Assembly: GCF_017084525.1 (NCBI RefSeq)
Contig: NZ_CP070950.1
Location: 2,976,001 to 3,040,000, forward strand
Source of the DNA: Conexibacter sp. SYSU D00693
Lineage (GTDB): Bacteria > Actinomycetota > Thermoleophilia > Solirubrobacterales > Solirubrobacteraceae
Direction: 5' to 3'
Length of the DNA stretch: 64,000 bases
How positions within the stretch are numbered: the stretch's first letter is position 1; every line of letters starts with the position of its first letter. The position numbers and the translations under genes are program-made. Below the pieces are notes generated by a model. The model was not told the DNA's origin and searched no databases. It was given only the letters and a program-made list of their open reading frames with translations. Below, piece after piece: positions 1 through 64,000 of the stretch.

Positions 1-270
1 GCAGACCACGGCGTCCAGGGCGGTGGCCAGGAAGCGGGCGGCCAGCTCCGGGGTCCCGCCGGTGGCCGCCAGCGCGAGCTGGGCGGTGAGGCGGCGGGCC
101 AGGTAGCGGGACTGGGGGTCGTCGAGGCGGCCGGCGGCGTGGAGGGAGGCCGCGAAGGCCCGGACGTCTCCCGCGCGCAGCGTCGCGTGTGCGCGCACGA
201 GGTGGGCGTCGACCGTGGCGCGCGCGCCCGCGAACGGGGACGTCGAGCCGGGTGACGCCTGGAGGGTCAT
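1..270 (-). CDS. Unknown protein, N-terminal 90 residues, cut by left edge
   Basis: An open minus-strand frame begins at an ATG (complement of 268-270) and stays open for 90 codons to the window edge. The visible part is rich in Ala, Leu and Arg and looks all-helical, with no signal peptide or membrane segment; I do not recognise the family. The start is supported by a sigma-28-type promoter (278-304) whose -10 element ends 7 bases before the ATG. That placement makes membership of the flagellar regulon likely (inference). It is divergent from fliA. Confidence 0.6.
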   Translation of the reverse strand, partial: MTLQASPGSTSPFAGARATVDAHLVRAHATLRAGDVRAFAASLHAAGRLDDPQSRYLARRLTAQLALAATGGTPELAARFLATALDAVVC

Positions 271-277
271 GGCCTTG

Positions 278-304
278 AGGTCGGCAGGGCCGCTCGGCGG
301 TTGA
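278..304 (-). promoter_or_regulatory. Sigma-28 type promoter for the left-edge gene
   Basis: On the minus strand TCAA is followed by exactly 15 bases and then GCCGACCT, matching the sigma-28/FliA pattern TAAA-N15-GCCGATAA. The ATG follows 7 bases after the -10 octamer, so the transcript would be leaderless or nearly so. The same spacing and -10 core recur at 3405-3439 and 4196-4222. Confidence 0.6.
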
Positions 305-469
305 GCGCAGCCCCGGCGAGCGGACGGGGGGTCCCCACTTCTGGGGAGGACGGCGATGGACCGCTCTCCTCGGGCGAATACCGGGAACCGGGGATCGTTC
401 GGTCACCGGCGGATTCCGATGCTCCTCTCGTCCCCGCCAGACCGTCCCCCCGGAAGGACCACCGCCCTC

Positions 470-1291
470 ATGCGCCTCGCAACCGCCACCTCCACCAAGC
501 CGCGCCGGCTCTCCCCTGAGGACTCGCTCGCCCTCTGGCAGGAGTACCGCCGCACGAACGACCGCGCCCTGCGCGATCGGCTCGTCCTCACCTTCGCGCC
601 GCTGGTGAAGTACATCGTCTACAAGAAGGTCCGCGAGATGCCGGCCCGCTGCGAGGTGGAGGACTTCATCTCCTGCGGCCTCGAGGCGCTCATCCAGTCG
701 ATCGACCGCTACGACCCAGAGAAGGGCGCCACGCTCGAGCAGTACGCGTGGACCCGCATCCACGGCGCCGTGCTCGACGAGCTGCGCCGCCAGGACTGGG
801 CCCCGCGCTCCGTCCGCCGCTGGGAGCGCGACATGGAGCGCGCCGCCGACGACTTCTCGCGCCTGCACGGCCGTCGCCCCACCGCCCCCGAGCTCGCCGA
901 GACGATGGGCATCTCCCTCGAGGAGCTGCGCCGGCACCGCGACGAGGTCACGCAGTCCGACGTCACGTCGCTGAACACCGTCGTCCTGGGCGACGACGAG
1001 ACGACGATCGAGCGCCTCGACACCATCGCCGCCGACGACGACCGCCTGGACCCGGTCTTCGCCACCGCGACGGAGGAGGCCAAGACGAAGTTCCGCGCCG
1101 CCTTCGCCCAGCTGCCCCAGCGCGAGCGCGAGGTCGCGGTCCTGCTCTACGTCAAGGGCATGACGCTCGCCGAGATCGGCGACATCCTCGGCGTCTCCGA
1201 GTCGCGCGTCTGCCAGATCCACGGCGCGCTCAAGAAGACCCTGCGCCTGGCGCTGGCCGACGACGCCGCGCTGTTCCAGGCCGTCGCCTAG
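470..1291 (+). CDS. fliA: Flagellar sigma factor sigma-28 (FliA/WhiG family)
   Basis: RNA polymerase sigma factor that directs transcription of late flagellar genes. The 273-residue product has region 2 at about residues 15-115 (DFISCGLEALIQSIDRYDP, then a WTRIHGAVLDELRRQDW stretch typical of FliA), region 3 at about 120-165 and region 4 helix-turn-helix at about 215-262 (EIGDILGVSESRVCQIH). I chose the ATG at 470, behind a GGAAGGA ribosome site, because the upstream in-frame extension is low-complexity and unlike the family. A single gene closed by a hairpin at 1328-1347. Sigma-28-like promoter sites nearby suggest it controls its neighbours. No anti-sigma FlgM is visible in the window. Confidence 0.93.
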   Translation: MRLATATSTKPRRLSPEDSLALWQEYRRTNDRALRDRLVLTFAPLVKYIVYKKVREMPARCEVEDFISCGLEALIQSIDRYDPEKGATLEQYAWTRIHGAVLDELRRQDWAPRSVRRWERDMERAADDFSRLHGRRPTAPELAETMGISLEELRRHRDEVTQSDVTSLNTVVLGDDETTIERLDTIAADDDRLDPVFATATEEAKTKFRAAFAQLPQREREVAVLLYVKGMTLAEIGDILGVSESRVCQIHGALKKTLRLALADDAALFQAVA

Positions 1292-1327
1292 CCCGCGACA
1301 CCGCAGCACCTTCCGGGACCTTGCGAG

Positions 1328-1347
1328 CGGCCGCCTTCGGGCGGCCG
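1328..1347 (+). terminator. Hairpin terminator after fliA
   Basis: An 8-bp GC stem (CGGCCGCC / GGCGGCCG) closes on a TTCG tetraloop and is followed by TTCGTCGTCGT. It lies 36 bases after the fliA stop, just before the methyltransferase GTG at 1376. Confidence 0.6.
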
Positions 1348-1375
1348 TTCGTCGTCGTGCGGCAGGCTTCACGAC

Positions 1376-2038
1376 GTGCGCACGCTGCGGGAGTCCGCCG
1401 TCGTCGAGGTCCTCGCCCGGATCGAGGCCGCCGGCGCGCGCGAGGACGGCGCGGGCAAGGCCCGCGTCCGCGCCCGGGAGGCGCAGCTCGGCCGCAAGGT
1501 CTACGGACGCGAGCGCGCGGAGCTCTACGGCACGGCGCCCATCGCGGTGGCGCGCGAGGTCGGCGAGCTCCTGCACGTCCTCGTCGTCGCCACCGGGGCA
1601 CGCTCGGTCGTCGAGTTCGGCGCGTCCGTCGGCTTCTCGACGATCCACCTCGCCGCGGGCCTGCGCGACCTCGGCGGCGACGGGCGGCTCGTGACGACCG
1701 AGCTCGACGCGGCGAAGGTCGCCCTGGCCCGCGACCACCTGACGGCCAGCGGCCTGGCCGACCTCGTCGACCTCCGCGCCGGCGACGCGCTCCAGACGCT
1801 CGCCGACGACCCCGCGGCGGTCGACCTCCTCTTCCTCGACGGCTGGAACGACCGCTACCTCGACGTCCTGCGCCTCGCCGAGCCCCGCCTGCGCCGCGGC
1901 GCCCTCGTCGTCGCGGACCTCAGCCGCGACGACCCCGCCTGCGAGGCCTACGCCGCCCACGTCCTGGACCCCGCGAGCGGCTTCACCTCCGTCCGCCTCG
2001 ACGTCGACGAGGGCGTCGTGCTGTCGACGCGGGGGTGA
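1376..2038 (+). CDS. SAM-dependent O-methyltransferase family protein
   Basis: The 220-residue product has a class I Rossmann methyltransferase fold of the caffeoyl-CoA O-methyltransferase type. The SAM-binding motif I reads VVEFGASVGFST at about residues 76-87, followed by an acidic TTELD and the aspartate motif LLFLDGW at about 150-156. GTG start; no obvious ribosome site, only the fliA terminator hairpin just upstream. The substrate cannot be told from sequence. It lies between flagellar genes but shows no feature tying it to motility. Confidence 0.8.
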   Translation: MRTLRESAVVEVLARIEAAGAREDGAGKARVRAREAQLGRKVYGRERAELYGTAPIAVAREVGELLHVLVVATGARSVVEFGASVGFSTIHLAAGLRDLGGDGRLVTTELDAAKVALARDHLTASGLADLVDLRAGDALQTLADDPAAVDLLFLDGWNDRYLDVLRLAEPRLRRGALVVADLSRDDPACEAYAAHVLDPASGFTSVRLDVDEGVVLSTRG

Positions 2039-2180
2039 GGGTCGCGCAGGCGGCCTGGGTGACGCGGCGCGGAGCTCCGCACCCGCGCCGCCCGAGGGAT
2101 GCCGCACGCGCCGATCAGCACCGAGGAGAGGGTGGCGGCGAAGCGGCCGCCGAGCCGCAAGACGCTTCGGGCCATCCGTT

Positions 2181-2216
2181 GGCGGATCGACCCGCACATC
2201 CCGGGCTCGATCCGCC
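2181..2216. repeat. Inverted repeat (GGCGGATCGA arms)
   Basis: GGCGGATCGACCCG is matched, with one extra base, by CGGGCTCGATCCGCC 8 bases later. It could form a hairpin of about 14 bp. Its function is unknown. Confidence 0.6.
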
Positions 2217-2248
2217 ACTCGATGCTGCAGGCGACCCCGCCGGCCACG

Positions 2249-2290
2249 ACCCTGTCGATCCCGGCGTCTCACGCCGGAGATCACAGGGTC
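2249..2290. repeat. Imperfect inverted repeat (GACCCTGT...ACAGGGTC)
   Basis: Arms of about 20 bases (GACCCTGTCGATCCCGGCGT and its partner) pair around a 3-base loop, with a one-base offset in the middle. It has no T-tract on either side, so I do not call it a terminator. Confidence 0.6.
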
Positions 2291-2428
2291 ACGACGCTCG
2301 AACCCACAAGACCGCCCACGTCGGCCGAACCCGCCGGCGGTCTCCCTCCCTCACTGCCGAACAGCCCCCGCCGCATCCCCACGGGCGTCCGGACGCAGCT
2401 CCGCACCCGCGACGACGGGAGGGTCCCA

Positions 2429-2461
2429 TGCGAAGAACGGGACAGGCCCCTGCTTCTCACG
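2429..2461. repeat. REP-like palindromic element, copy 1
   Basis: A 33-bp unit with core GGGACAGGCCCCTG flanked by AGAA and CTTCTCACG. It is identical to the copy at 2515-2547 except for one base. The core resembles the GGGACAGGCCCC class of REP-like repeats often found with single-strand (RAYT/IS200-type) transposases. No transposase is present in the window. Confidence 0.6.
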
Positions 2462-2514
2462 CCGCCCATTCCGCTTGTCCATGCGGTTCTGGCGCACCAC
2501 GCCGCGACGCGCGG

Positions 2515-2547
2515 TGCGAAGAAGGGGACAGGCCCCTGCTTCTCACG
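2515..2547. repeat. REP-like palindromic element, copy 2
   Basis: Second 33-bp copy of the element at 2429-2461, in direct orientation 86 bp away. Pairing AGAAG with CTTCT and GGGG with CCCC would give a hairpin. It lies just beyond the stop of the flhB-like gene and could act as its terminator (inference). Confidence 0.6.
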
Positions 2548-2552
2548 AGGGG

Positions 2553-2804
2553 TCAGCGGGAGATGCCGTAGGCCCAGACGAGGACCTCGGCGACGGCGCC
2601 CCAGAGGTCCTCGGGGATCTCGGCCTCGGCGGCGAGGCGGGCGAGGGCCTCGGCGAGGGCGGGGTCCTCGCGGACGGGGACGCCGGCCGCGCGGGCGCGC
2701 TCGAGGATGCGGTCGGCGACGAGGTCGGCACCGGTGGCGACGACCTTCGGGGCGCTGTCGGCGCTGCGGTCGTAGCGCAGCGCGACGGCCCTACGCGGAG
2801 GCAT
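2553..2804 (-). CDS. FlhB C-terminal-domain homologue (FhlB-like)
   Basis: The 83-residue product matches only the cytoplasmic C-terminal domain of the flagellar export switch FlhB. It reads AVALRYD, then PKVVATGADLVADRI and GVPVREDPALAEALARLA, in family order. It starts MPPRR just where FlhB has the NPTH autocleavage site, so it equals the fragment FlhB normally makes by self-cleavage. Such stand-alone proteins probably act with the export apparatus in substrate switching. It overlaps the FliK-like gene by 14 bp, which suggests translational coupling. Confidence 0.85.
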   Translation of the reverse strand: MPPRRAVALRYDRSADSAPKVVATGADLVADRILERARAAGVPVREDPALAEALARLAAEAEIPEDLWGAVAEVLVWAYGISR

Positions 2805-3396
2805 CGAGCGTCCTCCCGCGCGGGTGGACGGTCACGGCGACGGGGTGGCCGAGGACGGCGCTCAGCGTCAGGCGCAGCTCCGCGGCGGCGGCGCGGACGC
2901 GGTCGGCGGGCTCGCCGGCGCTGACGTGGACCGCCGCGGCGTGGCGGTCGAGGCGCACGTCGAGGCGGCCGAGCGTCGGGGAGTCGAAGCGGACGGTGAC
3001 GGCGGCGCCGCCGCGGCGTGCCCCGCCCCCGCCCGCGCCCGACCCGTCGGGCAGCACCTGGACCATGGCGCCGCCCGGGAGCGGCACCGCGAGCGCCTGG
3101 GCCTGGGCCTGCTGCGCCGCGCTGGCCTGGGAGGACTGCTGGACCTGCTGGGCCTGTGCCTGCTGGGCGGGCAGCTCGACCTTGCCCTCGACGTGCAGGT
3201 GCAGCCGCTCGGCGGCCGCCTCCTGGACGCTGAGGCGCAGGACGTCGCCCGGGGCGACGCCCGCCGGCAGCTGCGCCGAGATGGGCACGCCCTCCAGCAG
3301 CATCGTCTGCGGGTCGACGACGCGGCCGTGCATGATCGTCCCGGGTCGCACCGGGAGGTCGGGCAGCAGGCCGCGGACGAGGACGAGCGCCTCCAT
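2791..3396 (-). CDS. FliK-like hook-length control protein (C-terminal domain)
   Basis: The 201-residue protein ends in a FliK C-terminal (Flg_hook) domain at about residues 125-195: VTVRFDSPTLGRLDVRL, then an R-rich helix and VTVHPRG. A Gln/Ala-rich linker (about 85-115) precedes it. FliK normally measures hook length and flips export specificity through FlhB, which fits the overlapping FlhB-like gene. It is far shorter than enteric FliK because the long ruler region is missing. The ATG is chosen at 3396 because a sigma-28-type promoter -10 ends 8 bases upstream. The call rests on the C-terminal pattern and neighbours. Confidence 0.72.
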   Translation of the reverse strand: MEALVLVRGLLPDLPVRPGTIMHGRVVDPQTMLLEGVPISAQLPAGVAPGDVLRLSVQEAAAERLHLHVEGKVELPAQQAQAQQVQQSSQASAAQQAQAQALAVPLPGGAMVQVLPDGSGAGGGGARRGGAAVTVRFDSPTLGRLDVRLDRHAAAVHVSAGEPADRVRAAAAELRLTLSAVLGHPVAVTVHPRGRTLDASA

Positions 3397-3404
3397 CCGT
3401 CCAG

Positions 3405-3431
3405 TGGTCGGCTCAAAGCGCCGGAGCTTCA
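3405..3431 (-). promoter_or_regulatory. Sigma-28 type promoter for the fliK-like/flhB-like pair
   Basis: On the minus strand TGAA, 15 bases, then GCCGACCA; the ATG at 3396 follows 8 bases after the -10 octamer. It overlaps the forward promoter at 3413-3439, so the two form a near-symmetric divergent pair that appears as the inverted repeat GTGGTCGGCT/AGCCGACCAC (3404-3440). Confidence 0.6.
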
Positions 3432-3439
3432 GCCGACCA
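3413..3439 (+). promoter_or_regulatory. Sigma-28 type promoter for flgF
   Basis: TCAA, 15 bases, GCCGACCA; the flgF ATG follows 8 bases after the -10 octamer. A GGAGG lies inside that gap, so either a very short leader is made or the message is leaderless. Confidence 0.62.
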
Positions 3440-3447
3440 CGGAGGCG

Positions 3448-4137
3448 ATGGACCGTGGACTCTTCATCGCCGCCTCCGGCATGCTCGCCGAGCAGGTGCG
3501 CCAGGACCAGCTGGCCAACGACCTGGCCAACGCGACGACGCCCGGCTACAAGGCCGACCGCGCCACGCAGAGCTCCTTCGGGGAGCTCCTGCTCGCCGAC
3601 CGCCGCACGGGCCGCGCGATCGGCACCCTCGGCGCCGGCGTGCGCATCACCGGCCAGACGACGGACTTCCGCCCGTCGGACATGCGCGCCACCAACGAGC
3701 CGCTCGACCTGGCAGTCCAGGGCGAGGGCTGGTTCGCCGTGCGCACCGACCAGGGCGAGCGCTACACCCGCAACGGGCGCTTCACCGTGCTCGCGGACCG
3801 CACGCTGGGCGACGCCCAGGGCAACCAGGTCCTCGGCCCCAACCGCCAGCCCGTGCGCGTCACCCCGCAGGGCACCGTCGACCCGGCCGACGTCGGGGTC
3901 TTCGACGTCCAGGGCCTGGCCAAGCAGGGTGAGAACCTCTTCACCGGCCAGGCCGGCGGCCGCGGCACCGGCCGAGTGCTGACGGGGACGCTCGAGGCCT
4001 CCGGCGTCACGCCGGCGCGCACGATGGTCGACATGATGGCCTCGATGCGCGCCTTCGAGGCCGGCCAGCGCGCCGTCACGACGATCGACGACACGCTGAA
4101 GCTCGCCGCCTCGCAGGTCGGCGGGCTGCCGGGCTAG
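3448..4137 (+). CDS. flgF: Flagellar rod protein, FlgF/FlgG family
   Basis: The 229-residue protein begins with the rod/hook N-terminal helix signature (GLFIAASGMLAEQVRQDQLA, then NDLANATTPGYKADR). It has a central DLAVQGEGWFAVRT segment and ends with the C-terminal motif LEASGVTPARTMVDMM and AFEAGQRAV. These features place it among axial rod proteins assembled outside the membrane through the flagellar export gate. FlgF rather than FlgG is a guess from its position before a second, more FlgG-like copy. It starts right behind a sigma-28-type promoter. Confidence 0.85.
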   Translation: MDRGLFIAASGMLAEQVRQDQLANDLANATTPGYKADRATQSSFGELLLADRRTGRAIGTLGAGVRITGQTTDFRPSDMRATNEPLDLAVQGEGWFAVRTDQGERYTRNGRFTVLADRTLGDAQGNQVLGPNRQPVRVTPQGTVDPADVGVFDVQGLAKQGENLFTGQAGGRGTGRVLTGTLEASGVTPARTMVDMMASMRAFEAGQRAVTTIDDTLKLAASQVGGLPG

Positions 4138-4166
4138 CAGGCCCTCGCGCGCCCGCGGGCGCGCCC

Positions 4167-4193
4167 GCGGCGTCCAGGTGACCTGGACGCCGC
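4167..4193 (+). terminator. Perfect 12-bp hairpin after flgF
   Basis: GCGGCGTCCAGG and CCTGGACGCCGC pair around a TGA loop, 29 bases after the flgF stop. There is no T-run. It immediately precedes the flgG promoter, so it probably insulates the two units. Confidence 0.5.
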
Positions 4194-4195
4194 GC

Positions 4196-4222
4196 TCAAG
4201 GTGGTTCGGCTCCGGCCGACCA
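4196..4222 (+). promoter_or_regulatory. Sigma-28 type promoter for the flgG operon
   Basis: TCAA, 15 bases, GCCGACCA, the same octamer and spacing as at 3413-3439. Here the first gene starts about 80 bases downstream with a normal ribosome site (AGGAGA at 4291), so this unit has a conventional leader. Confidence 0.58.
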
Positions 4223-4302
4223 CCGGGACGACACCGGAGCACGCAGGCTGGACCGCCCACTGGCGGAGGCACGCGCTCCACCTCCCGCACAGGAGAACGT
4301 GA

Positions 4303-5037
4303 GTGCTTGAAGGCATGTACTCGGCCGCGGCCGGGATGATGGCGCAGCAGCAGCGCATGGACCTCGTCGCCGACGACCTGGCGAACGTGTCCACGACCGG
4401 CTACAAGCCGGGCCGCATCGCGTTCCGCGACCTCGTCTACGCCGACGGCCCGCGCGGCTCGGAGCCGGGCGTGCGCATCGGCGCCGGCTCGGCGAGCACG
4501 CTCGTCGGCCGCTCGATGCAGCAGGGCTCGCTCGAGACGACCAACCAGCCGCTCGACGTCGCCCTCGAGGGCCAGGGCTTCCTCCAGGTCCGCACGCTCG
4601 ACGGCCGCGTCGGCCTCACCCGCGACGGCCAGCTCGGCACGGACGCGCAGGGCCGCCTGACCCTCCACAGCGGCGAGCTCCTCGAGCCGGCGATCACCCT
4701 CCCGCCCGGCACGCCGGTCGACCAGGTCGCCATCGCCGCCGACGGCCGCGTCACGGTGCAGGGCCGCCAGCTCGGCCAGCTGCGCATCGTCGAGGTCAAC
4801 GCCCCGGGCGGCCTCGAGGCCGGCCCGAACAACACCTTCGTGCCGGGCCCGCGCAGCGGCCAGCCGCGCCCCGCCCAGAGCACCACCGTCCGCCAGGGCG
4901 CGCTGGAGAGCTCCGGCGTCGACATGGCCTCGGCGATGACGGACATGATGGAGGCCCAGCGCGGCTTCGAGCTCGCCTCCAAGGCCATCATGACCCAGGA
5001 CCAGCTCCTGGAGATCGCCAACCAGGTGAAGCGCTGA
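4303..5037 (+). CDS. flgG: Flagellar distal rod protein FlgG
   Basis: The 244-residue axial protein has the N-terminal motif MYSAAAGMMAQQQRMDLVAD, then DDLANVSTTGYKP. A DVALEGQGFLQVRT core follows, and the FlgG-type C-terminus reads GALESSGVDMASAMTDMMEA then QRGFELASKA. Length fits FlgG (about 260). GTG start behind AGGAGA. Its TGA overlaps the next ATG (TGATGA), the first of a chain of tightly spaced genes running to flgL. Confidence 0.92.
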   Translation: MLEGMYSAAAGMMAQQQRMDLVADDLANVSTTGYKPGRIAFRDLVYADGPRGSEPGVRIGAGSASTLVGRSMQQGSLETTNQPLDVALEGQGFLQVRTLDGRVGLTRDGQLGTDAQGRLTLHSGELLEPAITLPPGTPVDQVAIAADGRVTVQGRQLGQLRIVEVNAPGGLEAGPNNTFVPGPRSGQPRPAQSTTVRQGALESSGVDMASAMTDMMEAQRGFELASKAIMTQDQLLEIANQVKR

Positions 5038-5240
5038 TGACGAGCGTCGACCCGACCGTCGCCGCCGGCATGGAGCGCCTGCTCATGCGCCAGGTCGCCG
5101 GCGAGCTGCTCAAGACCGCCATGCCGAAGTCCGCCTCGGGCACCAGCGGCGCGTTCAACGACATGTTCTCGTCGATGCTCGCCGACGCCATCGCCGAGGC
5201 GACCACGACGACCGACGCCACGGAGGCCCCGCGGGCGTGA
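5037..5240 (+). CDS. FlgJ-like rod-binding protein (no hydrolase domain)
   Basis: The 67-residue protein resembles the N-terminal rod-binding domain of FlgJ: a helix MERLLMRQVAGELLKTAMPK, then SGAFNDMFSSMLADAIAEA. It lacks the peptidoglycan hydrolase half found in enterobacteria, as in many bacteria where the chaperone is separate. It likely caps or chaperones rod assembly. Starts within the flgG stop and overlaps the following gene by 4 bp. The short length makes the family call moderate. Confidence 0.65.
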   Translation: MTSVDPTVAAGMERLLMRQVAGELLKTAMPKSASGTSGAFNDMFSSMLADAIAEATTTTDATEAPRA

Positions 5241-5797
5241 CCGCCACGGCCCTCCCGATCCCCGGCACCTTCGGGCCCGACGTCCTGCGCCACCTCGACG
5301 CGCAGCTCGAGTCGGCGCGCCGCCTGCTGCAGGCCGTCCTGCACCAGTCGCAGGCGATCCGCGCGCGCAACGTCGACGGCGTCCTCGCCCACCTCGGCAC
5401 GATCCAGGCCGAGATGGAGCGCCGGTCGCTGCTCGAGCGCGACCGCACCCTCGTCCTCACGCGCGCCGGCCAGGCCCTCGGCGTCCCCGCCCACGCGGTG
5501 ACCCTCGAGGCGATGACCGCCCTCATGGACCCCGCGACCGCCGAGGCGGCCCGCACGCGCTCGACCGAGCTGCGCGGCCTGCTCGCCGAGGTCGGCCAGC
5601 AGCACCACCTCAACCGCGCCCTCATGCGCCAGGAGCTCGCCTTCCTCGGCCACCTCGTCGGGATGCTCGGCGGCGCCGGCGAGGACGGCGGCTACCGCCC
5701 GCCGGCCGAGCCCGGCGGCTCGATGCGCGTGACCCTCGGCGGCGTCGGCGCCACCGGCTACCAGACCGCCCGCCGCGTCCTGGACCTCGAGGTCTAG
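5237..5797 (+). CDS. flgN: FlgN-like export chaperone
   Basis: The 186-residue, largely helical protein sits directly before flgK and flgL, the position of FlgN, the cytoplasmic chaperone for those hook-filament junction proteins. It has long amphipathic helices (HLDAQLESARRLLQAVLHQS at the N-terminus, LAEVGQQHHLNRALMRQELA near 118-138), like the FlgN family. The C-terminal 40 residues are Gly-rich and may carry the flexible client-release tail. GTG start overlaps the preceding TGA. Assignment is by fold and context. Confidence 0.7.
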   Translation: MTATALPIPGTFGPDVLRHLDAQLESARRLLQAVLHQSQAIRARNVDGVLAHLGTIQAEMERRSLLERDRTLVLTRAGQALGVPAHAVTLEAMTALMDPATAEAARTRSTELRGLLAEVGQQHHLNRALMRQELAFLGHLVGMLGGAGEDGGYRPPAEPGGSMRVTLGGVGATGYQTARRVLDLEV

Positions 5798-5800
5798 CCC

Positions 5801-7099
5801 GTGCCCGTCTCGAGCTTCTCCGGCCTGAACCTCGCGCTGAGCGGCCTCATGGCCAACCAGCGCGCCCTGGACATCACGGGCCACAACATCGCCAACGCGG
5901 GCACCGTCGGCTACACGCGCCAGGAGGCCGTCCTCGCCGCCTCCCCCTCGCTCACCGTCCCGCAGGGGACCTACGAGTCGGGCGCCGGCATCCAGCTCGG
6001 CCAGGGCGTCGACCTCAAGTCGATCCGCCGCATCCGCGACCAGTTCCTCGACCTCCAGGTCCGCGCGCAGAACCTCTCGCTCGGCCAGGACTCCGTCACC
6101 TCCGACGCCCTCTCGCGCGTCGAGGACATCCTCCAGGAGCCGGGCGACAACGGCCTCAACGCGCTGCTGGGCAAGTTCTGGAGCGCGTGGCAGGACCTCG
6201 CCAGCCACCCGGAGTCCGCCGCCGCCAAGGAGGCCGTCGCCGGCCAGGCCGCGACGCTCGCCGACGCCTTCAACACCCTCGCGGGCCGCATGGACTCGAT
6301 CGCCGCCGACGCCACGAACGGCGCCGCGCAGATCGTCGCCGTCGGCGGCCCGGTCGACCAGATCGCCAAGGAGCTCGGCGTCCTCAACGACGCGATCTCC
6401 CGCGCGGTCGCCGCCGGCACGCAGCCCAACGACCAGCTCGACCGCCGCGACGTCCTGCTCGACCAGCTCTCCAAGCTCGGCCGCGTCTCCGTCGCCGACC
6501 TCGGCGGCGGCGTCATCGAGGTGAGCTTCGGCGGCGCCGCGACGCCCATCGTCTCGGGCCCGACCGTCACCTGGCCCCAGGCGCTGTCGAGCCCGGGCGG
6601 GCAGATCGGCGGCCTGCAGGACGTCGCCGCGAAGATCACCGGCTACCGCGCCGGGCTCGACCAGGTCGCCAGCGACCTCGCGTCGACGGTCAACGCCCTG
6701 CACCCGACCCCAGTCTTCTCCGGCGCCACCGCCGGGGCGCTGACCGCGGTCGTCACCCCGGCCACCGTCCGCGCCACGTCGGCCGTCAACGCGGGCGCCA
6801 ACGACGTGGCCAAGGCCATCGCCGGCCTGCGCGGCGGCCTGGCCGAGCGGGGCTACAACGACCTCGTCTCGCGCATCGGCGGCGACGCGGCCACCGCCCG
6901 CGCCGGCGAGGCCACCGCCACCGCCGTCCTCAACCAGCTCGAGGAGCGCCGCCAGGAGGTCGCCGGCGTCTCCCTGGACGAGGAGCTCACGAACATGATG
7001 CGCTTCCAGCGCGGCTACCAGGCGGCCTCCCGCGTCATGACGACGATGGACGAGACGCTGGACGCCCTGATCAACCGCACCGGCCGGGTGGGCCTGTAG
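5801..7099 (+). CDS. flgK: Flagellar hook-filament junction protein FlgK (HAP1)
   Basis: The 432-residue protein opens with SGLNLALSGLMANQRALDIT and GHNIANAGTVGYTRQ, a typical FlgK start. It ends with VSLDEELTNMMRFQRGYQAA and a final helix that with the N-terminus forms the D0/D1 coiled domain. It is shorter than enteric FlgK (about 550), so the outer domain is reduced. It joins hook to filament and is exported with FlgN help. GTG start 3 bases after the chaperone gene. Confidence 0.92.
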   Translation: MPVSSFSGLNLALSGLMANQRALDITGHNIANAGTVGYTRQEAVLAASPSLTVPQGTYESGAGIQLGQGVDLKSIRRIRDQFLDLQVRAQNLSLGQDSVTSDALSRVEDILQEPGDNGLNALLGKFWSAWQDLASHPESAAAKEAVAGQAATLADAFNTLAGRMDSIAADATNGAAQIVAVGGPVDQIAKELGVLNDAISRAVAAGTQPNDQLDRRDVLLDQLSKLGRVSVADLGGGVIEVSFGGAATPIVSGPTVTWPQALSSPGGQIGGLQDVAAKITGYRAGLDQVASDLASTVNALHPTPVFSGATAGALTAVVTPATVRATSAVNAGANDVAKAIAGLRGGLAERGYNDLVSRIGGDAATARAGEATATAVLNQLEERRQEVAGVSLDEELTNMMRFQRGYQAASRVMTTMDETLDALINRTGRVGL

Positions 7100-7101
7100 C
7101 C

Positions 7102-8007
7102 ATGCGGATCACCCAGGGCATGCTGAACAACCGGCTGCTGAGCGACGCGGCCGCCCGCCAGGCCGAGATCGCCGCCACGCAGCGCGAGATCGCCACGGGC
7201 CGCCGGCTCAACCGCCCGTCCGACGACCCGCTCCAGGTCCGCGAGGCGCTCGTCGAGCGCTCGACGGTCTCGGAGATCGAGGGCCACCGGCGCTCGGCCA
7301 CGTCGGCGACCAGCCGCCTCGACGCGACCGACTCGTCGCTGGGCCAGCTCAGCCAGCTCATCCAGCGGGCCAAGGAGCTCGCGATCCAGGCCGCCAACGG
7401 CACCGTCGACGCCAAGGACCGCGAGACGATGGCCCTCGAGGTCGACCAGATCGCCGAGGCCGCCAAGGACGCCGTGCGCGTCCAGGTCGACGGCGCGTGG
7501 ATCTTCAGCGGCACCGACAGCACGACGCCGCCCTACGCCTTCGGGTCGGACACGTTCGCCGGCAACGCCGCGACGGTCGCCCGCGAGATCGGCCCGGGCG
7601 TGAGCGTCGGCGTGAACGTCAGCGCCGCCAGCGTCCTGGGCTCCGGCCAGGGCGCGGCCGACGGCCTCCTGCTCAACACGCTGCGCGACCTGGCCGATCA
7701 CCTGCGTGGGGGCACCCCCGCCGACCTCGCCGCCCTGCGCGGCGCGGACCTCGCGGGCCTCACCGCCAACCTCGACACCGTCAACGCCGCCCAGGCGACC
7801 GTCGGCGCCGCCCAGGTGCGCGTCGACGCCGCCGTCGCGCGCCTCGACGACCTCGACATGGCCGGCCAGACGCGCCTGCGCGACCTCGAGGGCGCCGACC
7901 TGGCCGAGGCCCTCACCCGCCTGACCACGCAGAAGACCGCCTACGAGGCCGCGCTCAAGACGGGCGCCCAGCTCTTCCAGCTGTCCCTCCTCGACTTCCT
8001 CCGCTAG
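7102..8007 (+). CDS. flgL: Flagellar hook-filament junction protein FlgL (HAP3)
   Basis: The 301-residue protein begins MRITQGMLNNRLLSD and contains the flagellin-like N-terminal helix ATGRRLNRPSDDP, RAKELAIQAANGT, and a QVDGAWIFSGTDSTTPP segment typical of FlgL. The C-terminal helix (AEALTRLTTQKTAYEAAL) packs against the N-terminus. It forms the second junction layer below the filament. The ATG lies 2 bases after the flgK stop. Confidence 0.92.
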   Translation: MRITQGMLNNRLLSDAAARQAEIAATQREIATGRRLNRPSDDPLQVREALVERSTVSEIEGHRRSATSATSRLDATDSSLGQLSQLIQRAKELAIQAANGTVDAKDRETMALEVDQIAEAAKDAVRVQVDGAWIFSGTDSTTPPYAFGSDTFAGNAATVAREIGPGVSVGVNVSAASVLGSGQGAADGLLLNTLRDLADHLRGGTPADLAALRGADLAGLTANLDTVNAAQATVGAAQVRVDAAVARLDDLDMAGQTRLRDLEGADLAEALTRLTTQKTAYEAALKTGAQLFQLSLLDFLR

Positions 8008-8033
8008 ATCCCTCCACCACCACACCGAGGACC

Positions 8034-8495
8034 ATGACCACCATGACCACCCTCCGCTCGAGCCGCTTCGGCGAGCTCGAGGTCCCGCAGGAGTCGATCA
8101 TCGACTTCCCCGCGGGCCTCATCGGTCTGGGCGGCCGCCAGTACGCCCTGCTCGCCAAGAGCGACGACAGCGCCTTCGTGTGGCTGCACTCGCTCGAGGA
8201 CCCCGACCTGGCCCTGCCCGTCACGAACCCGTGGCAGTTCTTCGCCTCCTACGAGGTCGAGCTGGCCGACGAGGAGGCCGCTCGCGTCGGCCTCACCGAC
8301 GCCGACGCCGCCGAGGCCTCCGTGTACGTCACGGTCCGCTGCGGCGAGCGCCCGGAGGACACCTGCGTGAACCTCCGCGCGCCGATCGTCATCTCCGGGG
8401 GCTTCGGCTACCAGGTGATCAACATGGCCCAGGACGCCCCGGTGCGCGCCAAGGTCTTCGCCCAGCAGGAGGCGGCTCAGCCCGAAGCCGCCTAG
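8034..8495 (+). CDS. fliW: Flagellar assembly factor FliW
   Basis: The 153-residue protein shows the FliW pattern: [20 protein letters not shown] at about residues 12-31, [15 protein letters not shown] near 58-72 and a closing [14 protein letters not shown] region. FliW binds flagellin and also sequesters CsrA, so flagellin translation is matched to export. It sits directly upstream of csrA and fliC. GAGGA at 8027 serves the ATG at 8034; a second in-frame ATG lies three codons on. Confidence 0.93.
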
Positions 8496-8504
8496 GGCAC
8501 GCAG

Positions 8505-8510
8505 TACGCT
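8505..8510 (+). promoter_or_regulatory. -10 element (TACGCT) for leaderless csrA
   Basis: TACGCT ends 7 bases before the csrA ATG, the usual spacing for a leaderless actinobacterial transcript. No Shine-Dalgarno lies in the gap. Confidence 0.4.
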
Positions 8511-8517
8511 CGCCCGC

Positions 8518-8754
8518 ATGCTCATCATCACCCGTCGCCCTGGCGAGAAGGTCATGGTCGGCGACGACGTCGTGGTCGAGGTGATCGAGATCAGCGGGTC
8601 GAACGTGCGCATCGGCATCACGGCGCCCCGCTCGGTCCCGGTCTACCGGGAGGAGATCTGGGCGGCAGTGAAGGCGGAGAACGCGGCAGCAGCCGCGACG
8701 GACGTGGACCGGATGCCCCGGGACCAGTCCGCCGCCGACGACGACCCGACCTAG
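8518..8754 (+). CDS. csrA: Carbon storage / translational regulator CsrA
   Basis: The 78-residue protein begins [20 protein letters not shown] and contains [16 protein letters not shown], the conserved CsrA beta-sheet and RNA-binding edge. A 20-residue acidic, Ala-rich tail is extra to the usual 60-75 residues. CsrA represses translation by binding GGA motifs in leaders. Placed between fliW and fliC it should control flagellin, with FliW as antagonist. The short csrA-fliC gap contains no GGA, so how it acts here is unclear. Confidence 0.95.
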
Positions 8755-8782
8755 AACCCAACCCCTCACCCGACACTGACTG

Positions 8783-9586
8783 ATGTCCCTCCGCATCAAC
8801 ACGAACATCGAGGCGCTCAGCGCCCACCGCACGCTCGCCAAGAGCACCGCGCAGCTCACCAAGTCCATGGAGAAGCTCTCCACGGGCTCGCGCATCAACC
8901 GCGCCGCCGACGACGCCGCCGGTCTGGGCATCTCCGAGAAGATGCGCTCCCAGATCCGCGGCCTCGCCCAGGCCCAGCGCAACATCCAGGACGGCATCTC
9001 GCTCGTCCAGACCGCCGAGGGCAACCTCGACGAGGTCCACTCGATGCTGCAGCGCGTCCGCGAGCTGGCCGTCCAGTACAAGAACGGCTCCACCGGCTCC
9101 CAGGGCCAGGCGGTCATCCAGTCCGAGATCAACCACCTGGCCTCGGAGATCAACCGCATCGGCACCCAGGCCGAGTTCAACGGCATCACGCTGCTCGACG
9201 CCGCCGGCACCGTGACCTTCCAGGTCGGCAGCGAGGACGGCGACGTCATCACCGTCGACAAGCAGGCGCTGTCCACGGTGGTCCCCGCCGCGACGTTCGC
9301 GCTGGGCGCCGCCACCGACCTGCAGGAGATCGACGCCGCCATCGACGGCGTCTCGAACCTGCGCTCGTCGTTCGGCGCGGCCCAGAACCGCCTCGAGCAC
9401 ACGCTGAACGGCACGGCCGTCTACCAGGAGAACCTGACCGCCGCCGAGTCGCGCATCCGCGACGTCGACATGGCCCAGGAGATGGTCACGATGACCAAGA
9501 ACCAGATCCTGACCCAGGCCGGCCAGGCGATGCTCGCCCAGGCCAACCAGTCGCCCCAGTCGGTCCTCCAGCTCCTGAAGGGCTAG
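8783..9586 (+). CDS. fliC: Flagellin
   Basis: The filament protein has conserved ends: MSLRINTNIEALSAHRTLAK at the start, STGSRINRAADDAAGLGISE near residues 33-52, and a C-terminal QAMLAQANQSPQSVLQLLKG. At 267 residues it is a minimal flagellin: the variable D2/D3 outer domains are missing and only the D0/D1 core plus a short loop remain. The ATG has no Shine-Dalgarno; the 28-base gap after csrA contains a CCGAC core like the local sigma-28 -10. Transcription ends at a strong hairpin (9598-9635). Confidence 0.96.
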   Translation: MSLRINTNIEALSAHRTLAKSTAQLTKSMEKLSTGSRINRAADDAAGLGISEKMRSQIRGLAQAQRNIQDGISLVQTAEGNLDEVHSMLQRVRELAVQYKNGSTGSQGQAVIQSEINHLASEINRIGTQAEFNGITLLDAAGTVTFQVGSEDGDVITVDKQALSTVVPAATFALGAATDLQEIDAAIDGVSNLRSSFGAAQNRLEHTLNGTAVYQENLTAAESRIRDVDMAQEMVTMTKNQILTQAGQAMLAQANQSPQSVLQLLKG

Positions 9587-9597
9587 CCCTCGCGGAC

Positions 9598-9635
9598 GGG
9601 CCTGCGTCTGCAACCCGCAGTGCAGACGCAGGCCC
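9598..9635 (+). terminator. Terminator hairpin after fliC
   Basis: A 14-bp perfect stem (GGGCCTGCGTCTGC / GCAGACGCAGGCCC) with a 10-base loop, 11 bases after the fliC stop. There is no U-tract, as is usual in very GC-rich genomes. Confidence 0.65.
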
Positions 9636-9649
9636 CACGCGCGGCGCGC

Positions 9650-9655
9650 CACAAT
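9650..9655 (+). promoter_or_regulatory. -10 element (CACAAT) for the kinase gene at 9663
   Basis: CACAAT lies 7 bases before the GTG, leaderless spacing. It is one of the few AT-rich hexamers in this gap. Confidence 0.4.
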
Positions 9656-9662
9656 AGGACCT

Positions 9663-11162
9663 GTGAGCAGCCAGCTCGGCACGCTCCTCAGCGGGCGCTA
9701 CCGACTCGACGCGCGGGTCGGCACGGGCGGGATGTCCACGGTCTTCCGTGCGTTCGACACCACGCTCGAGCGCCAGGTCGCGATCAAGCTGATGCACCGC
9801 GACATCGCGGGCCAGCCCGACCAGCTCGAGCGCTTCCGGCGCGAGGCCCGCGCCGTCGCGCAGCTCAGCCACCCGCACGTCGTCGGGGTCATCGACGCCT
9901 CCGAGGACGACGGGACGCCCTACATCGTCTTCGAGTACGTCGAGGGCGAGACGCTCAAGCAGCGCATCCGCCGCCACGGCCGGCTGCCGGTCTCCGAGGC
10001 CGTGGCCTACGCCATCGAGATCGCCCGCGCGCTCGGCGCCGCCCACGAGCGCGGCATCGTCCACCGCGACGTCAAGCCCCAGAACGTCCTCGTCGACGAG
10101 GAGGGCTCGGCGAAGGTCACCGACTTCGGCATCGCCCGCACGCTGGACCAGGACGGGCTGACCGCCGACGGCCGCGTGCTGGGCACGACGGACTACGTCT
10201 CGCCCGAGCAGGCCCTCGGCCACGCGGTCACGGGCCAGAGCGACCTCTACTCCCTGGGCATCGTGCTCTACGAGATGCTCACCGGGGACGTCCCGTTCCA
10301 CGGCGAGAACCAGGTCGCCGTCGCGATGAAGCACGTGCGCGAGGACCTGCCCGACGTGCAGCTCCTGCGCCCCGAGGTCTCGAGCGCGCTGGCCGCCGTC
10401 CTGGACCGTGCCACGGCGAAGGACCTCACCCAGCGCTACGCCGACGACGCCGAGCTCATCGCCGACCTCGAGCAGGTCCTCGCCATCGAGGCCTCGCGCT
10501 CGGGGCAGGTCACGGGCGAGGCGACCGCGGTCCTGCGCACGCTGCCGCCCGAGGCGCGCCGCCGGCTGCCAGGCCGCGTCACCCACCCGGGACGCGTCTT
10601 CGCCGTCCTGGCGCTGGTCGCGGCGGCGATCGTCGCCTTCGCGCTCTTCGTCCTGGCCGACGACCGCGCCACGCGCGGCACCGGCGCGGCGCCGCCCGCC
10701 CGCGACGACCAGGGCCAGGCGCTCAAGGCGATCTCCTTCGGCCAGTCGGCCGCCGGCGACTTCGACCCCCTCGGCGACAACGAGGAGGAGCACCCCGGCG
10801 AGGCGCGCTTCGCGGTGGACAAGAGCACCGGCACCTCGTGGACGACCGAGACCTACCAGGGCGGCCTGCAGAAGGACGGCGTCGGGATCTACGTCAACGC
10901 GCCACCGGCCTTCGCGCCGCGGCGCCTCGACGTCCGCACGCCCAAGCCCGGCTTCTCCTTCGACGTGTACGCCGCGTCGGGCAGCCCGCCCCAGCAGCTG
11001 TCGGGCTGGACGAAGCTCGCCTCGGCCCGGGCGACCGAGGAGCGCACGCGCGTGCCGCTCGACACGGGCGGCCGGCGCTTCCAGTCCTACCTCGTGTGGA
11101 TCACCGCGCTGCCCGAGGGCGCCACCTCGGCGCAGGTCTCCGAGGTCTACCTCTACCGGTGA
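9663..11162 (+). CDS. Membrane Ser/Thr protein kinase with extracellular domain
   Basis: The 499-residue protein has an N-terminal PknB-type kinase (about residues 10-270): glycine loop GTGGMSTVF, catalytic Lys in VAIKLM, HRDVKPQN, DFG and the activation-loop SPEQ. A transmembrane helix lies at about 312-333 (FAVLALVAAAIVAFALFVLA). The C-terminal part (about 360-499) is extracellular and resembles a discoidin/F5-8C-like beta-sandwich (FAVDKSTGTSWTTETYQG), a possible carbohydrate or wall sensor (inference). Its TGA overlaps the start of the LigD-type polymerase gene, which suggests a shared operon. Confidence 0.9.
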   Translation: MSSQLGTLLSGRYRLDARVGTGGMSTVFRAFDTTLERQVAIKLMHRDIAGQPDQLERFRREARAVAQLSHPHVVGVIDASEDDGTPYIVFEYVEGETLKQRIRRHGRLPVSEAVAYAIEIARALGAAHERGIVHRDVKPQNVLVDEEGSAKVTDFGIARTLDQDGLTADGRVLGTTDYVSPEQALGHAVTGQSDLYSLGIVLYEMLTGDVPFHGENQVAVAMKHVREDLPDVQLLRPEVSSALAAVLDRATAKDLTQRYADDAELIADLEQVLAIEASRSGQVTGEATAVLRTLPPEARRRLPGRVTHPGRVFAVLALVAAAIVAFALFVLADDRATRGTGAAPPARDDQGQALKAISFGQSAAGDFDPLGDNEEEHPGEARFAVDKSTGTSWTTETYQGGLQKDGVGIYVNAPPAFAPRRLDVRTPKPGFSFDVYAASGSPPQQLSGWTKLASARATEERTRVPLDTGGRRFQSYLVWITALPEGATSAQVSEVYLYR

Positions 11163-12034
11163 GCCGGCTCACGTCGCCGGAGAAGGTCCTCTGGCCGGCG
11201 ACGGAGCGCACGCCCGCGGTCACGAAGGCCGACTACGCCGCGTACCTCGACCACGTCGCCGCGGCGATGCTGCCCCACGTGCGCGATCGCGCCGTCTCGC
11301 TCCAGCGCTTCCACGGCGGGCTCGGCAGCTCGGGCTTCTTCCAGAAGGACGCCGCCAAGACCGCGCCCGCGTGGCTCAGGACCGTCACCGTCGGCAAGCG
11401 CGGCGGGGGCGAGGTCCACCACCCGCTGCTCCAGGACCGCCGGTCGCTGCAGTGGGTCGCCCAGGTCAACGCGCTCACCGTCCACGTGGCGCCCGTGCGC
11501 CGCGACCGCCTCGACCGGCCCGATCGCCTGACCATCGACCTCGACCCGTCCTCCGAGGACTTCGAGGAGGTGCGCGTCGCCGCGCTGGCCCTCGGCGAGC
11601 GGCTGCGCGGCCACGGCCTGGTCCCGCACGCGATGGTCACCGGCTCCCGCGGCGTGCACGTCGTCTGCCCGCTGCGGCGCACGCGCACGGCCACGGAGGT
11701 CAACGCGTTCGCGGCGGCCGTCGCCGCCGAGGAGGTCGCGCGCGACCCCGACCACCTCACGACCGCGTTCCACAAGGACGAGCGCGGCTCGCGGATCTAC
11801 GTCGACGTCGCGCGCAACGCGCCGGCGCAGACGACGGTCGCGCCGTACTCCCCGCGCGCCCGGGCCGGCGGGCCCGTCGCGGTGCCGCTGCGCTGGGAGG
11901 AGCTGGAGGACCCCGGCCTGCGTCCCGACGGCTGGACCCAGCGCGCGGTGCTCGAGCGCCTCGACGCGCTGGGCGGCGACCCCTGGGCGGCCATCCGCCG
12001 CAGCGCCCGGGGGTGTCCCGCACCTCCCGCGTAG
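11159..12034 (+). CDS. LigD-type DNA polymerase/primase domain protein (NHEJ)
   Basis: The 291-residue protein corresponds to the polymerase (PolDom) module of LigD, an archaeo-eukaryotic primase-fold enzyme that fills ends in non-homologous end joining. Visible motifs are LTSPEKVLWP at the start, the metal-binding LTIDLDPS at about residues 122-129, a conserved GSRGVHVVCPL near 160-170, and the C-terminal YSPRARAGGPVAVPLRWEEL. The ligase and nuclease modules are absent, and no Ku gene is in the window. GTG start overlaps the kinase stop by 4 bp. Stand-alone PolDom proteins are common in actinobacteria. Confidence 0.9.
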   Translation: MSRLTSPEKVLWPATERTPAVTKADYAAYLDHVAAAMLPHVRDRAVSLQRFHGGLGSSGFFQKDAAKTAPAWLRTVTVGKRGGGEVHHPLLQDRRSLQWVAQVNALTVHVAPVRRDRLDRPDRLTIDLDPSSEDFEEVRVAALALGERLRGHGLVPHAMVTGSRGVHVVCPLRRTRTATEVNAFAAAVAAEEVARDPDHLTTAFHKDERGSRIYVDVARNAPAQTTVAPYSPRARAGGPVAVPLRWEELEDPGLRPDGWTQRAVLERLDALGGDPWAAIRRSARGCPAPPA

Positions 12035-12081
12035 GGGGCGCCCCGGTGTCTGGGCCGAACCGGTCGGCCATCGTCGGTGCC

Positions 12082-13497
12082 ATGACCCGCACCCAGAGGT
12101 GGACGCTCGCCGTCGTCTGCGCCGCGACCGCGATGCTCATGCTCGACATCGCCGTCGTGAACACGGCCCTCTCCCGCATCGCGGAGGACCTCCAGACCGA
12201 CGTCACCGGCCTCCAGTGGGTCGTCGACGCCTACACGCTGGCGCTCGCGACCGTCGTGCTCACCGCCGGCTCGCTCGCCGACCGCTTCGGCCGCAAGCGC
12301 CTGTTCCAGTGGGGCCTCGCGCTCTTCACGCTCTCGTCGATCGCCTGTGCCGCGGCGACCGACATCACCTTCCTGAACGTCGCGCGCGCCGTCCAGGGCG
12401 TCGGCGCCGCCGTCATGTTCGCCACGTCGCTGTCGCTCCTGGCCGCCGCCTTCCGCGTCGAGGAGCGGGCCAAGGCGTTCGCCGCCTACGGCGCGGTCAT
12501 CGGTGCCTCGTTCGCCTTCGGGCCGCTCATCGGCGGCGCGCTGACCTCCGGCCTGGACTGGCAGTGGGTCTTCATCGTCAACATCCCGATCGGCCTGGCG
12601 TGCATGGCGATCACCGCCCGGCAGGTCCACGAGTCCGCGGACCCGGCCGCCCCGAAGGTCGACGTCCCGGGGCAGCTCGCGCTGACCGGTGGCCTCTTCC
12701 TGCTCGTGCTCGGCCTGCTGCGCGGCAACGAGGACGGCTGGGGCTCCACGCCGATCCTGCTGGAGCTCGGCGGTGCCGCCGCGTTCCTCGTCGCCTTCGT
12801 CGCCATCGAGGCGCGCGTCGCGCAGCCGATGCTGCCGCTGCGGCTCTTCCGCGACCGCGACTTCACCGGCGCGCAGGTCGCCGCGTACGCGATCTCCGCC
12901 TCGTTCTTCGCGGTCTTCCTCTACACGACGCTCTACCTCCAGCAGGTCCTCGGCCTGTCGGCGATCGAGGCCGGGCTGGTCTACATGCCCGCGACGCTGC
13001 TGAACTTCGTCGTCGCCGGCGCCTCCGCGCAGCTCATGGAGAAGGTCGCCCCGCGCGTGATGATCAGCGTCGGCCTCGGGCTGGTCGCCCTCGGCATGGG
13101 CGTCTCGACGATGGCCGCCGTCGACTCGTCGTGGACGGTCCTGCTGCCCGGCATGGTCATCTGCATGATCGGCACCGGCATGTTCAACCCGGCCCTGGCG
13201 ACCCTCGCGGTCGGCGCGGTGCCCGTCGAGCAGTCGGGCTTGGCCTCGGGCGTCAACGACACGTTCCGCCAGGCGGGCATCGCCGTCGGCGTCGCCGCGC
13301 TGGGCGCGCTCATCCCCACCGAGGAGGTCTTCGGCGGGGGCGACCACGCGGCGTTCGTGGACGGCATGCACGACGCGCTGTGGGCCGGCTCGGCGCTGGC
13401 CGCCGTCGGGGCCGTGGCCGCCTGGGTCCTGATCCGGTGGACGCCGTCGGGGGCCGCCGCCCCGGCGCCCGCCGCGGTCGAGCCCGCCGCCGCCTAG
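12082..13497 (+). CDS. MFS drug exporter, DHA2 (14-TM) family
   Basis: The 471-residue integral membrane protein carries the family signature LDIAVVNTALSRIAEDL in helix 1, GSLADRFGRKRLF in loop 2-3 (motif A) and a motif C-like GASFAFGPLIGGALTS in helix 5. About 14 hydrophobic helices fit the EmrB/QacA branch of proton-coupled exporters. The substrate is not predictable. ATG at 12082, 47 bases after the polymerase gene. It converges on ddl with a 4-bp tail overlap. Confidence 0.9.
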   Translation: MTRTQRWTLAVVCAATAMLMLDIAVVNTALSRIAEDLQTDVTGLQWVVDAYTLALATVVLTAGSLADRFGRKRLFQWGLALFTLSSIACAAATDITFLNVARAVQGVGAAVMFATSLSLLAAAFRVEERAKAFAAYGAVIGASFAFGPLIGGALTSGLDWQWVFIVNIPIGLACMAITARQVHESADPAAPKVDVPGQLALTGGLFLLVLGLLRGNEDGWGSTPILLELGGAAAFLVAFVAIEARVAQPMLPLRLFRDRDFTGAQVAAYAISASFFAVFLYTTLYLQQVLGLSAIEAGLVYMPATLLNFVVAGASAQLMEKVAPRVMISVGLGLVALGMGVSTMAAVDSSWTVLLPGMVICMIGTGMFNPALATLAVGAVPVEQSGLASGVNDTFRQAGIAVGVAALGALIPTEEVFGGGDHAAFVDGMHDALWAGSALAAVGAVAAWVLIRWTPSGAAAPAPAAVEPAAA

Positions 13498-14443
13498 TAC
13501 GTGTGGGCCCGCTCCCGAGCGAAGCGCTCGAGGGCGAGGCGCACGAGCCGGTCGCAGAGCTCTGGGTAGGCCAGCCCGCTGGCCGCCCAGAGCTTCGCGT
13601 ACACGCTGGTCGCGGTGAAGCCGGGCAGCGTGTTGAGCTCGTTGAGCAGGACCTCGTCGCCGTCCACGAAGAAGTCCGCGCGGGCCAGGCCGTCGCAGCC
13701 CGCCAGCGCGTAGGCCTGGACCGCCAGGTCGCGCAGGCGCGCCAGTGCGGTGTCGGAGATGCGCGCCGGCACCTCGAGGCGCATCCCGCCCGCCTCGTAC
13801 TTGGCCTCGAAGTCGTACCAGCCGGCCCCGCGCAGCAGGACGATCTCGCCCGGGGTCGAGACCTCCGGCGCCGTCGGGTGGCCGAGCACCGAGCACTCGA
13901 CCTCGAGCCCCGTGGCGTGCGCCTCGACGATCACCCGCGGGTCGTGCTCGCGCGCCGCCGCGAGCGCCGCGTCGAGGTCCTCTGCGCACTCGACGCGGAC
14001 GATGCCCACCGACGAGCCCATGCGCGAGGGCTTGACCCAGCACGGCAACGACGCGGCGCCGGCGTCCTGCGCGCGCCAGTAGGCGACCTGCGGGATGCCC
14101 GCGCGCGCCATGAGGTCCTTGAAGACGAGCTTGTCCAGGCACGCGGCGCTGGCCAGCACGCCCGAGCCGACGTACGGGACGTCGAGCAGCTCGAGCAGCC
14201 CCTGCACCGTGCCGTCCTCGCCGAAGGCGCCGTGCAGGACCGGGAACGCGGCGTCGCAGCCCAGCAGGCCGCCGCCGGCGCGCAGCGCGACCTCGTCGCC
14301 GTCGCACGTCCAGCGCCCGTCGCGCTCGAGGACGACCTCCACCGGCTCGTGGCCGGCCTGCGCCAGGCCCTCGCGCACCGCGCGCGCCCCCGCCAGCGAC
14401 ACCTCGTGCTCGGACGACCGGCCGCCGCCCAGGACCGCGACCC

Positions 14444-14447
<4 letters not shown>
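13494..14447 (-). CDS. ddl: D-alanine--D-alanine ligase (copy in the pknB operon)
   Basis: An ATP-grasp ligase of 317 residues that makes the D-Ala-D-Ala of peptidoglycan precursors. N-terminal signature VAVLGGGRSSEHEVSLAGAR, PVLHGAFGEDGTVQGLLELL near residues 68-87, ATP-grasp lysine segment PCWVKPSRMGSSVG, and ADFFVDGDEVLLNELNTLPG with metal-binding Glu and Asn. Its ATG overlaps the pknB stop (ATGA), placing it last in the cell-division operon. A second ligase lies at 49218-50159. Confidence 0.92.
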
Positions 14448-16410
<1,963 letters not shown>

Positions 16411-16414
<4 letters not shown>

Positions 16415-17832
16415 CCCAGGAGCTCCTGCATCACGGCCTTGGCGATCGGCGCGGCGACCTCGCCGCCGGTGCCCTGGGTGCACTCGATCGTGGCGGCGAC
16501 CGCGACGCGCGGGTTGCGCAGCGGCGCGAACCCGATGAACCAGACCTGGTTCGGGCAGCTCTCGCGGACCTCGGCGGTGCCCGTCTTGCCGCCGACCTCG
16601 ATGCCCTCGAGCGCGGCGGCGGTGCCCGATCCCTCACGCACGACGTTGCCCATCATGTCGCGCACGGCGTCGGCGGACGCGCCCGACATGACCCGGCCCA
16701 TCTCCTCAGGCTCGAGCTCCTCCTTCGTGCGGCCGTCCGGGTCGACGACCTTGTCGACCAAGCGCGGCTCCATGAGCGTGCCGCCGTTGGCCACCGCGGC
16801 GGACACCATCGCCATCTGCAGCGGCGTGACCAGCAGGCGGTCCTGCCCGATCGCCAGGCGGCCGATGTCGACGAAGCGCGACGTCGCCGGGATGAGCTTG
16901 CCGCCCCGGTAGGCGCCCGACGGCGCCATCTGCGCGTCGGGGTAGTCCAGCGGCGGGTCCTCGCCGAACCCGAGACGCTCCATGTAGCGCTGCATCGTCT
17001 CCTTGCCGAGCTTCTCGGCCACCGACGCCCAGGCGGTGTTCACCGAGTTGGTCAGCGCCGTCGTGAGGTTCACGGGGCCCCAGTCGCGCCCGCCGAAGTT
17101 CGCCAGCGGCGTGCCCGAGAACTCCCGGAGGTTGGACCCGTCGACGACGCTGTCGGGCGTGAAGCGCCCGGAGTCGATCGCCGCGATCGCGGTGACGACC
17201 TTCATCGTCGAGCCCGGGACGTAGGTCGACTGGGTCGCGCGGTTGAGCAGCGGCGCGTCCTGGTCGGTGTTGAGCTCGGCCGACCGGCCCGGCTGGCGCA
17301 GCTCGTTGGGGTCGTAGCCCGGGAACGAGGCCATGACCTTCACCGCGCCGGTCCGCGGGTCGAGGGCGACGACCGAGCCCTTGCGCCCGCCGAGCTGCTG
17401 CAGCGCGACGCGCTGCCCGCCCGGGTCGAGCGTGAGCTGGAGGTTGTCGCCCTCCGCGCGCTTGCCCAGGAGCTGGTCGACGACCGTCGTGAGGTCGTCC
17501 TCCTTGCCCGTCAGCTCGTCGTTGCGCTCGCGCTCGAGGCCGATCTGCCCGAGGCGCGCGTACGAGTAGCCCAGCGCGTGGGCGAACAGGCCGGCGGCGG
17601 GGTAGCGGCGCGAGTAGAAGCGGCCCTCCTTGACCGACCGGGCCAGCAGCGTCCCGTCGTCGGCCCGGATGCGCCCGCGGCGGATCTGCAGCGTCTCGAG
17701 CAGCGGCCGCTGGTTCTTGGCGTTGTCGCGCAGCGCGTCGGCCTCGAACACCGTCCAGCGCGACGTGAACGCGATGAGCACCGCGAAGAGCACCACGACG
17801 AGGACGAACAGCCGCGAGATCGAGGCGTTCAC
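16411..17832 (-). CDS. pbpA: Penicillin-binding protein 2 family (PbpA)
   Basis: A 473-residue class B transpeptidase that cross-links peptidoglycan outside the membrane. A single N-terminal anchor at about residues 8-25 (FVLVVVLFAVLIAFTS). Active-site Ser in PGSTMKVV (SxxK), second motif SVN in LTNSVNTAW, and KTG in GGKTGTAEV. The dimerisation domain is short, as in actinobacterial PbpA. GTG start overlaps the rodA stop, and its own TGA overlaps the pknB GTG. It works with the RodA/FtsW glycosyltransferase encoded just before it. Confidence 0.94.
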
Positions 17833-19139
17833 ACGGCCTCCCGGCGGGCGCGGTCGGAGACGACGAGCAGCAGCGCCAGCAGGATGAAGTTCGCCACGAT
17901 GCTCGAGCCGCCGTAGGAGACGAAGGGCAGGGTCACGCCGGTGAGCGGGATGACCTTCGTGACGCCGCCGACGATCACGAAGACCTGCAAGGCGAACACG
18001 GCGGTCAGCCCCGTGGCCAGGAGCTTGGAGAACGAGTCGCGCGCGAGCGTGGCGATCTTGAAGCCGCGCTCGGCCACCAGCAGGTAGGTGAGGATCAGGC
18101 CGCAGGCGCCCGCGAGGCCCAGCTCGTTGGTGATGACCGCGTAGATGAGGTCGGTGTGCGCCGCGGGCAGCAGGCGGCCCTGCCCGCTGCCGAGCTCGAG
18201 CAGCGACTGGCCGAAGCCCGTCCCGAGCACCCCGCCGTCGGCCTGCGCGAAGAGGGACTGCGCGAGCTGGTAGCTGCCGCCCGTCTGCTGGTTGTACAGC
18301 GCGTTGTCGAACGGGTCCTGCCAGGCGGAGATGCGGTCCTCGACGTGGCCCACGGTCGACGCGAAGAACCACGCGCCGACGGCGAACAGGAGCAGGCCGA
18401 TCAGCGGGTAGGCGGCCTTGTTCGTCGCGACGTAGACCAGCGCGAGGAAGGCCCCGAAGAACATGAGCGACGAGCCGAGGTCGCGGATGAAGACGAGCAG
18501 GAGCATCGCCACGCCCCACACCACGAGCAGCGGTCCGAGGTCCTTGAGCCGCGGGAACTGCATGCCCAGGACGCGCCGGCCCGCGGTGACCAGGAGCTGG
18601 CGCGTGTCGCGCAGGTAGGACGCGAGGAAGACGACGATCGCGATCTTGCTCAGCTCGGCGGGCTGGAACGAGATCGGCCCGACGCCGATGCCGAGGTACG
18701 CGCCGTTGACCTGCTGGCCGATGCCCGGGACGCGCGGCAGCAGCAGGAGCGCCAGGCCGCCGAGGGCGATGGTGTACCGGTAGCGCTCGAGCACGCGGTA
18801 GTCGCGCAGCAGGACGATCGTCGCCGCGAACGCCCCGAGCCCGACGACGAACCACTGCGCCTGCTCGCGCGCGAACTCCTCGTCGATCCGGTAGAGGACG
18901 ACGACGCCGAAGCACGCCAGCAGCGCGACGAGCGGGAAGAGGTACGGGTCGGCGTTGGGCAGCGTGAAGCGCAGGACGACGTGCGCCGCGAAGCACAGGC
19001 CGAGGAAGATCGCCCCGTAGGTGATCGAGAGGTCCGAGAGCTGCTCCGCGCCCTCCTGGAGGAAGATCGCCGCGAAGCCCGCCGTGACGAGCAGGGACGC
19101 GGGGACGAGGGCGAGGAGCTCGCGGTTGCGGGCGCTCAC
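17829..19139 (-). CDS. rodA: SEDS peptidoglycan glycosyltransferase (RodA/FtsW family)
   Basis: A 436-residue polytopic membrane protein with about ten helices that polymerises lipid II. Family motifs are present: FQPAELSKIAIVVFLASYL at about residues 172-190, DLGSSLMFFGAF near 220-231, AAHTDLIYAVITNELGLAG and the C-terminal PFVSYGGSSI. It is paired with the transpeptidase PbpA in the same operon. GTG start overlaps the PP2C stop. RodA versus FtsW cannot be decided from sequence alone; the actinobacterial gene order favours RodA. Confidence 0.93.
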   Translation of the reverse strand: MSARNRELLALVPASLLVTAGFAAIFLQEGAEQLSDLSITYGAIFLGLCFAAHVVLRFTLPNADPYLFPLVALLACFGVVVLYRIDEEFAREQAQWFVVGLGAFAATIVLLRDYRVLERYRYTIALGGLALLLLPRVPGIGQQVNGAYLGIGVGPISFQPAELSKIAIVVFLASYLRDTRQLLVTAGRRVLGMQFPRLKDLGPLLVVWGVAMLLLVFIRDLGSSLMFFGAFLALVYVATNKAAYPLIGLLLFAVGAWFFASTVGHVEDRISAWQDPFDNALYNQQTGGSYQLAQSLFAQADGGVLGTGFGQSLLELGSGQGRLLPAAHTDLIYAVITNELGLAGACGLILTYLLVAERGFKIATLARDSFSKLLATGLTAVFALQVFVIVGGVTKVIPLTGVTLPFVSYGGSSIVANFILLALLLVVSDRARREAV

Positions 19140-20389
19140 CGCGCCGGGCCCGCCAGCTCGCCGCGCTCGATGCTGCGGATCAGGTCGACGGCGTCGTCGT
19201 GCGAGCGCAGCTCGTGCGAGACGACCGTCCGCCGGGCGGGCGCGTTGAGGGCCGTCGCGTTGACGCCGGACTCGAACTGCTGGCTGTAGAGGTCGAGGCC
19301 CGGCAGCTCGTAGGGCACGCCGCGGAAGAGGGCCACGTAGCCCTCCTTCGTCGTGCCGACGAACCACACGCTCTGGACCGCGATCCAGCCCGCGCTGCCG
19401 ACGATGACGACGAGGACCGCGAGGACGATGAGCGGGCGCAGGACGCGGCGCACGACGCCGCGTCGCTCGGGCGCCTGCGCGACGGGCTGGCGTGGTGCCC
19501 GGGGGGCGCGGGGCGCGACGGGCGGCTCGGCCAGCGCGGCCGGCGACGTGGGCGCGGGACGCGCGGAGGCGGACTCGACGGTGTCGGGCCCGGCGGCGGC
19601 CGCGGCGGCGCGCACCTCCTCGACGGTCGGCGCGGCGGCGCCCGCCATCGTGTGCTGCTCCTCGGGGCCGCCGACCTCCTCGACCCGGAAGAGGACGACG
19701 GTGATGTTGTCGCGCCCGCCCGCGGCGTTGGCGGCGTCGACGAGCGCCCGCGCCGCCTCGCGCAGCGACCGCGCGCCGGTCAGGATCTCGGCGACCTGCG
19801 CGTCGGAGACCATCGTGGTGAGGCCGTCCGAGCACAGCAGGAAGACGTCGCCGTCGCGCGCCGGCCAGGTGTGGTGGTCCACCGCGACGGTGTCCTCGGG
19901 GCCCAGCGCCCGGGTGATGATCGAGCGCTGCGGGTGCTCCTCGGCCTCCTCCGGCGACAGCTGCCCGCGCCGGACGAGCTCGCCGACGAGCGAGTGGTCG
20001 TCGGTGCGCTGCTCGAGCACGCCGTCGCGCAGGCAGTACAGGCGGCTGTCGCCGACGTGCGCCACCGCCAGCTCGCCCACGTCGAGGTAGGCCGCGGTGA
20101 GCGTCGTGCCCATGCCGGCGCGCTGCTCGTCGGCCGCGGCGAGCTCGTGGATGCGGGCGTTGGCCTCGCCGACCATCCGCGCCAGGCGCTCCTCGACCGA
20201 GCCCGCGCCGTCGGGCAACCCGCGCGCGAAGACCTCGACGGCGGTGCGCGACGCGACCTCGCCGGCCTGGGCGCCGCCCATGCCGTCGGCGACCACGAAG
20301 AGCGGCGAGGACGCGTGGTAGGAGTCCTCGTTGTCCCGGCGCTGACGGCCGGTGTCCGTGAGCTCGACGTGCTCGGCGACGCGCAGCAG
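19136..20389 (-). CDS. pstP: PP2C-family Ser/Thr phosphatase PstP (start uncertain)
   Basis: Membrane phosphatase that reverses PknB-type phosphorylation. Metal-binding motifs DNEDS, VVADGMGGAQAGE, GMGTTL, HVGDSRLY, LLCSDGLTTM and GGRDNITVVL run through residues 15-235. A transmembrane helix (LIVLAVLVVIVGSAGWIAV) lies near 325, followed by an outer tail. The family normally starts LRVAEH-; in this frame no ATG, GTG or TTG occurs near that point. The only candidates are CTG codons at 20395, 20389 or 20386, just inside the fhaB stop. I give 20389 as a provisional coupled CTG start. Confidence 0.85.
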   Translation of the reverse strand: MLRVAEHVELTDTGRQRRDNEDSYHASSPLFVVADGMGGAQAGEVASRTAVEVFARGLPDGAGSVEERLARMVGEANARIHELAAADEQRAGMGTTLTAAYLDVGELAVAHVGDSRLYCLRDGVLEQRTDDHSLVGELVRRGQLSPEEAEEHPQRSIITRALGPEDTVAVDHHTWPARDGDVFLLCSDGLTTMVSDAQVAEILTGARSLREAARALVDAANAAGGRDNITVVLFRVEEVGGPEEQHTMAGAAAPTVEEVRAAAAAAGPDTVESASARPAPTSPAALAEPPVAPRAPRAPRQPVAQAPERRGVVRRVLRPLIVLAVLVVIVGSAGWIAVQSVWFVGTTKEGYVALFRGVPYELPGLDLYSQQFESGVNATALNAPARRTVVSHELRSHDDAVDLIRSIERGELAGPAR

Positions 20390-20396
20390 GGTCAGC

Positions 20397-20900
20397 TCAC
20401 CGGTCCAGGTAGGTGAACTCGGAGTCGCCGATGCGCACGCGGTCGCCCGCGTGCAGCGGCTGGGGACCGCTGAGCAGCTCCTCGTTGAGGTACGTGCCGT
20501 TCGTCGAGCCCAGGTCCTCGATGATGACGATCGGGCCCTGGCGGACGAGCCTCGCGTGCTGCGAGGAGGCGAACGGGTCCTCGAGGCGGATCTCCGCCCG
20601 GTCCCCACGGCCGAGCACCGCGCCCTCGCCCACGTCGTACTCCATGCCCGGCGTGTGCCCGGGCGCGCGCTCGACGACGAGGCGGGGGTCGAGGTCGTCG
20701 CCGCGGCCGAGCGTCGCCGCGCTGTGCAGGCCGGTGGCCTCCGACGGCGGGGCGGCGGCGACCGGGCCCGCGGCGCTCAGCGCGCGCGGCTCGCTCACCC
20801 GGCGCAGGTCGCGCAGCGCGCTGCGCGAGACCCACAGCAGGAAGAGGTAGAGGACGGCGAGGAAGCCGAACTTCAGGGCGACGGCGACGGGATCGAGCAC
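20397..20900 (-). CDS. fhaB: FHA-domain membrane protein FhaB (FipA-partner type)
   Basis: The 167-residue protein has an N-terminal membrane helix (about residues 8-25, LKFGFLAVLYLFLLWVS), a linker and a C-terminal FHA domain (about 90-165). The FHA domain has the phosphothreonine-binding GRGDRAEIRL, SSQHARL and DLGSTNGTYLN. It recruits Thr-phosphorylated partners of PknB to division or wall synthesis sites. GTG start immediately follows the fhaA stop with no gap. Confidence 0.92.
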   Translation of the reverse strand: MLDPVAVALKFGFLAVLYLFLLWVSRSALRDLRRVSEPRALSAAGPVAAAPPSEATGLHSAATLGRGDDLDPRLVVERAPGHTPGMEYDVGEGAVLGRGDRAEIRLEDPFASSQHARLVRQGPIVIIEDLGSTNGTYLNEELLSGPQPLHAGDRVRIGDSEFTYLDR

Positions 20901-21650
20901 CTACTCCACCTCGAAGCGCACGTCGGCGGTGCCGAGCTCGAGCCGGTCCCCGGGCTCGAGCGGGTGGGGGCCGTTGACGGGGCGGCCGTTGACCCGCACG
21001 CCGTTGGTCGACCCGAGGTCCTCGACGAGCCATCCGCGGCCGGTCGGGCGGATCTCGGCGTGGCGGCGCGAGACGTTGGAGTCGCTGAGCACGACGTCGC
21101 ACTCGCGGCTGCGGCCGATCACGACGCCGCCGGGCGCGACGACGAAGCGCTTGCCCTCGGCGAGCAGCAGCGGGCGCCGGCGGGGCTCGGCCCGCACCTC
21201 GCTCAGCGCCTCCTGCTGGCGGTCGGCGACGCTGTAGACCATCGTCTTGCCGTGGTCGGCCTGGCGGACCGACTCGCCCTGCGGCTTCACGGTCCGGGCC
21301 TGGATGCCGAACTCGCCGAGGCGCAGCTCGCGGTCGGTCTCGAAGGTGATGTGCGGGCGCGAGACGAGCGCGAGGCGCTCGCGGCGCGCGTGCTCGAGCA
21401 GGTAGGCCGAGAGCTCGTCGACGACCTCGTGCTCGACGCCCTCGTAGCGCGCGCGGTCCTCCGGCGAGAGCCAGACGACGTACTCGTTGGGGACGTACGT
21501 GCGCGACACGGAGACGGTCTTGTGCTCCTCGAGCTCCTTGACGAGGCCGCGGGCCAGCTCGACGGGCCGCACCTCGGACTTGAAGACGCGCCCGAACGTG
21601 CCCTCGACGAGGCTCGCGATCTTGGATTCGAGGTTCCTCAGGACGCTCAT
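20901..21650 (-). CDS. fhaA: FhaA: DUF3662 plus FHA domain protein
   Basis: The 249-residue protein starts MSVLRNLESKIASLVEGTFG with the N-terminal DUF3662 domain (about 1-125, including SRTYVPNEYVVWLSPED). It ends in an FHA domain (about 175-248) with VIGRSRECDVVLSD, VSRRHAEIR and DLGSTNGVRVNG. FhaA proteins bind phosphorylated MviN/PknB-pathway partners and moderate peptidoglycan synthesis. First gene of the operon; the GGGGGAAG ribosome site is good. A TAGCAT -10 lies at 21727-21732, across the stop of the upstream kinase. Confidence 0.93.
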   Translation of the reverse strand: MSVLRNLESKIASLVEGTFGRVFKSEVRPVELARGLVKELEEHKTVSVSRTYVPNEYVVWLSPEDRARYEGVEHEVVDELSAYLLEHARRERLALVSRPHITFETDRELRLGEFGIQARTVKPQGESVRQADHGKTMVYSVADRQQEALSEVRAEPRRRPLLLAEGKRFVVAPGGVVIGRSRECDVVLSDSNVSRRHAEIRPTGRGWLVEDLGSTNGVRVNGRPVNGPHPLEPGDRLELGTADVRFEVE

Positions 21651-21729
21651 GCTTCCCCCCGCGCCCCAGGCTCACGCAGCCGTGCGGGGAGGCCGGCGGT
21701 CCCTCGGCGCGACGGTGTGGCGGCGCATG

Positions 21730-23427
21730 CTACGCCAGGTCAACGTCGCGGGGGTCCCGCGAGTGACGGCGCACCAGCACCGCGAGCGCGCCGCAGAGCA
21801 CCGCTCCGGCGACGAGGCCGCGCGGCGCGGTCGGCCCGCCGGACCAGGTGAGCGCGTCGAGCAGCGCCTGCGTGCACGCCGCCGTCCCCGCCGCCCAGGT
21901 CGTGGCGAGGACGACGTCGACCGCGAGGCTGCGGCCGCGCACGAGCAGCGGCAGGACGGCGGCCGCCGCGCCCCACACCGCCGCCACGCCCAGGGCGCCG
22001 GAGCTCAAGGCGGCCCACAGGACGTCGCCCGCCGGCGCCGGCGGCGCGGCGTCCGGCGGATCACCGAGCAGCAGCGTGCGGGCGGTCGTCCCCTCGCCGA
22101 GCAGCACCCACCAGGCCCCGAGGGCGCCGACCAGCGCCCGGTGGGTCGCCTTCGGCGCCAGCGCCGCCAGCGCCGGGAACGCCCCGGCGAGGCCGAGCGC
22201 GCCGAGCGCCGGCGCGGCGGCGGGCAGCGACCACAGCCGCGGGGGCGCGTGGCGCAGCGCCAGGGCGGTGGGGACGAGGGCGGCGGCGGCCAGGCCGCCC
22301 AGCAGCGAGGACTCCGCGAGCAGCCACGAGACGACGGCGGCTGCGGCGGCGAGCCAGCCCAGCCGGGGCAGCGCCGCCACGGCGACGGCGGCGACCAGCG
22401 CGCCCTGCCACGCGGGCGCGGGCGGCTGCGGCCCGAGCGCGAGCGCCGCGCCCACCGCGGCGGCCGCACCCAGCGCGGACCACCCGCGGTCGTCGATCGG
22501 CGTGCGGCGGGGCGCCAGGACCGGCGCGAGCGGCTCGAGCGGCGAGCCCTCGATGGTCCCCGGCTCGTCACCGACGTCGCCCAGCGCGGCGTTGAGCGCC
22601 CCGCGCAGCTGCTTGAGCGTGCCACGGTGGGCGGGGTCCGGGTCCACGGCGGTGTCGATCGCCGCGCACAGGTCGAGCGGGAGGTCGCGCCGCAGCCGCC
22701 CGAGATCGGGCAGCCGCCGGCCGATGCGGCGCACGGTGGCGGTCGCCCCCTTGGCCCGCACGGGGTTGACGCCGGACAGCGCCTCGTAGACGCAGAGCCC
22801 CAACGCGTAGAGGTCGGCCTCGGGGCCGGCACCCTTGCCCTCGGCCTGCTCGGGCGCCATGTAGGCCAGCGTGCCGACCACGTCGCCGGTGCGGGTCAGC
22901 GCGTCGTCGCCGGCGAGCCGCGCGATGCCGAAGTCCGTGAGCTTCGCCGCGGGGCCCCTGGCCCGGCCCTCGTCGTCGTCGAGGGCGTCGTCGGGGACGA
23001 TCACGTTGGCCGGCTTGACGTCGCGGTGGACGACCCCGCGCTGGTGGGCGTGGGCCAGCGCGTCGCACAGCACGACGCCGATGCGCAGGACGTCGCGGTC
23101 GCTGAGCTCACCGTCGGCGCTGCGCTGGGCCAGCGTCCGGCCGTGCACGAGCTCGGAGACCAGGAAGACCGCGTCGTCGTCGGCGCCCGTCTCGTACAGC
23201 GCGACGATCCCCGGGTGCTGCAGGCGGGCGGCGGCGAGGCCCTCGCGGCGGGCGCGCTCGGCGACGTCGGCGTCGCCCGTCGGGATGCGCTTGACCGCGA
23301 CCTCGCGGTCGAGCTTCTCGTCGTGGGCGTGCCAGACCACGCCGAAGCCGCCGCCTCCCAGCCGCGCCAGCAGGCGGTAGCGGCCGAGGACCGGGGTGTC
23401 CGCGCGCGTGGACAGGGTGGTCTCCAC
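21730..23427 (-). CDS. Ser/Thr protein kinase with polytopic membrane C-terminus
   Basis: The 565-residue protein has an N-terminal kinase (about residues 10-270): GGGGFGVVW, VAVKRI, HRDVKPAN, DFG and APEQ. An acidic loop (PDDALDDDEG) precedes DFG. After a linker, residues about 320-550 hold some eight to ten Ala/Leu-rich membrane helices, so the kinase is anchored by a polytopic domain instead of one helix with PASTA repeats. GTG start at 23427, as the upstream extension is Cys/Arg-rich nonsense. Divergent from the CARDB-like gene; it lies just ahead of fhaA on the same strand. Confidence 0.85.
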   Translation of the reverse strand: METTLSTRADTPVLGRYRLLARLGGGGFGVVWHAHDEKLDREVAVKRIPTGDADVAERARREGLAAARLQHPGIVALYETGADDDAVFLVSELVHGRTLAQRSADGELSDRDVLRIGVVLCDALAHAHQRGVVHRDVKPANVIVPDDALDDDEGRARGPAAKLTDFGIARLAGDDALTRTGDVVGTLAYMAPEQAEGKGAGPEADLYALGLCVYEALSGVNPVRAKGATATVRRIGRRLPDLGRLRRDLPLDLCAAIDTAVDPDPAHRGTLKQLRGALNAALGDVGDEPGTIEGSPLEPLAPVLAPRRTPIDDRGWSALGAAAAVGAALALGPQPPAPAWQGALVAAVAVAALPRLGWLAAAAAVVSWLLAESSLLGGLAAAALVPTALALRHAPPRLWSLPAAAPALGALGLAGAFPALAALAPKATHRALVGALGAWWVLLGEGTTARTLLLGDPPDAAPPAPAGDVLWAALSSGALGVAAVWGAAAAVLPLLVRGRSLAVDVVLATTWAAGTAACTQALLDALTWSGGPTAPRGLVAGAVLCGALAVLVRRHSRDPRDVDLA

Positions 23428-23558
23428 CGCGTGTGCCTTTCGGCACCGAAGCACCTCCGTCCTCTCGGGCCGTGGAGGAAAGTGCCTGCTGGGACAGAAC
23501 TTGCACCCACGGGACGGCGCCCACGCCGGCCCGTCCACTTCTGGGAGCCTTCCCCACA

Positions 23559-24692
23559 GTGTCCTTCTTCGACGAGGGCGACGAGCCCACCCGCCAGCGC
23601 CCGGCGCGTCCCCCGCGGCCGCGCCGGCCCGCGACCGCGGGCGGCGGAGGCGGTGGCGCCGTGCGCACCGGCGCCCCGGACCCGCAGACCGCGCGCGTGC
23701 GCCAGGCCGTCGCGCTCGGCATCGGCGCCCTCGTCCTCATCCTCCTCGTCGTCGGCATCCGCGGCTGCCTCAACACGGCCAAGGAGAACGCCCTCAAGGA
23801 CTACAACCGCGAGGTCGGGACCATCGTCGAGAACTCGGCGCAGGTCTCGCGCCAGCTCTTCGACGCGCTCAACGGCGGCGCCCGCGGGGAGGACCTGCAG
23901 GTCACGCTCAACCAGGTGCGCCTGGTCGCCGAGGAGGACGTCGACCGCGTCAAGGGCCTCGACGTGCCCGACGAGATGCAGGCCGCGCAGCGCAACCTGG
24001 AGCTCGTGATGAACCTCCGCGAGGGCGCGATCGGCGAGATCGCCGGCCTCGTGCCCGACGTCGGCTCGGACACCCCGGCCACCGCCGACCGCGCGGTGCG
24101 CCGCGTGGCCGGCGAGATGCAGGCGTTCCTGGCCTCCGACGTCGTCTACTCCCAGCGCGTGCAGCCGCTGATCGCGCAGGCCCTCAGCGACGAGGAGATC
24201 GGCGGGCAGAACATCCCGTCGTCGCGCTTCCTGCAGTCGATCGGCTGGCTCGAGCCGGGGACGGTCGCCGACCGCCTGGGCGCCGAGGCGGCCGACACCG
24301 GCAACGACAACCGCGCGCCCGCACCGGGCCGCCACGGCCACGGCCTGTCGAGCGTCAGCGTCGGCGACGTCACGCTGCAGCCGGGCCAGGTCAACAACCG
24401 CATCCCGGCCGGGTCGAACATCGTCTTCCGCGTCGCCTTCGAGAACCAGGGCGAGCACGACGAGCAGAACGTCTCGGTCACCGTGCAGGTGACCGGCTCC
24501 GGACGCCCGATCACCCGTCGCAAGCGCGTGCAGCTCACGCGCGCCGGCACGGCCGCCGAGGCCGAGGTGCCGCTGGGCACCGCCCCGCCCGTGGGCCAGC
24601 CCGTGACCATCCGCGTCACGGTCGCCAAGGTCCCGGGCGAGGAGAACACCGACAACAACCGCCAGACCTACACGGCGCTCTTCACGCGCTGA
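23559..24692 (+). CDS. Single-pass membrane protein with C-terminal CARDB-like domain
   Basis: A 377-residue protein: basic, Pro-rich cytoplasmic N-terminus (1-50), one transmembrane helix at about 54-72 (LGIGALVLILLVVGIRGCL), a helical outer region (80-250), then a beta-sandwich at about 270-377. The sandwich resembles CARDB/DUF11 adhesion modules (NIVFRVAFENQGEHDEQNVS, and a closing VPGEENTDNNRQTY). The GTG at 23559 was chosen because upstream residues do not fit a membrane protein. Its place opposite the kinase hints at a wall-related role; function unknown. Confidence 0.75.
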   Translation: MSFFDEGDEPTRQRPARPPRPRRPATAGGGGGGAVRTGAPDPQTARVRQAVALGIGALVLILLVVGIRGCLNTAKENALKDYNREVGTIVENSAQVSRQLFDALNGGARGEDLQVTLNQVRLVAEEDVDRVKGLDVPDEMQAAQRNLELVMNLREGAIGEIAGLVPDVGSDTPATADRAVRRVAGEMQAFLASDVVYSQRVQPLIAQALSDEEIGGQNIPSSRFLQSIGWLEPGTVADRLGAEAADTGNDNRAPAPGRHGHGLSSVSVGDVTLQPGQVNNRIPAGSNIVFRVAFENQGEHDEQNVSVTVQVTGSGRPITRRKRVQLTRAGTAAEAEVPLGTAPPVGQPVTIRVTVAKVPGEENTDNNRQTYTALFTR

Positions 24693-24736
24693 GGTCGCGG
24701 GGGCGGGTCAGCCGTCGCGCCACCCGGCGCCGCGGC

Positions 24737-24742
24737 TACCTT
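24737..24742 (+). promoter_or_regulatory. -10 element (TACCTT) for DUF4446 gene
   Basis: TACCTT ends 8 bases before the GTG at 24751, consistent with a leaderless message. Confidence 0.4.
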
Positions 24743-24750
24743 GCTGGTCC

Positions 24751-25278
24751 GTGGACGAGCTGAGCTCCACCACCGGCGCCGTCGCCCTCGTGGCGTGCGC
24801 GGTCGCGCTGGCCGCGCTCGCGGTCGCCGTCGTCGCGACGGTGCGGCTGCGCCGGCTGCGCGCCGACCAGCGCGCCGTGCTGGGCGGCAAGGACCCGCGC
24901 GACCTCGTCGAGCACGCCGCGCACCTCCAGCACGAGTTCGAGGCGCTGCACGCCTACGTCGCCGACGTCGCCGCGCGGCTCGACGGGCGCCTGGGCACCG
25001 CCGAGCACCGCCTCGACGCGACGATCGCCTACCGCGGCCTCGTGCGCTACGACGCCTACAACGAGATGTCCGGCCGCCAGTCCACGTCGATCGCGCTGCT
25101 CGACACGTCGCGCTCGGGGATCGTCCTCAGCTCGATCCACCATCGCGACCAGGCGCGGATGTACGCCAAGCACGTCGTCGACGGCCGGGGCGAGATCGAG
25201 CTGTCGCCCGAGGAGGAGGAGGCGGTCCGCGTCGCGCTGGCAGGCGAGCCGCCCCCGCCGATCGAGCCTCCCCGATGA
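24751..25278 (+). CDS. DUF4446 family membrane-anchored protein
   Basis: The 175-residue protein has an N-terminal membrane helix (residues 9-30), a coiled-coil region (HLQHEFEALHAYVADVAARL) and a conserved beta-rich C-terminus: GLVRYDAYNEMSGRQSTSIA, LLDTSRSGIVLSSIHHRDQA and RMYAKHVVDG. This matches DUF4446, a family of unknown function common in Firmicutes and Actinobacteria. Its TGA overlaps the pheA ATG, so the two are probably co-transcribed. Confidence 0.88.
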   Translation: MDELSSTTGAVALVACAVALAALAVAVVATVRLRRLRADQRAVLGGKDPRDLVEHAAHLQHEFEALHAYVADVAARLDGRLGTAEHRLDATIAYRGLVRYDAYNEMSGRQSTSIALLDTSRSGIVLSSIHHRDQARMYAKHVVDGRGEIELSPEEEEAVRVALAGEPPPPIEPPR

Positions 25279-26138
25279 GCGCGCGCTGGGGCTTCCTCGG
25301 GCCGGCGGGGACGTTCAGCGAGGAGGCGCTCCTGCAGGTCGCCGCAGCGACCGGCGCCGAGGTGGAGCCGGTGCCGTTGCGCACGGAGCGCGAGGCGCTG
25401 GCCGCCGTCGACGCGGGCACCGTCGACGGGGCCGTCGTGCCGATCGAGAACGCGCTGGAGGGCGCGGTGACGGGGACGCTGGACGCGCTCGCCCTCGAGG
25501 TCCGCGACGTCGTCGTCCTGCGTGAGCACGTGCTGCCGGTGACCCAGGCGCTGGTCGGCGCGCCGGGCACCGCGCTGGCCGACGTCCGCGCGGTCGTCTC
25601 GCACCCGCAGGCGCTGGCGCAGTGCCGCCGGCGGCTCGCCGAGGTCGTGCCGGGCGCGGGCGAGATCGCCGCGACCTCGACGGCGGAGGCCGTCCACCGC
25701 GCGGTGAGCGAGGGCGGCGGCCTGGCGGCCGTGGGGACGCGGCGCGCGGCCGAGCTCTACGGCGGCGAGGTCCTCGCCGAGCACGTCGAGGACGACCCCG
25801 GCAACGCGACGCGCTTCGTCCTGGTGGGCCACGCGGCCGGGGCGGGGACGCCGCTGCGCGAGCCCGCCGCCGGGGCGCGCCACCGCACGACGATCGTCTT
25901 CTGGGGCGGCGGCGACGCGACGCCAGGCTGGCTCGTGCGCTGCCTGGACGAGTTCGCGTCGCGCGGCGTGAGCCTGACGAAGATCGAGTCGCGGCCGCGC
26001 AAGGTCGGCCTCGGCCACTACCTGTTCGTGCTCGACGCCCTCGGGTCGACCGCGCAGCCCGCGGTCGCCGGCGCCGTCGAGGCGCTGCACCAGCACTGTC
26101 AGGAAGTCCGTGTGCTGGGCTCGTACCCCGCCGCATAG
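25275..26138 (+). CDS. pheA: Prephenate dehydratase
   Basis: A 287-residue monofunctional enzyme converting prephenate to phenylpyruvate in phenylalanine synthesis. Catalytic PDT domain about residues 4-190: FLGPAGTFSEEAL, VPIENALEGAV, and the TRF motif in NATRFVLVG. An ACT regulatory domain follows at about 205-285 with GVSLTKIESRP and GLGHYLFVLD, the phenylalanine-binding ESRP site, so feedback inhibition by Phe is expected. ATG overlaps the DUF4446 stop. Confidence 0.95.
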   Translation: MSARWGFLGPAGTFSEEALLQVAAATGAEVEPVPLRTEREALAAVDAGTVDGAVVPIENALEGAVTGTLDALALEVRDVVVLREHVLPVTQALVGAPGTALADVRAVVSHPQALAQCRRRLAEVVPGAGEIAATSTAEAVHRAVSEGGGLAAVGTRRAAELYGGEVLAEHVEDDPGNATRFVLVGHAAGAGTPLREPAAGARHRTTIVFWGGGDATPGWLVRCLDEFASRGVSLTKIESRPRKVGLGHYLFVLDALGSTAQPAVAGAVEALHQHCQEVRVLGSYPAA

Positions 26139-26222
26139 CCGGGCTCGAACCGGAGGTTGACAGGGCGTTATCCCGCTTCGGGATGCGCCGAATCCCCTGC
26201 TAGTCTGCCCCGCAGAGCCCCG

Positions 26223-26798
26223 ATGGCCACCGCCCTGCCATCAGATCCAGTCGGGTCCGCGCCGGAGATCGAGCACCGGCGGCGCGGGCGTGATGGTGGG
26301 CGGGTGCTCGTCCTGAACGCGACGTACGAGCCGATCAACGTCTGCACGGTCCGGCGCGCCGTCGTCCTGCTGCTCAAGCAGAAGGCGGAGGTCGTCGAGC
26401 AGGCCTCGTGGGAGCTGCGCTCCGAGCGTGCCTCGATGACCAAGCCCATGGTCATCCGCCTGGTCGCCTACGTGCACGTCCCGCGCGACACGCACAAGCG
26501 CAAGATCACGCGGCGGGCGGTCTTCGCGCGCGACGGCTGGTCGTGCCAGTACTGCGGCTCGCGCGCCAACCTCACCGTGGACCACGTCATCCCGCGGTCC
26601 AAGGGCGGGCCGTCGACCTGGGACAACATCGTCGCCGCCTGCGCGCCGTGCAACCGCCGCAAGGGGGACACGATGCCCTCGCCGAGCGGGATGCACCCAC
26701 GCCGCACGCCGACGACGCCCCAGCCGCACGTCTTCATCCACGTCGCCGCGCCGCGGATCCCCGCGTCGTGGCGGCAGTGGCTGCCCGAGGCGGCCTAG
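26223..26798 (+). CDS. HNH endonuclease family protein
   Basis: The 191-residue protein has an N-terminal region VLVLNATYEPINVCTVRRAV typical of the single-copy actinobacterial HNH family. A C-terminal HNH zinc-finger nuclease domain at about 115-152 reads WSCQYCGSRANLTVDHVIPR then ACAPCNRRKGD, with the CxxC pairs, catalytic HVIP and Asn. Role unknown; the gene is widely conserved and not obviously mobile. ATG at 26223 chosen; a TAGTCT -10 lies at 26201 and a mis-spaced TTGACA at 26157. Confidence 0.88.
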   Translation: MATALPSDPVGSAPEIEHRRRGRDGGRVLVLNATYEPINVCTVRRAVVLLLKQKAEVVEQASWELRSERASMTKPMVIRLVAYVHVPRDTHKRKITRRAVFARDGWSCQYCGSRANLTVDHVIPRSKGGPSTWDNIVAACAPCNRRKGDTMPSPSGMHPRRTPTTPQPHVFIHVAAPRIPASWRQWLPEAA

Positions 26799-26814
26799 CC
26801 CCGCGGTGACCGAC

Positions 26815-26827
26815 GGTGCCGGGCACC
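26815..26827. repeat. GGTGCC-G-GGCACC palindrome
   Basis: A 6-bp perfect palindrome around one base, in the gap between the HNH and LLM genes. It shares the GGTGCCnGGCACC core with the 23-bp palindrome at 27641-27663. Confidence 0.4.
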
Positions 26828-26839
26828 GGCGGCCCGGCG

Positions 26840-26845
26840 TAGGGT
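26840..26845 (+). promoter_or_regulatory. -10 element (TAGGGT) for the LLM oxidoreductase gene
   Basis: TAGGGT ends 6 bases before the ATG at 26852; leaderless spacing, no ribosome site between. Confidence 0.38.
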
Positions 26846-26851
26846 CGCGGG

Positions 26852-27670
26852 ATGCGCCACGGCATCTTCCTCGCCCCGTTCGACGAGCTCGCCGACCCGC
26901 GGCTGCTGGCGGACCTCGCCGCGCGGGCGGAGGACCGGGGCTGGGACGGCGTCTTCCTGTGGGACCACACGATCTACCGCGACCCCGTCGTGGCCGTGCT
27001 CGACCCGTGGATCGCCATGGCGGCCATGGCGACGCGCACCTCGCGGATCCGGCTCGGCCCGCTCGTCACGCCGCTGGCGCGCCGGCGGCCCTGGAAGGTC
27101 GCCCGCGAGACCGCGGCGCTCGACCTGCTCAGCGACGGGCGGCTCACCCTGGGCGTCGGGCTCGGTGGCGACACCAGCGGCGAGCTCTCGGGCTTCGGAG
27201 AGGAGACCGACGACCGCGCCCGGGCCGCGCTGCTCGACGAGGCGCTCGCGGTCCTCGAGGTGTGCTGGAGCGGGGAGCCGACCGGCCACGAGGGCGAGCA
27301 CTTCCGCGTCCCGCCCCGCGCCTTCCTGCCCCGCCCCGTCCAGCGCCCACGGATCCCGATCTGGCTCGCGGCCCGCTACCCCAACCGCCGGCCGGTCCGG
27401 CGCGCCGCGCGCTTCGACGGGCTCTTCCCGATCGACCTCCCCGGGCCGGAGGGGCTCGAGGAGCTCCTGGACGTCGTCCGTGAGGAGCGCGGGAGCCTCG
27501 ACGGCTTCGACGTCGTCGCCGAGCGCGAGCCCGGCGCGGACCCCGAGCCGTGGGTGCAGGCGGGCGCGACCTGGGTGCTCGTGGACTTCGGGCGCACCCC
27601 GTCGCTCGCGCACGTCGAGGCGACCATCGACGCGGGCCCATGGAAGGTGCCTGGCACCTTCCATCCGTGA
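26852..27670 (+). CDS. LLM-class (F420/flavin-dependent) oxidoreductase
   Basis: The 272-residue TIM-barrel enzyme belongs to the luciferase-like monooxygenase family, which in actinobacteria often uses coenzyme F420. Diagnostic segments are AEDRGWDGVFLWDH (residues 26-39), RIRLGPLVTPLARRRPWKVA (about 65-84), ALDLLSDGRLTLGVGLGG and IPIWLAARYPNRRPVRRAAR. The substrate is unknown. The last codons (WKVPGTFHP) are encoded by a 23-bp palindromic repeat, which seems to have replaced the original 3' end. Confidence 0.88.
   Translation: MRHGIFLAPFDELADPRLLADLAARAEDRGWDGVFLWDHTIYRDPVVAVLDPWIAMAAMATRTSRIRLGPLVTPLARRRPWKVARETAALDLLSDGRLTLGVGLGGDTSGELSGFGEETDDRARAALLDEALAVLEVCWSGEPTGHEGEHFRVPPRAFLPRPVQRPRIPIWLAARYPNRRPVRRAARFDGLFPIDLPGPEGLEELLDVVREERGSLDGFDVVAEREPGADPEPWVQAGATWVLVDFGRTPSLAHVEATIDAGPWKVPGTFHP
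27641..27663. repeat. 23-bp perfect palindrome in the 3' end of the LLM gene
   Basis: TGGAAGGTGCC, one T, then GGCACCTTCCA. It belongs to the GGTGCCnGGCACC class of REP-like repeats and supplies the last codons before the stop. It also folds as a hairpin just before the terminator at 27676. Confidence 0.65.
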
Positions 27671-27675
27671 ACGAC

Positions 27676-27703
27676 GAAGGGCGCCCCGGTCGGGGCGCCC
27701 TTC
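27676..27703. terminator. Bidirectional terminator hairpin
   Basis: GAAGGGCGCCCC, loop GGTC, GGGGCGCCCTTC: a 12-bp perfect stem 5 bases after the LLM stop. It can also end transcription coming from the gyrA side. Confidence 0.7.
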
Positions 27704-27779
27704 GAACGACATCACTGGATGTGAACCTCGGCGCGACGGTCTAGCGGCCGGCAGGACCAAGTCCGGCATCACGCTGAGG

Positions 27780-27837
27780 GGTGGCCCGGTGTGGATTCGC
27801 TAGGCGGATCCAGCGACCGATCTAGCGACCGGCCACC
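27780..27837 (-). terminator. Structured hairpin overlapping the small-ORF stop
   Basis: GGTGGCC pairs with GGCCACC across 58 bases, and an inner TCGCTAG pairs with CTAGCGA. The stop codon of the candidate 15-residue ORF (27822-27824) lies in the inner arm. It may be a terminator or an RNA structure; it lacks a U-tract. Confidence 0.4.
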
Positions 27838-27869
27838 TCCAGGGTCCTACAAGGACTGTCACTGCTGAT
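27822..27869 (-). CDS. Candidate 15-residue ORF with extreme Shine-Dalgarno
   Basis: On the minus strand AGAAAGGAGGTGGTCC (complement of 27872-27887) matches 15 of 16 bases of the complement of the usual 16S rRNA 3' tail. GGAGG is followed after 8 bases by an in-frame ATC that opens a 15-codon frame reading (M/I)SSDSPCRTLEVAGR and ending in TAG. An in-frame GTG lies inside the ribosome site itself. An extended -10 (TGCTAGATT, 27899-27907) is correctly placed upstream. I do not recognise the peptide. It could be a leader peptide, a microprotein or a ribosome-binding RNA. Confidence 0.35.
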   Translation of the reverse strand: MSSDSPCRTLEVAGR

Positions 27870-27898
27870 ACGGACCACCTCCTTTCTCTGGTGAGCCC

Positions 27899-27907
27899 AA
27901 TCTAGCA
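27899..27907 (-). promoter_or_regulatory. Extended -10 promoter TGCTAGATT for the small ORF
   Basis: On the minus strand TGCTAGATT lies about 11 bases upstream of the AGAAAGGAGG site. It would give a leader of roughly 20-25 bases before the small ORF. No clear -35 is seen. Confidence 0.45.
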
Positions 27908-27961
27908 CCGCCTCGGACGGAACTCGACAGGTCACCGGTGCCAGGAGGCGGACCGTGGTCC

Positions 27962-30586
<2,625 letters not shown>

Positions 30587-30633
30587 CTCAGCCCTCCTGG
30601 GTCGTCGTCGTCATCGCGCGCGTCCCGCGCGCC

Positions 30634-33093
<2,460 letters not shown>

Positions 33094-33098
33094 TCAAG

Positions 33099-33138
33099 AC
33101 GCCCCGGTGCCAGGCCACGCAGGTCCGGTCCGGGGCGT
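33099..33138 (-). repeat. Inverted repeat in the gyrB leader
   Basis: ACGCCCCGG and CCGGGGCGT flank a 22-base loop, between the putative gyrB promoter and its GTG. It could be a leader hairpin affecting gyrB expression; no function is proven. Confidence 0.5.
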
Positions 33139-33154
33139 GCTTCTAGGTCCTCTG

Positions 33155-33160
33155 AGGATA
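33155..33160 (-). promoter_or_regulatory. -10 element (TATCCT) for gyrB-gyrA
   Basis: On the minus strand TATCCT lies 80 bases upstream of the gyrB GTG, just 3' of the GC/CA alternating tract at 33178-33222. No clear -35 hexamer is visible. Confidence 0.4.
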
Positions 33161-33177
33161 CCAGCGCGCATCCCCTA

Positions 33178-33222
33178 CCCGCGCGCGCACACGCGCGCGA
33201 GGGCGCACGCACGCGCGACGGG
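33178..33222. other. Alternating purine-pyrimidine tract (Z-DNA prone)
   Basis: Long runs of CG and CA/TG dinucleotides (CGCGCGCGCACACGCGCGCG, then GCACGCACGCGCG) lie upstream of the gyrB promoter. Such sequence can flip to Z-DNA under negative supercoiling, which would be a plausible input to gyrase gene control (inference). Confidence 0.4.
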
Positions 33223-33261
33223 GGTGTGACGGCTCTGCGCCGACCTCGCGGCGGAGGTGCG

Positions 33262-33585
33262 TCAGCCCTTCCTGGCCCAGGACCGAGCCGGCGCGGCCTG
33301 GCAGCGCAGGCGGTTCACCCGCTCGCCGCCGAGCGCCCGGTTGAGCGCCACCACGAGCTCGGGGGCCATGAGGTCGAGCTCCTGCGCCCACACCGCCGAC
33401 GAGCAGGTGACGGTGACGACGCCGTCGCGCTCGGCGGTCGGCTCCGCCTGCGCGGCGACCGCGTCGCCGACCGCGTCGGCCCACACCCGCTGGATCGCCG
33501 CCAGGCCGGTGGCCGGCGCGAGCTGCTCCGCGAGGCCCTCGACGGCCGAGGCGATCGACCGGGGCGCACGACGCCGCTGGGCCAC
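33262..33585 (-). CDS. DUF721 / DciA-like protein
   Basis: The 107-residue protein belongs to DUF721, usually found between recF and gyrB in actinobacteria. The family includes DciA, a replicative-helicase loader or operator. Typical features: WADAVGDAVAAQAEPTAERD, then VTVTCSSAVWAQELDLMAP and a C-terminal basic LNRALGGERVNRLR. GTG start directly abuts the recF stop (TAGGTG). Helicase loading is inferred from the family and location. Confidence 0.85.
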   Translation of the reverse strand: MAQRRRAPRSIASAVEGLAEQLAPATGLAAIQRVWADAVGDAVAAQAEPTAERDGVVTVTCSSAVWAQELDLMAPELVVALNRALGGERVNRLRCQAAPARSWARKG

Positions 33586-34710
33586 CTAGGCGGCCTCCTG
33601 CGCCGCGTCGTCGCCGGCCGAGGCCAGGACCGCCCCGTCGCGCACCGCGAGCCGCACGACGCCCGCGCGGGCCGCATGCGGCACGTGCGCGAGGTCGGTG
33701 GTGGTGACGAGCGCCTGCCCGCCGTCGTCGAGGCGGGCGACGAGCCGCTCGCGGCGCTCCGCGTCGAGCTCGCTCATCACGTCGTCGAGCAGCAGGAGCG
33801 GCGGAGCGCCCCGCTCCTGGGCCAGCACCTCGCGCTCGCCGAGCAGCAGGGCGAGGAGCGCCAGGCGCTGCTCGCCCTGGGAGCCGAACGAGCGCAGCTC
33901 GCGCCCGTCGCGCTCGAGAGCGACGTCGTCGCGGTGCGGGCCGTGCTGGGTGAAGCCGCGCTCGAGGTCCGACGCACGGCGCTCGGCGAGCTCCGCGGCC
34001 AGCTCGTCCGGCGTCGCGGCCTTCGTGCGCGGCTTGTGGCGCGCGCGGGCCTCTCCGCGCAGCCCGAGCTCCCGCGCCGCGGCGGCGAACGGCTCGGCGA
34101 CCGCCTCGAGGGCCCTGGCCCGGTCGTCGCGCAGCGCGATGCCGTGGCGCGCGAGCTCCGCGTCCCACGCGTCGAGGGCGCTGGCGCTCGACCGGCCGGC
34201 CCGGACCCGCGCGACCAGCGCGTTGCGCTGCGCGAGCGCCTGGCCGTACGCGCGCCGGGTCGCCGACCGCGCCGGCCACAGCGCCGCCACGAGCTGGTCG
34301 ACGTGCGAGCGGCGCAGCGCCGGCGGGCCCTTCACGAGCTCCAGGCGGTCGGGGAGGAAGACGGAGACCAGCGGCCGCGCCGGCGAGTCCGACAGCCGCT
34401 CCACCGGTGCGCCGTCGACCTTCATCCGCTTGGCCTCGCCCGGCTGGAAGCCGACGCTGAGCTCGTGGCGATCGCCCTCCGCGTCGACCGTCGTCACCTC
34501 CACGCGCGTCGTCCCCGCGTCGAAGCGCACGACGTCGCGCTCGTTCGAGGTCCGGCAGGAGCGGCCGGTGCAGCCGAAGTACAGTGCCTCGAGCAGGTTC
34601 GTCTTGCCGGCGCCGTTGTCGCCGTGCACGACGGTCAGCGCCCGGCCCAGCGCGACGTCCGCGGCCGCGTACGTCCGGAAGTCCCGGAGCCTGAGCCGCT
34701 CGACCAGCAC
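33586..34710 (-). CDS. recF: DNA replication/repair protein RecF
   Basis: The 374-residue SMC-like ATPase loads RecA at gaps. Walker A GDNGAGKTNLLEALYFG at about residues 30-46, signature SFGSQGEQRLALLALLLGE near 280-298, Walker B LLLLDDVMSELDAERRERL. The N-terminal LRLRDFRTYA is typical. GTG start 9 bases after dnaN, in the usual dnaN-recF-DUF721-gyrB order. Confidence 0.96.
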   Translation of the reverse strand: MLVERLRLRDFRTYAAADVALGRALTVVHGDNGAGKTNLLEALYFGCTGRSCRTSNERDVVRFDAGTTRVEVTTVDAEGDRHELSVGFQPGEAKRMKVDGAPVERLSDSPARPLVSVFLPDRLELVKGPPALRRSHVDQLVAALWPARSATRRAYGQALAQRNALVARVRAGRSSASALDAWDAELARHGIALRDDRARALEAVAEPFAAAARELGLRGEARARHKPRTKAATPDELAAELAERRASDLERGFTQHGPHRDDVALERDGRELRSFGSQGEQRLALLALLLGEREVLAQERGAPPLLLLDDVMSELDAERRERLVARLDDGGQALVTTTDLAHVPHAARAGVVRLAVRDGAVLASAGDDAAQEAA

Positions 34711-34719
34711 GCGCCCGCG

Positions 34720-35835
34720 CTAGACGTTCAGCCGGATCGGCATGATCAGGTAGAGGAACCCGCTGCCGTCGGCGCTCTCGATGAGGCCCGGGCGCAGCGG
34801 GCTGATGAGCTTCAGCAGCAGGTCGTCGCCGCCGAGGCTGTCCAGGCCGTCGCGCAGGAACTCCGGGTTGAAGCCGATCTCGAAGGCCTCGCCCTGGAAC
34901 GGCACGGGCAGCGGCTCGCGTGCCTCTCCGACGTCCGGCGTCTGCGCCGACACGACGAGCTCGCCGTCGGAGAACGACAGCCGCAGCGGCGCGTTCTTCT
35001 GGGCCATGAGCGAGATGCGGCGCACGACGCCGCCCAGCTCCTCGCCGGAGATCCGCAGCTCGTGCTCGAAGGCCTCGGGCAGCAGCTGGCGGTAGTTCGG
35101 GAACTGGCCGTCGATGAGGCGCGAGGAGAGCACGACGCCGCCGGCCTCGAAGACGACCTGGTTGGCGCGCACGCCGACGCGGATCTCCTCCGCGCCCGTG
35201 GCCGCGGTGACCGACCGCAGCTCGTCGAGCGCGCGCGCCGGCACGTTGGCCTCGAAGCCGCCCTCGAGCGGCGTCTCGAGCGCGGTCTCCTTCACCGACA
35301 GGCGGTAGGAGTCCGTGGCCACCATCCGCAGCTCGGCGCCCTGGGCGGAGACGAGGATGCCGGTGAGGATCGGCCGCGTCTCGTCGCGCGAGGCCGAGCG
35401 CGAGACCTTCTCGATCGTCTCGACGAACGCGGCGGACGGGACCGTGACGACCGTGTCGCCGCCCGGCTCGGGCAGCGTCGGGAAGTCCTCGGCGCGCAGC
35501 GTGCGCAGGTCGAAGCGCGCATCGCCGGCGGCGAGCTCCACGTCGCCCTGCTCCGGGCGCAGCTCGAGCGACACCGAGCCGCCGACGTCCTTGAGGTTGC
35601 GCGCGACGTCGAGGAACAGCCGCGCGGGCAGGACGACGGTGCCTTCACGCACGACGTCGGCCGAGAGCGGGACGCGCAGGCCGACCTCCATGTCCGTGGC
35701 GCGGAGCTCCACGCCGCCGGTGGTGGCGACGACCTGCACGCCGGACAGGGCCTGGACGGCGCTGCGCGTCGACGCGACCCGCGCGACGGACTGCAGCTGG
35801 GTGAGCAGGTCACCGCTCGACGTCGAGAGCTTCAC
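34720..35835 (-). CDS. dnaN: DNA polymerase III beta subunit (sliding clamp)
   Basis: The 371-residue clamp holds the polymerase on DNA. Three repeated clamp folds; visible family segments are ALSGVQVVATTGGVELRATD, RPILTGILVSAQGAELRMVA and TDSYRLSVKE. The C-terminus YLIMPIRLNV corresponds to the conserved MPMRL end that lines the partner-binding pocket. GTG start. It follows dnaA by 115 bases. Confidence 0.97.
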   Translation of the reverse strand: MKLSTSSGDLLTQLQSVARVASTRSAVQALSGVQVVATTGGVELRATDMEVGLRVPLSADVVREGTVVLPARLFLDVARNLKDVGGSVSLELRPEQGDVELAAGDARFDLRTLRAEDFPTLPEPGGDTVVTVPSAAFVETIEKVSRSASRDETRPILTGILVSAQGAELRMVATDSYRLSVKETALETPLEGGFEANVPARALDELRSVTAATGAEEIRVGVRANQVVFEAGGVVLSSRLIDGQFPNYRQLLPEAFEHELRISGEELGGVVRRISLMAQKNAPLRLSFSDGELVVSAQTPDVGEAREPLPVPFQGEAFEIGFNPEFLRDGLDSLGGDDLLLKLISPLRPGLIESADGSGFLYLIMPIRLNV

Positions 35836-35950
35836 GACTTCAAGACCTCACAGGAGAGGAAGGAGGAGTAGGGGCTGTGCACTTGTGGACAGCGGCGCGA
35901 AAGGCCGGAAGGTGCGGGGTGGTCGTGCACATGCGCGACGGTGGAGTGTG
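35836..35950. other. dnaA-dnaN intergenic gap with one DnaA-box-like site
   Basis: Only 115 bases long. One near-consensus DnaA box (TGTGGACAG, 35884-35892, 8 of 9 to TGTGGACAA) is visible and there is no AT-rich unwinding stretch. In many actinobacteria this gap holds a large oriC with many boxes; here it is too short and sparse for that. Confidence 0.5.
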
Positions 35951-37393
35951 TCATCCGGCCCGGTCGGCACCGTGGCGCAGGAGCTCCTCGGTCAAGGCCC
36001 GAACGGCGTCGTGCGCCTCGGGGTCCTTGGCCAGGCGCTCCGCGGTGCGGCGGCAGGCGTGCAGGACGGTCGTGTGGTCGCGCCCGCCGAAGGAGCGCCC
36101 GATGCGCGGCAGCGACTCGGCGGTGTGCTCGCGCGCGAGGAACATGGCGACCTGGCGGGGCCAGGCGACGCGGGCGGCGCGGCTCGTGGACAGCAGCTCG
36201 TCGCGCGTGAGGCCGAACGCCTCGCAGGTCAGCTCCTGGATGCGCTCGACGGTGATGGTGGGGGCCGAGCCGACCGCGCCGGCAGCGCCGGCGCTCGTCC
36301 CCGGCCGGTGGTCGGGCCCGTAGAGCCCCTCGAGGACCCGCTCGGCCAGGGCGAGGTCGATGTCGCAGTCCTGGAGGGAGGCGAAGGCCACGACGCGGAT
36401 GAGCGCGCCTTCCAGCGCGCGCACGTTGCCGGCGATGCGCTCGGCGAGGAGCTCGAGCACGCCCTCGCCCACCTCGACGCCGTCGTGGTGCGCGCGCTTG
36501 CGCAGGACCGCCAGGCGGGTGACGGCGTCGGGCGGGCGCATGTCGGTGACCAGGCCGGCCGCGAAGCGCTCGCGCAGGCGCTCCTCGACGCGCTCGAGGT
36601 CGTGGGGCAGCCGGTCGGCGGTCAGGACGAGCTGGCTGCCGACCTCGAGCAGCGCGTTGATCGTGTGGAAGAGCTCCTCCTCCGTGCGCACCTTCTCGGC
36701 CAGGAACTGCACGTCGTCGACGAGCAGGACGTCCGCGCGGCGGTAGCGGTCCTTGAAGGCGGCCATGTCGCCGCGCTGGATCGAGGCGACGAAGTCGTTC
36801 GTGAAGGCCTCGACGGTGGTGCAGCGGACGGTGAGCCCGCCGCCGTAGGCCTTGACGTAGTTGCCGATGGCGTGGAGCAGGTGCGTCTTGCCGACGCCGG
36901 GCGGGCCGTGGAGGAAGAGCGGGTTGTAGGCCTGGCCCGGCAGCTCGGCCACGGCCAGCGCGGCGGCATGGGCGAAGCGGTTGGCCTCGCCGATGACGAA
37001 CTGCTCGAAGGTCCAGCGCGGGTTGAGGCGCGTGTCGGGCGTGCGCGGGGGCTCGGCGGGCGGCTGAGCGGCGGCGCGGGCGCCCCGGCGTCCCGCACCG
37101 GCCGTGCCATGCCGTGCCGTGGCTCCCGGCGTCGCGCCGCGCGCGTCCAGCGCCTGGACCGCGACCTTGACGTCGGGGCCGAGCACGGCGGCGGCGGCCC
37201 GGTCCAGCGCCCCCGCGAGGCGGGTGGCCACCCACGAGCGGACGTCCTCGGGCGCGAGGAGCAGCAGCGTCCCGTCGTCGGTCGGCGGGCCCGGCTGCAG
37301 CGGCGCGAGCCAGACGTCGAACTGCCGGTCGCCGACGAGGCGGCGCAGCTCCGCCTGCATGAGCGGCCAGGCTGAAGCGGCGTCGGGCGTCAC
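35951..37393 (-). CDS. dnaA: Chromosomal replication initiator DnaA
   Basis: The 480-residue initiator. Domain I about 1-85, Ala/Pro-rich linker domain II (85-130), AAA+ domain III from WTFEQFVIGEANRFAHAAAL with Walker A GPPGVGKTHLLHAIG and Walker B VLLVDDVQFLAEK. Domain IV helix-turn-helix at the C-terminus reads VAMFLAREHTAESLPRIGRS then FGGRDHTTVLHA, the DnaA-box-binding signature. GTG start. A TAGGTT -10 lies about 100 bases upstream. Confidence 0.97.
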   Translation of the reverse strand: MTPDAASAWPLMQAELRRLVGDRQFDVWLAPLQPGPPTDDGTLLLLAPEDVRSWVATRLAGALDRAAAAVLGPDVKVAVQALDARGATPGATARHGTAGAGRRGARAAAQPPAEPPRTPDTRLNPRWTFEQFVIGEANRFAHAAALAVAELPGQAYNPLFLHGPPGVGKTHLLHAIGNYVKAYGGGLTVRCTTVEAFTNDFVASIQRGDMAAFKDRYRRADVLLVDDVQFLAEKVRTEEELFHTINALLEVGSQLVLTADRLPHDLERVEERLRERFAAGLVTDMRPPDAVTRLAVLRKRAHHDGVEVGEGVLELLAERIAGNVRALEGALIRVVAFASLQDCDIDLALAERVLEGLYGPDHRPGTSAGAAGAVGSAPTITVERIQELTCEAFGLTRDELLSTSRAARVAWPRQVAMFLAREHTAESLPRIGRSFGGRDHTTVLHACRRTAERLAKDPEAHDAVRALTEELLRHGADRAG

Positions 37394-37493
37394 GGCAGGG
37401 GTCTTCGGCTCCTCGGTGGGAGAGGGTGCGGCGATGTGCGGAGGTGGCCTGCGGGGGCGCCGGTGTGGCGTCGCCTCCCGCGGCGGTTGAGCG

Positions 37494-37499
37494 AACCTA
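37494..37499 (-). promoter_or_regulatory. -10 element (TGC-TAGGTT) for dnaA
   Basis: Minus-strand TAGGTT preceded by TGC (extended -10), about 100 bases before the dnaA GTG. Confidence 0.4.
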
Positions 37500-37586
37500 G
37501 CAGAGCGCGGACGGCCTCAGACGGCCTCGGGGACGTGGCTGGCACGCACTTGCCGCATCTGCCGGAAATCGGTTCGCCCACAGCCC

Positions 37587-37627
37587 TGTGGATGCCGTCC
37601 GGTGGCTGTGCATGAGCCTGTGGAGGA
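37587..37627 (+). other. Cluster of three degenerate DnaA boxes
   Basis: TGTGGATGC (37587-37595), TGTGCATGA (37607-37615) and TGTGGAGGA (37619-37627), each 2-3 mismatches from TGTGGATAA, in the same direction at 20- and 12-base spacing. A CCCACAG lies just before. It is a candidate initiation site between dnaA and rpmH. Confidence 0.4.
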
Positions 37628-37650
37628 CGGCATCGCGGCGCCCGGCGCGC

Positions 37651-37656
37651 TACCAT
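37651..37656 (+). promoter_or_regulatory. -10 element (TACCAT) for rpmH
   Basis: TACCAT lies 40 bases before the rpmH ATG, downstream of the DnaA-box cluster. Confidence 0.4.
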
Positions 37657-37696
37657 GCCGGGCCGCCGTCCGACCCGACGACGGCCACCACCTGCC

Positions 37697-37831
37697 ATGA
37701 AGCGCACCTACCAGCCCAAGAAGCGCAAGCGCGCTCGCACCCACGGCTTCCGCGCCCGCATGCAGACGCGCGCCGGCCAGCTCACGCTCAAGCGCCGCCG
37801 CGCGAAGGGCCGCAAGCGCCTCACGGTCTAG
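37697..37831 (+). CDS. rpmH: 50S ribosomal protein L34
   Basis: The 44-residue protein reads [20 protein letters not shown] then RMQTRAGQ and a basic [13 protein letters not shown] tail, diagnostic of L34. It is the first gene of the rightward rpmH-rnpA-yidD-yidC-khpB-rsmG cluster. Very basic, binds 23S rRNA. Confidence 0.98.
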
Positions 37832-37836
37832 CGCCC

Positions 37837-38247
37837 GTGCCCGGGCTGCCGCGTCCGTCCGGCCGCCGCCCGAAGAAGGGGCGGCTGTCGCGCAGCGCGG
37901 AGTTCGAGCGGGTCTACCGCCAGGGCCGCTCCTACGGGAACCGGCACCTGGTCCTCCACACCTTCCCGCGCGGCGACGCCGGGACGCTCGAGGCGACGCC
38001 GCGCCTCGGCCTGTCCGTCTCGCGCAAGGTCGGCGGTGCCGTCGACCGCAACAAGGTCAAGCGCCTCCTGCGCGAGGCGTTCGCGACGGAGTCCGAGCGC
38101 CTGCCCGCCGACAGCGACGTCGTCGTGGTCGCCCGGCCCGAGGCGCTCGAGCTCGCCGAGCGCGAGGGCCTCGAGGGCCTGCGCCGCGAGCTCGCCGAGC
38201 TGGTCGACAAGGCCGCGGCGGCCGCGGGCCAGCGCCCCGCGGCGTGA
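37837..38247 (+). CDS. rnpA: Ribonuclease P protein component
   Basis: The 136-residue protein partner of the RNase P ribozyme in 5' tRNA maturation. N-terminal [18 protein letters not shown] and the RNR-type motif [20 protein letters not shown] at about residues 61-80. The GTG start 5 bases after rpmH gives a 15-residue basic extension. Its stop overlaps yidD (GTGA). Confidence 0.94.
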
Positions 38248-38513
38248 GCGTCCTGCGGGCCGTCGCTGTCGCGCCGATCCGCCTGTACCAGCGGGCCCTC
38301 TCGCCGCTCCTCGGCAACCGCTGCCGGTACTACCCCAGCTGCTCGGAGTACGCCGTCCAGGCCATCGAGCGGTACGGCATACTCCGCGGCCTGGTCCTGG
38401 CCGCGTGGCGGGTCCTGCGGTGCAACCCGTGGAGCCACGGCGGAGTCGACCACCTCGACGACCAACGCCTGTTCCGGCCGCGCCCCGGCGCCGCCGACCT
38501 CCCCAACTCATGA
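38244..38513 (+). CDS. yidD: Membrane protein insertion efficiency factor YidD
   Basis: The 89-residue protein has the YidD pattern: an N-terminal amphipathic helix ([20 protein letters not shown]), the [19 protein letters not shown] core and [16 protein letters not shown]. It aids insertion by YidC at the membrane. GTG start inside the rnpA stop; its TGA overlaps the yidC ATG. Confidence 0.95.
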
Positions 38514-39358
38514 TCCTCGCGAACATCCTCCAGCCGCTGGTCGACGCGTTCAACGCCGTCATCAAGGCCTTCCACGACACGCTCGGCATCAGCTGGGGCC
38601 TGTCGATCATCCTGCTGACGATCTGCGTCCGCCTGCTGCTCGTGCCGCTGGCGGTGAAGCAGTTCAAGTCGATGCAGGGGCTCCAGCGCATCGCGCCGGA
38701 GCTCAAGAAGCTGCAGGAGAAGTACAAGGACGACAAGCAGCGCCTCCAGCAGGAGACCATGCGCTTCTACCAGGAGCACAAGGTCAACCCGTTCGCCTCC
38801 TGCCTGCCGCTCCTCGCCCAGCTGCCGGTCTTCTTCGCGCTGTTCTACGCGCTGCGCACCGACCTGCGCGAGGACATGTGCCAGCAGACGCTCAAGCCCT
38901 GCGGCGAGGTCCCCGGCGACTGGGGCGAGGGCTTCCTCTTCATCCCGGACATCACCGACAAGGCGACCGGGGGCGTGCTCATCGCGCTCATCGCGCTGTA
39001 CGTCGGCTCGCAGCTGCTCTCGTCGCTGCTGATGATGACGCCGACGACGGACCGCAACCAGAAGATCATCTTCCTGGCGCTGCCGTTCTTCTTCACGCTC
39101 TTCATCTTCAACTTCCCGGCCGGCCTGATCATGTACTGGATCACCACGAACCTGTGGACGATCGTGCAGCAGCGCACCATCCGCCGGGTCGTCGGGACGC
39201 TCCCGCCGCTGGAGATCCCGGACGAGCCGGAGAAGCCCACGCGGGGTGGCGCCCGGCGCCCGGCCGCTGCCGCGGCGACCGCCGCCGGTGGCTCGGCCAA
39301 GGCCCCGCCGCCGCCCCCGCGACGCAAGCGCAAGCAGCGCTCGGGCCGGAGGCGCTAG
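38510..39358 (+). CDS. yidC: Membrane protein insertase YidC
   Basis: The 282-residue Oxa1/YidC insertase lacks the large periplasmic domain, as in Gram-positive forms. Five membrane segments: one near residues 28-48 ([20 protein letters not shown], with the conserved Arg of the hydrophilic groove), then others at about 100-116, 155-175, 190-206 and 210-222. A basic, Pro-rich tail (about 240-282) probably contacts ribosomes. ATG overlaps the yidD stop. Confidence 0.95.
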
Positions 39359-39360
39359 GC

Positions 39361-39819
39361 ATGGCCGATCACCAGGAGGAGCAGCTGCGCGAGCTGCTGG
39401 ACCACGTCGTCGGAGGCCTGGGCCTCGAGGCGACGGTGCAGGTGGACGTCGACGACGAGGAGATCGTCGGCGTGCTCGAGGGCGACGACCTCGGGATCTT
39501 CATCGGGCGCCACGGCGCGACGATCGAGGCGGTGCAGCACCTGGCCCAGCGGATCCTGCTGTCCGATCCGTCCGCCCCGCGCCGACGGATCGTGGTGGAC
39601 GCGGCGGGCTACCGCGCCCGTCGCCGCGAGGCGCTGCAGAAGCAGGCCGACCAGGCTGCCGCCGAGGCGCTGCGCTTCGACCGCGCCGTCGCGCTGGATG
39701 CGATGACGGCCAGCGAGCGCAAGCTCGTGCACGAGCACCTGCGCGACCGAGACGACCTCGAGACGTACTCCGAGGGGGAGGAGCCGGACCGGCACCTCGT
39801 CATCGCTCCCGCGAAGTAG
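39361..39819 (+). CDS. khpB: KhpB/Jag RNA-binding protein (KH-R3H)
   Basis: The 152-residue protein has a KH domain with the GxxG-like GIFIGRHGATIEAVQHLAQR (about 46-65). It ends with an R3H domain (MTASERKLVHEHLRD near 117-131, then YSEGEEPDRHLVIAP). The N-terminal Jag_N module of many homologues is absent. It is an RNA chaperone linked to division and wall control in Gram-positives. Starts 2 bases after yidC and is followed by a terminator overlapping parS. Confidence 0.93.
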   Translation: MADHQEEQLRELLDHVVGGLGLEATVQVDVDDEEIVGVLEGDDLGIFIGRHGATIEAVQHLAQRILLSDPSAPRRRIVVDAAGYRARRREALQKQADQAAAEALRFDRAVALDAMTASERKLVHEHLRDRDDLETYSEGEEPDRHLVIAPAK

Positions 39820-39834
39820 TCGCGGGAGACACCC

Positions 39835-39848
39835 GTTTCACGTGGAAC
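39835..39848. other. parS centromere site 1
   Basis: GTTTCACGTGGAAC, one base from the palindrome GTTTCACGTGAAAC used by actinobacterial ParB. It lies 15 bases after the khpB stop and within 900 bp of parA. Confidence 0.85.
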
Positions 39849-39871
39849 GCCCCGGCTTCGGCCGGGGCGTT
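39846..39871 (+). terminator. khpB terminator hairpin
   Basis: AACGCCCCGGC, TTCG loop, GCCGGGGCGTT, then CGTCGTCC: an 11-bp stem between the two parS sites. Its left arm shares three bases with parS site 1. Confidence 0.7.
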
Positions 39872-39895
39872 CGTCGTCCAAGGCCCGTCCCCGGC

Positions 39896-39909
39896 GTTTC
39901 ACGTGGAAC
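39896..39909. other. parS centromere site 2
   Basis: Second exact copy of GTTTCACGTGGAAC, 61 bases from the first and 11 bases before the rsmG ATG. ParB bound here could touch rsmG expression (inference). Confidence 0.85.
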
Positions 39910-39920
39910 GCTGTCGGGCG

Positions 39921-40622
39921 ATGACCGCCGAGGAGCGCCTGGACGAGCTGGCCGCCGCCTACGGGCTCCCGGTCCCTGCCTCAGCCCAGCTGGCGGCGAT
40001 CCTGCGGGACCTCGCGGTGGAGCCGGTCTCGCTCACGACGGTCCGCGACCCGCGCGAGGGCGCTGATGTCCACGTCGCCGACTCGCTAGTCGCCCTGGAG
40101 CTCGACGAGGTGCGCAGCGCAGGGGCCATCGCCGACATCGGGAGCGGGGCGGGGTTCCCTGGCCTGGTCCTGGCCGCGGCGCTGCCGGCGACCACGGTCA
40201 CCCTCGTGGAGAGCGTGTCGCGCAAGACGGCGTGGCTCGAGCGCCAAGCGGCTGAGCGCGCGCTGGCGAACGTCGAGGTGGTGACCGCCCGCGCGGAGGG
40301 CTGGCGTGCCGGCATCGGGACCCAGGACGTCGTGACGGCCCGCGCCCTGGCGCCGCTCGGCGCGCTGCTCGAGTACGCGGCGCCGCTCCTGCGCGAGGGC
40401 GGGCACCTGCTGGCTTGGAAGGCGCGCCGCGACGCCGAGGAGGAGCGGGTGGCGTCCGCGGCCGGTGCCATCCTCGGCATGGAGGAGGTCGCGGTCCGGC
40501 CCGTCTCGCCCTGGCCGAGCGCCGGGGAGCGCCACCTGCACCTCTGGTCGAAGGTGCGACCGACGCCGTCGAGGTTCCCCCGCCGAGAGGGAATGGCCCG
40601 CAAACGGCCACTGGAGGGTTGA
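39921..40622 (+). CDS. rsmG: 16S rRNA (guanine-N7) methyltransferase RsmG
   Basis: The 233-residue enzyme methylates G527 of 16S rRNA with SAM. Motif I is AIADIGSGAGFPGLVLA at about residues 73-89. A further segment runs VTLVESVSRKTAWLE, and VVTARALAPLGALLEYAAPL lies near 135-154. The basic end PSRFPRREGMARKRPLE is typical. Loss of this enzyme usually gives low-level streptomycin resistance (family knowledge). Confidence 0.95.
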   Translation: MTAEERLDELAAAYGLPVPASAQLAAILRDLAVEPVSLTTVRDPREGADVHVADSLVALELDEVRSAGAIADIGSGAGFPGLVLAAALPATTVTLVESVSRKTAWLERQAAERALANVEVVTARAEGWRAGIGTQDVVTARALAPLGALLEYAAPLLREGGHLLAWKARRDAEEERVASAAGAILGMEEVAVRPVSPWPSAGERHLHLWSKVRPTPSRFPRREGMARKRPLEG

Positions 40623-40701
40623 GGTCGAGGGTCAGTGTTGCGCTTCGGGCCCGAAACGGGCCGCGACTCCGACCGCCTGCGGCGCTAGCTTCCGGCGCCG
40701 C

Positions 40702-41460
40702 ATGGGCACCGTGTACGCGATCGCGAACCAGAAGGGCGGCGTCGGCAAGACCACGACCGCGGTCAACGTCGCGGCCTGCATCGCCGAGGCCGGCTACCCG
40801 ACGCTGCTCGTCGACGTGGACGCCCAGGCCAACGCGACGGTCGGGCTGGGGCTCGCGAAGGACCTCGAGCCCAACCTCTACGACGTGCTGCTCGGCGAGG
40901 CCGCGGTGGAGGAGGCCCTGCGCGAGACCGCCATCCCGGGCCTCTCGGTCCTGCCGGCGCACCCCGACCTCGCCGGCGCGACCGTGGAGCTCCCGCGCCA
41001 GGCCGGCTCCGAGCGCCGCCTCGCCGACGCGCTGGCCCCCCTGCGCGAGCGCTTCGCCTACGTCCTGCTGGACTGCCCGCCGTCGCTCGGCCCGCTGACG
41101 GTCAACGCGCTCGTGGCGGCCGACCGGGTCATCGTGCCGGTGCAGACGGAGTACTTCGCGCTCGAGGGGCTCGCCGGACTGCTCGACACGCTCGCGCTCG
41201 TGCAGCGCGAGCTGAACCCGCGGCTCACCGTCGCCGGGATGATCCTCACGATGCACGACGGCCGAACGCGGCTGGCGCGCGACGTCGAGCGCGAGGTCCG
41301 CCAGCACTTCCCGGACCTCGTCTTCGACACCGTCGTTCCGCGCAACGTCCGCATCTCCGAGGCGCCGAGCTTCGGTCGCCCGGTCATCCACCACGATCCG
41401 CAGAGCTCCGGTGCCGACGCGTACTTCGAGCTCGCCAAGGAGGTGGCCGCCCGTGGCTAG
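40702..41460 (+). CDS. parA: Chromosome partitioning ATPase ParA (Soj)
   Basis: The 252-residue Walker-type ATPase moves ParB-parS complexes. Deviant Walker A QKGGVGKTTTAVNVA at residues 10-24, a DVDAQANAT switch at about 38-46 and Walker B-like YVLLDCPPSLGPL. No N-terminal helix-turn-helix, so the small chromosomal type. ATG at 40702; TAGCTT at 40686 is a possible -10. The parB GTG lies 8 bases inside its end. Confidence 0.96.
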   Translation: MGTVYAIANQKGGVGKTTTAVNVAACIAEAGYPTLLVDVDAQANATVGLGLAKDLEPNLYDVLLGEAAVEEALRETAIPGLSVLPAHPDLAGATVELPRQAGSERRLADALAPLRERFAYVLLDCPPSLGPLTVNALVAADRVIVPVQTEYFALEGLAGLLDTLALVQRELNPRLTVAGMILTMHDGRTRLARDVEREVRQHFPDLVFDTVVPRNVRISEAPSFGRPVIHHDPQSSGADAYFELAKEVAARG

Positions 41461-42349
41461 CCCCTCGCGCGGCATGGGGCGCGGCCTGGCCGCGATCCTC
41501 GCCACGAGCGCCCCCGTGGGGGAGGAGGGCGCCGAGGCCCGCGCCGAGCTGCGCGAGCTGCCGGTCGAGCTCGTCAAGCCCAACCCCGGCCAGCCCCGCA
41601 AGCGCTTCGACCAGTCCGCGCTCCAGGCGCTGGCCGACTCGCTGGCCGAGCGCGGCGTGCTGCAGCCGGTGCTCGTCCGCCCCGTGGCCGGTGGGACGTA
41701 CGAGATCGTCGCCGGCGAGCGCCGGTGGCGGGCGGCGCAGCTCGCCGGGCTCGACCGCGTGCCCGCCCTGGTGCAGGACCGCGACGATGCCGCGACCCTC
41801 GAGGCGGCGCTCGTGGAGAACATGGCCCGCGAGGACCTCAACCCGGTCGAGGAGGCGCGCGCCGTCGCCGCCCTCACCGAGGAGCTGGGTCTCACGCGCG
41901 AGGAGGTCGGCAAGCGCGTCGGTCGCAGCCGCGTCGCGGTCTCGAACCTCCTGCGGCTGCTCGACCTCCCCGACGAGGTCCTCGAGGTCCTCGAGCAGGG
42001 CGCCCTCTCCGAGGGCCACGGCCGCGCGATCCTCCAGGCCGAGGACCACCGCGACCGCAAGCGCCTCGCGCGCGAGGCCGTCGAGCAGGGCTGGAGCGTC
42101 CGGGTCACCGAGGAGCAGGCCCGCCAGGCCAACGCCGCGCCCGGCGCAGAGGGCGCCAAGGCCGGCGGCGCGAAGGCACGCGTGCACCCCGACCAGGCGG
42201 CCGCGGCCGAGGAGATCGCCGACGCCCTCGGCAGCGCGCTGGGCACCGACGTCCGGGTCAAGCCGCGCGGCACGGGCTACAAGGTCGAGCTCGCCTTCGG
42301 CTCCGCCGACGAGGCCGTCGAGCTCGCCCGCCGCCTGCGCCGCGGCTAG
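41453..42349 (+). CDS. parB: Chromosome partitioning protein ParB (Spo0J)
   Basis: The 298-residue CTP-dependent clamp spreads from parS. The N-terminal GMGRGLAAIL helix is the ParA-stimulating arm. CTP-binding box: PNPGQPRKRFDQSALQALAD, then GERRWRAAQLAGLDRVPALV. The central helix-turn-helix (LTREEVGKRVGRSRVAVSNL) contacts parS. The C-terminal dimerisation domain is at about 235-298. GTG start overlaps parA. Confidence 0.96.
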   Translation: MASPSRGMGRGLAAILATSAPVGEEGAEARAELRELPVELVKPNPGQPRKRFDQSALQALADSLAERGVLQPVLVRPVAGGTYEIVAGERRWRAAQLAGLDRVPALVQDRDDAATLEAALVENMAREDLNPVEEARAVAALTEELGLTREEVGKRVGRSRVAVSNLLRLLDLPDEVLEVLEQGALSEGHGRAILQAEDHRDRKRLAREAVEQGWSVRVTEEQARQANAAPGAEGAKAGGAKARVHPDQAAAAEEIADALGSALGTDVRVKPRGTGYKVELAFGSADEAVELARRLRRG

Positions 42350-42384
42350 TCCCGTGCACCGGGCCACCGCCCGCGCAGGCTCGC

Positions 42385-42390
42385 TACACT
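42385..42390 (+). promoter_or_regulatory. -10 element (TACACT) for tRNA-Ile
   Basis: TACACT lies 12 bases before the first base of tRNA-Ile. The -35 region has no clear TTGACA. Confidence 0.4.
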
Positions 42391-42402
42391 GGCCGCCGCC
42401 CC

Positions 42403-42476
<74 letters not shown>

Positions 42477-42481
42477 CTGTG

Positions 42482-42506
42482 GAAGGCCCCGCACCGCGGG
42501 GCCTTC
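42482..42506 (+). terminator. Terminator after tRNA-Ile
   Basis: GAAGGCCCCGC, ACC loop, GCGGGGCCTTC then GTCGTTC: an 11-bp stem starting 5 bases after the tRNA. Confidence 0.75.
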
Positions 42507-43014
42507 GTCGTTCCTAGGGGCATCCGGATCCGGACCGCCTGGTCCGGTCGATGGAGTAGCGCGCTGCACAGGGGTATGGTCCCCGAACGCTGACGGCCGG
42601 CTCGGCGCTGACGCGGCGGTGCCGCGCAGGCCGTCGAGGAGGTCCCCGACCCGACCCGGCTCGGCCTAGGCCGTCGAGGTCAAGAAGCCACGCTGCCAGT
42701 GGTGCTGCGATGGGCTGGCTCGCGGTGCAGGGCCGCTGGACGCCGCGGCGAGCGGCTGACCGGCAGTCGGCGGCGTCAACGCGCTTCCGTGAGTCCCCGG
42801 GCGTCGATCCTCTGCATCCATCGGGCCGCTGCGCCCCTCGGACAGAGGACACTGAGTGATCGTACGAGCCTGTTCTGTCAGGAATCGGACTCGTCCATTC
42901 GTCCACGCGCGCAACTTGGCATCGGGGCACTGCTACTTTGCCCACCGCTCGTGTTCCAGCACGAGGGCCGCTGGCCTGTCCGGCGGATGTCAGGGGAGAA
43001 CTCGGAGGTCGGGG
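42507..43014. other. 508-bp gap at the left of the toxin island
   Basis: No supported gene. Codon bias and GC are irregular and several frames are open only by chance. A TACTTT -10-like hexamer lies at about 42933, and a GGAGG ribosome site at 43004-43008 serves the gene at 43015. GGCCGTCGAGG occurs twice (near 42632 and 42671). Possibly debris left by island insertion. Confidence 0.4.
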
Positions 43015-46000
43015 ATGTCTGTCATGCCGCGCCTGCTCGGCGCACTCACGGTCGTCTGCGCGGTGGTGGCAGCCACTGTCTTTGGTACGTCGCTCACCGC
43101 AGGGGATGAGCGGCGAGCCGCTGTCGTCGTGGACGACGACGCGGTACACGCCACGGTCCGAGCGGTGCAGCAGAAGTCCCGGGCCCTCGAAACAGCGACC
43201 GCGCGCGCCGCGCGCCGACGCTCTCGCACGGCCCACGCCGGGCTCAGCGACCGGCAGGCCGAGCGCGTCGTCCGCCGGCACTTCAGCGACGAGCTGACCG
43301 CGCAGCAGGGTGACGTCTCCCGCATCCTGGGCCGCCGAGGCGGGGTCAGGCGCTACCTGAGCGACTTCACGGCGGTTCCCCGCCGCGGGCACGGTGTCAT
43401 CACGTCGACCCAGCCGCTGCGCGTCGGCGCCCGGGACGGGAGCAAGGCCCCCGTCGATCTCCGGCTGCGCCCGCGGCGTGGTCGCTACGCTCCGGTCCGG
43501 GCGACGTCGGGGTCGCGCATCGCGCGCCGGCTGAGCGGCGGCTTCAGCCTCGAGGGCGGAACCCGCGTGCGCTTCGTGTCCGGCAAGGACGTCAATCCGC
43601 GTGGCCGCGTCATCGACGGGCGCCAGGTGCTCTTCCCCAACGCGGCGCAGGATACCGACGTCATCGCGATGCCACGGGCCGTTGGGTTCGAGTTCTTCAC
43701 CGTCGCGCGTTCAGCGCGTAGCCCGGAGCGGCAGGTGCTGCACGTTAATGTGCCGAATGGCGGCCGGCTCGTTCAGGCGAAGGACGGCGGCCTGCGGGTC
43801 GTGAGCGCGACCGGCCGTCCCGTTGCGACCATCTCCCGCCCGGTGGCCGAGGACGCCCAAGGGCGCCCGGTCCAGGCGTCGATGCGCGCGGCGGACGCCG
43901 ACTCGATCGTCCTCACGGTGCGACACCACGGCCGTGACGTGGCGTACCCGGTGCTCGTCGACCCCGTGGTCCAACCGTGGCAGGCGGGCAACGGTGACGG
44001 CTGGTGGTACAGCGGGAACTCGTCGGGGCTCGAGCGGTGGACGACGGCGCAGTCCGATGCCAATGGCAACTACTGGGCCGTGCGCAACACCTGCTACTCG
44101 CCCGTGAGCTGCTACGGCTCGGGACCGTACGGCCTCTACATCTACGCCTTCGCGGGCTACAACTACGCGGCCGGCGCAATGGCGCAGTGGAACTACGCGC
44201 TCCCCGCGGATCGGACGTCGTACTTCAAGCGCGCGACGTTCCTCAACACCTTTTTCAACAAGCGCGGCGACACGCTGAATTCGCCGTTCGTGGCGGCTGG
44301 CATCTACAGCAGCGTCTCCGGCGGCTGGACCGGGCTCCGGACCTACGGGGCCGGGTTCTCGAATCAGACGATCGACGCGCCTGCCAACCAGGGCGACGTG
44401 CAGAACGGCAAGTCCGCCGTATTCGCCCTGTTCAACGGCGCTAACCGCGTCAACCCCACATGGCAAGACGCCTACGCGGGCGGCGTCGTCTTCGAGGTCG
44501 ACGATCCGGAGGCGCCGTCCATTACCGGCATCGCCGGCTCAGGCTCGCCGGACCAGAAGGGCTGGGTGCGCGATCAGGTGTCCGTCGTCGGAAAGGCCTC
44601 CGACCCGGGCCTCGGCGTCATGCAGTTCAACCTCGGCGTCCCAGGCCTCCAGCCGGGCGGCGGCAGCACCGGCTTCGCGAACGGCTGCACGGGCCGTGTC
44701 GAGAGCCCGTGCCCGAAGACCGACGAGCGCACGATGACATGGGACTCCAAGGTCATGCCCAACGGCATCAACGAGCTCGGCCTCTGGGTTTACGACGCTG
44801 GTCTGCGCCTTGGCGGCGGCAACAAGTGGCCCCTCAAGGTCGACAACGAGGCCCCGCAGATCCAGCTCACAGGCTCGCTCGCTGGCTCGCGCGGTGCGGA
44901 CGTCATGGCGTTTGCTGACCAGGGCCTGCGTGTCGACGCGACCGACGGTACGTCTTCCGCGCCGCGCTCGGGCGTCAAGCGGATCGATATCAGGATCGAC
45001 GGCGAGCCGTCGATCCTCGACCAGACGTGCCCGGCGACGCAGGACTCTTGCTCGCTCTCGTACACCGTCTACCGCCACACCGCCCACCTCGCCGCCGGCC
45101 GACACACGGTCGCGATCGACGTGGAGGACCGCGCCGGCAACCACAAGACCGACAGCTGGGACTTCTTCGTCTACCGCACGTCCTGGCAGCACGGCGGCGA
45201 CAACCACGCGATCGACACGGCGGATGAGGCGCGCGCTGCAGCCGACGTGATCGCTGCGACGGAAGGTGCACCGCGTCAGGAGCTCATGAACGGGCTTAAG
45301 CCGACGGACTGGTCGATCGTGACGCACTACCTCGACAAGACCCCGCCGTACCTGGGCCCGCTCGAGTACGAGCGATGGACGAACGACCGCTTCAAGCGGA
45401 TCGCATTCCGGTCCACGGACTACGGCGAGGGTACGGGCATCCAGAACCTGACGATCGACGCGCCCGCGATCCCGAATTGGGACGGCAAGCGCGCCTCGCA
45501 CATGCTCACGCTGCCGTGCGGCTACGGCTCGGTGCATTGCGTCGGCGGTGCTGACGTGGCGACGGTACCCGGCAACCAGTTCCGCGACGGATCCAACTCG
45601 GTCGAGGTGGTCTCCACAGACGCGGCCGGCAACGTTACGCGCAAGGACTTCCACATCGGCATCGACCAGACGAAGCCGCGGTTCGAGCTGACGGGCTCGC
45701 TCGCCGGATCGCGTGGCGCGGACGTCATGCGCTTCCCGGACCAGGGCCTGCGCGTCGACGCCACCGATGGAAGCGCCGACAGTCCGCAGGCCGGCGTGGC
45801 GAAGATCCAGATCACGATCGACGGCGAGGCCTCTACGCTGCCGCAAACCTGCGGCGAAACGGAGGACTCGTGCTCGCTCGCCTACGTCGTTTACCGCCAC
45901 ACCGCGAACCTCGCCAACGGCCTCCACACAGTCAACGTCGAGGTCACCGACCGCGCCGGGAACGTCGCGACCGACTCGTGGAACTTCTACGTGCATCGGA

Positions 46001-47631
46001 CGTCGTGGGAGCACGGTGGGGACAACCACCAGGTCGACACCCGGGACGAGGCGAAGGCACTCGACGACGTTTGGCAAGCCGCAACGCCAGCTGAGCGAGA
46101 GAACCTCGATCGTGGTCTGAAGCCGGCCGACTGGACGTACTTCTCGACGTTCCAGGACAAGACCCCGCCGCTGGTCGTCGAGGCGCAGCGCAACGGCTAC
46201 TGGGCCCGTGATCCGAACACGCCCCTTGGGTTCCACGCGACGGACTACGGTCGCGGAAGCGGCATCCAGAGGCTCTACATCCGTGCGCAGGGCCACCCGA
46301 ATTGGAGCGGCAACGCGGACTCGAACAACCTCATCTCCCCGTGCGGTAGCTACGGCGAGCCGCACTGCGGCAACGACGCGGTCGTCGGCTCACGAATCGG
46401 CGACCTGCCGAGCGGGCTGCAGACCGTCGAGGTCACCGCCATCGACGCTGCCGGCAATACGACGACGCAGCAGTACCATGTCCCGGTCGACAAAACGGAG
46501 CCGCGGGTGACGGTCGCGGGTGGCGCGCGCTCGTCCACCGGGACCGCCATGACCAATGGCGATCTCGACGTGGCAGCCGACGATGACCACAGCGGTGTAG
46601 TCAGCATCCAGTGGCACGAGGTCCTCCCCGACGGCAGCCGCCGGATCCTGCCGGGCACGAATCGCACCGACGCGCAGTGTCCGGGCTACGGCTGCAGCCC
46701 GACCAGCATGCGCCACACGACGGGCTTCGACCCGTTGGCATACGGGTGGCAGACGGGCACCCACACGCTCGAGGTGGATGTTTGGGACCGCGCCGGCAAT
46801 TTGTATCGAGACGCTTGGCAGGTCGACTTTTATGAGACATCGTGGCGCTACGGCGGGTCCGACCGTACGATCAACACACAGGAGGAACATGACGCGCTCG
46901 GCGCCGTGATGATCGACGCGTCAGAGGAAGGGTTCGACGAGCTCATGGCGGGCCTGACCCCGATCGACCGAGCAGGGCGGCGGGATTCAACGGCCATCTG
47001 TACCGAGGTGTTTGCCGGGGATGCGGACGGCGCTGCACAGATCTGTCACCACGACGAGGAAGGCGAGGATGGCGCTACCGCGGCGTATGCACTCAACAGC
47101 TACGAGAAGCGAGTCTGTCGCGCATATGCCTGGTACTGCCCCGGCTGGTACATCGACTCACGAGACGCGGTGGCAATGGCTGAGCGCCTGTTCACTGGTA
47201 AGACGCGGAAGTCCGACGGGACGCGCACCAATGCCTTCCAGCATGCCTTCTGGAACGCGCTCATGATCAAACGGACAGGCCTAAAGGCAAATGCGATGAA
47301 GGGCGCCCGTGCAATGGCTACGGCGCATGAGGCCTATGCCTACGACTCCTCGACTGACATCATCCGGTGGAATTCGCGGATGGACATGGTGAACAACCAG
47401 ATCGGTCGGAATGTCGCAGAAACCGAGCTTCGTGAAGACCAAAGCCATTCGAAGCGTCATCTCTGCCACATCCTGTTCGAAGATGCTTGGTATCAAGGCG
47501 AGAAGATCCCTTGGAACGCCGACCCGTACGAGGCGTACAGAAACGGTTTGGGGCACGTTCTGTTTCGTCGGGAACGCACTTCGGATGGGATTTCGCCTGA
47601 GTACACAGGGCTTTCCTGTGAAGGTGTGTGA
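43015..47631 (+). CDS. Large secreted modular protein with C-terminal toxin-like domain
   Basis: The 1538-residue product starts at an ATG behind GGAGG. Residues 1-30 form a signal peptide (PRLLGALTVVCAVVAATVFG). An N-terminal scaffold (about 35-320) ends in AYPVLVDP, a motif common before Rhs/YD modules in actinobacterial secreted proteins. About 320-500 is aromatic and Gly-rich. Three repeats follow (from 44866, 45688 and 46507), each with a bacterial-Ig-like part ending DRAGN, a SCSL/PCG-type Cys pattern in the first two, and a (T)SW..GG....(I/V)(D/N)T..E segment. The C-terminal domain (about 1370-1500) has NAFQHAFWNALM, AHE and MDMVNNQIGR, resembling DUF6973-type polymorphic-toxin tips (from memory). 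It overlaps a lipoprotein gene. Confidence 0.8.
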   Translation: MSVMPRLLGALTVVCAVVAATVFGTSLTAGDERRAAVVVDDDAVHATVRAVQQKSRALETATARAARRRSRTAHAGLSDRQAERVVRRHFSDELTAQQGDVSRILGRRGGVRRYLSDFTAVPRRGHGVITSTQPLRVGARDGSKAPVDLRLRPRRGRYAPVRATSGSRIARRLSGGFSLEGGTRVRFVSGKDVNPRGRVIDGRQVLFPNAAQDTDVIAMPRAVGFEFFTVARSARSPERQVLHVNVPNGGRLVQAKDGGLRVVSATGRPVATISRPVAEDAQGRPVQASMRAADADSIVLTVRHHGRDVAYPVLVDPVVQPWQAGNGDGWWYSGNSSGLERWTTAQSDANGNYWAVRNTCYSPVSCYGSGPYGLYIYAFAGYNYAAGAMAQWNYALPADRTSYFKRATFLNTFFNKRGDTLNSPFVAAGIYSSVSGGWTGLRTYGAGFSNQTIDAPANQGDVQNGKSAVFALFNGANRVNPTWQDAYAGGVVFEVDDPEAPSITGIAGSGSPDQKGWVRDQVSVVGKASDPGLGVMQFNLGVPGLQPGGGSTGFANGCTGRVESPCPKTDERTMTWDSKVMPNGINELGLWVYDAGLRLGGGNKWPLKVDNEAPQIQLTGSLAGSRGADVMAFADQGLRVDATDGTSSAPRSGVKRIDIRIDGEPSILDQTCPATQDSCSLSYTVYRHTAHLAAGRHTVAIDVEDRAGNHKTDSWDFFVYRTSWQHGGDNHAIDTADEARAAADVIAATEGAPRQELMNGLKPTDWSIVTHYLDKTPPYLGPLEYERWTNDRFKRIAFRSTDYGEGTGIQNLTIDAPAIPNWDGKRASHMLTLPCGYGSVHCVGGADVATVPGNQFRDGSNSVEVVSTDAAGNVTRKDFHIGIDQTKPRFELTGSLAGSRGADVMRFPDQGLRVDATDGSADSPQAGVAKIQITIDGEASTLPQTCGETEDSCSLAYVVYRHTANLANGLHTVNVEVTDRAGNVATDSWNFYVHRTSWEHGGDNHQVDTRDEAKALDDVWQAATPAERENLDRGLKPADWTYFSTFQDKTPPLVVEAQRNGYWARDPNTPLGFHATDYGRGSGIQRLYIRAQGHPNWSGNADSNNLISPCGSYGEPHCGNDAVVGSRIGDLPSGLQTVEVTAIDAAGNTTTQQYHVPVDKTEPRVTVAGGARSSTGTAMTNGDLDVAADDDHSGVVSIQWHEVLPDGSRRILPGTNRTDAQCPGYGCSPTSMRHTTGFDPLAYGWQTGTHTLEVDVWDRAGNLYRDAWQVDFYETSWRYGGSDRTINTQEEHDALGAVMIDASEEGFDELMAGLTPIDRAGRRDSTAICTEVFAGDADGAAQICHHDEEGEDGATAAYALNSYEKRVCRAYAWYCPGWYIDSRDAVAMAERLFTGKTRKSDGTRTNAFQHAFWNALMIKRTGLKANAMKGARAMATAHEAYAYDSSTDIIRWNSRMDMVNNQIGRNVAETELREDQSHSKRHLCHILFEDAWYQGEKIPWNADPYEAYRNGLGHVLFRRERTSDGISPEYTGLSCEGV
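44866..45687 (+). repeat. Long protein repeat, unit 1
   Basis: Encodes 274 residues starting LTGSLAGSRGADVM, with QTC..T.DSCSL, VYRHTA, DRAGN, TSW.HGGDNH, GLKP.DW, DKTPP, DYG.GTGIQ, PCGYG..HC and DAAGN. Unit 2 follows with no gap. Confidence 0.85.
45688..46506 (+). repeat. Long protein repeat, unit 2
   Basis: 273 residues, closely matching unit 1 along its whole length (LTGSLAGSRGADVM, QTCGETEDSCSL, VYRHTANLANG, TSWEHGGDNH, DKTPP, PCGSYGEPHC). Confidence 0.85.
46507..46983 (+). repeat. Long protein repeat, unit 3 (diverged, incomplete)
   Basis: About 159 residues. It keeps only the first half of the unit (VTVAGGARSS, a CPGYGC pair, DVWDRAGN, ETSWRYGGSDRTINTQEEHD) and then runs into the toxin-like tip in place of the DKTPP half. 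Confidence 0.7.
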
Positions 47632-48016
47632 AAATTGGAAGGCATCGATCTGTGTGGTCGCTGTGGTATTTGCCGGCTGTGGCACCAGCGACTCTGGGAG
47701 TTCAAGAAAGGTGGCGCCCTCCACATGCATCGCGCCTCCAAGAGCGCACGAGTGGCTCAGCAGTGACGTTGGGAGGGCCAGCGACCTGCCGTTTCGCCGC
47801 CGATACGTGGATGGTCTGCTCCATTGCGGTCGGTTGAAGGGCCGTCCAGCAGGCTGGGTCAGGCAGGTCTTGGGGCGTCCTGACTACGGCTCAACGTCCG
47901 AGCGATGGACCTACACGGTAGGTCCTGAGCGTGGCAGTCTCGCACTGGACGCGGAGGTGCTTGAAGTGCGCTTTCGTGGAGGGCGGGTCGTAGCTGTTAG
48001 GTTGTACGTGACCTAG
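47618..48016 (+). CDS. Small lipoprotein, candidate immunity protein
   Basis: A 132-residue product with a lipoprotein signal: positively charged start, hydrophobic ICVVAVVFAG and lipobox Cys at about residue 21 (FAGC). The C-terminal half (about 65-132: GWVRQVLGRPDYG, SERWTYTVG, LEVRFRGGRVVAVRLYV) resembles the small SmpA/OmlA (BamE-like) fold seen in many immunity lipoproteins. The GTG at 47618 (or 47624) lies inside the last codons of the toxin-like gene, so the pair is probably translated together. GC is visibly lower than in neighbouring genes. Anchored outside the membrane, it could protect the producer; this is inference. Confidence 0.7.
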   Translation: MKVCENWKASICVVAVVFAGCGTSDSGSSRKVAPSTCIAPPRAHEWLSSDVGRASDLPFRRRYVDGLLHCGRLKGRPAGWVRQVLGRPDYGSTSERWTYTVGPERGSLALDAEVLEVRFRGGRVVAVRLYVT

Positions 48017-48033
48017 CGCGACATACGCCCTCG

Positions 48034-48600
48034 CTAGCCGAACGCCGGCAGCCCGTCCAAGCTCACCGCGTTCTGCTTGCGCGTCCGCGCCGCCATCCCG
48101 TCAGCGCCCAGCGTCGCCAGGCGCTTGCGCGCGTGCTTGTCGTAGTGCTCGCGGTCGCCCGCGTGCTCGAGCAGCGGCAGGGTGTAGCCGCAGGAGTCGG
48201 CGATCCGCGTCACGTCGACGCGCACGACGGAGCGACGGGACTCCGGGACCCCAGGCGCCTCGAGCCCGGCGGCGAGCTCCTCGAAGCGGGGGTCCTCCCA
48301 GTCCACGACCTCGCCGCGGCCGTGGAGGCGCAGGATCCGGGGCGGGCCCTGGAAGGCGCAGAACATGATCACGATGCGCCCGTTCTCGCGCAGGTGCGCG
48401 GCGGTCTCCGCCCCGCTGCCGCGGACGTCGAGGTAGGCGACCTCGCGCGGACCGCGCACGGCGAAGGAGCCGATGGGGCCCTTCGGCGACACGTTGACGT
48501 GGCCGTCGCCCGCCAGGGGCGCCGTGCCCACGAAGAACACGGGCTGCTTCGCGATCCAGCGCTGCCAGGTGGCGTCGAGCTCCTCGTACGTGCGACCCAT
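48034..48600 (-). CDS. Pyridoxamine 5'-phosphate oxidase-fold protein
   Basis: A 188-residue flavin/split-barrel family protein: QPVFFVGTAPLAGDGHVNVS, PKGPIGSFAV, VAYLDVRGSGAETAAHLREN and IVIMFCAFQGPPRILRLHGR. It belongs to the FMN or F420-binding PNPOx superfamily. The substrate is unknown and it is probably not PdxH. ATG at 48600; TAGGCT lies 7 bases upstream. It converges on the lipoprotein gene and marks the right border of the island. Confidence 0.85.
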   Translation of the reverse strand: MGRTYEELDATWQRWIAKQPVFFVGTAPLAGDGHVNVSPKGPIGSFAVRGPREVAYLDVRGSGAETAAHLRENGRIVIMFCAFQGPPRILRLHGRGEVVDWEDPRFEELAAGLEAPGVPESRRSVVRVDVTRIADSCGYTLPLLEHAGDREHYDKHARKRLATLGADGMAARTRKQNAVSLDGLPAFG

Positions 48601-48607
48601 GCCGTCG

Positions 48608-48613
48608 AGCCTA
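48608..48613 (-). promoter_or_regulatory. -10 element (TAGGCT) for the PNPOx-fold gene
   Basis: On the minus strand TAGGCT ends 7 bases before the ATG at 48600, leaderless spacing. Confidence 0.4.
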
Positions 48614-48679
48614 CGACGACGCCGTCCGTGCGCAAGCACGACGGCCCTCCGCCGAGCGGGAACGGAGCAGGTCCAGGGC

Positions 48680-48685
48680 TATAGT
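48680..48685 (+). promoter_or_regulatory. -10 element (TATAGT) for the DUF151 gene
   Basis: TATAGT is a good -10 and overlaps the first in-frame GTG (48684), so that GTG cannot be the start. Translation must begin downstream, behind GAGGAG at 48701. Confidence 0.5.
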
Positions 48686-48716
48686 GGCCGGACCCCCTGA
48701 GAGGAGCCCCTTCCCG

Positions 48717-49205
48717 GTGCAGGAGATGGTCATCTACGGCGTGAGCTTCGACATGGTCGGCAAGCAGCCGATCGTGCTGCTCAAGACCGTTGACAGCAAC
48801 AAGTTCCTGCCGATCTGGATCGGCCACCCGGAGGCTGCCGCGATCCTGATGAAGCTCCAGGGGGCCACGACGCCGCGCCCGATGACGCACGACCTCCTGT
48901 GCGACATGCTGGGCGAGCTCGACGCGCGCTGCACCCAGGTCGCGGTGACCGAGCTGCGCGACAACACGTTCTTCGCGTCCATCACCCTCACCGTCGGCGG
49001 GCGCGAGGTGGAGATCGACTCCCGGCCCAGCGACGCGCTCGCGCTCGCCGTGCGCGCCGGCGCGCCGATCTTCGCCGCCGAGGAGGTCATCGCCGAGTCC
49101 GCGATCGAGTTCGAGCACGAGGTCGAGGACACGGAGGAGGTCGTGGACAAGTTCAAGGAGTTCCTCGACCAGGTGACCCCCGAGGACTTCGCCGGCGACT
49201 CCTAG
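48717..49205 (+). CDS. Bifunctional nuclease family protein (DUF151)
   Basis: The 162-residue protein shows the conserved DUF151 core: VSFDMVGKQPIVLLK, LPIWIGHPEAAAI, RPMTHDLLCDML, TFFASITLTVGG and DSRPSDALALAVRAGAPIFA. Family members were described as nucleases in plants and are near-universal in actinobacteria; the bacterial role is unclear. GTG 48717 chosen because it follows GAGGAG at the right distance and the upstream GTG lies in the promoter. An acidic tail with EEVVDKFKEFLDQ ends it. Confidence 0.9.
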   Translation: MQEMVIYGVSFDMVGKQPIVLLKTVDSNKFLPIWIGHPEAAAILMKLQGATTPRPMTHDLLCDMLGELDARCTQVAVTELRDNTFFASITLTVGGREVEIDSRPSDALALAVRAGAPIFAAEEVIAESAIEFEHEVEDTEEVVDKFKEFLDQVTPEDFAGDS

Positions 49206-49217
49206 GCGCGCGCCGGC

Positions 49218-50159
49218 CTACGCGGCAGCGTGGCGGCCGAGCGCGAGCTCGACGAGCCGCCCGACCATCTCGTCGAAGCCCAGGCCCGCGGCGTCCGCGG
49301 CCTGGGGCAGCAGGCTCGTGGCGGTCATGCCGGGCACGACGTTGGCCTCGAGGACCGTCAGCTCGCCGGTGGCCTCCTCGAGCAGGAGGTCCACGCGTGA
49401 GACGTCCCGGCAGCCCAGGCGCCGGTGCACCGCCAGCGCGAGCTCCTGCGCGCGCGCCGTGACGTCGCCGCCGAGGTCGGCGGGGCAGACGAACTCGGTG
49501 CGCCCGATCTCGTAGCGCGCCTCGAAGTCGTAGCGCGAGTCGATCGGCACGGCCTCGACGATCGGCAGCGCCTCGTCGCCGAGGATGGAGACCGCGAGGT
49601 CGCGCCCCTCGACGTGGCGCTCGAGCAGGACCTTGCGCGAGTACGAGAACGCCGCCACGAGCGCCCCGGGGACGGCGGCGGCGTCCTCGGCGTAGCGGAT
49701 GCCGAACGCGCTGCCCTGGTCGGCGGGCTTGACGACCAGCGGGAACGCCAGGCGCTCCTCGATCGCGGCGAGCGCCTCGGAGGCCCCGAGCTCCTTGAAC
49801 GCCGTCTCGGTGAACGAGACGAAGTCGGGCGTCGGCAGCCCCGCGTCGAGCATCTCGTGCTTGGCCAGGACCTTGTCGGCGCTGCGGATGCAGCCCGAGA
49901 CGCCCGAGCCGGTGTAGGGGAGCCCGAGGACCTCGAGCAGCTCCTGCACCGTCCCGTCCTCGCCGTCGCGGCCGTGCAGCGCGACGAAGCAGACGTCGGG
50001 CGCGAGCTCGCGCAGCTCGCGCACGAGCCCCGGCCCGACGTCGATGCCGCACACGTGGTGGCCCAGGCGCTCCAGCGCGTCCTCGACGCGGGCGCCCGAC
50101 CGCAGGGAGACCTGGCGCTCGAGCGAGCGACCGCCCTTGAGGACGCAGACCTTCGTCAT
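49218..50159 (-). CDS. D-alanine--D-alanine ligase, second copy
   Basis: A 313-residue ATP-grasp ligase with VCVLKGGRSLERQVSLRSGA, FVALHGRDGEDGTVQELLEV, PLVVKPADQGSAFGIRYAED and VDLLLEEATGELTVLEANVV. It is only moderately like the copy at 13494-14447. In the family signature the usual GSSVG loop is GSAFG here and the final NxxPG is retained as NVVPG. It follows the aminotransferase with an ATGA overlap. It may be a Ddl isoform or a ligase with another substrate. Confidence 0.85.
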   Translation of the reverse strand: MTKVCVLKGGRSLERQVSLRSGARVEDALERLGHHVCGIDVGPGLVRELRELAPDVCFVALHGRDGEDGTVQELLEVLGLPYTGSGVSGCIRSADKVLAKHEMLDAGLPTPDFVSFTETAFKELGASEALAAIEERLAFPLVVKPADQGSAFGIRYAEDAAAVPGALVAAFSYSRKVLLERHVEGRDLAVSILGDEALPIVEAVPIDSRYDFEARYEIGRTEFVCPADLGGDVTARAQELALAVHRRLGCRDVSRVDLLLEEATGELTVLEANVVPGMTATSLLPQAADAAGLGFDEMVGRLVELALGRHAAA

Positions 50160-51541
50160 CCGTTCGCGCGGCGGCGCGGCAGGCGCAGCACGTCGGCCAT
50201 CCCGGCCTCGTCGCGCCGCTGCTCGGCCTGCGGGCGCTTCCCGCCGCCCGCCGGACGCGTCCCGGAGATCGAGCCGAAGAGCTCGAGCTGCTCCGCGACG
50301 ACCTCGCCGATGCGGCGCACGCCCTCGCGGATGTCGTCGTCGGGCACCCCGGAGAAGTTGATGCGCATCGACGCGCCGCCGCGGCCGTCCATGAACGCCC
50401 CCCGCCCGGGGACGAACGCGACGTTGCGCGTGAGCGCGCGCACCAGGAGGTCGGTGGTGTCGATCGCGTCGGGCAGCGTCGCCCACACGAACAGGCCGCC
50501 CTGCGGCCGCGTCCACGTCGCCTCGGCGGGGAAGTGCTCGGCCAGCGCGTCGAGCATCACGTCGCGCCGGCGGCGGTAGAGCTGCTTGAGCTGGGCGAGG
50601 TACGGCTCCCAGCGACCCTCGGCGAAGTACTGGGCCACGAAGTACTGCGTCAGCGAGGACGAGCAGAGGTCGGCGCCCTGCTTGCCGAGGTTCATCTTCT
50701 GCAGCACCGGCCCGGGCGCCACCGCCCAGCCCAGGCGCAGGCCCGCGCTGAGGATCTTGGAGAACGTCCCGAGGTAGATGACGAACTCGCCGCCGTCGAG
50801 CGTGCGCAGCGTCGGCAGCGGCTCGCCCTCGTAGCGCAGCAGGCCGTACGGGTTGTCCTCGAGGACCAGCAGCTCGCGCGCGTGGGCGATCTCGACGAGG
50901 CGCTTGCGGCGCTCGAGCGACATCGTCACGCCGGCCGGGTTCTGGAAGCTCGGGATCGTGTAGATGAACTTCGGCGTGCGGCCCTCGCGGTCGAGGCGCT
51001 CGAGGGTCTCCTCGAGCACGTCGATGCGCATGCCGTCGTCGTCCATCTCCACCTGCACGACGTCGGCCTGGTAGGCGCAGAACGACGGGATGGCGCCCGG
51101 GTAGGTCGGGGCCTCGGCGACCACCACGTCGCCCGGGTCCAGCAGCGTCTTGCAGACGAGGTCGATGACCTGCTGGCCGCCGGTCGTGACGAGCACGTCG
51201 CCCGTGTCGACCTTCGTGCCCTCCGCGGCCATGACGTGGGCGATGACGTCCTTGACGCGGCCCAGGCCCTCGGTCGGGCCGTACTGGAGCGCCGCCGCGC
51301 TGGAGTCGACGGCGACCTTGGCCATGATCGCCGCGAAGTCCTCGGCCGGGAACGTCGAGGTGTCGGGCAGGCCGCCGGCGAGCGAGATGACCTCGGGCCG
51401 CTCGGTCAGGGCCATCAGGTCGCGCATCGCCGAGGACTTCATGACCCGCGTCCGCGAGGCGAAGAGGCCCGCATACCGCTCGAGGTCGCGGGCAGAACGC
51501 CCCTTCGGACGCGGACCGCCGGAGAGGTCGTCCGTCATCAT
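50156..51541 (-). CDS. PLP-dependent class I/II aminotransferase
   Basis: A 461-residue fold-type I aminotransferase of the 2-aminoadipate/MocR C-terminal type, without a GntR domain. VISLAGGLPDTSTFPAEDF is the substrate-entry segment. LQYGPTEGLGRVKDVIA, FIYTIPSFQNPAGVTMS and the PLP Lys in LGTFSKILSAGLRLGW follow. The 45-residue C-terminal extension (SISGTRPAGGGKRPQAEQRR) is basic and unusual. ATG at 51541 (a second ATG follows). Co-transcription with a Ddl-type ligase suggests linked D-amino acid or peptide-precursor chemistry (inference). Confidence 0.88.
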   Translation of the reverse strand: MMTDDLSGGPRPKGRSARDLERYAGLFASRTRVMKSSAMRDLMALTERPEVISLAGGLPDTSTFPAEDFAAIMAKVAVDSSAAALQYGPTEGLGRVKDVIAHVMAAEGTKVDTGDVLVTTGGQQVIDLVCKTLLDPGDVVVAEAPTYPGAIPSFCAYQADVVQVEMDDDGMRIDVLEETLERLDREGRTPKFIYTIPSFQNPAGVTMSLERRKRLVEIAHARELLVLEDNPYGLLRYEGEPLPTLRTLDGGEFVIYLGTFSKILSAGLRLGWAVAPGPVLQKMNLGKQGADLCSSSLTQYFVAQYFAEGRWEPYLAQLKQLYRRRRDVMLDALAEHFPAEATWTRPQGGLFVWATLPDAIDTTDLLVRALTRNVAFVPGRGAFMDGRGGASMRINFSGVPDDDIREGVRRIGEVVAEQLELFGSISGTRPAGGGKRPQAEQRRDEAGMADVLRLPRRRANG

Positions 51542-51583
51542 GGCCCGTCCACGGTAGCGGACCCCCCTCGCCCGACCCACAAG

Positions 51584-52165
51584 ATGAACCTCATCCTCGA
51601 CCTGCTCACCGGCCTCGGCCTCGCAGCGTGCTGCGGCCTCAGCCCCTTCCTCCCGGCGCTCGTCGCGGGCGGCCTGGCCGCCGGCGACGTCGGCGTGGAC
51701 TTCGACGGCACCGCGCTGTCGTTCCTCGAGGAGCCCTGGTTCCTCGCCCTGATGGCGGTCCTCTTCGTCGCCGGGGTCGTGGTGCGCGTGCAGCGCCCCG
51801 CGCTCGCCGCGCAGGTCGGCGTCTTCGGCATCACCGTCGGCGCGCTGCTGTTCGGGGCGACGCTCGACGACAGCCAGGACACGTGGTTCTACGGCCTGGT
51901 CCTCGGGGCGCTCGTCGCCGCCGGCTCCTACGTCGTGGCGCGCTCGCTCTTCGAGCGGGTGCGCGAGCGCTTCTCGCGGGCCGGGGACCAGTCCGCCGCG
52001 GCCGCGCTGCCGGTCTACGCCGAGGGCACCGGCCTGGTCGGCGCCGCGCTGTCGGTCCTGCTGCCGCCCGTCTCGCTGCTGCTGGTCGGCTTCCTGGCGG
52101 TGCTCGGCGCCCGCCAGCGCGGCCGCGAGGGCCAGAAGTACGCGGGGCTGCGGATCCTGCGGTGA
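51584..52165 (+). CDS. DUF4126-like integral membrane protein
   Basis: A 193-residue membrane protein with about four to five hydrophobic segments. Opening NLILDLLTGLGLAACCGLSP, then FLPALVAGGLAAGDVG and a C-terminal LLPPVSLLLVGFLAVLGARQ. The G(L/A)xP-F-LP start recalls DUF4126. Function unknown. Its TGA overlaps the phosphodiesterase GTG. Divergent from the aminotransferase. Confidence 0.65.
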   Translation: MNLILDLLTGLGLAACCGLSPFLPALVAGGLAAGDVGVDFDGTALSFLEEPWFLALMAVLFVAGVVVRVQRPALAAQVGVFGITVGALLFGATLDDSQDTWFYGLVLGALVAAGSYVVARSLFERVRERFSRAGDQSAAAALPVYAEGTGLVGAALSVLLPPVSLLLVGFLAVLGARQRGREGQKYAGLRILR

Positions 52166-53661
52166 GCTCGCCGCACCCGCCTAAGCTCGTCCTCGCCGTC
52201 ATCGACGGCTGCAAGCCCTCCGAGCTCGACCGCGCGGTGGCCGCGGGCACCGCTCCGACCATCGCCGCGGTCATCGAGCGCGGGACGGTCGTGCGCGAGT
52301 CGTGCGCCGCGTTCCCGTCGGTCACCCCGGTCTGCGCGACGTCGATCGCCACCGGGACGCTGCAGGACCACCATCGCATCCCGTCGATGAACTGGTTCCA
52401 CCGCGGCGAGCGCCGCTACGTGGAGTACGGCTCGTCGCTGCGCGCCGCGATGCGCCTCGGCGTCGCCCAGCAGCTCACCGACACCGTCTACAACCTCAAC
52501 GGCAAGCACCTCGCCGAGGACTGCGAGACGGTCTTCGAGAGCCTCGACGACGCCGGCGTGCGCACCGCGGGCACGACCTACCTCGTCTACCGCGGCCGCC
52601 ACCAGCACGAGGTCGCGCGCGACACGCCGTTCGCCCGGGTCGCCGGCCTCGCGTTCAAGCGCCCGGTGCAGGGCCCGAAGGAGCTCTTCTACGCCGACGT
52701 CTTCGCCAGCCGCGAGACGGGCTGTCGCTCCCAGCTGGGCAAGCCGGGCGTGCGCGACCGCCACTCGGGCTGCGTGAGCGCCTGGCTCGCCGCGCGCGAC
52801 CTCTTCGACTTCCTGCTGCTGTCGCTGCCTGACAACGACACGCACTCGCACAAGCACGGCTCCGACGCCCAGGCCGAGTCGATCGCCTGGGCCGACCGCG
52901 AGCTCGCGCGCGTCGCCGACGCCTCCGGCGGGCTCGAGCGCTTCCTCGACGGCCACGCGGTCGTCGTCGCCGCCGACCACTCCCACGCCGACGTCGAGCG
53001 CACGGTCGCGCTGCCCGACGTCTTCGCCGACTTCGCCGTGGCGGGCGCCCGCGGCCGGCGCATGGAGGACGCCGAGGTCGCGCTCTGCCCGGCGCAGCGC
53101 AGCGCGATGGTCTACGGGCTGGTCGAAGCCGGACGCGGGCGGCTCGTGCCGCGGCTCGTCGAGGCGGCGCGCGCGGCGGACGGCGTCGACGTGGTGGCCT
53201 GGCGCGACGAGGACGGCTGGTGCGCCGCGGCGAGCGGCCGCGGCGGAGAGCCGGTGCGCTTCCGTCGGGCGACCGGCGAGGGCGGGGTGCGCGACGCGCG
53301 CGGGACGCGCTGGGAGCTCGAGGGCGACCTCGACGCGCTGGCCCTGCACCGCGACGGCGACGTCGTCGACGGCCCGACCTACCCGCAGGCGCTGCGGCGC
53401 CTCGAGGCCGCGCTGCACTGCCCGACCTCGGGCGACGTGCTGCTCAGCGCCGCGCCGACCTGGGAGTTCCTGGACTGGGGCGGCGCGCACCACGTGGGCG
53501 GCGGCAGCCACGGCTCCCTGCACCACTCCGACTCGCTCGGGGCGCTCGCGTTCTGCGGCGTCGAGCCACCGCCGGGCCACACGGGTGCCTGGTCGATCAC
53601 CGACGTGGCGCCCATGGTCCGCGCCCACTTCGGCGTGACGCCGTACCCTGGGGCCGGATGA
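52162..53661 (+). CDS. Alkaline-phosphatase-superfamily phosphodiesterase
   Basis: The 499-residue protein fits the type I phosphodiesterase/nucleotide pyrophosphatase family. KLVLAVIDGCKPSELDRAV holds the first metal Asp. SCAAFPSVTPVCATSIATGT holds the catalytic Ser/Thr. LPDNDTHSHKHG and VVVAADHSHADVERT supply further metal His and Asp. No signal peptide is visible. The substrate may be an envelope phosphodiester. GTG start inside the preceding stop. It is upstream of GtrA and two GT-C transferases. Confidence 0.85.
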   Translation: MSSPHPPKLVLAVIDGCKPSELDRAVAAGTAPTIAAVIERGTVVRESCAAFPSVTPVCATSIATGTLQDHHRIPSMNWFHRGERRYVEYGSSLRAAMRLGVAQQLTDTVYNLNGKHLAEDCETVFESLDDAGVRTAGTTYLVYRGRHQHEVARDTPFARVAGLAFKRPVQGPKELFYADVFASRETGCRSQLGKPGVRDRHSGCVSAWLAARDLFDFLLLSLPDNDTHSHKHGSDAQAESIAWADRELARVADASGGLERFLDGHAVVVAADHSHADVERTVALPDVFADFAVAGARGRRMEDAEVALCPAQRSAMVYGLVEAGRGRLVPRLVEAARAADGVDVVAWRDEDGWCAAASGRGGEPVRFRRATGEGGVRDARGTRWELEGDLDALALHRDGDVVDGPTYPQALRRLEAALHCPTSGDVLLSAAPTWEFLDWGGAHHVGGGSHGSLHHSDSLGALAFCGVEPPPGHTGAWSITDVAPMVRAHFGVTPYPGAG

Positions 53662-54104
53662 CGGACGAGAGCGCCGCCGTCGACGTGCGTCTGCACCACC
53701 GTGTCCGGCTCGGGCTGCGCAAGCCCGCGAACTGGCTCGAGCTCGTGCGCTTCGGCGTCGTGGGCGCGAGCGGCTACGCCGTGAACCTCGCGGTGTTCGC
53801 GCTCATGGTCCACAGCGCCGGCGCGGACTACCGCGTCGCCGCGGTGACCGCCTGGCTGGTGGCGGTGGCCAACAACTTCTTCTGGAACCGCCGCTGGACC
53901 TTCCGGGCCCACGACGGCCACGCGGGGTTCCAGGCCGCGCGGTTCCTCGCCGTGAGCGTCGCGGCGTTCGTCGTGAACCTCGCCGTCCTCGAGCTGCTCG
54001 TCGCGGGCTTCGACATGGCCGAGGTGCCGGCGCAGGCGATCGCCATCGTCGTCGCCACCCCGTGCAACTTCCTGGGCAACAAGCTCTGGTCCTTCGCGCG
54101 CTAG
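53658..54104 (+). CDS. GtrA-family membrane protein
   Basis: The 148-residue protein has four membrane helices: LVRFGVVGASGYAVNLAVFA, VAAVTAWLVAVANNFFWNRR, FLAVSVAAFVVNLAVLELLV and AIAIVVATPCNFLGNKLWSF. The NFFWNRRWTF motif is diagnostic of GtrA, which helps flip polyprenyl-linked sugars for wall glycans. ATG lies 4 bases inside the phosphodiesterase end. Confidence 0.92.
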   Translation: MTDESAAVDVRLHHRVRLGLRKPANWLELVRFGVVGASGYAVNLAVFALMVHSAGADYRVAAVTAWLVAVANNFFWNRRWTFRAHDGHAGFQAARFLAVSVAAFVVNLAVLELLVAGFDMAEVPAQAIAIVVATPCNFLGNKLWSFAR

Positions 54105-55729
54105 CGGCGCTCCTCGCCGTCCTCGCCCTCGCGCCGGTCGCCCCGGCCGGGGCGCAGACGGCGCGGCTGCCGACGCAGGTCGTCGCCGGGCCGGCGGACG
54201 GCAACGCCGTCGAGCGCGTCGACGACCTGACCCGCAAGCCGGCGGGCCACCAGCGCACGGGGGCCCAGGTCCTCCAGGTGGCCGAGCAGCTGCCGCAGGT
54301 CATCGCCGAGCGCCGGAGGACGCGGGGCTCGTACCCCAACGTCTTCCTCAAGGGCAAGACCCGCTGGCAGGTCTCCTTCTACTCGCGCGACAAGCCGGCG
54401 GTCGAGATCGCGCAGGTGCTCGTCGACGACGCGACGGGCGTGGTGACCGAGGCCTACACGGGCTACAAGGTCGCGTGGACGATGGCCCGCGGCTACGACG
54501 GCGCCTTCGGGCGCAAGGTCAACTCGCCGTGGGTGTGGATCCCGCTGACCATCCTCTTCGTCGCGCCGTTCGTGACCTGGTCGCGGCCGTTCCGGCTCCT
54601 GCACCTCGACCTGCTCGTCATGGCGGGCTTCGGCCTGTCGCTCATGGCGTTCAACGACGCCGACATCGACACGTCGGTGCCGATCATCGCGCCGCTGCTG
54701 GCCTACCTCCTGCTGCGCATGCTCTGGGTGGGGCTGCGCCGGCCCGACCCCGAGGCCGAGCGCCGGCCGCTGCCGCTGCTCGTGCCGACGGCGTGGCTGG
54801 TCGTGGCGACGGTCTTCCTCGTCGGCTTCCGCGTGGGGCTGAACCTCACGAGCTCGAACGTCATCGACGTCGGCTACGCGGGCGTGGTGGGGGCCGACCG
54901 CCTCGCCCACGGGGAGCGGCTCTACGGCGCGTTCCCGAAGGACATCGAGCACGGCGACACCTACGGGCCGGTCGGCTACGCGGCCTACGTCCCGTTCGAG
55001 CTCGTCTTCCCGTGGAGCGGGCGCTGGGACGACCTGCCCGCGGCGCACGCCGCCGCGATCGCCTTCGACCTCGCGTGCCTGCTGCTGCTGTTCCTCGTGG
55101 GGCGGCGGATCCGCGGGCCCGGGCTGGGGATCGTCCTGGCCTACGCCTGGGCGGCCTACCCGTTCACGATCTACGCCTCGAACACGAACTCCAACGACGC
55201 GCTCGTGCCGGCGCTGCTGCTCGTCGGGCTGCTGCTCGCGGAGCGGCCGGTCCGCCGCGGGGCGGCGACCGCGATCGGCGGGCTGTCGAAGATGGCGACG
55301 CTCGCGGTGGCACCGGTGTTCGCCACCCACCGGGCCGGTGGGGTGCGCGACGTCCTGCGGTTCGCCGCCGGCTTCCTGGTGGCCGCGGCCGTCGCGCTGC
55401 TCCCCGTGTGGCTCGAGGGCCCGTCGCTGCACGAGGTCTACGACCGCACGATCGGGTTCCAGGCCGGGCGTGACGCGCCGTTCTCGATCTGGGGGCTCTA
55501 CGACCTCGACGGCCTCCAGAAGGTCTGGCAGGGGATCGCCATCGGCCTCGCGCTGCTGCTCGCGGTGGTGCCGCGGCGGCGGGACCTCGTCGGCCTCGCG
55601 GCGCTGGCGGCGGCGGTCCTCATCGCCTTCCAGCTCGGCGCGACGTACTGGTTCTACCTCTACCTCGTGTGGTTCGCCCCACTCGTCTGGCTGGCCCTCT
55701 TCGGGCGCTTCGCCGCGCCGGCCCGCTAG
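54062..55729 (+). CDS. GT-C type membrane glycosyltransferase with N-terminal PepSY-like region
   Basis: The 555-residue protein has a hydrophobic leader (ALVLRALAALLAVLALAPVA), an extracytoplasmic segment (about residues 60-150, RWQVSFYSRD, AQVLVDDATG) resembling a PepSY-type fold, then about ten membrane helices of the GT-C (mannosyltransferase) type with HGDTYGPVGYAAYVPFELVF. It probably transfers sugars from a polyprenyl carrier. Start uncertain: the GTG at 54062 overlaps gtrA by 43 bp; a CTG at 54086 is the alternative. Confidence 0.7.
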   Translation: MQLPGQQALVLRALAALLAVLALAPVAPAGAQTARLPTQVVAGPADGNAVERVDDLTRKPAGHQRTGAQVLQVAEQLPQVIAERRRTRGSYPNVFLKGKTRWQVSFYSRDKPAVEIAQVLVDDATGVVTEAYTGYKVAWTMARGYDGAFGRKVNSPWVWIPLTILFVAPFVTWSRPFRLLHLDLLVMAGFGLSLMAFNDADIDTSVPIIAPLLAYLLLRMLWVGLRRPDPEAERRPLPLLVPTAWLVVATVFLVGFRVGLNLTSSNVIDVGYAGVVGADRLAHGERLYGAFPKDIEHGDTYGPVGYAAYVPFELVFPWSGRWDDLPAAHAAAIAFDLACLLLLFLVGRRIRGPGLGIVLAYAWAAYPFTIYASNTNSNDALVPALLLVGLLLAERPVRRGAATAIGGLSKMATLAVAPVFATHRAGGVRDVLRFAAGFLVAAAVALLPVWLEGPSLHEVYDRTIGFQAGRDAPFSIWGLYDLDGLQKVWQGIAIGLALLLAVVPRRRDLVGLAALAAAVLIAFQLGATYWFYLYLVWFAPLVWLALFGRFAAPAR

Positions 55730-56829
55730 TCGCGGGGCTGGCGGCGACGCTCGCCACCCTCGCGGCCGACGACCGGATCAGCGACCTCTACGTCTACTCC
55801 GTCGTCGACGGGCTGGTCAGCGGCGGGGCGGTCCCGTACCGGGACTTCGACTTCGAGTACCCGCCGCTCGCGCTCGGGCCGCTGCTGCTCGGTGGCGGCA
55901 GCGAGGCGGCGTGGACCGCCATCGCCGCGGTCGCGCTCGCGGCGATGCAGCTCGCGGCGCCGTCGCGGCGGGCGGCGTGGCTGCTCGTCCTCGTCCCGCT
56001 GCTGGCGGGCGCGCTCGTGCGCACGAAGTTCGACCTCGTGCCGGCGGCCTTCGCGGTGGGCGGGCTGACGCTGCTGCTGCGCGCGCGGCCGGCGTGGGCG
56101 GGCGCCGTCCTGGGGCTCGGCACGCTGGTGAAGCTCTGGCCGGCGCTGCTCGTCGGCGTGGCGGTCGTCTGGCTGCGCGACCGGCGCGCGCTCGTGCACG
56201 CGGGCGCAGCCGCCGCGACGGTCCTCGCCGGCTGCCTGCCGTTCCTCGTGCTCGGCGGCTTCCCCGGCGCGCTGCTGCACTTCCACCTCGACCGCCCGGT
56301 GCAGCTCGAGTCCTCGCCCGCGAGCGTCCTCTTCGCGCTGGGCGACTCGTACGTCACGGGCGCCCCGGTGCGGCCCGACCCCTTCAAGTCCAACGGCCTC
56401 GACGGCGGTCCCGCCGGCGCGGTCCGGACGGCGTTCGTGGTGCTGGAGGTGCTGGCGCTGGCCGGGATCGCGGCGCTCGTCGCGCGCCGGCGCGACGGCG
56501 ACGCGCTGCTGCTCGGCGCCCTCGGCGCCGTCCTGGCCTTCGTCGGCCTCGGGGCGGTGCTGTCGCCGCAGTACCTGCTCTGGCTGCTGCCGCTGGCGGC
56601 GCTCGTCGCGGCCCGGGGCCACGTCGTCCCGGCGGCGCTGGTCGCCGGCGCGGCGGTGCTCACCCGGCTGTGGTTCCCGGGCCGCTACTTCGACCTGGTC
56701 TTCGAGCGCGGCGCGGTGGCCGAGCTCGTCGCCGTCAGGAACCTGCTGCTGCTCGGGGCCCTGGCCGCCACGGCTCGAGCACTTGCTCGATCGCCGTCGC
56801 GCGCCGCGGCTCGGCGGCCGCCCGGATGA
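55669..56829 (+). CDS. GT87-like (DUF2029) membrane mannosyltransferase
   Basis: The 386-residue polytopic protein has the GT-C first-loop motif VPYRDFDFEYPPLALGPLLL at about residues 55-74, then VRTKFDLVPAAFAVGGLTLL and SPQYLLWLLPLAALV near the end. These are typical of PimE-like GT87 enzymes that extend phospholipid- or polyprenyl-linked mannans. GTG start overlaps the previous gene by 61 bp, so the true start may be later. Its 3' end overlaps the opposed ymdB gene by 95 bp. Confidence 0.75.
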   Translation: MVRPTRLAGPLRALRRAGPLVAGLAATLATLAADDRISDLYVYSVVDGLVSGGAVPYRDFDFEYPPLALGPLLLGGGSEAAWTAIAAVALAAMQLAAPSRRAAWLLVLVPLLAGALVRTKFDLVPAAFAVGGLTLLLRARPAWAGAVLGLGTLVKLWPALLVGVAVVWLRDRRALVHAGAAAATVLAGCLPFLVLGGFPGALLHFHLDRPVQLESSPASVLFALGDSYVTGAPVRPDPFKSNGLDGGPAGAVRTAFVVLEVLALAGIAALVARRRDGDALLLGALGAVLAFVGLGAVLSPQYLLWLLPLAALVAARGHVVPAALVAGAAVLTRLWFPGRYFDLVFERGAVAELVAVRNLLLLGALAATARALARSPSRAAARRPPG

Positions 56830-57556
56830 CCACGCCCATCAGCCACGGGTCGTCCTCGGAGGTCTCGAAGCGCACCTTCATGTGCGTGCGCATCGAGGCG
56901 ATCGCCTGCTCCTTCTTGACGCCGATGACGCCGCCGCGCGGGCCGGTCATCCCCACGTCGGTGCAGTAGGCGGTGCCGCCGGGCAGGACGCGCGCGTCCG
57001 CCGTGGGCACGTGGGTGTGCGTCCCGACGACCGCGGTGACACGGCCGTCGAGGTGCCAGCCCAGCGCGACCTTCTCGCTGGTGGCCTCGGCGTGGACGTC
57101 GACGAGGACGTGGTCGGCCTCGCGCTCGAGCTTGGCCACGGAGGTGTCGGCCTCGCTGAACATGTGACGGCCCGACTGCAGGAAGACGTTGCCCTGGAGG
57201 TTGAGGACGCCCAGCCTGACGCCGTTGCGCTCCACCACCACGCTGCCGCGGCCCGGCTGCGCGGCGAGGAAGTTCGCCGGGCGGACGATGGGCTTGTCGG
57301 AGTCGAGGTAGGGCCCGATCTCCTTGCGCTGGTAGGTGTGGTTGCCCAGCGTGATGACGTCGACGCCGTTGGCCAGGAGGTCGTCGGCGAGCTTGGGCGT
57401 GATCCCCAGCCCGCCGGCGATGTTCTCGCCGTTGACGACGACGAAGTCCGGCGCGTGGCGCTCGCGCAGCTGCGGCAGGAGGCCGAGCAGCGTGCGCCGG
57501 CCCACGCTGCCGACGACGTCGCCGACGAACAGGATCGTGGCCTCGTGCCCCGCCAT
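56735..57556 (-). CDS. ymdB: YmdB/TIGR00282-type metallophosphoesterase
   Basis: The 273-residue calcineurin-like enzyme: ATILFVGDVVGSVGRRTLLG, FVVVNGENIAGGLGITPKLA, DVITLGNHTYQRKEI, VDVHAEATSEKVALGW and VGTHTHVPTADARVLP give the di-metal His/Asp/Asn ligands. Homologues hydrolyse 2',3'-cyclic nucleotides and affect biofilm and motility in Bacillus. ATG at 57556, with CAGACT 7 bases upstream. Its C-terminal 31 codons overlap the GT87-like gene on the other strand. Confidence 0.92.
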   Translation of the reverse strand: MAGHEATILFVGDVVGSVGRRTLLGLLPQLRERHAPDFVVVNGENIAGGLGITPKLADDLLANGVDVITLGNHTYQRKEIGPYLDSDKPIVRPANFLAAQPGRGSVVVERNGVRLGVLNLQGNVFLQSGRHMFSEADTSVAKLEREADHVLVDVHAEATSEKVALGWHLDGRVTAVVGTHTHVPTADARVLPGGTAYCTDVGMTGPRGGVIGVKKEQAIASMRTHMKVRFETSEDDPWLMGVVIRAAAEPRRATAIEQVLEPWRPGPRAAAGS

Positions 57557-57563
57557 GGGGTGG

Positions 57564-57569
57564 AGTCTG
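57564..57569 (-). promoter_or_regulatory. -10 element (CAGACT) for ymdB
   Basis: Minus-strand CAGACT ends 7 bases before the ymdB ATG; back to back with the TAGAGT of the ABC gene. Confidence 0.35.
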
Positions 57570-57586
57570 ACGCGGCGGGGGCCGAC

Positions 57587-57592
57587 TAGAGT
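57587..57592 (+). promoter_or_regulatory. -10 element (TAGAGT) for the ABC transporter operon
   Basis: TAGAGT ends 7 bases before the GTG at 57600; leaderless spacing. Confidence 0.4.
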
Positions 57593-57599
57593 CGCGGGG

Positions 57600-58283
57600 G
57601 TGATCGGCGCCGCGTCGCTGACGAAGCGCTTCGGCGACCGGGTGGCCCTGCGCGACGTGTCCTTCGGCGTGCAGGCGGGCGAGGTCGTCGCGGTCATCGG
57701 CCCCAACGGCGCGGGCAAGACGACCCTCCTCGGGCTGCTCGGCGGGACGCTGCAGCCCAGCGACGGTGCGGTCCAGCCGCGGCCGGCGAGCATCGGGTGG
57801 GTCCCGCAGCAGCCGGCGGTCTACTCCAAGCTCAGCGTGCGCGAGAACCTCGAGCTGTTCGCGCACCTCGAGGGCGTCGGCGACCCGCGCGCGGCGGTCG
57901 AGCGCATGCTCGGGCAGACCGGGCTGGCCGACCGCGCGGGCGACGAGCTCGGCCGGCTGTCGGGCGGCGGCCAGCAGCGGGTGAACATCGCCGTCGGCCT
58001 GCTCGCGGACCCCGACGTCCTGCTGCTCGACGAGCCCAGCTCCTCGCTGGACCCCCTCCAGCGCGAGCGCCTGTGGGAGTTCCTCGGCGCGATGGACACG
58101 ACGATCCTCTTCACGACCCACGACGTCGCCGAGGCCGAGCGCCACGCCGACCGCGTCCTCGTCCTGGCCGACGGCGAGCTGGTCTTCACCGGATCGCCCG
58201 CCGAGCTGCACGGCGCCGTCGGCGATGAGGCGAAGGGCTTCGAGGCCGCGTTCGTGCGCTTCCTGCGGGAGCGCGGGCACTAG
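57600..58283 (+). CDS. ABC transporter ATP-binding protein
   Basis: The 227-residue ATPase has Walker A GPNGAGKTTLLGLLGG (about residues 36-51), Q-loop VPQQPAVYSKLSVRENL, signature LSGGGQQRVNIAVGLLADPD (about 122-141), Walker B LLLDEPSSSLDP and H-loop FTTHD. It is of the ABC-2 exporter type and pairs with the next gene, whose GTG overlaps its TAG by one base. Substrate unknown. Confidence 0.93.
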   Translation: MIGAASLTKRFGDRVALRDVSFGVQAGEVVAVIGPNGAGKTTLLGLLGGTLQPSDGAVQPRPASIGWVPQQPAVYSKLSVRENLELFAHLEGVGDPRAAVERMLGQTGLADRAGDELGRLSGGGQQRVNIAVGLLADPDVLLLDEPSSSLDPLQRERLWEFLGAMDTTILFTTHDVAEAERHADRVLVLADGELVFTGSPAELHGAVGDEAKGFEAAFVRFLRERGH

Positions 58284-59641
58284 TGCGCTGGCTCCTGCTC
58301 AAGGACCTGCGGATCCTGCGGCGCTCGCCCCTGCTCGTCGGCCTGCTCGTGGTCTACGCCGTGGGCGTCGGCCTCGCGGTCGCCGTGGCGCTGAAGGACA
58401 CGCCCGACAAGCCGCGCGTGGCGTTCGTCAACGAGGTCCCCGAGGGCGAGGGGGAGTTCTCGGTGGGCGGGCAGACCTTCGACGCCACCTCCTACGCCGG
58501 CCGGCTCTTCACGGCGGTCGAGCCGGTGCGCGTGACGACGCGCGAGGAGGCGCTGCGGATGGTCCGCGACGGCGAGGTGCTCGGCGCGCTCATCGTCCCC
58601 GAGGACGTCGTCGACCGCCTGCAGGCGACCGTGAACCTCGCGGGCGCGGGCCAGCGGCCGACGCTCGAGGTCCTCTACAACGCCGAGGACCCGCTGAAGA
58701 CGCAGGAGGTCCAGTCGCGCATCGAGTCCCAGCTCGCGCAGGCCAACAAGGCGATCGCCGACCAGCTGGCCAAGCTCGCCGGGCGCTACCTCGACATCCT
58801 CCTGCGCGGCGGCGACTTCCGGCTGCTGGGCCGCAGCTTCCAGGTCCTCGGCCTGCAGAACACCGAGCGCATCCTGCGTGCCGTCTCGTCCCAGCTGCCC
58901 GCGGGCGACCGCCGCCAGGCGGCGCTCGACCGGGTCGCGACGTTCGCGCGCCTCGCCGTGCAGAACCTCGACGTCGCGGGCCCGGTGCTGCAGACCGTCG
59001 GCTCGCCGCTGGCGGTGAAGCAGACCATCGTCGAGGGCGCCGACACGCCGCTCGAGGACTTCTTCGTGGCGATCGCGATCACCGTCTCGCTCATGTTCGT
59101 GGCGGTGCTGCTCGGCGCGGGCATGCTCGCCCTCGAGCGCGAGGAGCACGCCTTCGCGCGGCTCGTGCGGGGGCTGACGACCCGGACGACGCTCCTCGCG
59201 GAGAAGGTCGTCCTGGCCGCGCTGTGCTCGGGCCTGGCGACGCTGCTGCTCACCGTCGTCGTCGCGGCGGTCTACGACCTGGACTGGGGACGGGCGCCGC
59301 TGTGGGTCGCGGTCATCGCCGCCGGCGGCCTGGCCTTCGGGACCCTCGGGGTCGCCATCGGCGCCCTGGCCCGTGACGTGCGGGCGGCGTCGCTGCTGGC
59401 GTTCCTGCTCGCGCTGCCGATCGCGTTCCTCGCGCTCATCCCGTCCGGCGCGGTGTCGGCCTCGCTCTTCGACGTCGTCTCGGTGGTCAACGCGCTCTTC
59501 CCGTTCGACCCCGCGCTCGACGCCGCCAACGCCGCGCTCACCGGCGCCGACCCCGGCGTGCCGGGGCCGCTGGCCCACCTGGCGGCGCTCGTGGCGGGTC
59601 ACGGGGTGCTGGCCCGGGTGGCACTCCGCCGGTTCTCCTGA
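58283..59641 (+). CDS. ABC-2 type transporter permease
   Basis: The 452-residue permease: first membrane helix at about 17-36 (LLVGLLVVYAVGVGLAVAVA), a large outer domain (40-255) with VAFVNEVPEGEG and DGEVLGALIVPEDVVDRL, then five to six helices from residue 260 to the end. This is the ABC-2/YhgE-like layout where one permease carries a long extracytoplasmic loop. It probably exports a lipid, peptide or drug with the ATPase at 57600. Confidence 0.88.
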   Translation: MRWLLLKDLRILRRSPLLVGLLVVYAVGVGLAVAVALKDTPDKPRVAFVNEVPEGEGEFSVGGQTFDATSYAGRLFTAVEPVRVTTREEALRMVRDGEVLGALIVPEDVVDRLQATVNLAGAGQRPTLEVLYNAEDPLKTQEVQSRIESQLAQANKAIADQLAKLAGRYLDILLRGGDFRLLGRSFQVLGLQNTERILRAVSSQLPAGDRRQAALDRVATFARLAVQNLDVAGPVLQTVGSPLAVKQTIVEGADTPLEDFFVAIAITVSLMFVAVLLGAGMLALEREEHAFARLVRGLTTRTTLLAEKVVLAALCSGLATLLLTVVVAAVYDLDWGRAPLWVAVIAAGGLAFGTLGVAIGALARDVRAASLLAFLLALPIAFLALIPSGAVSASLFDVVSVVNALFPFDPALDAANAALTGADPGVPGPLAHLAALVAGHGVLARVALRRFS

Positions 59642-59657
59642 CAGGGTTGCCGCGGCG

Positions 59658-60242
59658 ATGGTGCGGCGGGTCAGGCTCGACGGCGGGGCGACGGCGATCC
59701 GCCCCTTGGCGCTCTCGGACCTCGACGAGATGACCGCGCTGGTCGCCCGCAACCGCGAGCACCTCGCCCCGTGGGACCCGATCCGCCCCGAGCGGTGGTG
59801 GACACGCGAGGGCCAGGCCGACCAGCTGCGCCGCGACGTCGCGGCGTGGGACGCGGGCGTGGGCTTCGCCTTCGCGGTCCTCGACCGCGAGGAGGGCGAC
59901 CGCATCGTCGGCCGCCAGGCGCTGGCCAACGTCGTGCGCGGGCCGTGGCGCAACGCGACGCTCGGGTGGTGGACGTCGGTCGACGCGACGGGCAAGGGCC
60001 ACGCCACGAGCGCGGCGCGGCTCGTCCTGCGCTTCGCCTTCGAGGTCGCCGGCCTGCACCGCGTTCAGCCCGCCGTCATCCCCCGCAACGCGCGGTCGAT
60101 CCGGGTGGCCGAGAAGGCGGGCTTCCGGCGCGAGGGCCGCGCGCTGCGCTACCTCGAGATCGCCGGCGCGTGGGAGGACCACGACATCTTCGCCATGACC
60201 GCCGAGGAGTGGCCGGGACCGCTCGAGGGCCCGCCCTCGTAG
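59658..60242 (+). CDS. GNAT acetyltransferase (RimJ/RimL type)
   Basis: The 194-residue N-acetyltransferase matches the ribosomal-protein-serine acetyltransferase branch: IRPLALSDLDEMTALVARNR, EHLAPWDP, ATLGWWTSVDATGKGHATSA for acetyl-CoA binding, HRVQPAVIPRNARSIRVAEK and AGFRREG. The substrate is probably an N-terminal amine or small amine. ATG at 59658; it stands between the permease and the ECF sigma gene. Confidence 0.88.
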   Translation: MVRRVRLDGGATAIRPLALSDLDEMTALVARNREHLAPWDPIRPERWWTREGQADQLRRDVAAWDAGVGFAFAVLDREEGDRIVGRQALANVVRGPWRNATLGWWTSVDATGKGHATSAARLVLRFAFEVAGLHRVQPAVIPRNARSIRVAEKAGFRREGRALRYLEIAGAWEDHDIFAMTAEEWPGPLEGPPS

Positions 60243-60249
60243 TGGGGGT

Positions 60250-60828
60250 GTGCCGCCGACCGCCGTCGCCGCCGCCGGACCGCGCCTCGCGCGCACCGCG
60301 GCCGCGGCGCGGCTGAGCCCGCGCGCCGAACGGGCGGCCGTCCGCCGGGCGCTGCGCGGCGACGAGGCGGCGCTCGACGTCCTGTTCCGCGCGCACTGGC
60401 CCGCCGCCTACCGCGCGGCCTGGCTCGTCGTCCGCGATCCCCACGCCGCGGAGGACATCGCGCAGGAGGCGTTCGTCGCGGCGGTCCGCGCGCTCGAGCG
60501 CTTCGACCGCCGGAGGCCCTTCGGGCCGTGGCTGCGCACGATCGTGGCGCGGCGGGCGATCGACGCCCAGCGCTCGCGCGCCCTGCGCCGCGAGGTCGGC
60601 GACGCCCCACTCGAGGCGCTGCCAGCGCCCGAGGACGGACCGCCCGACGACGCGCTGCTCGCCGCCGTCGCCGCCCTGCCCGACGACCAGCGCACGGTCG
60701 TCGCGCTGCGCCACCTGCTCGAGCTGACCCCGACCGAGATCGGCGAGCTGCTCGGCGTGCCGCGCGGCACGGTGAACTCGCGGCTGCGCCGCGCGCTCGA
60801 CGCGCTCGCCCAGGAGCTCGCGCGATGA
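60250..60828 (+). CDS. ECF-family RNA polymerase sigma factor
   Basis: The 192-residue sigma-70 family protein has only regions 2 and 4. Region 2 (about 35-105): ALDVLFRAHWPAAYRAAWLV, DPHAAEDIAQEAFVAAVRAL and FGPWLRTIVARRAIDAQRSR. Region 4 (about 140-190): LPDDQRTVVALRHLLELTPT and EIGELLGVPRGTVNSRLRRA. The final codons overlap the next gene (ATGA), whose product is membrane-anchored, so that neighbour may be its anti-sigma partner (inference). Confidence 0.93.
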   Translation: MPPTAVAAAGPRLARTAAAARLSPRAERAAVRRALRGDEAALDVLFRAHWPAAYRAAWLVVRDPHAAEDIAQEAFVAAVRALERFDRRRPFGPWLRTIVARRAIDAQRSRALRREVGDAPLEALPAPEDGPPDDALLAAVAALPDDQRTVVALRHLLELTPTEIGELLGVPRGTVNSRLRRALDALAQELAR

Positions 60829-62102
60829 CCGGCCCGGACCTCGACCGGTTGCGCGAGGCGCCGGCGCCGGGCGAGGGCGAGGCGCGCGGGCGCACCCGCG
60901 AGGTCCTCCGCGCCGCCCACCGCGGACGGCCGGCGCCGCCGCGGCGCGTCGGCGTCGCCCGCGTCCTGGCCCCCGCCCTCGCGACGCTCCTCGTCCTCGG
61001 CCTGGTGCTCACGGCGCCGGGCGACGCGGTCGCCGACTGGCTGCGCCAGCGCGTGCGCGAGGTCGTCGGGACCGAGAGGACGACGCCGCGGCCGACCCCG
61101 GCGGCCGGCGTGCCGGGGACGGGCCGGCTGCTCACCGCCTCGTGGCGCGGCTTCGGCGTGCTCGGGCGCGAGGGCCTGGAGGGGGGTGCCATCGGGCCGG
61201 TCGACGCGGCGGCCTGGTCGCCGCGCGGGCGCTTCGTCGTCGTCGTGCGCGGCGCCGCGCTCACGGCCTACGCGCCGCGCGCGCGGCCCGACGCGCGGTG
61301 GACGGTCGTGGCGCCACGGGTGGGGCGCCGGCGCCTGCGGGCCCCGGTGTGGTCGCCCAGCGGCTACCGCATCGCCTACCTCGCGCCGTCGACGAAGCGC
61401 GGCCGGATGGTGCTGCGCGTCGTGGCGGGCGACGGGACCGGCGACCACGCGGTGGCGGCGGCGGGCGTCGCCCGGCCCGCATGGGTCGTCGACCCGCGCG
61501 CGTCGGGCCGCCACCTGGTCGCCTACGCCGACGACCGGCGCCGCGTCGTGCTGCGCGACGCCGACACGATGGTCCCGGTGTGGCGCAGCCGGCCGGTGCC
61601 GGTCGGCCGGCCGTTGCGGATCGTCCCCTCGGCCGACGGGCGGCTGCTCGCCGCCCAGACGTCGGTGGGCACGACGCTCGTCGACGCCCGCAGCGGGGGG
61701 CTGCACGGCCACCTCGGGCCGTTCGCGCGCCGGACGCGCGAGGAGGGCCTTGCCGCCCGGCCGGGCGGTGGGTGGGCGGTCGTCCGCCGCGTGGCCGGCA
61801 CGGCGGAGCGGCGGGTCGTCCGGGTGGACCGCCGCGGACGCTCGCGCCTGCTCGTCGCCGTCCCCGGTCCCGTGCGCGGGCTGGCGTGGTCGCCCGACGG
61901 CCGCTGGCTCGCGGTCGGCAGCGTGCGCGCCGACGCGCTGCTCTTCCTCCGTCCGGGCCCGGAGGGCCTGGCCGCCGCCCGGTCGCTCGACGGCGCCGCC
62001 GACCGCTACGGCGGCGGGCGGATGGCGCTCGAGGACCCCGCGCTCCCGGGCACCTCGGCCGGCCCCTTCCCGCGGGTGGAGGGCTGGTGCTGCGCGCGCT
62101 AG
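60825..62102 (+). CDS. Membrane-anchored beta-propeller protein, possible anti-sigma partner
   Basis: A 425-residue protein with a short cytoplasmic N-terminus (1-45), one transmembrane helix at about 46-63 (LAPALATLLVLGLVLTAPGD) and an outer WD40/TolB-like propeller (about 95-410). Repeated blades include AAAWSPRGRFVVVVRG, APVWSPSGYRIAYLAPS and LAWSPDGRWLAVGSV. Translationally coupled to the ECF sigma gene. The N-terminus lacks a recognisable zinc anti-sigma motif, so the regulatory role is a guess from context. Confidence 0.75.
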   Translation: MTGPDLDRLREAPAPGEGEARGRTREVLRAAHRGRPAPPRRVGVARVLAPALATLLVLGLVLTAPGDAVADWLRQRVREVVGTERTTPRPTPAAGVPGTGRLLTASWRGFGVLGREGLEGGAIGPVDAAAWSPRGRFVVVVRGAALTAYAPRARPDARWTVVAPRVGRRRLRAPVWSPSGYRIAYLAPSTKRGRMVLRVVAGDGTGDHAVAAAGVARPAWVVDPRASGRHLVAYADDRRRVVLRDADTMVPVWRSRPVPVGRPLRIVPSADGRLLAAQTSVGTTLVDARSGGLHGHLGPFARRTREEGLAARPGGGWAVVRRVAGTAERRVVRVDRRGRSRLLVAVPGPVRGLAWSPDGRWLAVGSVRADALLFLRPGPEGLAAARSLDGAADRYGGGRMALEDPALPGTSAGPFPRVEGWCCAR

Positions 62103-62767
62103 CCGGCGCGCTGGTCGCGGCGACCGCCCTCGCCGCCTGCGGGGAGGACGCGCCGCCGGCCACCGTCGCGCCGTCCGCGCCGGAGGTCGCGCCCGCGACC
62201 GCGCCGGCGACCCCGGCGCTGCGGGCCGCCTGTCGCGAGGGCGCCGCGACGGTCCGCGAGCCCGTGCGGTGCCCGCTCGTGGTGCCGGCCACCGGCGCGG
62301 GCTACCGGCGGCCGCGGATGTTCGACCTCGACGGCTGCACGTACCTGCTCGACCTCGAGGCCCGCGGCGTGCGGGCCCGCAACGCCCCGTTCCACGTCCT
62401 GCTCGGCGGCCGCTGCCGGCCGTTCGACCTGCGCACGCGCCACGGCCGCTGGCCGGTCGCGTCCGTCCGCGACGACCTGCGCGTCGTCGGCCGCGCGCCG
62501 CAACGCCCAGGCGGGGGCGGAGGCCAGCAGGTGCCGCTCACCGTCCTCGGTCGCCCGCGCGTCCTGGGCCGGCCGGCGCTGCTCGTGCGCGCGGCGCCGT
62601 ACCCGGCCGGTGGGATGCACGGCGGCCATGTCCTGCTGGTGCACAACGTCGATGGCGCGGGCTACGTCGTCAGCGCCCACACCCTGCCCGAGGGCCGCAC
62701 GCCGGCGACGCCCCAGCTCGTCGCGACGCTCGTCGACGTCGCCGAGCGCTCCCGGCCGCTCGACTAG
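62087..62767 (+). CDS. Putative lipoprotein of the ECF operon
   Basis: A 226-residue product with lipoprotein signal LRALAGALVAATALAACGED, lipobox Cys at about residue 19. A Pro/Ala-rich linker is followed by a compact domain (about 55-226) with MFDLDGCTYLLDLEARG, FHVLLGGRCRPFDLRTRHGR and GGMHGGHVLLVHNVDGAGYV. No known family. GTG start 16 bp inside the propeller gene, so it belongs to the same sigma-linked operon and may be the surface sensor. Confidence 0.7.
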   Translation: MLRALAGALVAATALAACGEDAPPATVAPSAPEVAPATAPATPALRAACREGAATVREPVRCPLVVPATGAGYRRPRMFDLDGCTYLLDLEARGVRARNAPFHVLLGGRCRPFDLRTRHGRWPVASVRDDLRVVGRAPQRPGGGGGQQVPLTVLGRPRVLGRPALLVRAAPYPAGGMHGGHVLLVHNVDGAGYVVSAHTLPEGRTPATPQLVATLVDVAERSRPLD

Positions 62768-64000
62768 GGCGCCGCGGGCTTGAGCTTCGGGAAGCGGCCG
62801 GTGTCGCCACCGGCGGTGTAGGGCTCCTGCTGCAGGCACGGCGGCGCGCCCGGGCCGAGGGCCGGCAGGTTCAGCGCGTTGGACGTGTGGCTGCAGTCGA
62901 AGGCCTCGCGCACGCCGCGGTCCTTCTCGCGCGCCTCGTTGCCCGGTGAGGGGTACGGGTTGGCGCGGTTCGTCGCCAGGCGCTCGGGGAAGAGCGCCGT
63001 CGCCTCGTTCCACAGCGGCGTCGTGAGGCGCAGGTAGTGCGCCTCACGGCCCGAGGCGGTGGGGGCGATCGGCTCGGTCGCCGCGGCCACCGACGGCCAC
63101 GAGGCGGTGAACTGGCGGCGGTAGTCGTCGAGGAACGACGCGACCGGGCGCACGTGGCGCGACAGCGGGTCGAGGCGGTCCATCAGCGGGCCGGCGGCGC
63201 GCACGATCGACGTCGCCGCGGGCACGCCCTCCTTCGCGGCGCGGATCGCCGGGCGGATGTCGCGCGAGACCGCGCGCAGGTCGTCGCCCAGCACGGCGCT
63301 GCGCTCGAGCGTGGAGCGCAGCATCCGGCCGACCGGCCGCAGGTCCTCGAGCGGGCCGACGATGTCCTTGGAGAGGGTCTGGGCGCTGGCCGACGAGGCG
63401 CGCAGCGCCGACATGAACGACGGCAGCACCCGGACCGTCGCCCGGAGGTCGTCGGTCTGCGCGGCGGTGGTGCGCAGCACCTCGTCGCCGGCCTGGACGA
63501 GCTCCTGCGTGGCCTCGTCGCGCTCGCCGACCGTCCCGAGGACGGTGCCCGCGTCGCGCACGAGCTGGCGCACCGCGCGGCCCTGGGCGTCCATGGTCGC
63601 GAGGAGGTCGCCGCCGTCCTGGGCGAGGCCCGGCAGGTGGCCGACGGCGTCGTTGAGGTCCTGGCCCCGGCCGTCGAAGGCCTTCTCCCAGCTCTGCAGC
63701 CAGCCCTGGAGGTTGCGCCGTGACGGCGCGTCGAGGGCCTGGAGGACCTCGTCGAGCTCGACGGTCGGCTGCACCTGGCCGCGGGCGAGCGTGCCGCCCT
63801 CGGGCAGCGGCCTGGCCGACTTGTGGCCCGGGGTGAGCTCGATGTACGTCTCGCCGAGCAGCGTCTTCTGGCGCGCGACGACGCGCGTGTCGGACGGCAG
63901 GGGCGCGACGGTGCGCTGGAGCTCGAGCGTCGCCCGCGTGCGGTCGCCGTCGCGGCGGTGCTTGACGACCTTGCCGACGGGGACGCCGCTGATGCGCACG
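62764..64000 (-). CDS. Mce/MlaD family protein, N-terminus beyond the right edge
   Basis: 412 codons are visible. The edge lies inside the MCE domain: VRISGVPVGKVVKHRRDGDR, then TRVVARQKTLLGETYIELTP, both core MCE strands. A long helical region follows (about 90-330 of the visible part). The tail has CSHTSNALNLPALGPGAPPC. Mce proteins form the outer part of lipid or sterol importers in actinobacteria. The real start is perhaps 50 codons further right. It converges on the lipoprotein gene with a 4-bp tail overlap. Confidence 0.88.
   Translation of the reverse strand, partial: VRISGVPVGKVVKHRRDGDRTRATLELQRTVAPLPSDTRVVARQKTLLGETYIELTPGHKSARPLPEGGTLARGQVQPTVELDEVLQALDAPSRRNLQGWLQSWEKAFDGRGQDLNDAVGHLPGLAQDGGDLLATMDAQGRAVRQLVRDAGTVLGTVGERDEATQELVQAGDEVLRTTAAQTDDLRATVRVLPSFMSALRASSASAQTLSKDIVGPLEDLRPVGRMLRSTLERSAVLGDDLRAVSRDIRPAIRAAKEGVPAATSIVRAAGPLMDRLDPLSRHVRPVASFLDDYRRQFTASWPSVAAATEPIAPTASGREAHYLRLTTPLWNEATALFPERLATNRANPYPSPGNEAREKDRGVREAFDCSHTSNALNLPALGPGAPPCLQQEPYTAGGDTGRFPKLKPAAP

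Follow-up and report, generated by a model that had tools for sequence, protein, structure and literature searches.

What is a 16-nt stretch that mirrors almost the entire 3' tail of the 16S rRNA doing in the intergenic region behind gyrA of Conexibacter sp. SYSU D00693? The stretch, AGAAAGGAGGTGGTCC (here SD1), lies 74 nt 3' of the gyrA stop codon and on the same strand. The original prediction, made from the letters of the window (the whole stretch of DNA that was analysed, 64,000 nt long), counted a match to 15 of the 16 bases of the anti-16S sequence, and this count is borne out, with the 16th position forming a G-U pair: the host 16S 3' tail is complementary to AGAAAGGAGGTGATCC, so that SD1 and the tail form 15 Watson-Crick pairs and one G-U pair that together cover the entire tail. 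The predicted pairing energy is -27.8 kcal/mol, compared with -10.8 for the site before gyrA and -10.0 for that before gyrB, and the SD1 stretch ranks first among 4115 SD-containing 20-nt stretches sampled across the window. Exact matches to AGAAAGGAGGTGNTCC in the 4.43-Mb genome are confined to the SD1 site and the 16S gene; allowing 2 mismatches adds two more sites, and at up to 2 mismatches a reversed control pattern yields 3 sites. When as many as 3 mismatches are tolerated, the 64-kb window contains 1 site versus 0.29 expected. The motif is found with at most 1 mismatch in 38 of 41 genomes (the host's own and 40 relatives), with the GTGGTCC form in 36 of the 41, and a scan of public genomes recovered at least 120 stretches, in records whose titles include Actinomycetota, Acidobacteria, Rhodobacterales-type organisms, Zixibacteria, and others.

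SD1 opens an RNA gene of approximately 200 nt that would be transcribed from its own promoter (Table 1). The extended -10 element proposed in the original prediction is there, and 107 of 177 relatives, a pooled set selected for its architecture (stop codon 14, 15, or 17 nt past GAGGT), have a TANNNT sequence that starts 25 or 26 nt ahead of the GGTG in SD1, but a strict sigma-70 consensus scan of the SD1 locus scored no promoter. The place of the inferred transcription start is occupied by A in 84% of the same 177 relatives, and the inferred 5' end of the RNA lies about 6 nt ahead of the first base of SD1. The GC-rich hairpin on the other side is the likely end of the RNA in this model; its T tract is weak, and the strict scan gave it no score. 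The core by itself folds modestly better than its shuffled versions (z = -1.87), and with the end hairpin included the z score is -3.20.

Table 1. Positions of the RNA gene, its parts, and its upstream neighbor in the window
Feature	Coordinates	Strand	Basis or remark
gyrA, upstream neighbor	27962..30586	-	Pfam gyrase A domains; synteny with relatives; context only
Extended -10 TGCTAGATT, the RNA's own promoter	27899..27907	-	Sequence; TANNNT in relatives
Inferred transcription start, A of ACCAG	27892	-	Distance from -10; first position of RF02471 match
SD1 AGAAAGGAGGTGGTCC	27872..27887	-	Pairs with full 16S 3' tail
Short frame ATC...TAG, ISSDSPCRTLEVAGR, 15 sense codons	27822..27869	-	Start, frame, and stop conserved in relatives
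GGACC, possible partner of SD1-end GGTCC (27876-27872)	27843..27847	-	RNAalifold, 37 relatives
SD2 GGAGGTGG, anti-16S site inside the frame	27833..27840	-	8 nt (from GGAGG) before last sense codon
Hairpin over stop, CCGGTC-GCTA-GATCGG	27817..27832	-	Predicted by folding
Stop codon TAG	27822..27824	-	TAG 129, TGA 36, TAA 12 of 177 selected relatives
GCGAATCCA, then locking strand CCGGGCCACC (27789-27780)	27780..27800	-	Pairs with SD2 and its flank; covariation across lineages
3' hairpin CCGG...TTGGTCC...CCGG with conserved GTCC	27748..27766	-	Alignment of relatives
GC-rich hairpin GAAGGGCGCC...GGCGCCCTTC, likely RNA end	27676..27703	-	Fold and alignment

Behind SD1 lies the 15-codon frame with an ATC start that the original prediction had described, and within this frame there is a second anti-16S site, SD2, that was absent from that account. 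Conservation of the frame in related genomes, proposed at the time as a check, was assessed in two sets of loci. Of 148 motif hits, 138 remained once 10 16S genes were removed; discarding redundancy reduced them to 132 loci, and GAGGTG occurs 15 to 95 nt further on in 113 of these, which leaves outside the set the 10 16S hits, 6 duplicates, and 19 loci without GAGGTG. A stop codon is found exactly three codons past GAGGTG in 107 of the 113 loci (at another distance in 6), and 109 loci have no stop within the frame, compared with 50 and 18 for the other two frames. The second set was obtained with R1, a model of the 5' part of the RNA that uses sequence only and was built from 57 loci, including the one in the window. 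Among 67 non-redundant loci outside the first set, 65 have all three features: SD1 is followed by a start-like codon, the frame is open, and a stop lies 12 to 18 nt past GAGGT (at 15 nt in 54 loci, 14 in 9, and 17 in 2), a combination seen in 6% (maximum, 12%) of the shuffled versions of the 67 loci. The stop position in this test partly depends on the search, because R1 includes the SD2 and stop columns; the start and the openness of the frame are independent of it. The two failing loci (L230 and L231) do so through an earlier GAGGT and pass with the next one, and L223 and L244, which have no SD1 plus SD2, stand outside the 67-locus set.

The start-like codon nearest SD1 in the 177 selected loci is ATG in 48 cases, TTG in 46, GTG in 25, CTG in 24, ATC in 14, ATA in 12, and ATT in 8, and the frame is 10 to 22 codons long. 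Four loci (L146, L149, L216, and L217) have their stop 17 nt past GAGGT, farther than the others, and possible ATA starts. In the variable part of the frame, AGT makes up 158 of 883 codons in frame 0 versus 2 of 710 and 0 of 706 in the other frames. This bias is present in each of four groups set by record titles and kinship, and AGT is missing from the variable part of 70 of the 177 frames; in the host gyrA and gyrB taken together, AGT is 1 of 79 Ser codons. Because the frame is kept open and in register and AGT is almost confined to frame 0, it appears to be read as codons. Translation of the short frame is thus strongly supported by comparison, and it is almost certain that the locus is a conserved RNA gene with a frame that is read. 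The AGT bias also suggests selection on codons or on serine, which the ribosome-holding model described below leaves unexplained. We also observed that the AGT excess is concentrated near the start of the family frames (L186 to L239 and L002 to L153) and that the frame offset by +2 in these loci is rich in TAG and TGA.

The original prediction could not put a name to this element. A search of Rfam provides one: the segment 27892-27720 matches RF02471 (Ms_IGR-5) with an E value of 3.3e-7 and a score of 37.8 bits, over positions 1 to 184 of the 184-position model, ends included, with some non-standard pairs marked. This is a full-length covariance match, yet its score falls below the gathering score of the family, 45 bits, which is why the window RNA is a divergent relative of Ms_IGR-5 rather than a curated member. 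At an E value of ≤0.01, RF02471 is detected in 13 of 21 genomes (the host's own and 20 relatives), in none of the 21 above the cut-off, and in none of 14 control genomes. When loci of 18 relatives were compared with Rfam at the curated cut-off, 4 passed for RF02471 (L042, L049, L053, and L102). The window is linked to accepted Ms_IGR-5 through R1, as 12 of 17 tested loci found with this model (L186 to L188, L190 to L195, and L201 to L203) score 80 to 176 bits for RF02471 at an E value of ≤0.001. These 12 share the 5' end, SD1, the short frame, and the SD2-to-stop spacing, and they belong to Ms_IGR-5 itself because they exceed the 45-bit cut-off with the same frame and SD2. In the same test, L212 scores 35.0 bits, and L199, L209, L218, and L225 have no RF02471 match at E ≤ 0.001. 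Among 10 further loci compared at an E value of ≤0.01, L015 scores 41.4 bits for RF02471, L066, L098, L130, L148, and L078 match the Caulobacter sRNA CC2171 with scores under the cut-off of that family, and neither family is matched by L007, L034, L065, and L117. From these mixed locus-by-locus results, the curated Rfam families catch only parts of a wider group.

In the phylum of the host, R1 has matches in 157 of 396 genomes (E ≤ 0.01), mostly one per genome; the weakest of them include some partial matches, and at least one (L223) looks like a false positive. In the phylum of L117, an Acidobacteria record, there are matches in 16 of 149 genomes (E ≤ 1e-4, centre included). At the same threshold, R1 finds none in 299 genomes from the phylum of an alphaproteobacterial locus and none in 149 genomes from the phylum of L140, zeros that are no evidence of absence because neither group holds a known positive.

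The actinobacterial Ms_IGR-5 is listed by Rfam as an sRNA, and the passages retrieved from the literature treat it accordingly. Its copy in Streptomyces lividans appears there as a transcript validated by RNA-seq (PMC8079986), that in S. avermitilis as an sRNA transcription unit (PMC8780764), and a transcript overlapping IGR-5 is mentioned as well (PMC10454040). Ribosome-protected reads are reported for MS_IGR-5 homologs in Mycobacterium abscessus and M. smegmatis, in a paper whose retrieved text also cautions that RNPs and many noncoding RNAs show footprints in Ribo-seq (PMC4974804). CC2171 appears in tables in the portions retrieved from two papers (PMC11701678 and PMC5596092). One literature match was set aside, as the retrieved text consists of assay oligonucleotides (PMC6943124). 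Among the literature matches listed, whose scope excludes preprints and most subscription papers, there is no description of the frame, SD2, or function of Ms_IGR-5, and the retrieved passages likewise lack the SD2-locking strand.

SD2 has a predicted pairing energy with the 16S tail of -17.7 kcal/mol, and its position is nearly fixed. The last G of its GGAGG is located 8 nt before the last sense codon in 162 of the 177 relatives, 7 nt in 11, and 10 nt in 4, in a set selected for these distances; the loci taken without that selection give the spacing in 107 of 113 and 54 of 65 cases. The distance from SD1 to the nearest start-like codon, for its part, has a mode of 8 nt (61 of 177 loci) and a spread of 5 to 17. 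With the stop codon in the A site, the 16S tail would therefore come to lie opposite SD2 in the register of initiation. We consider it slightly more probable than its opposite that SD2 acts on the ribosome at the stop codon; that the ribosome is held there is what the geometry suggests.

SD2 may itself be locked by a strand further downstream. Its flank and this strand change together across lineages: ATGAG is accompanied by CTCAT, for example, and GCCGAG by CTCGG. The 3' strand was located by a GAATCC-like motif, chosen without regard to the SD2 flank from a motif list drawn up after the sequences had been seen, and 45 of the 175 long-enough loci, which have no recognisable anchored 3' strand, were left out. 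In the remaining loci, the predicted duplex of the 3' strand with its own SD2 flank has an energy of -15.2 kcal/mol versus -10.1 with foreign flanks, and its own flank is the stronger partner in 116 of 130 cases, or in 41 of 49 when distinct flanks are counted once (p = 7e-9). An earlier anchored version of the test favored the own flank in 96 of 119 loci. Little signal was obtained without the anchor (-19.3 for own versus -18.9 for foreign flanks, own better in 87 of 160) or with a loose one (own better in 96 of 159). SD2 is the better partner of the locking strand in 103 of 130 loci; in the window, the duplexes of this strand with SD1 (-17.5) and SD2 (-17.7) are of nearly equal energy, and the predicted fold pairs the strand with SD1. 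The helix between the SD2 flank and the CACC strand, backed by this covariation, is missing from the Rfam alignment, in which the CACC strand is unpaired.

Two other candidate structures were considered. GGAC is found just ahead of SD2 in 127 of the 177 relatives and could be a partner of the end of SD1; single-sequence folds of the window do not form this GGACC/GGTCC pairing, and covariation cannot test it because SD1 hardly varies. The original prediction also included a hairpin covering the stop codon. Such a hairpin is indeed predicted here, but it is not generally conserved: its own arm beats foreign ones in 120 of 177 loci but in only 46 of 89 when distinct tails are counted once (p = 0.78), and it was rejected as a key element.

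The explanation that we favor, with a probability of roughly 55%, is that the locus encodes an Ms_IGR-5-like RNA that is loaded with a ribosome, is translated, and holds the ribosome as it terminates; the holding and its purpose are the conjectural parts of this proposal. SD1 would load a ribosome very efficiently, offsetting weak or non-standard start codons. The loaded ribosome would open the SD2 lock and read the frame, and at the stop codon it would meet SD2 in the same 16S-tail register as at initiation; given this register, we infer that it may be held at the stop or that its 30S subunit may be kept after recycling. The RNA would thereby switch between two forms, folded and ribosome-loaded, and could act as a sensor of ribosome occupancy or as a ribosome sink, with the tiny peptide being a by-product. 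Among the options offered in the original prediction, it is the RNA that traps ribosomal subunits that best fits both the geometry of SD2 and the ribosome-protected reads of the Ms_IGR-5 homologs (PMC4974804).

The same RNA could be a dual-function regulator: its 3' part would bind target mRNAs, and translating the short frame would serve only to control the exposure of that part or to protect the RNA from decay and Rho. We regard this reading as unlikely. In its favor, the 3' half contains conserved GCGAATCC and GTCC stretches in relatives of the window RNA, and a ribosome sitting on SD2 would be expected to free the SD2-locking strand. However, regulation of this kind would not by itself explain the near-constant distance between SD2 and the last sense codon.

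The genomic surroundings bear on an alternative that we find improbable, a leader-peptide attenuator that senses the charging of serine tRNA, or some other state of translation, and regulates transcription into a downstream gene. This scheme could draw on the excess of in-frame AGT, a serine codon so rare in the host gyrase genes, and on the alternative pairings among SD1, GGACC, and the 3' strands. It requires a regulated gene directly 3' on the same strand; in the window, however, the next gene downstream of the RNA is convergent and preceded by the GC-rich hairpin, and the nearest downstream open reading frame (≥150 aa, by a rough count) in 118 relatives runs in the same direction in 51, in the opposite one in 65, and is lacking in 2. 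The 70 frames without AGT also speak against it, and the over-strong leader peptide of the original prediction, for which no fixed downstream gene was found, is improbable as well. A gyrA match is present in 35 of 153 loci, and both gyrA and an HNH gene (Pfam) are present in 31; in these 31, the HNH gene lies beyond the RNA and points toward it, and the window has between the two a luciferase-like monooxygenase gene (Pfam) that is absent from the other loci of the 153-locus set. In six loci of other lineages, the neighbors differ, and the linkage to gyrA was dropped as a clue to function. As for tRNA genes, one is found close downstream of a family member (L212, positions 2-74, minus strand), and the window contains a tRNA-Ile (gat) gene at 42403-42477 on the plus strand; the 3' end of the 16S gene lies elsewhere, near genome position 896379.

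Still less probable is a microprotein gene with a product that matters. An open frame is maintained across phyla, and its first half is rich in serine (277 of 883 codons). However, both the sequence and the length of the peptide vary: ISSDSPCRTLEVAGR in the window compares with MYGYRTEEVTAG, MSSDQRVTVEVMSR, MSTGSRYSTREVADC, and LHSTSGGGSS elsewhere. The distance from the second motif to the stop differs in 15 of the 177 relatives, 11 of which have the motif in another frame; SD2 is read in these 11 as GGA GGT, not GAG GTG, with the distance to the stop kept within 1 nt, and 9 of the 11 are among the 65 passing loci. The residues that are shared, E-V and its flank, fall on SD2 and on the stretch that covaries as RNA. 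Judged by these comparisons, what is conserved is the frame as a frame and not the sequence of the peptide, so that the conserved microprotein once suggested for this locus, with peptides that differ between lineages and SD2 read in two frames, loses its appeal. That the locus is a 16S gene remnant in decay or matches by chance, as one might suppose from the 16 bases of the plus strand that read like the 16S 3' end, is very unlikely, because the architecture of start, open frame, and stop is kept in both the 113- and the 67-locus sets; moreover, position 13 of the motif is G rather than A in 36 of the 41 genomes, and identity as a 16S fragment was rejected, since the 10 true 16S gene matches run on into 16S sequence and the SD1 locus does not.

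The ribosome-holding RNA has partial parallels among known systems. In the prfB and dnaX frameshift sites, an internal SD acts on the ribosome that has moved downstream of it, where the strained spacing between the SD and the P site shifts the frame; in contrast, SD2 of the window RNA stands at the modal initiation spacing and ahead of a stop. The hibernation factors HPF and RMF are proteins that act on idle ribosomes, and the window RNA would resemble them in lowering the pool of free ribosomes. The dual-function sRNA rnTrpL, an RNA of the trp attenuator described in the retrieved passage as leaderless with a translated frame of 14 codons (PMC10117765), is likewise a small RNA with a translated frame; the window RNA differs from it in its extreme SD1 and in having no fixed structural gene after it. 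The Bartonella anti-SD sRNA, as described in the retrieved text, is of opposite polarity to the window RNA (PMC7717549).

With the anatomy described here, an Rfam family that has no function in the retrieved literature passages becomes testable, and CC2171 shares a part of that anatomy. An RNA filed as noncoding turns out to have a frame that is open across phyla, in which the peptide is not the conserved thing, and SD2 would represent an SD placed for action at termination rather than at initiation. If the holding model is true, the RNA would be a device that responds to the supply of free ribosomes or controls it. A search for anti-SD complementarity immediately ahead of stop codons would also seem worthwhile.

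The comparison with CC2171 (RF01867) extends these considerations to a second family. The window RNA matches it with 28.5 bits and an E value of 2.7e-4, below the gathering score of 75. In 142 alphaproteobacterial-type genomes, RF01867 has matches in 26 at an E value of ≤0.001, 5 of them above the cut-off, and Caulobacter vibrioides is the only one of 14 control genomes to match. Like the window RNA, CC2171 has a super-SD close to its 5' end, followed immediately by a short frame that encodes diverse peptides: an ATG, GTG, or TTG start (the only ones sought) followed by 18 to 35 codons is found in 25 of 28 loci, and 23 of these 25 have serine as the second codon. Unlike the window RNA, it seldom has an SD-like core 13 to 17 nt ahead of the stop (3 of the 25 loci), and R1 finds none in the 299 genomes of its phylum. 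CC2171 and Ms_IGR-5 are thus alike at the 5' end, which may reflect either homology or convergence. A more far-reaching proposal, which we offer tentatively and think rather doubtful, is that Ms_IGR-5, its Acidobacteria relatives, and perhaps CC2171 form one ancient class of RNAs whose working part would be a ribosome held by SD2 at the stop codon, an RNA-based ribosome gauge or sink with an expendable translated peptide and a covarying SD2 lock. In some of the CC2171 sRNAs (L245 to L271), the last part of the frame contains CAACCTCC-like stretches, which, judged by eye, might base-pair with the SD.
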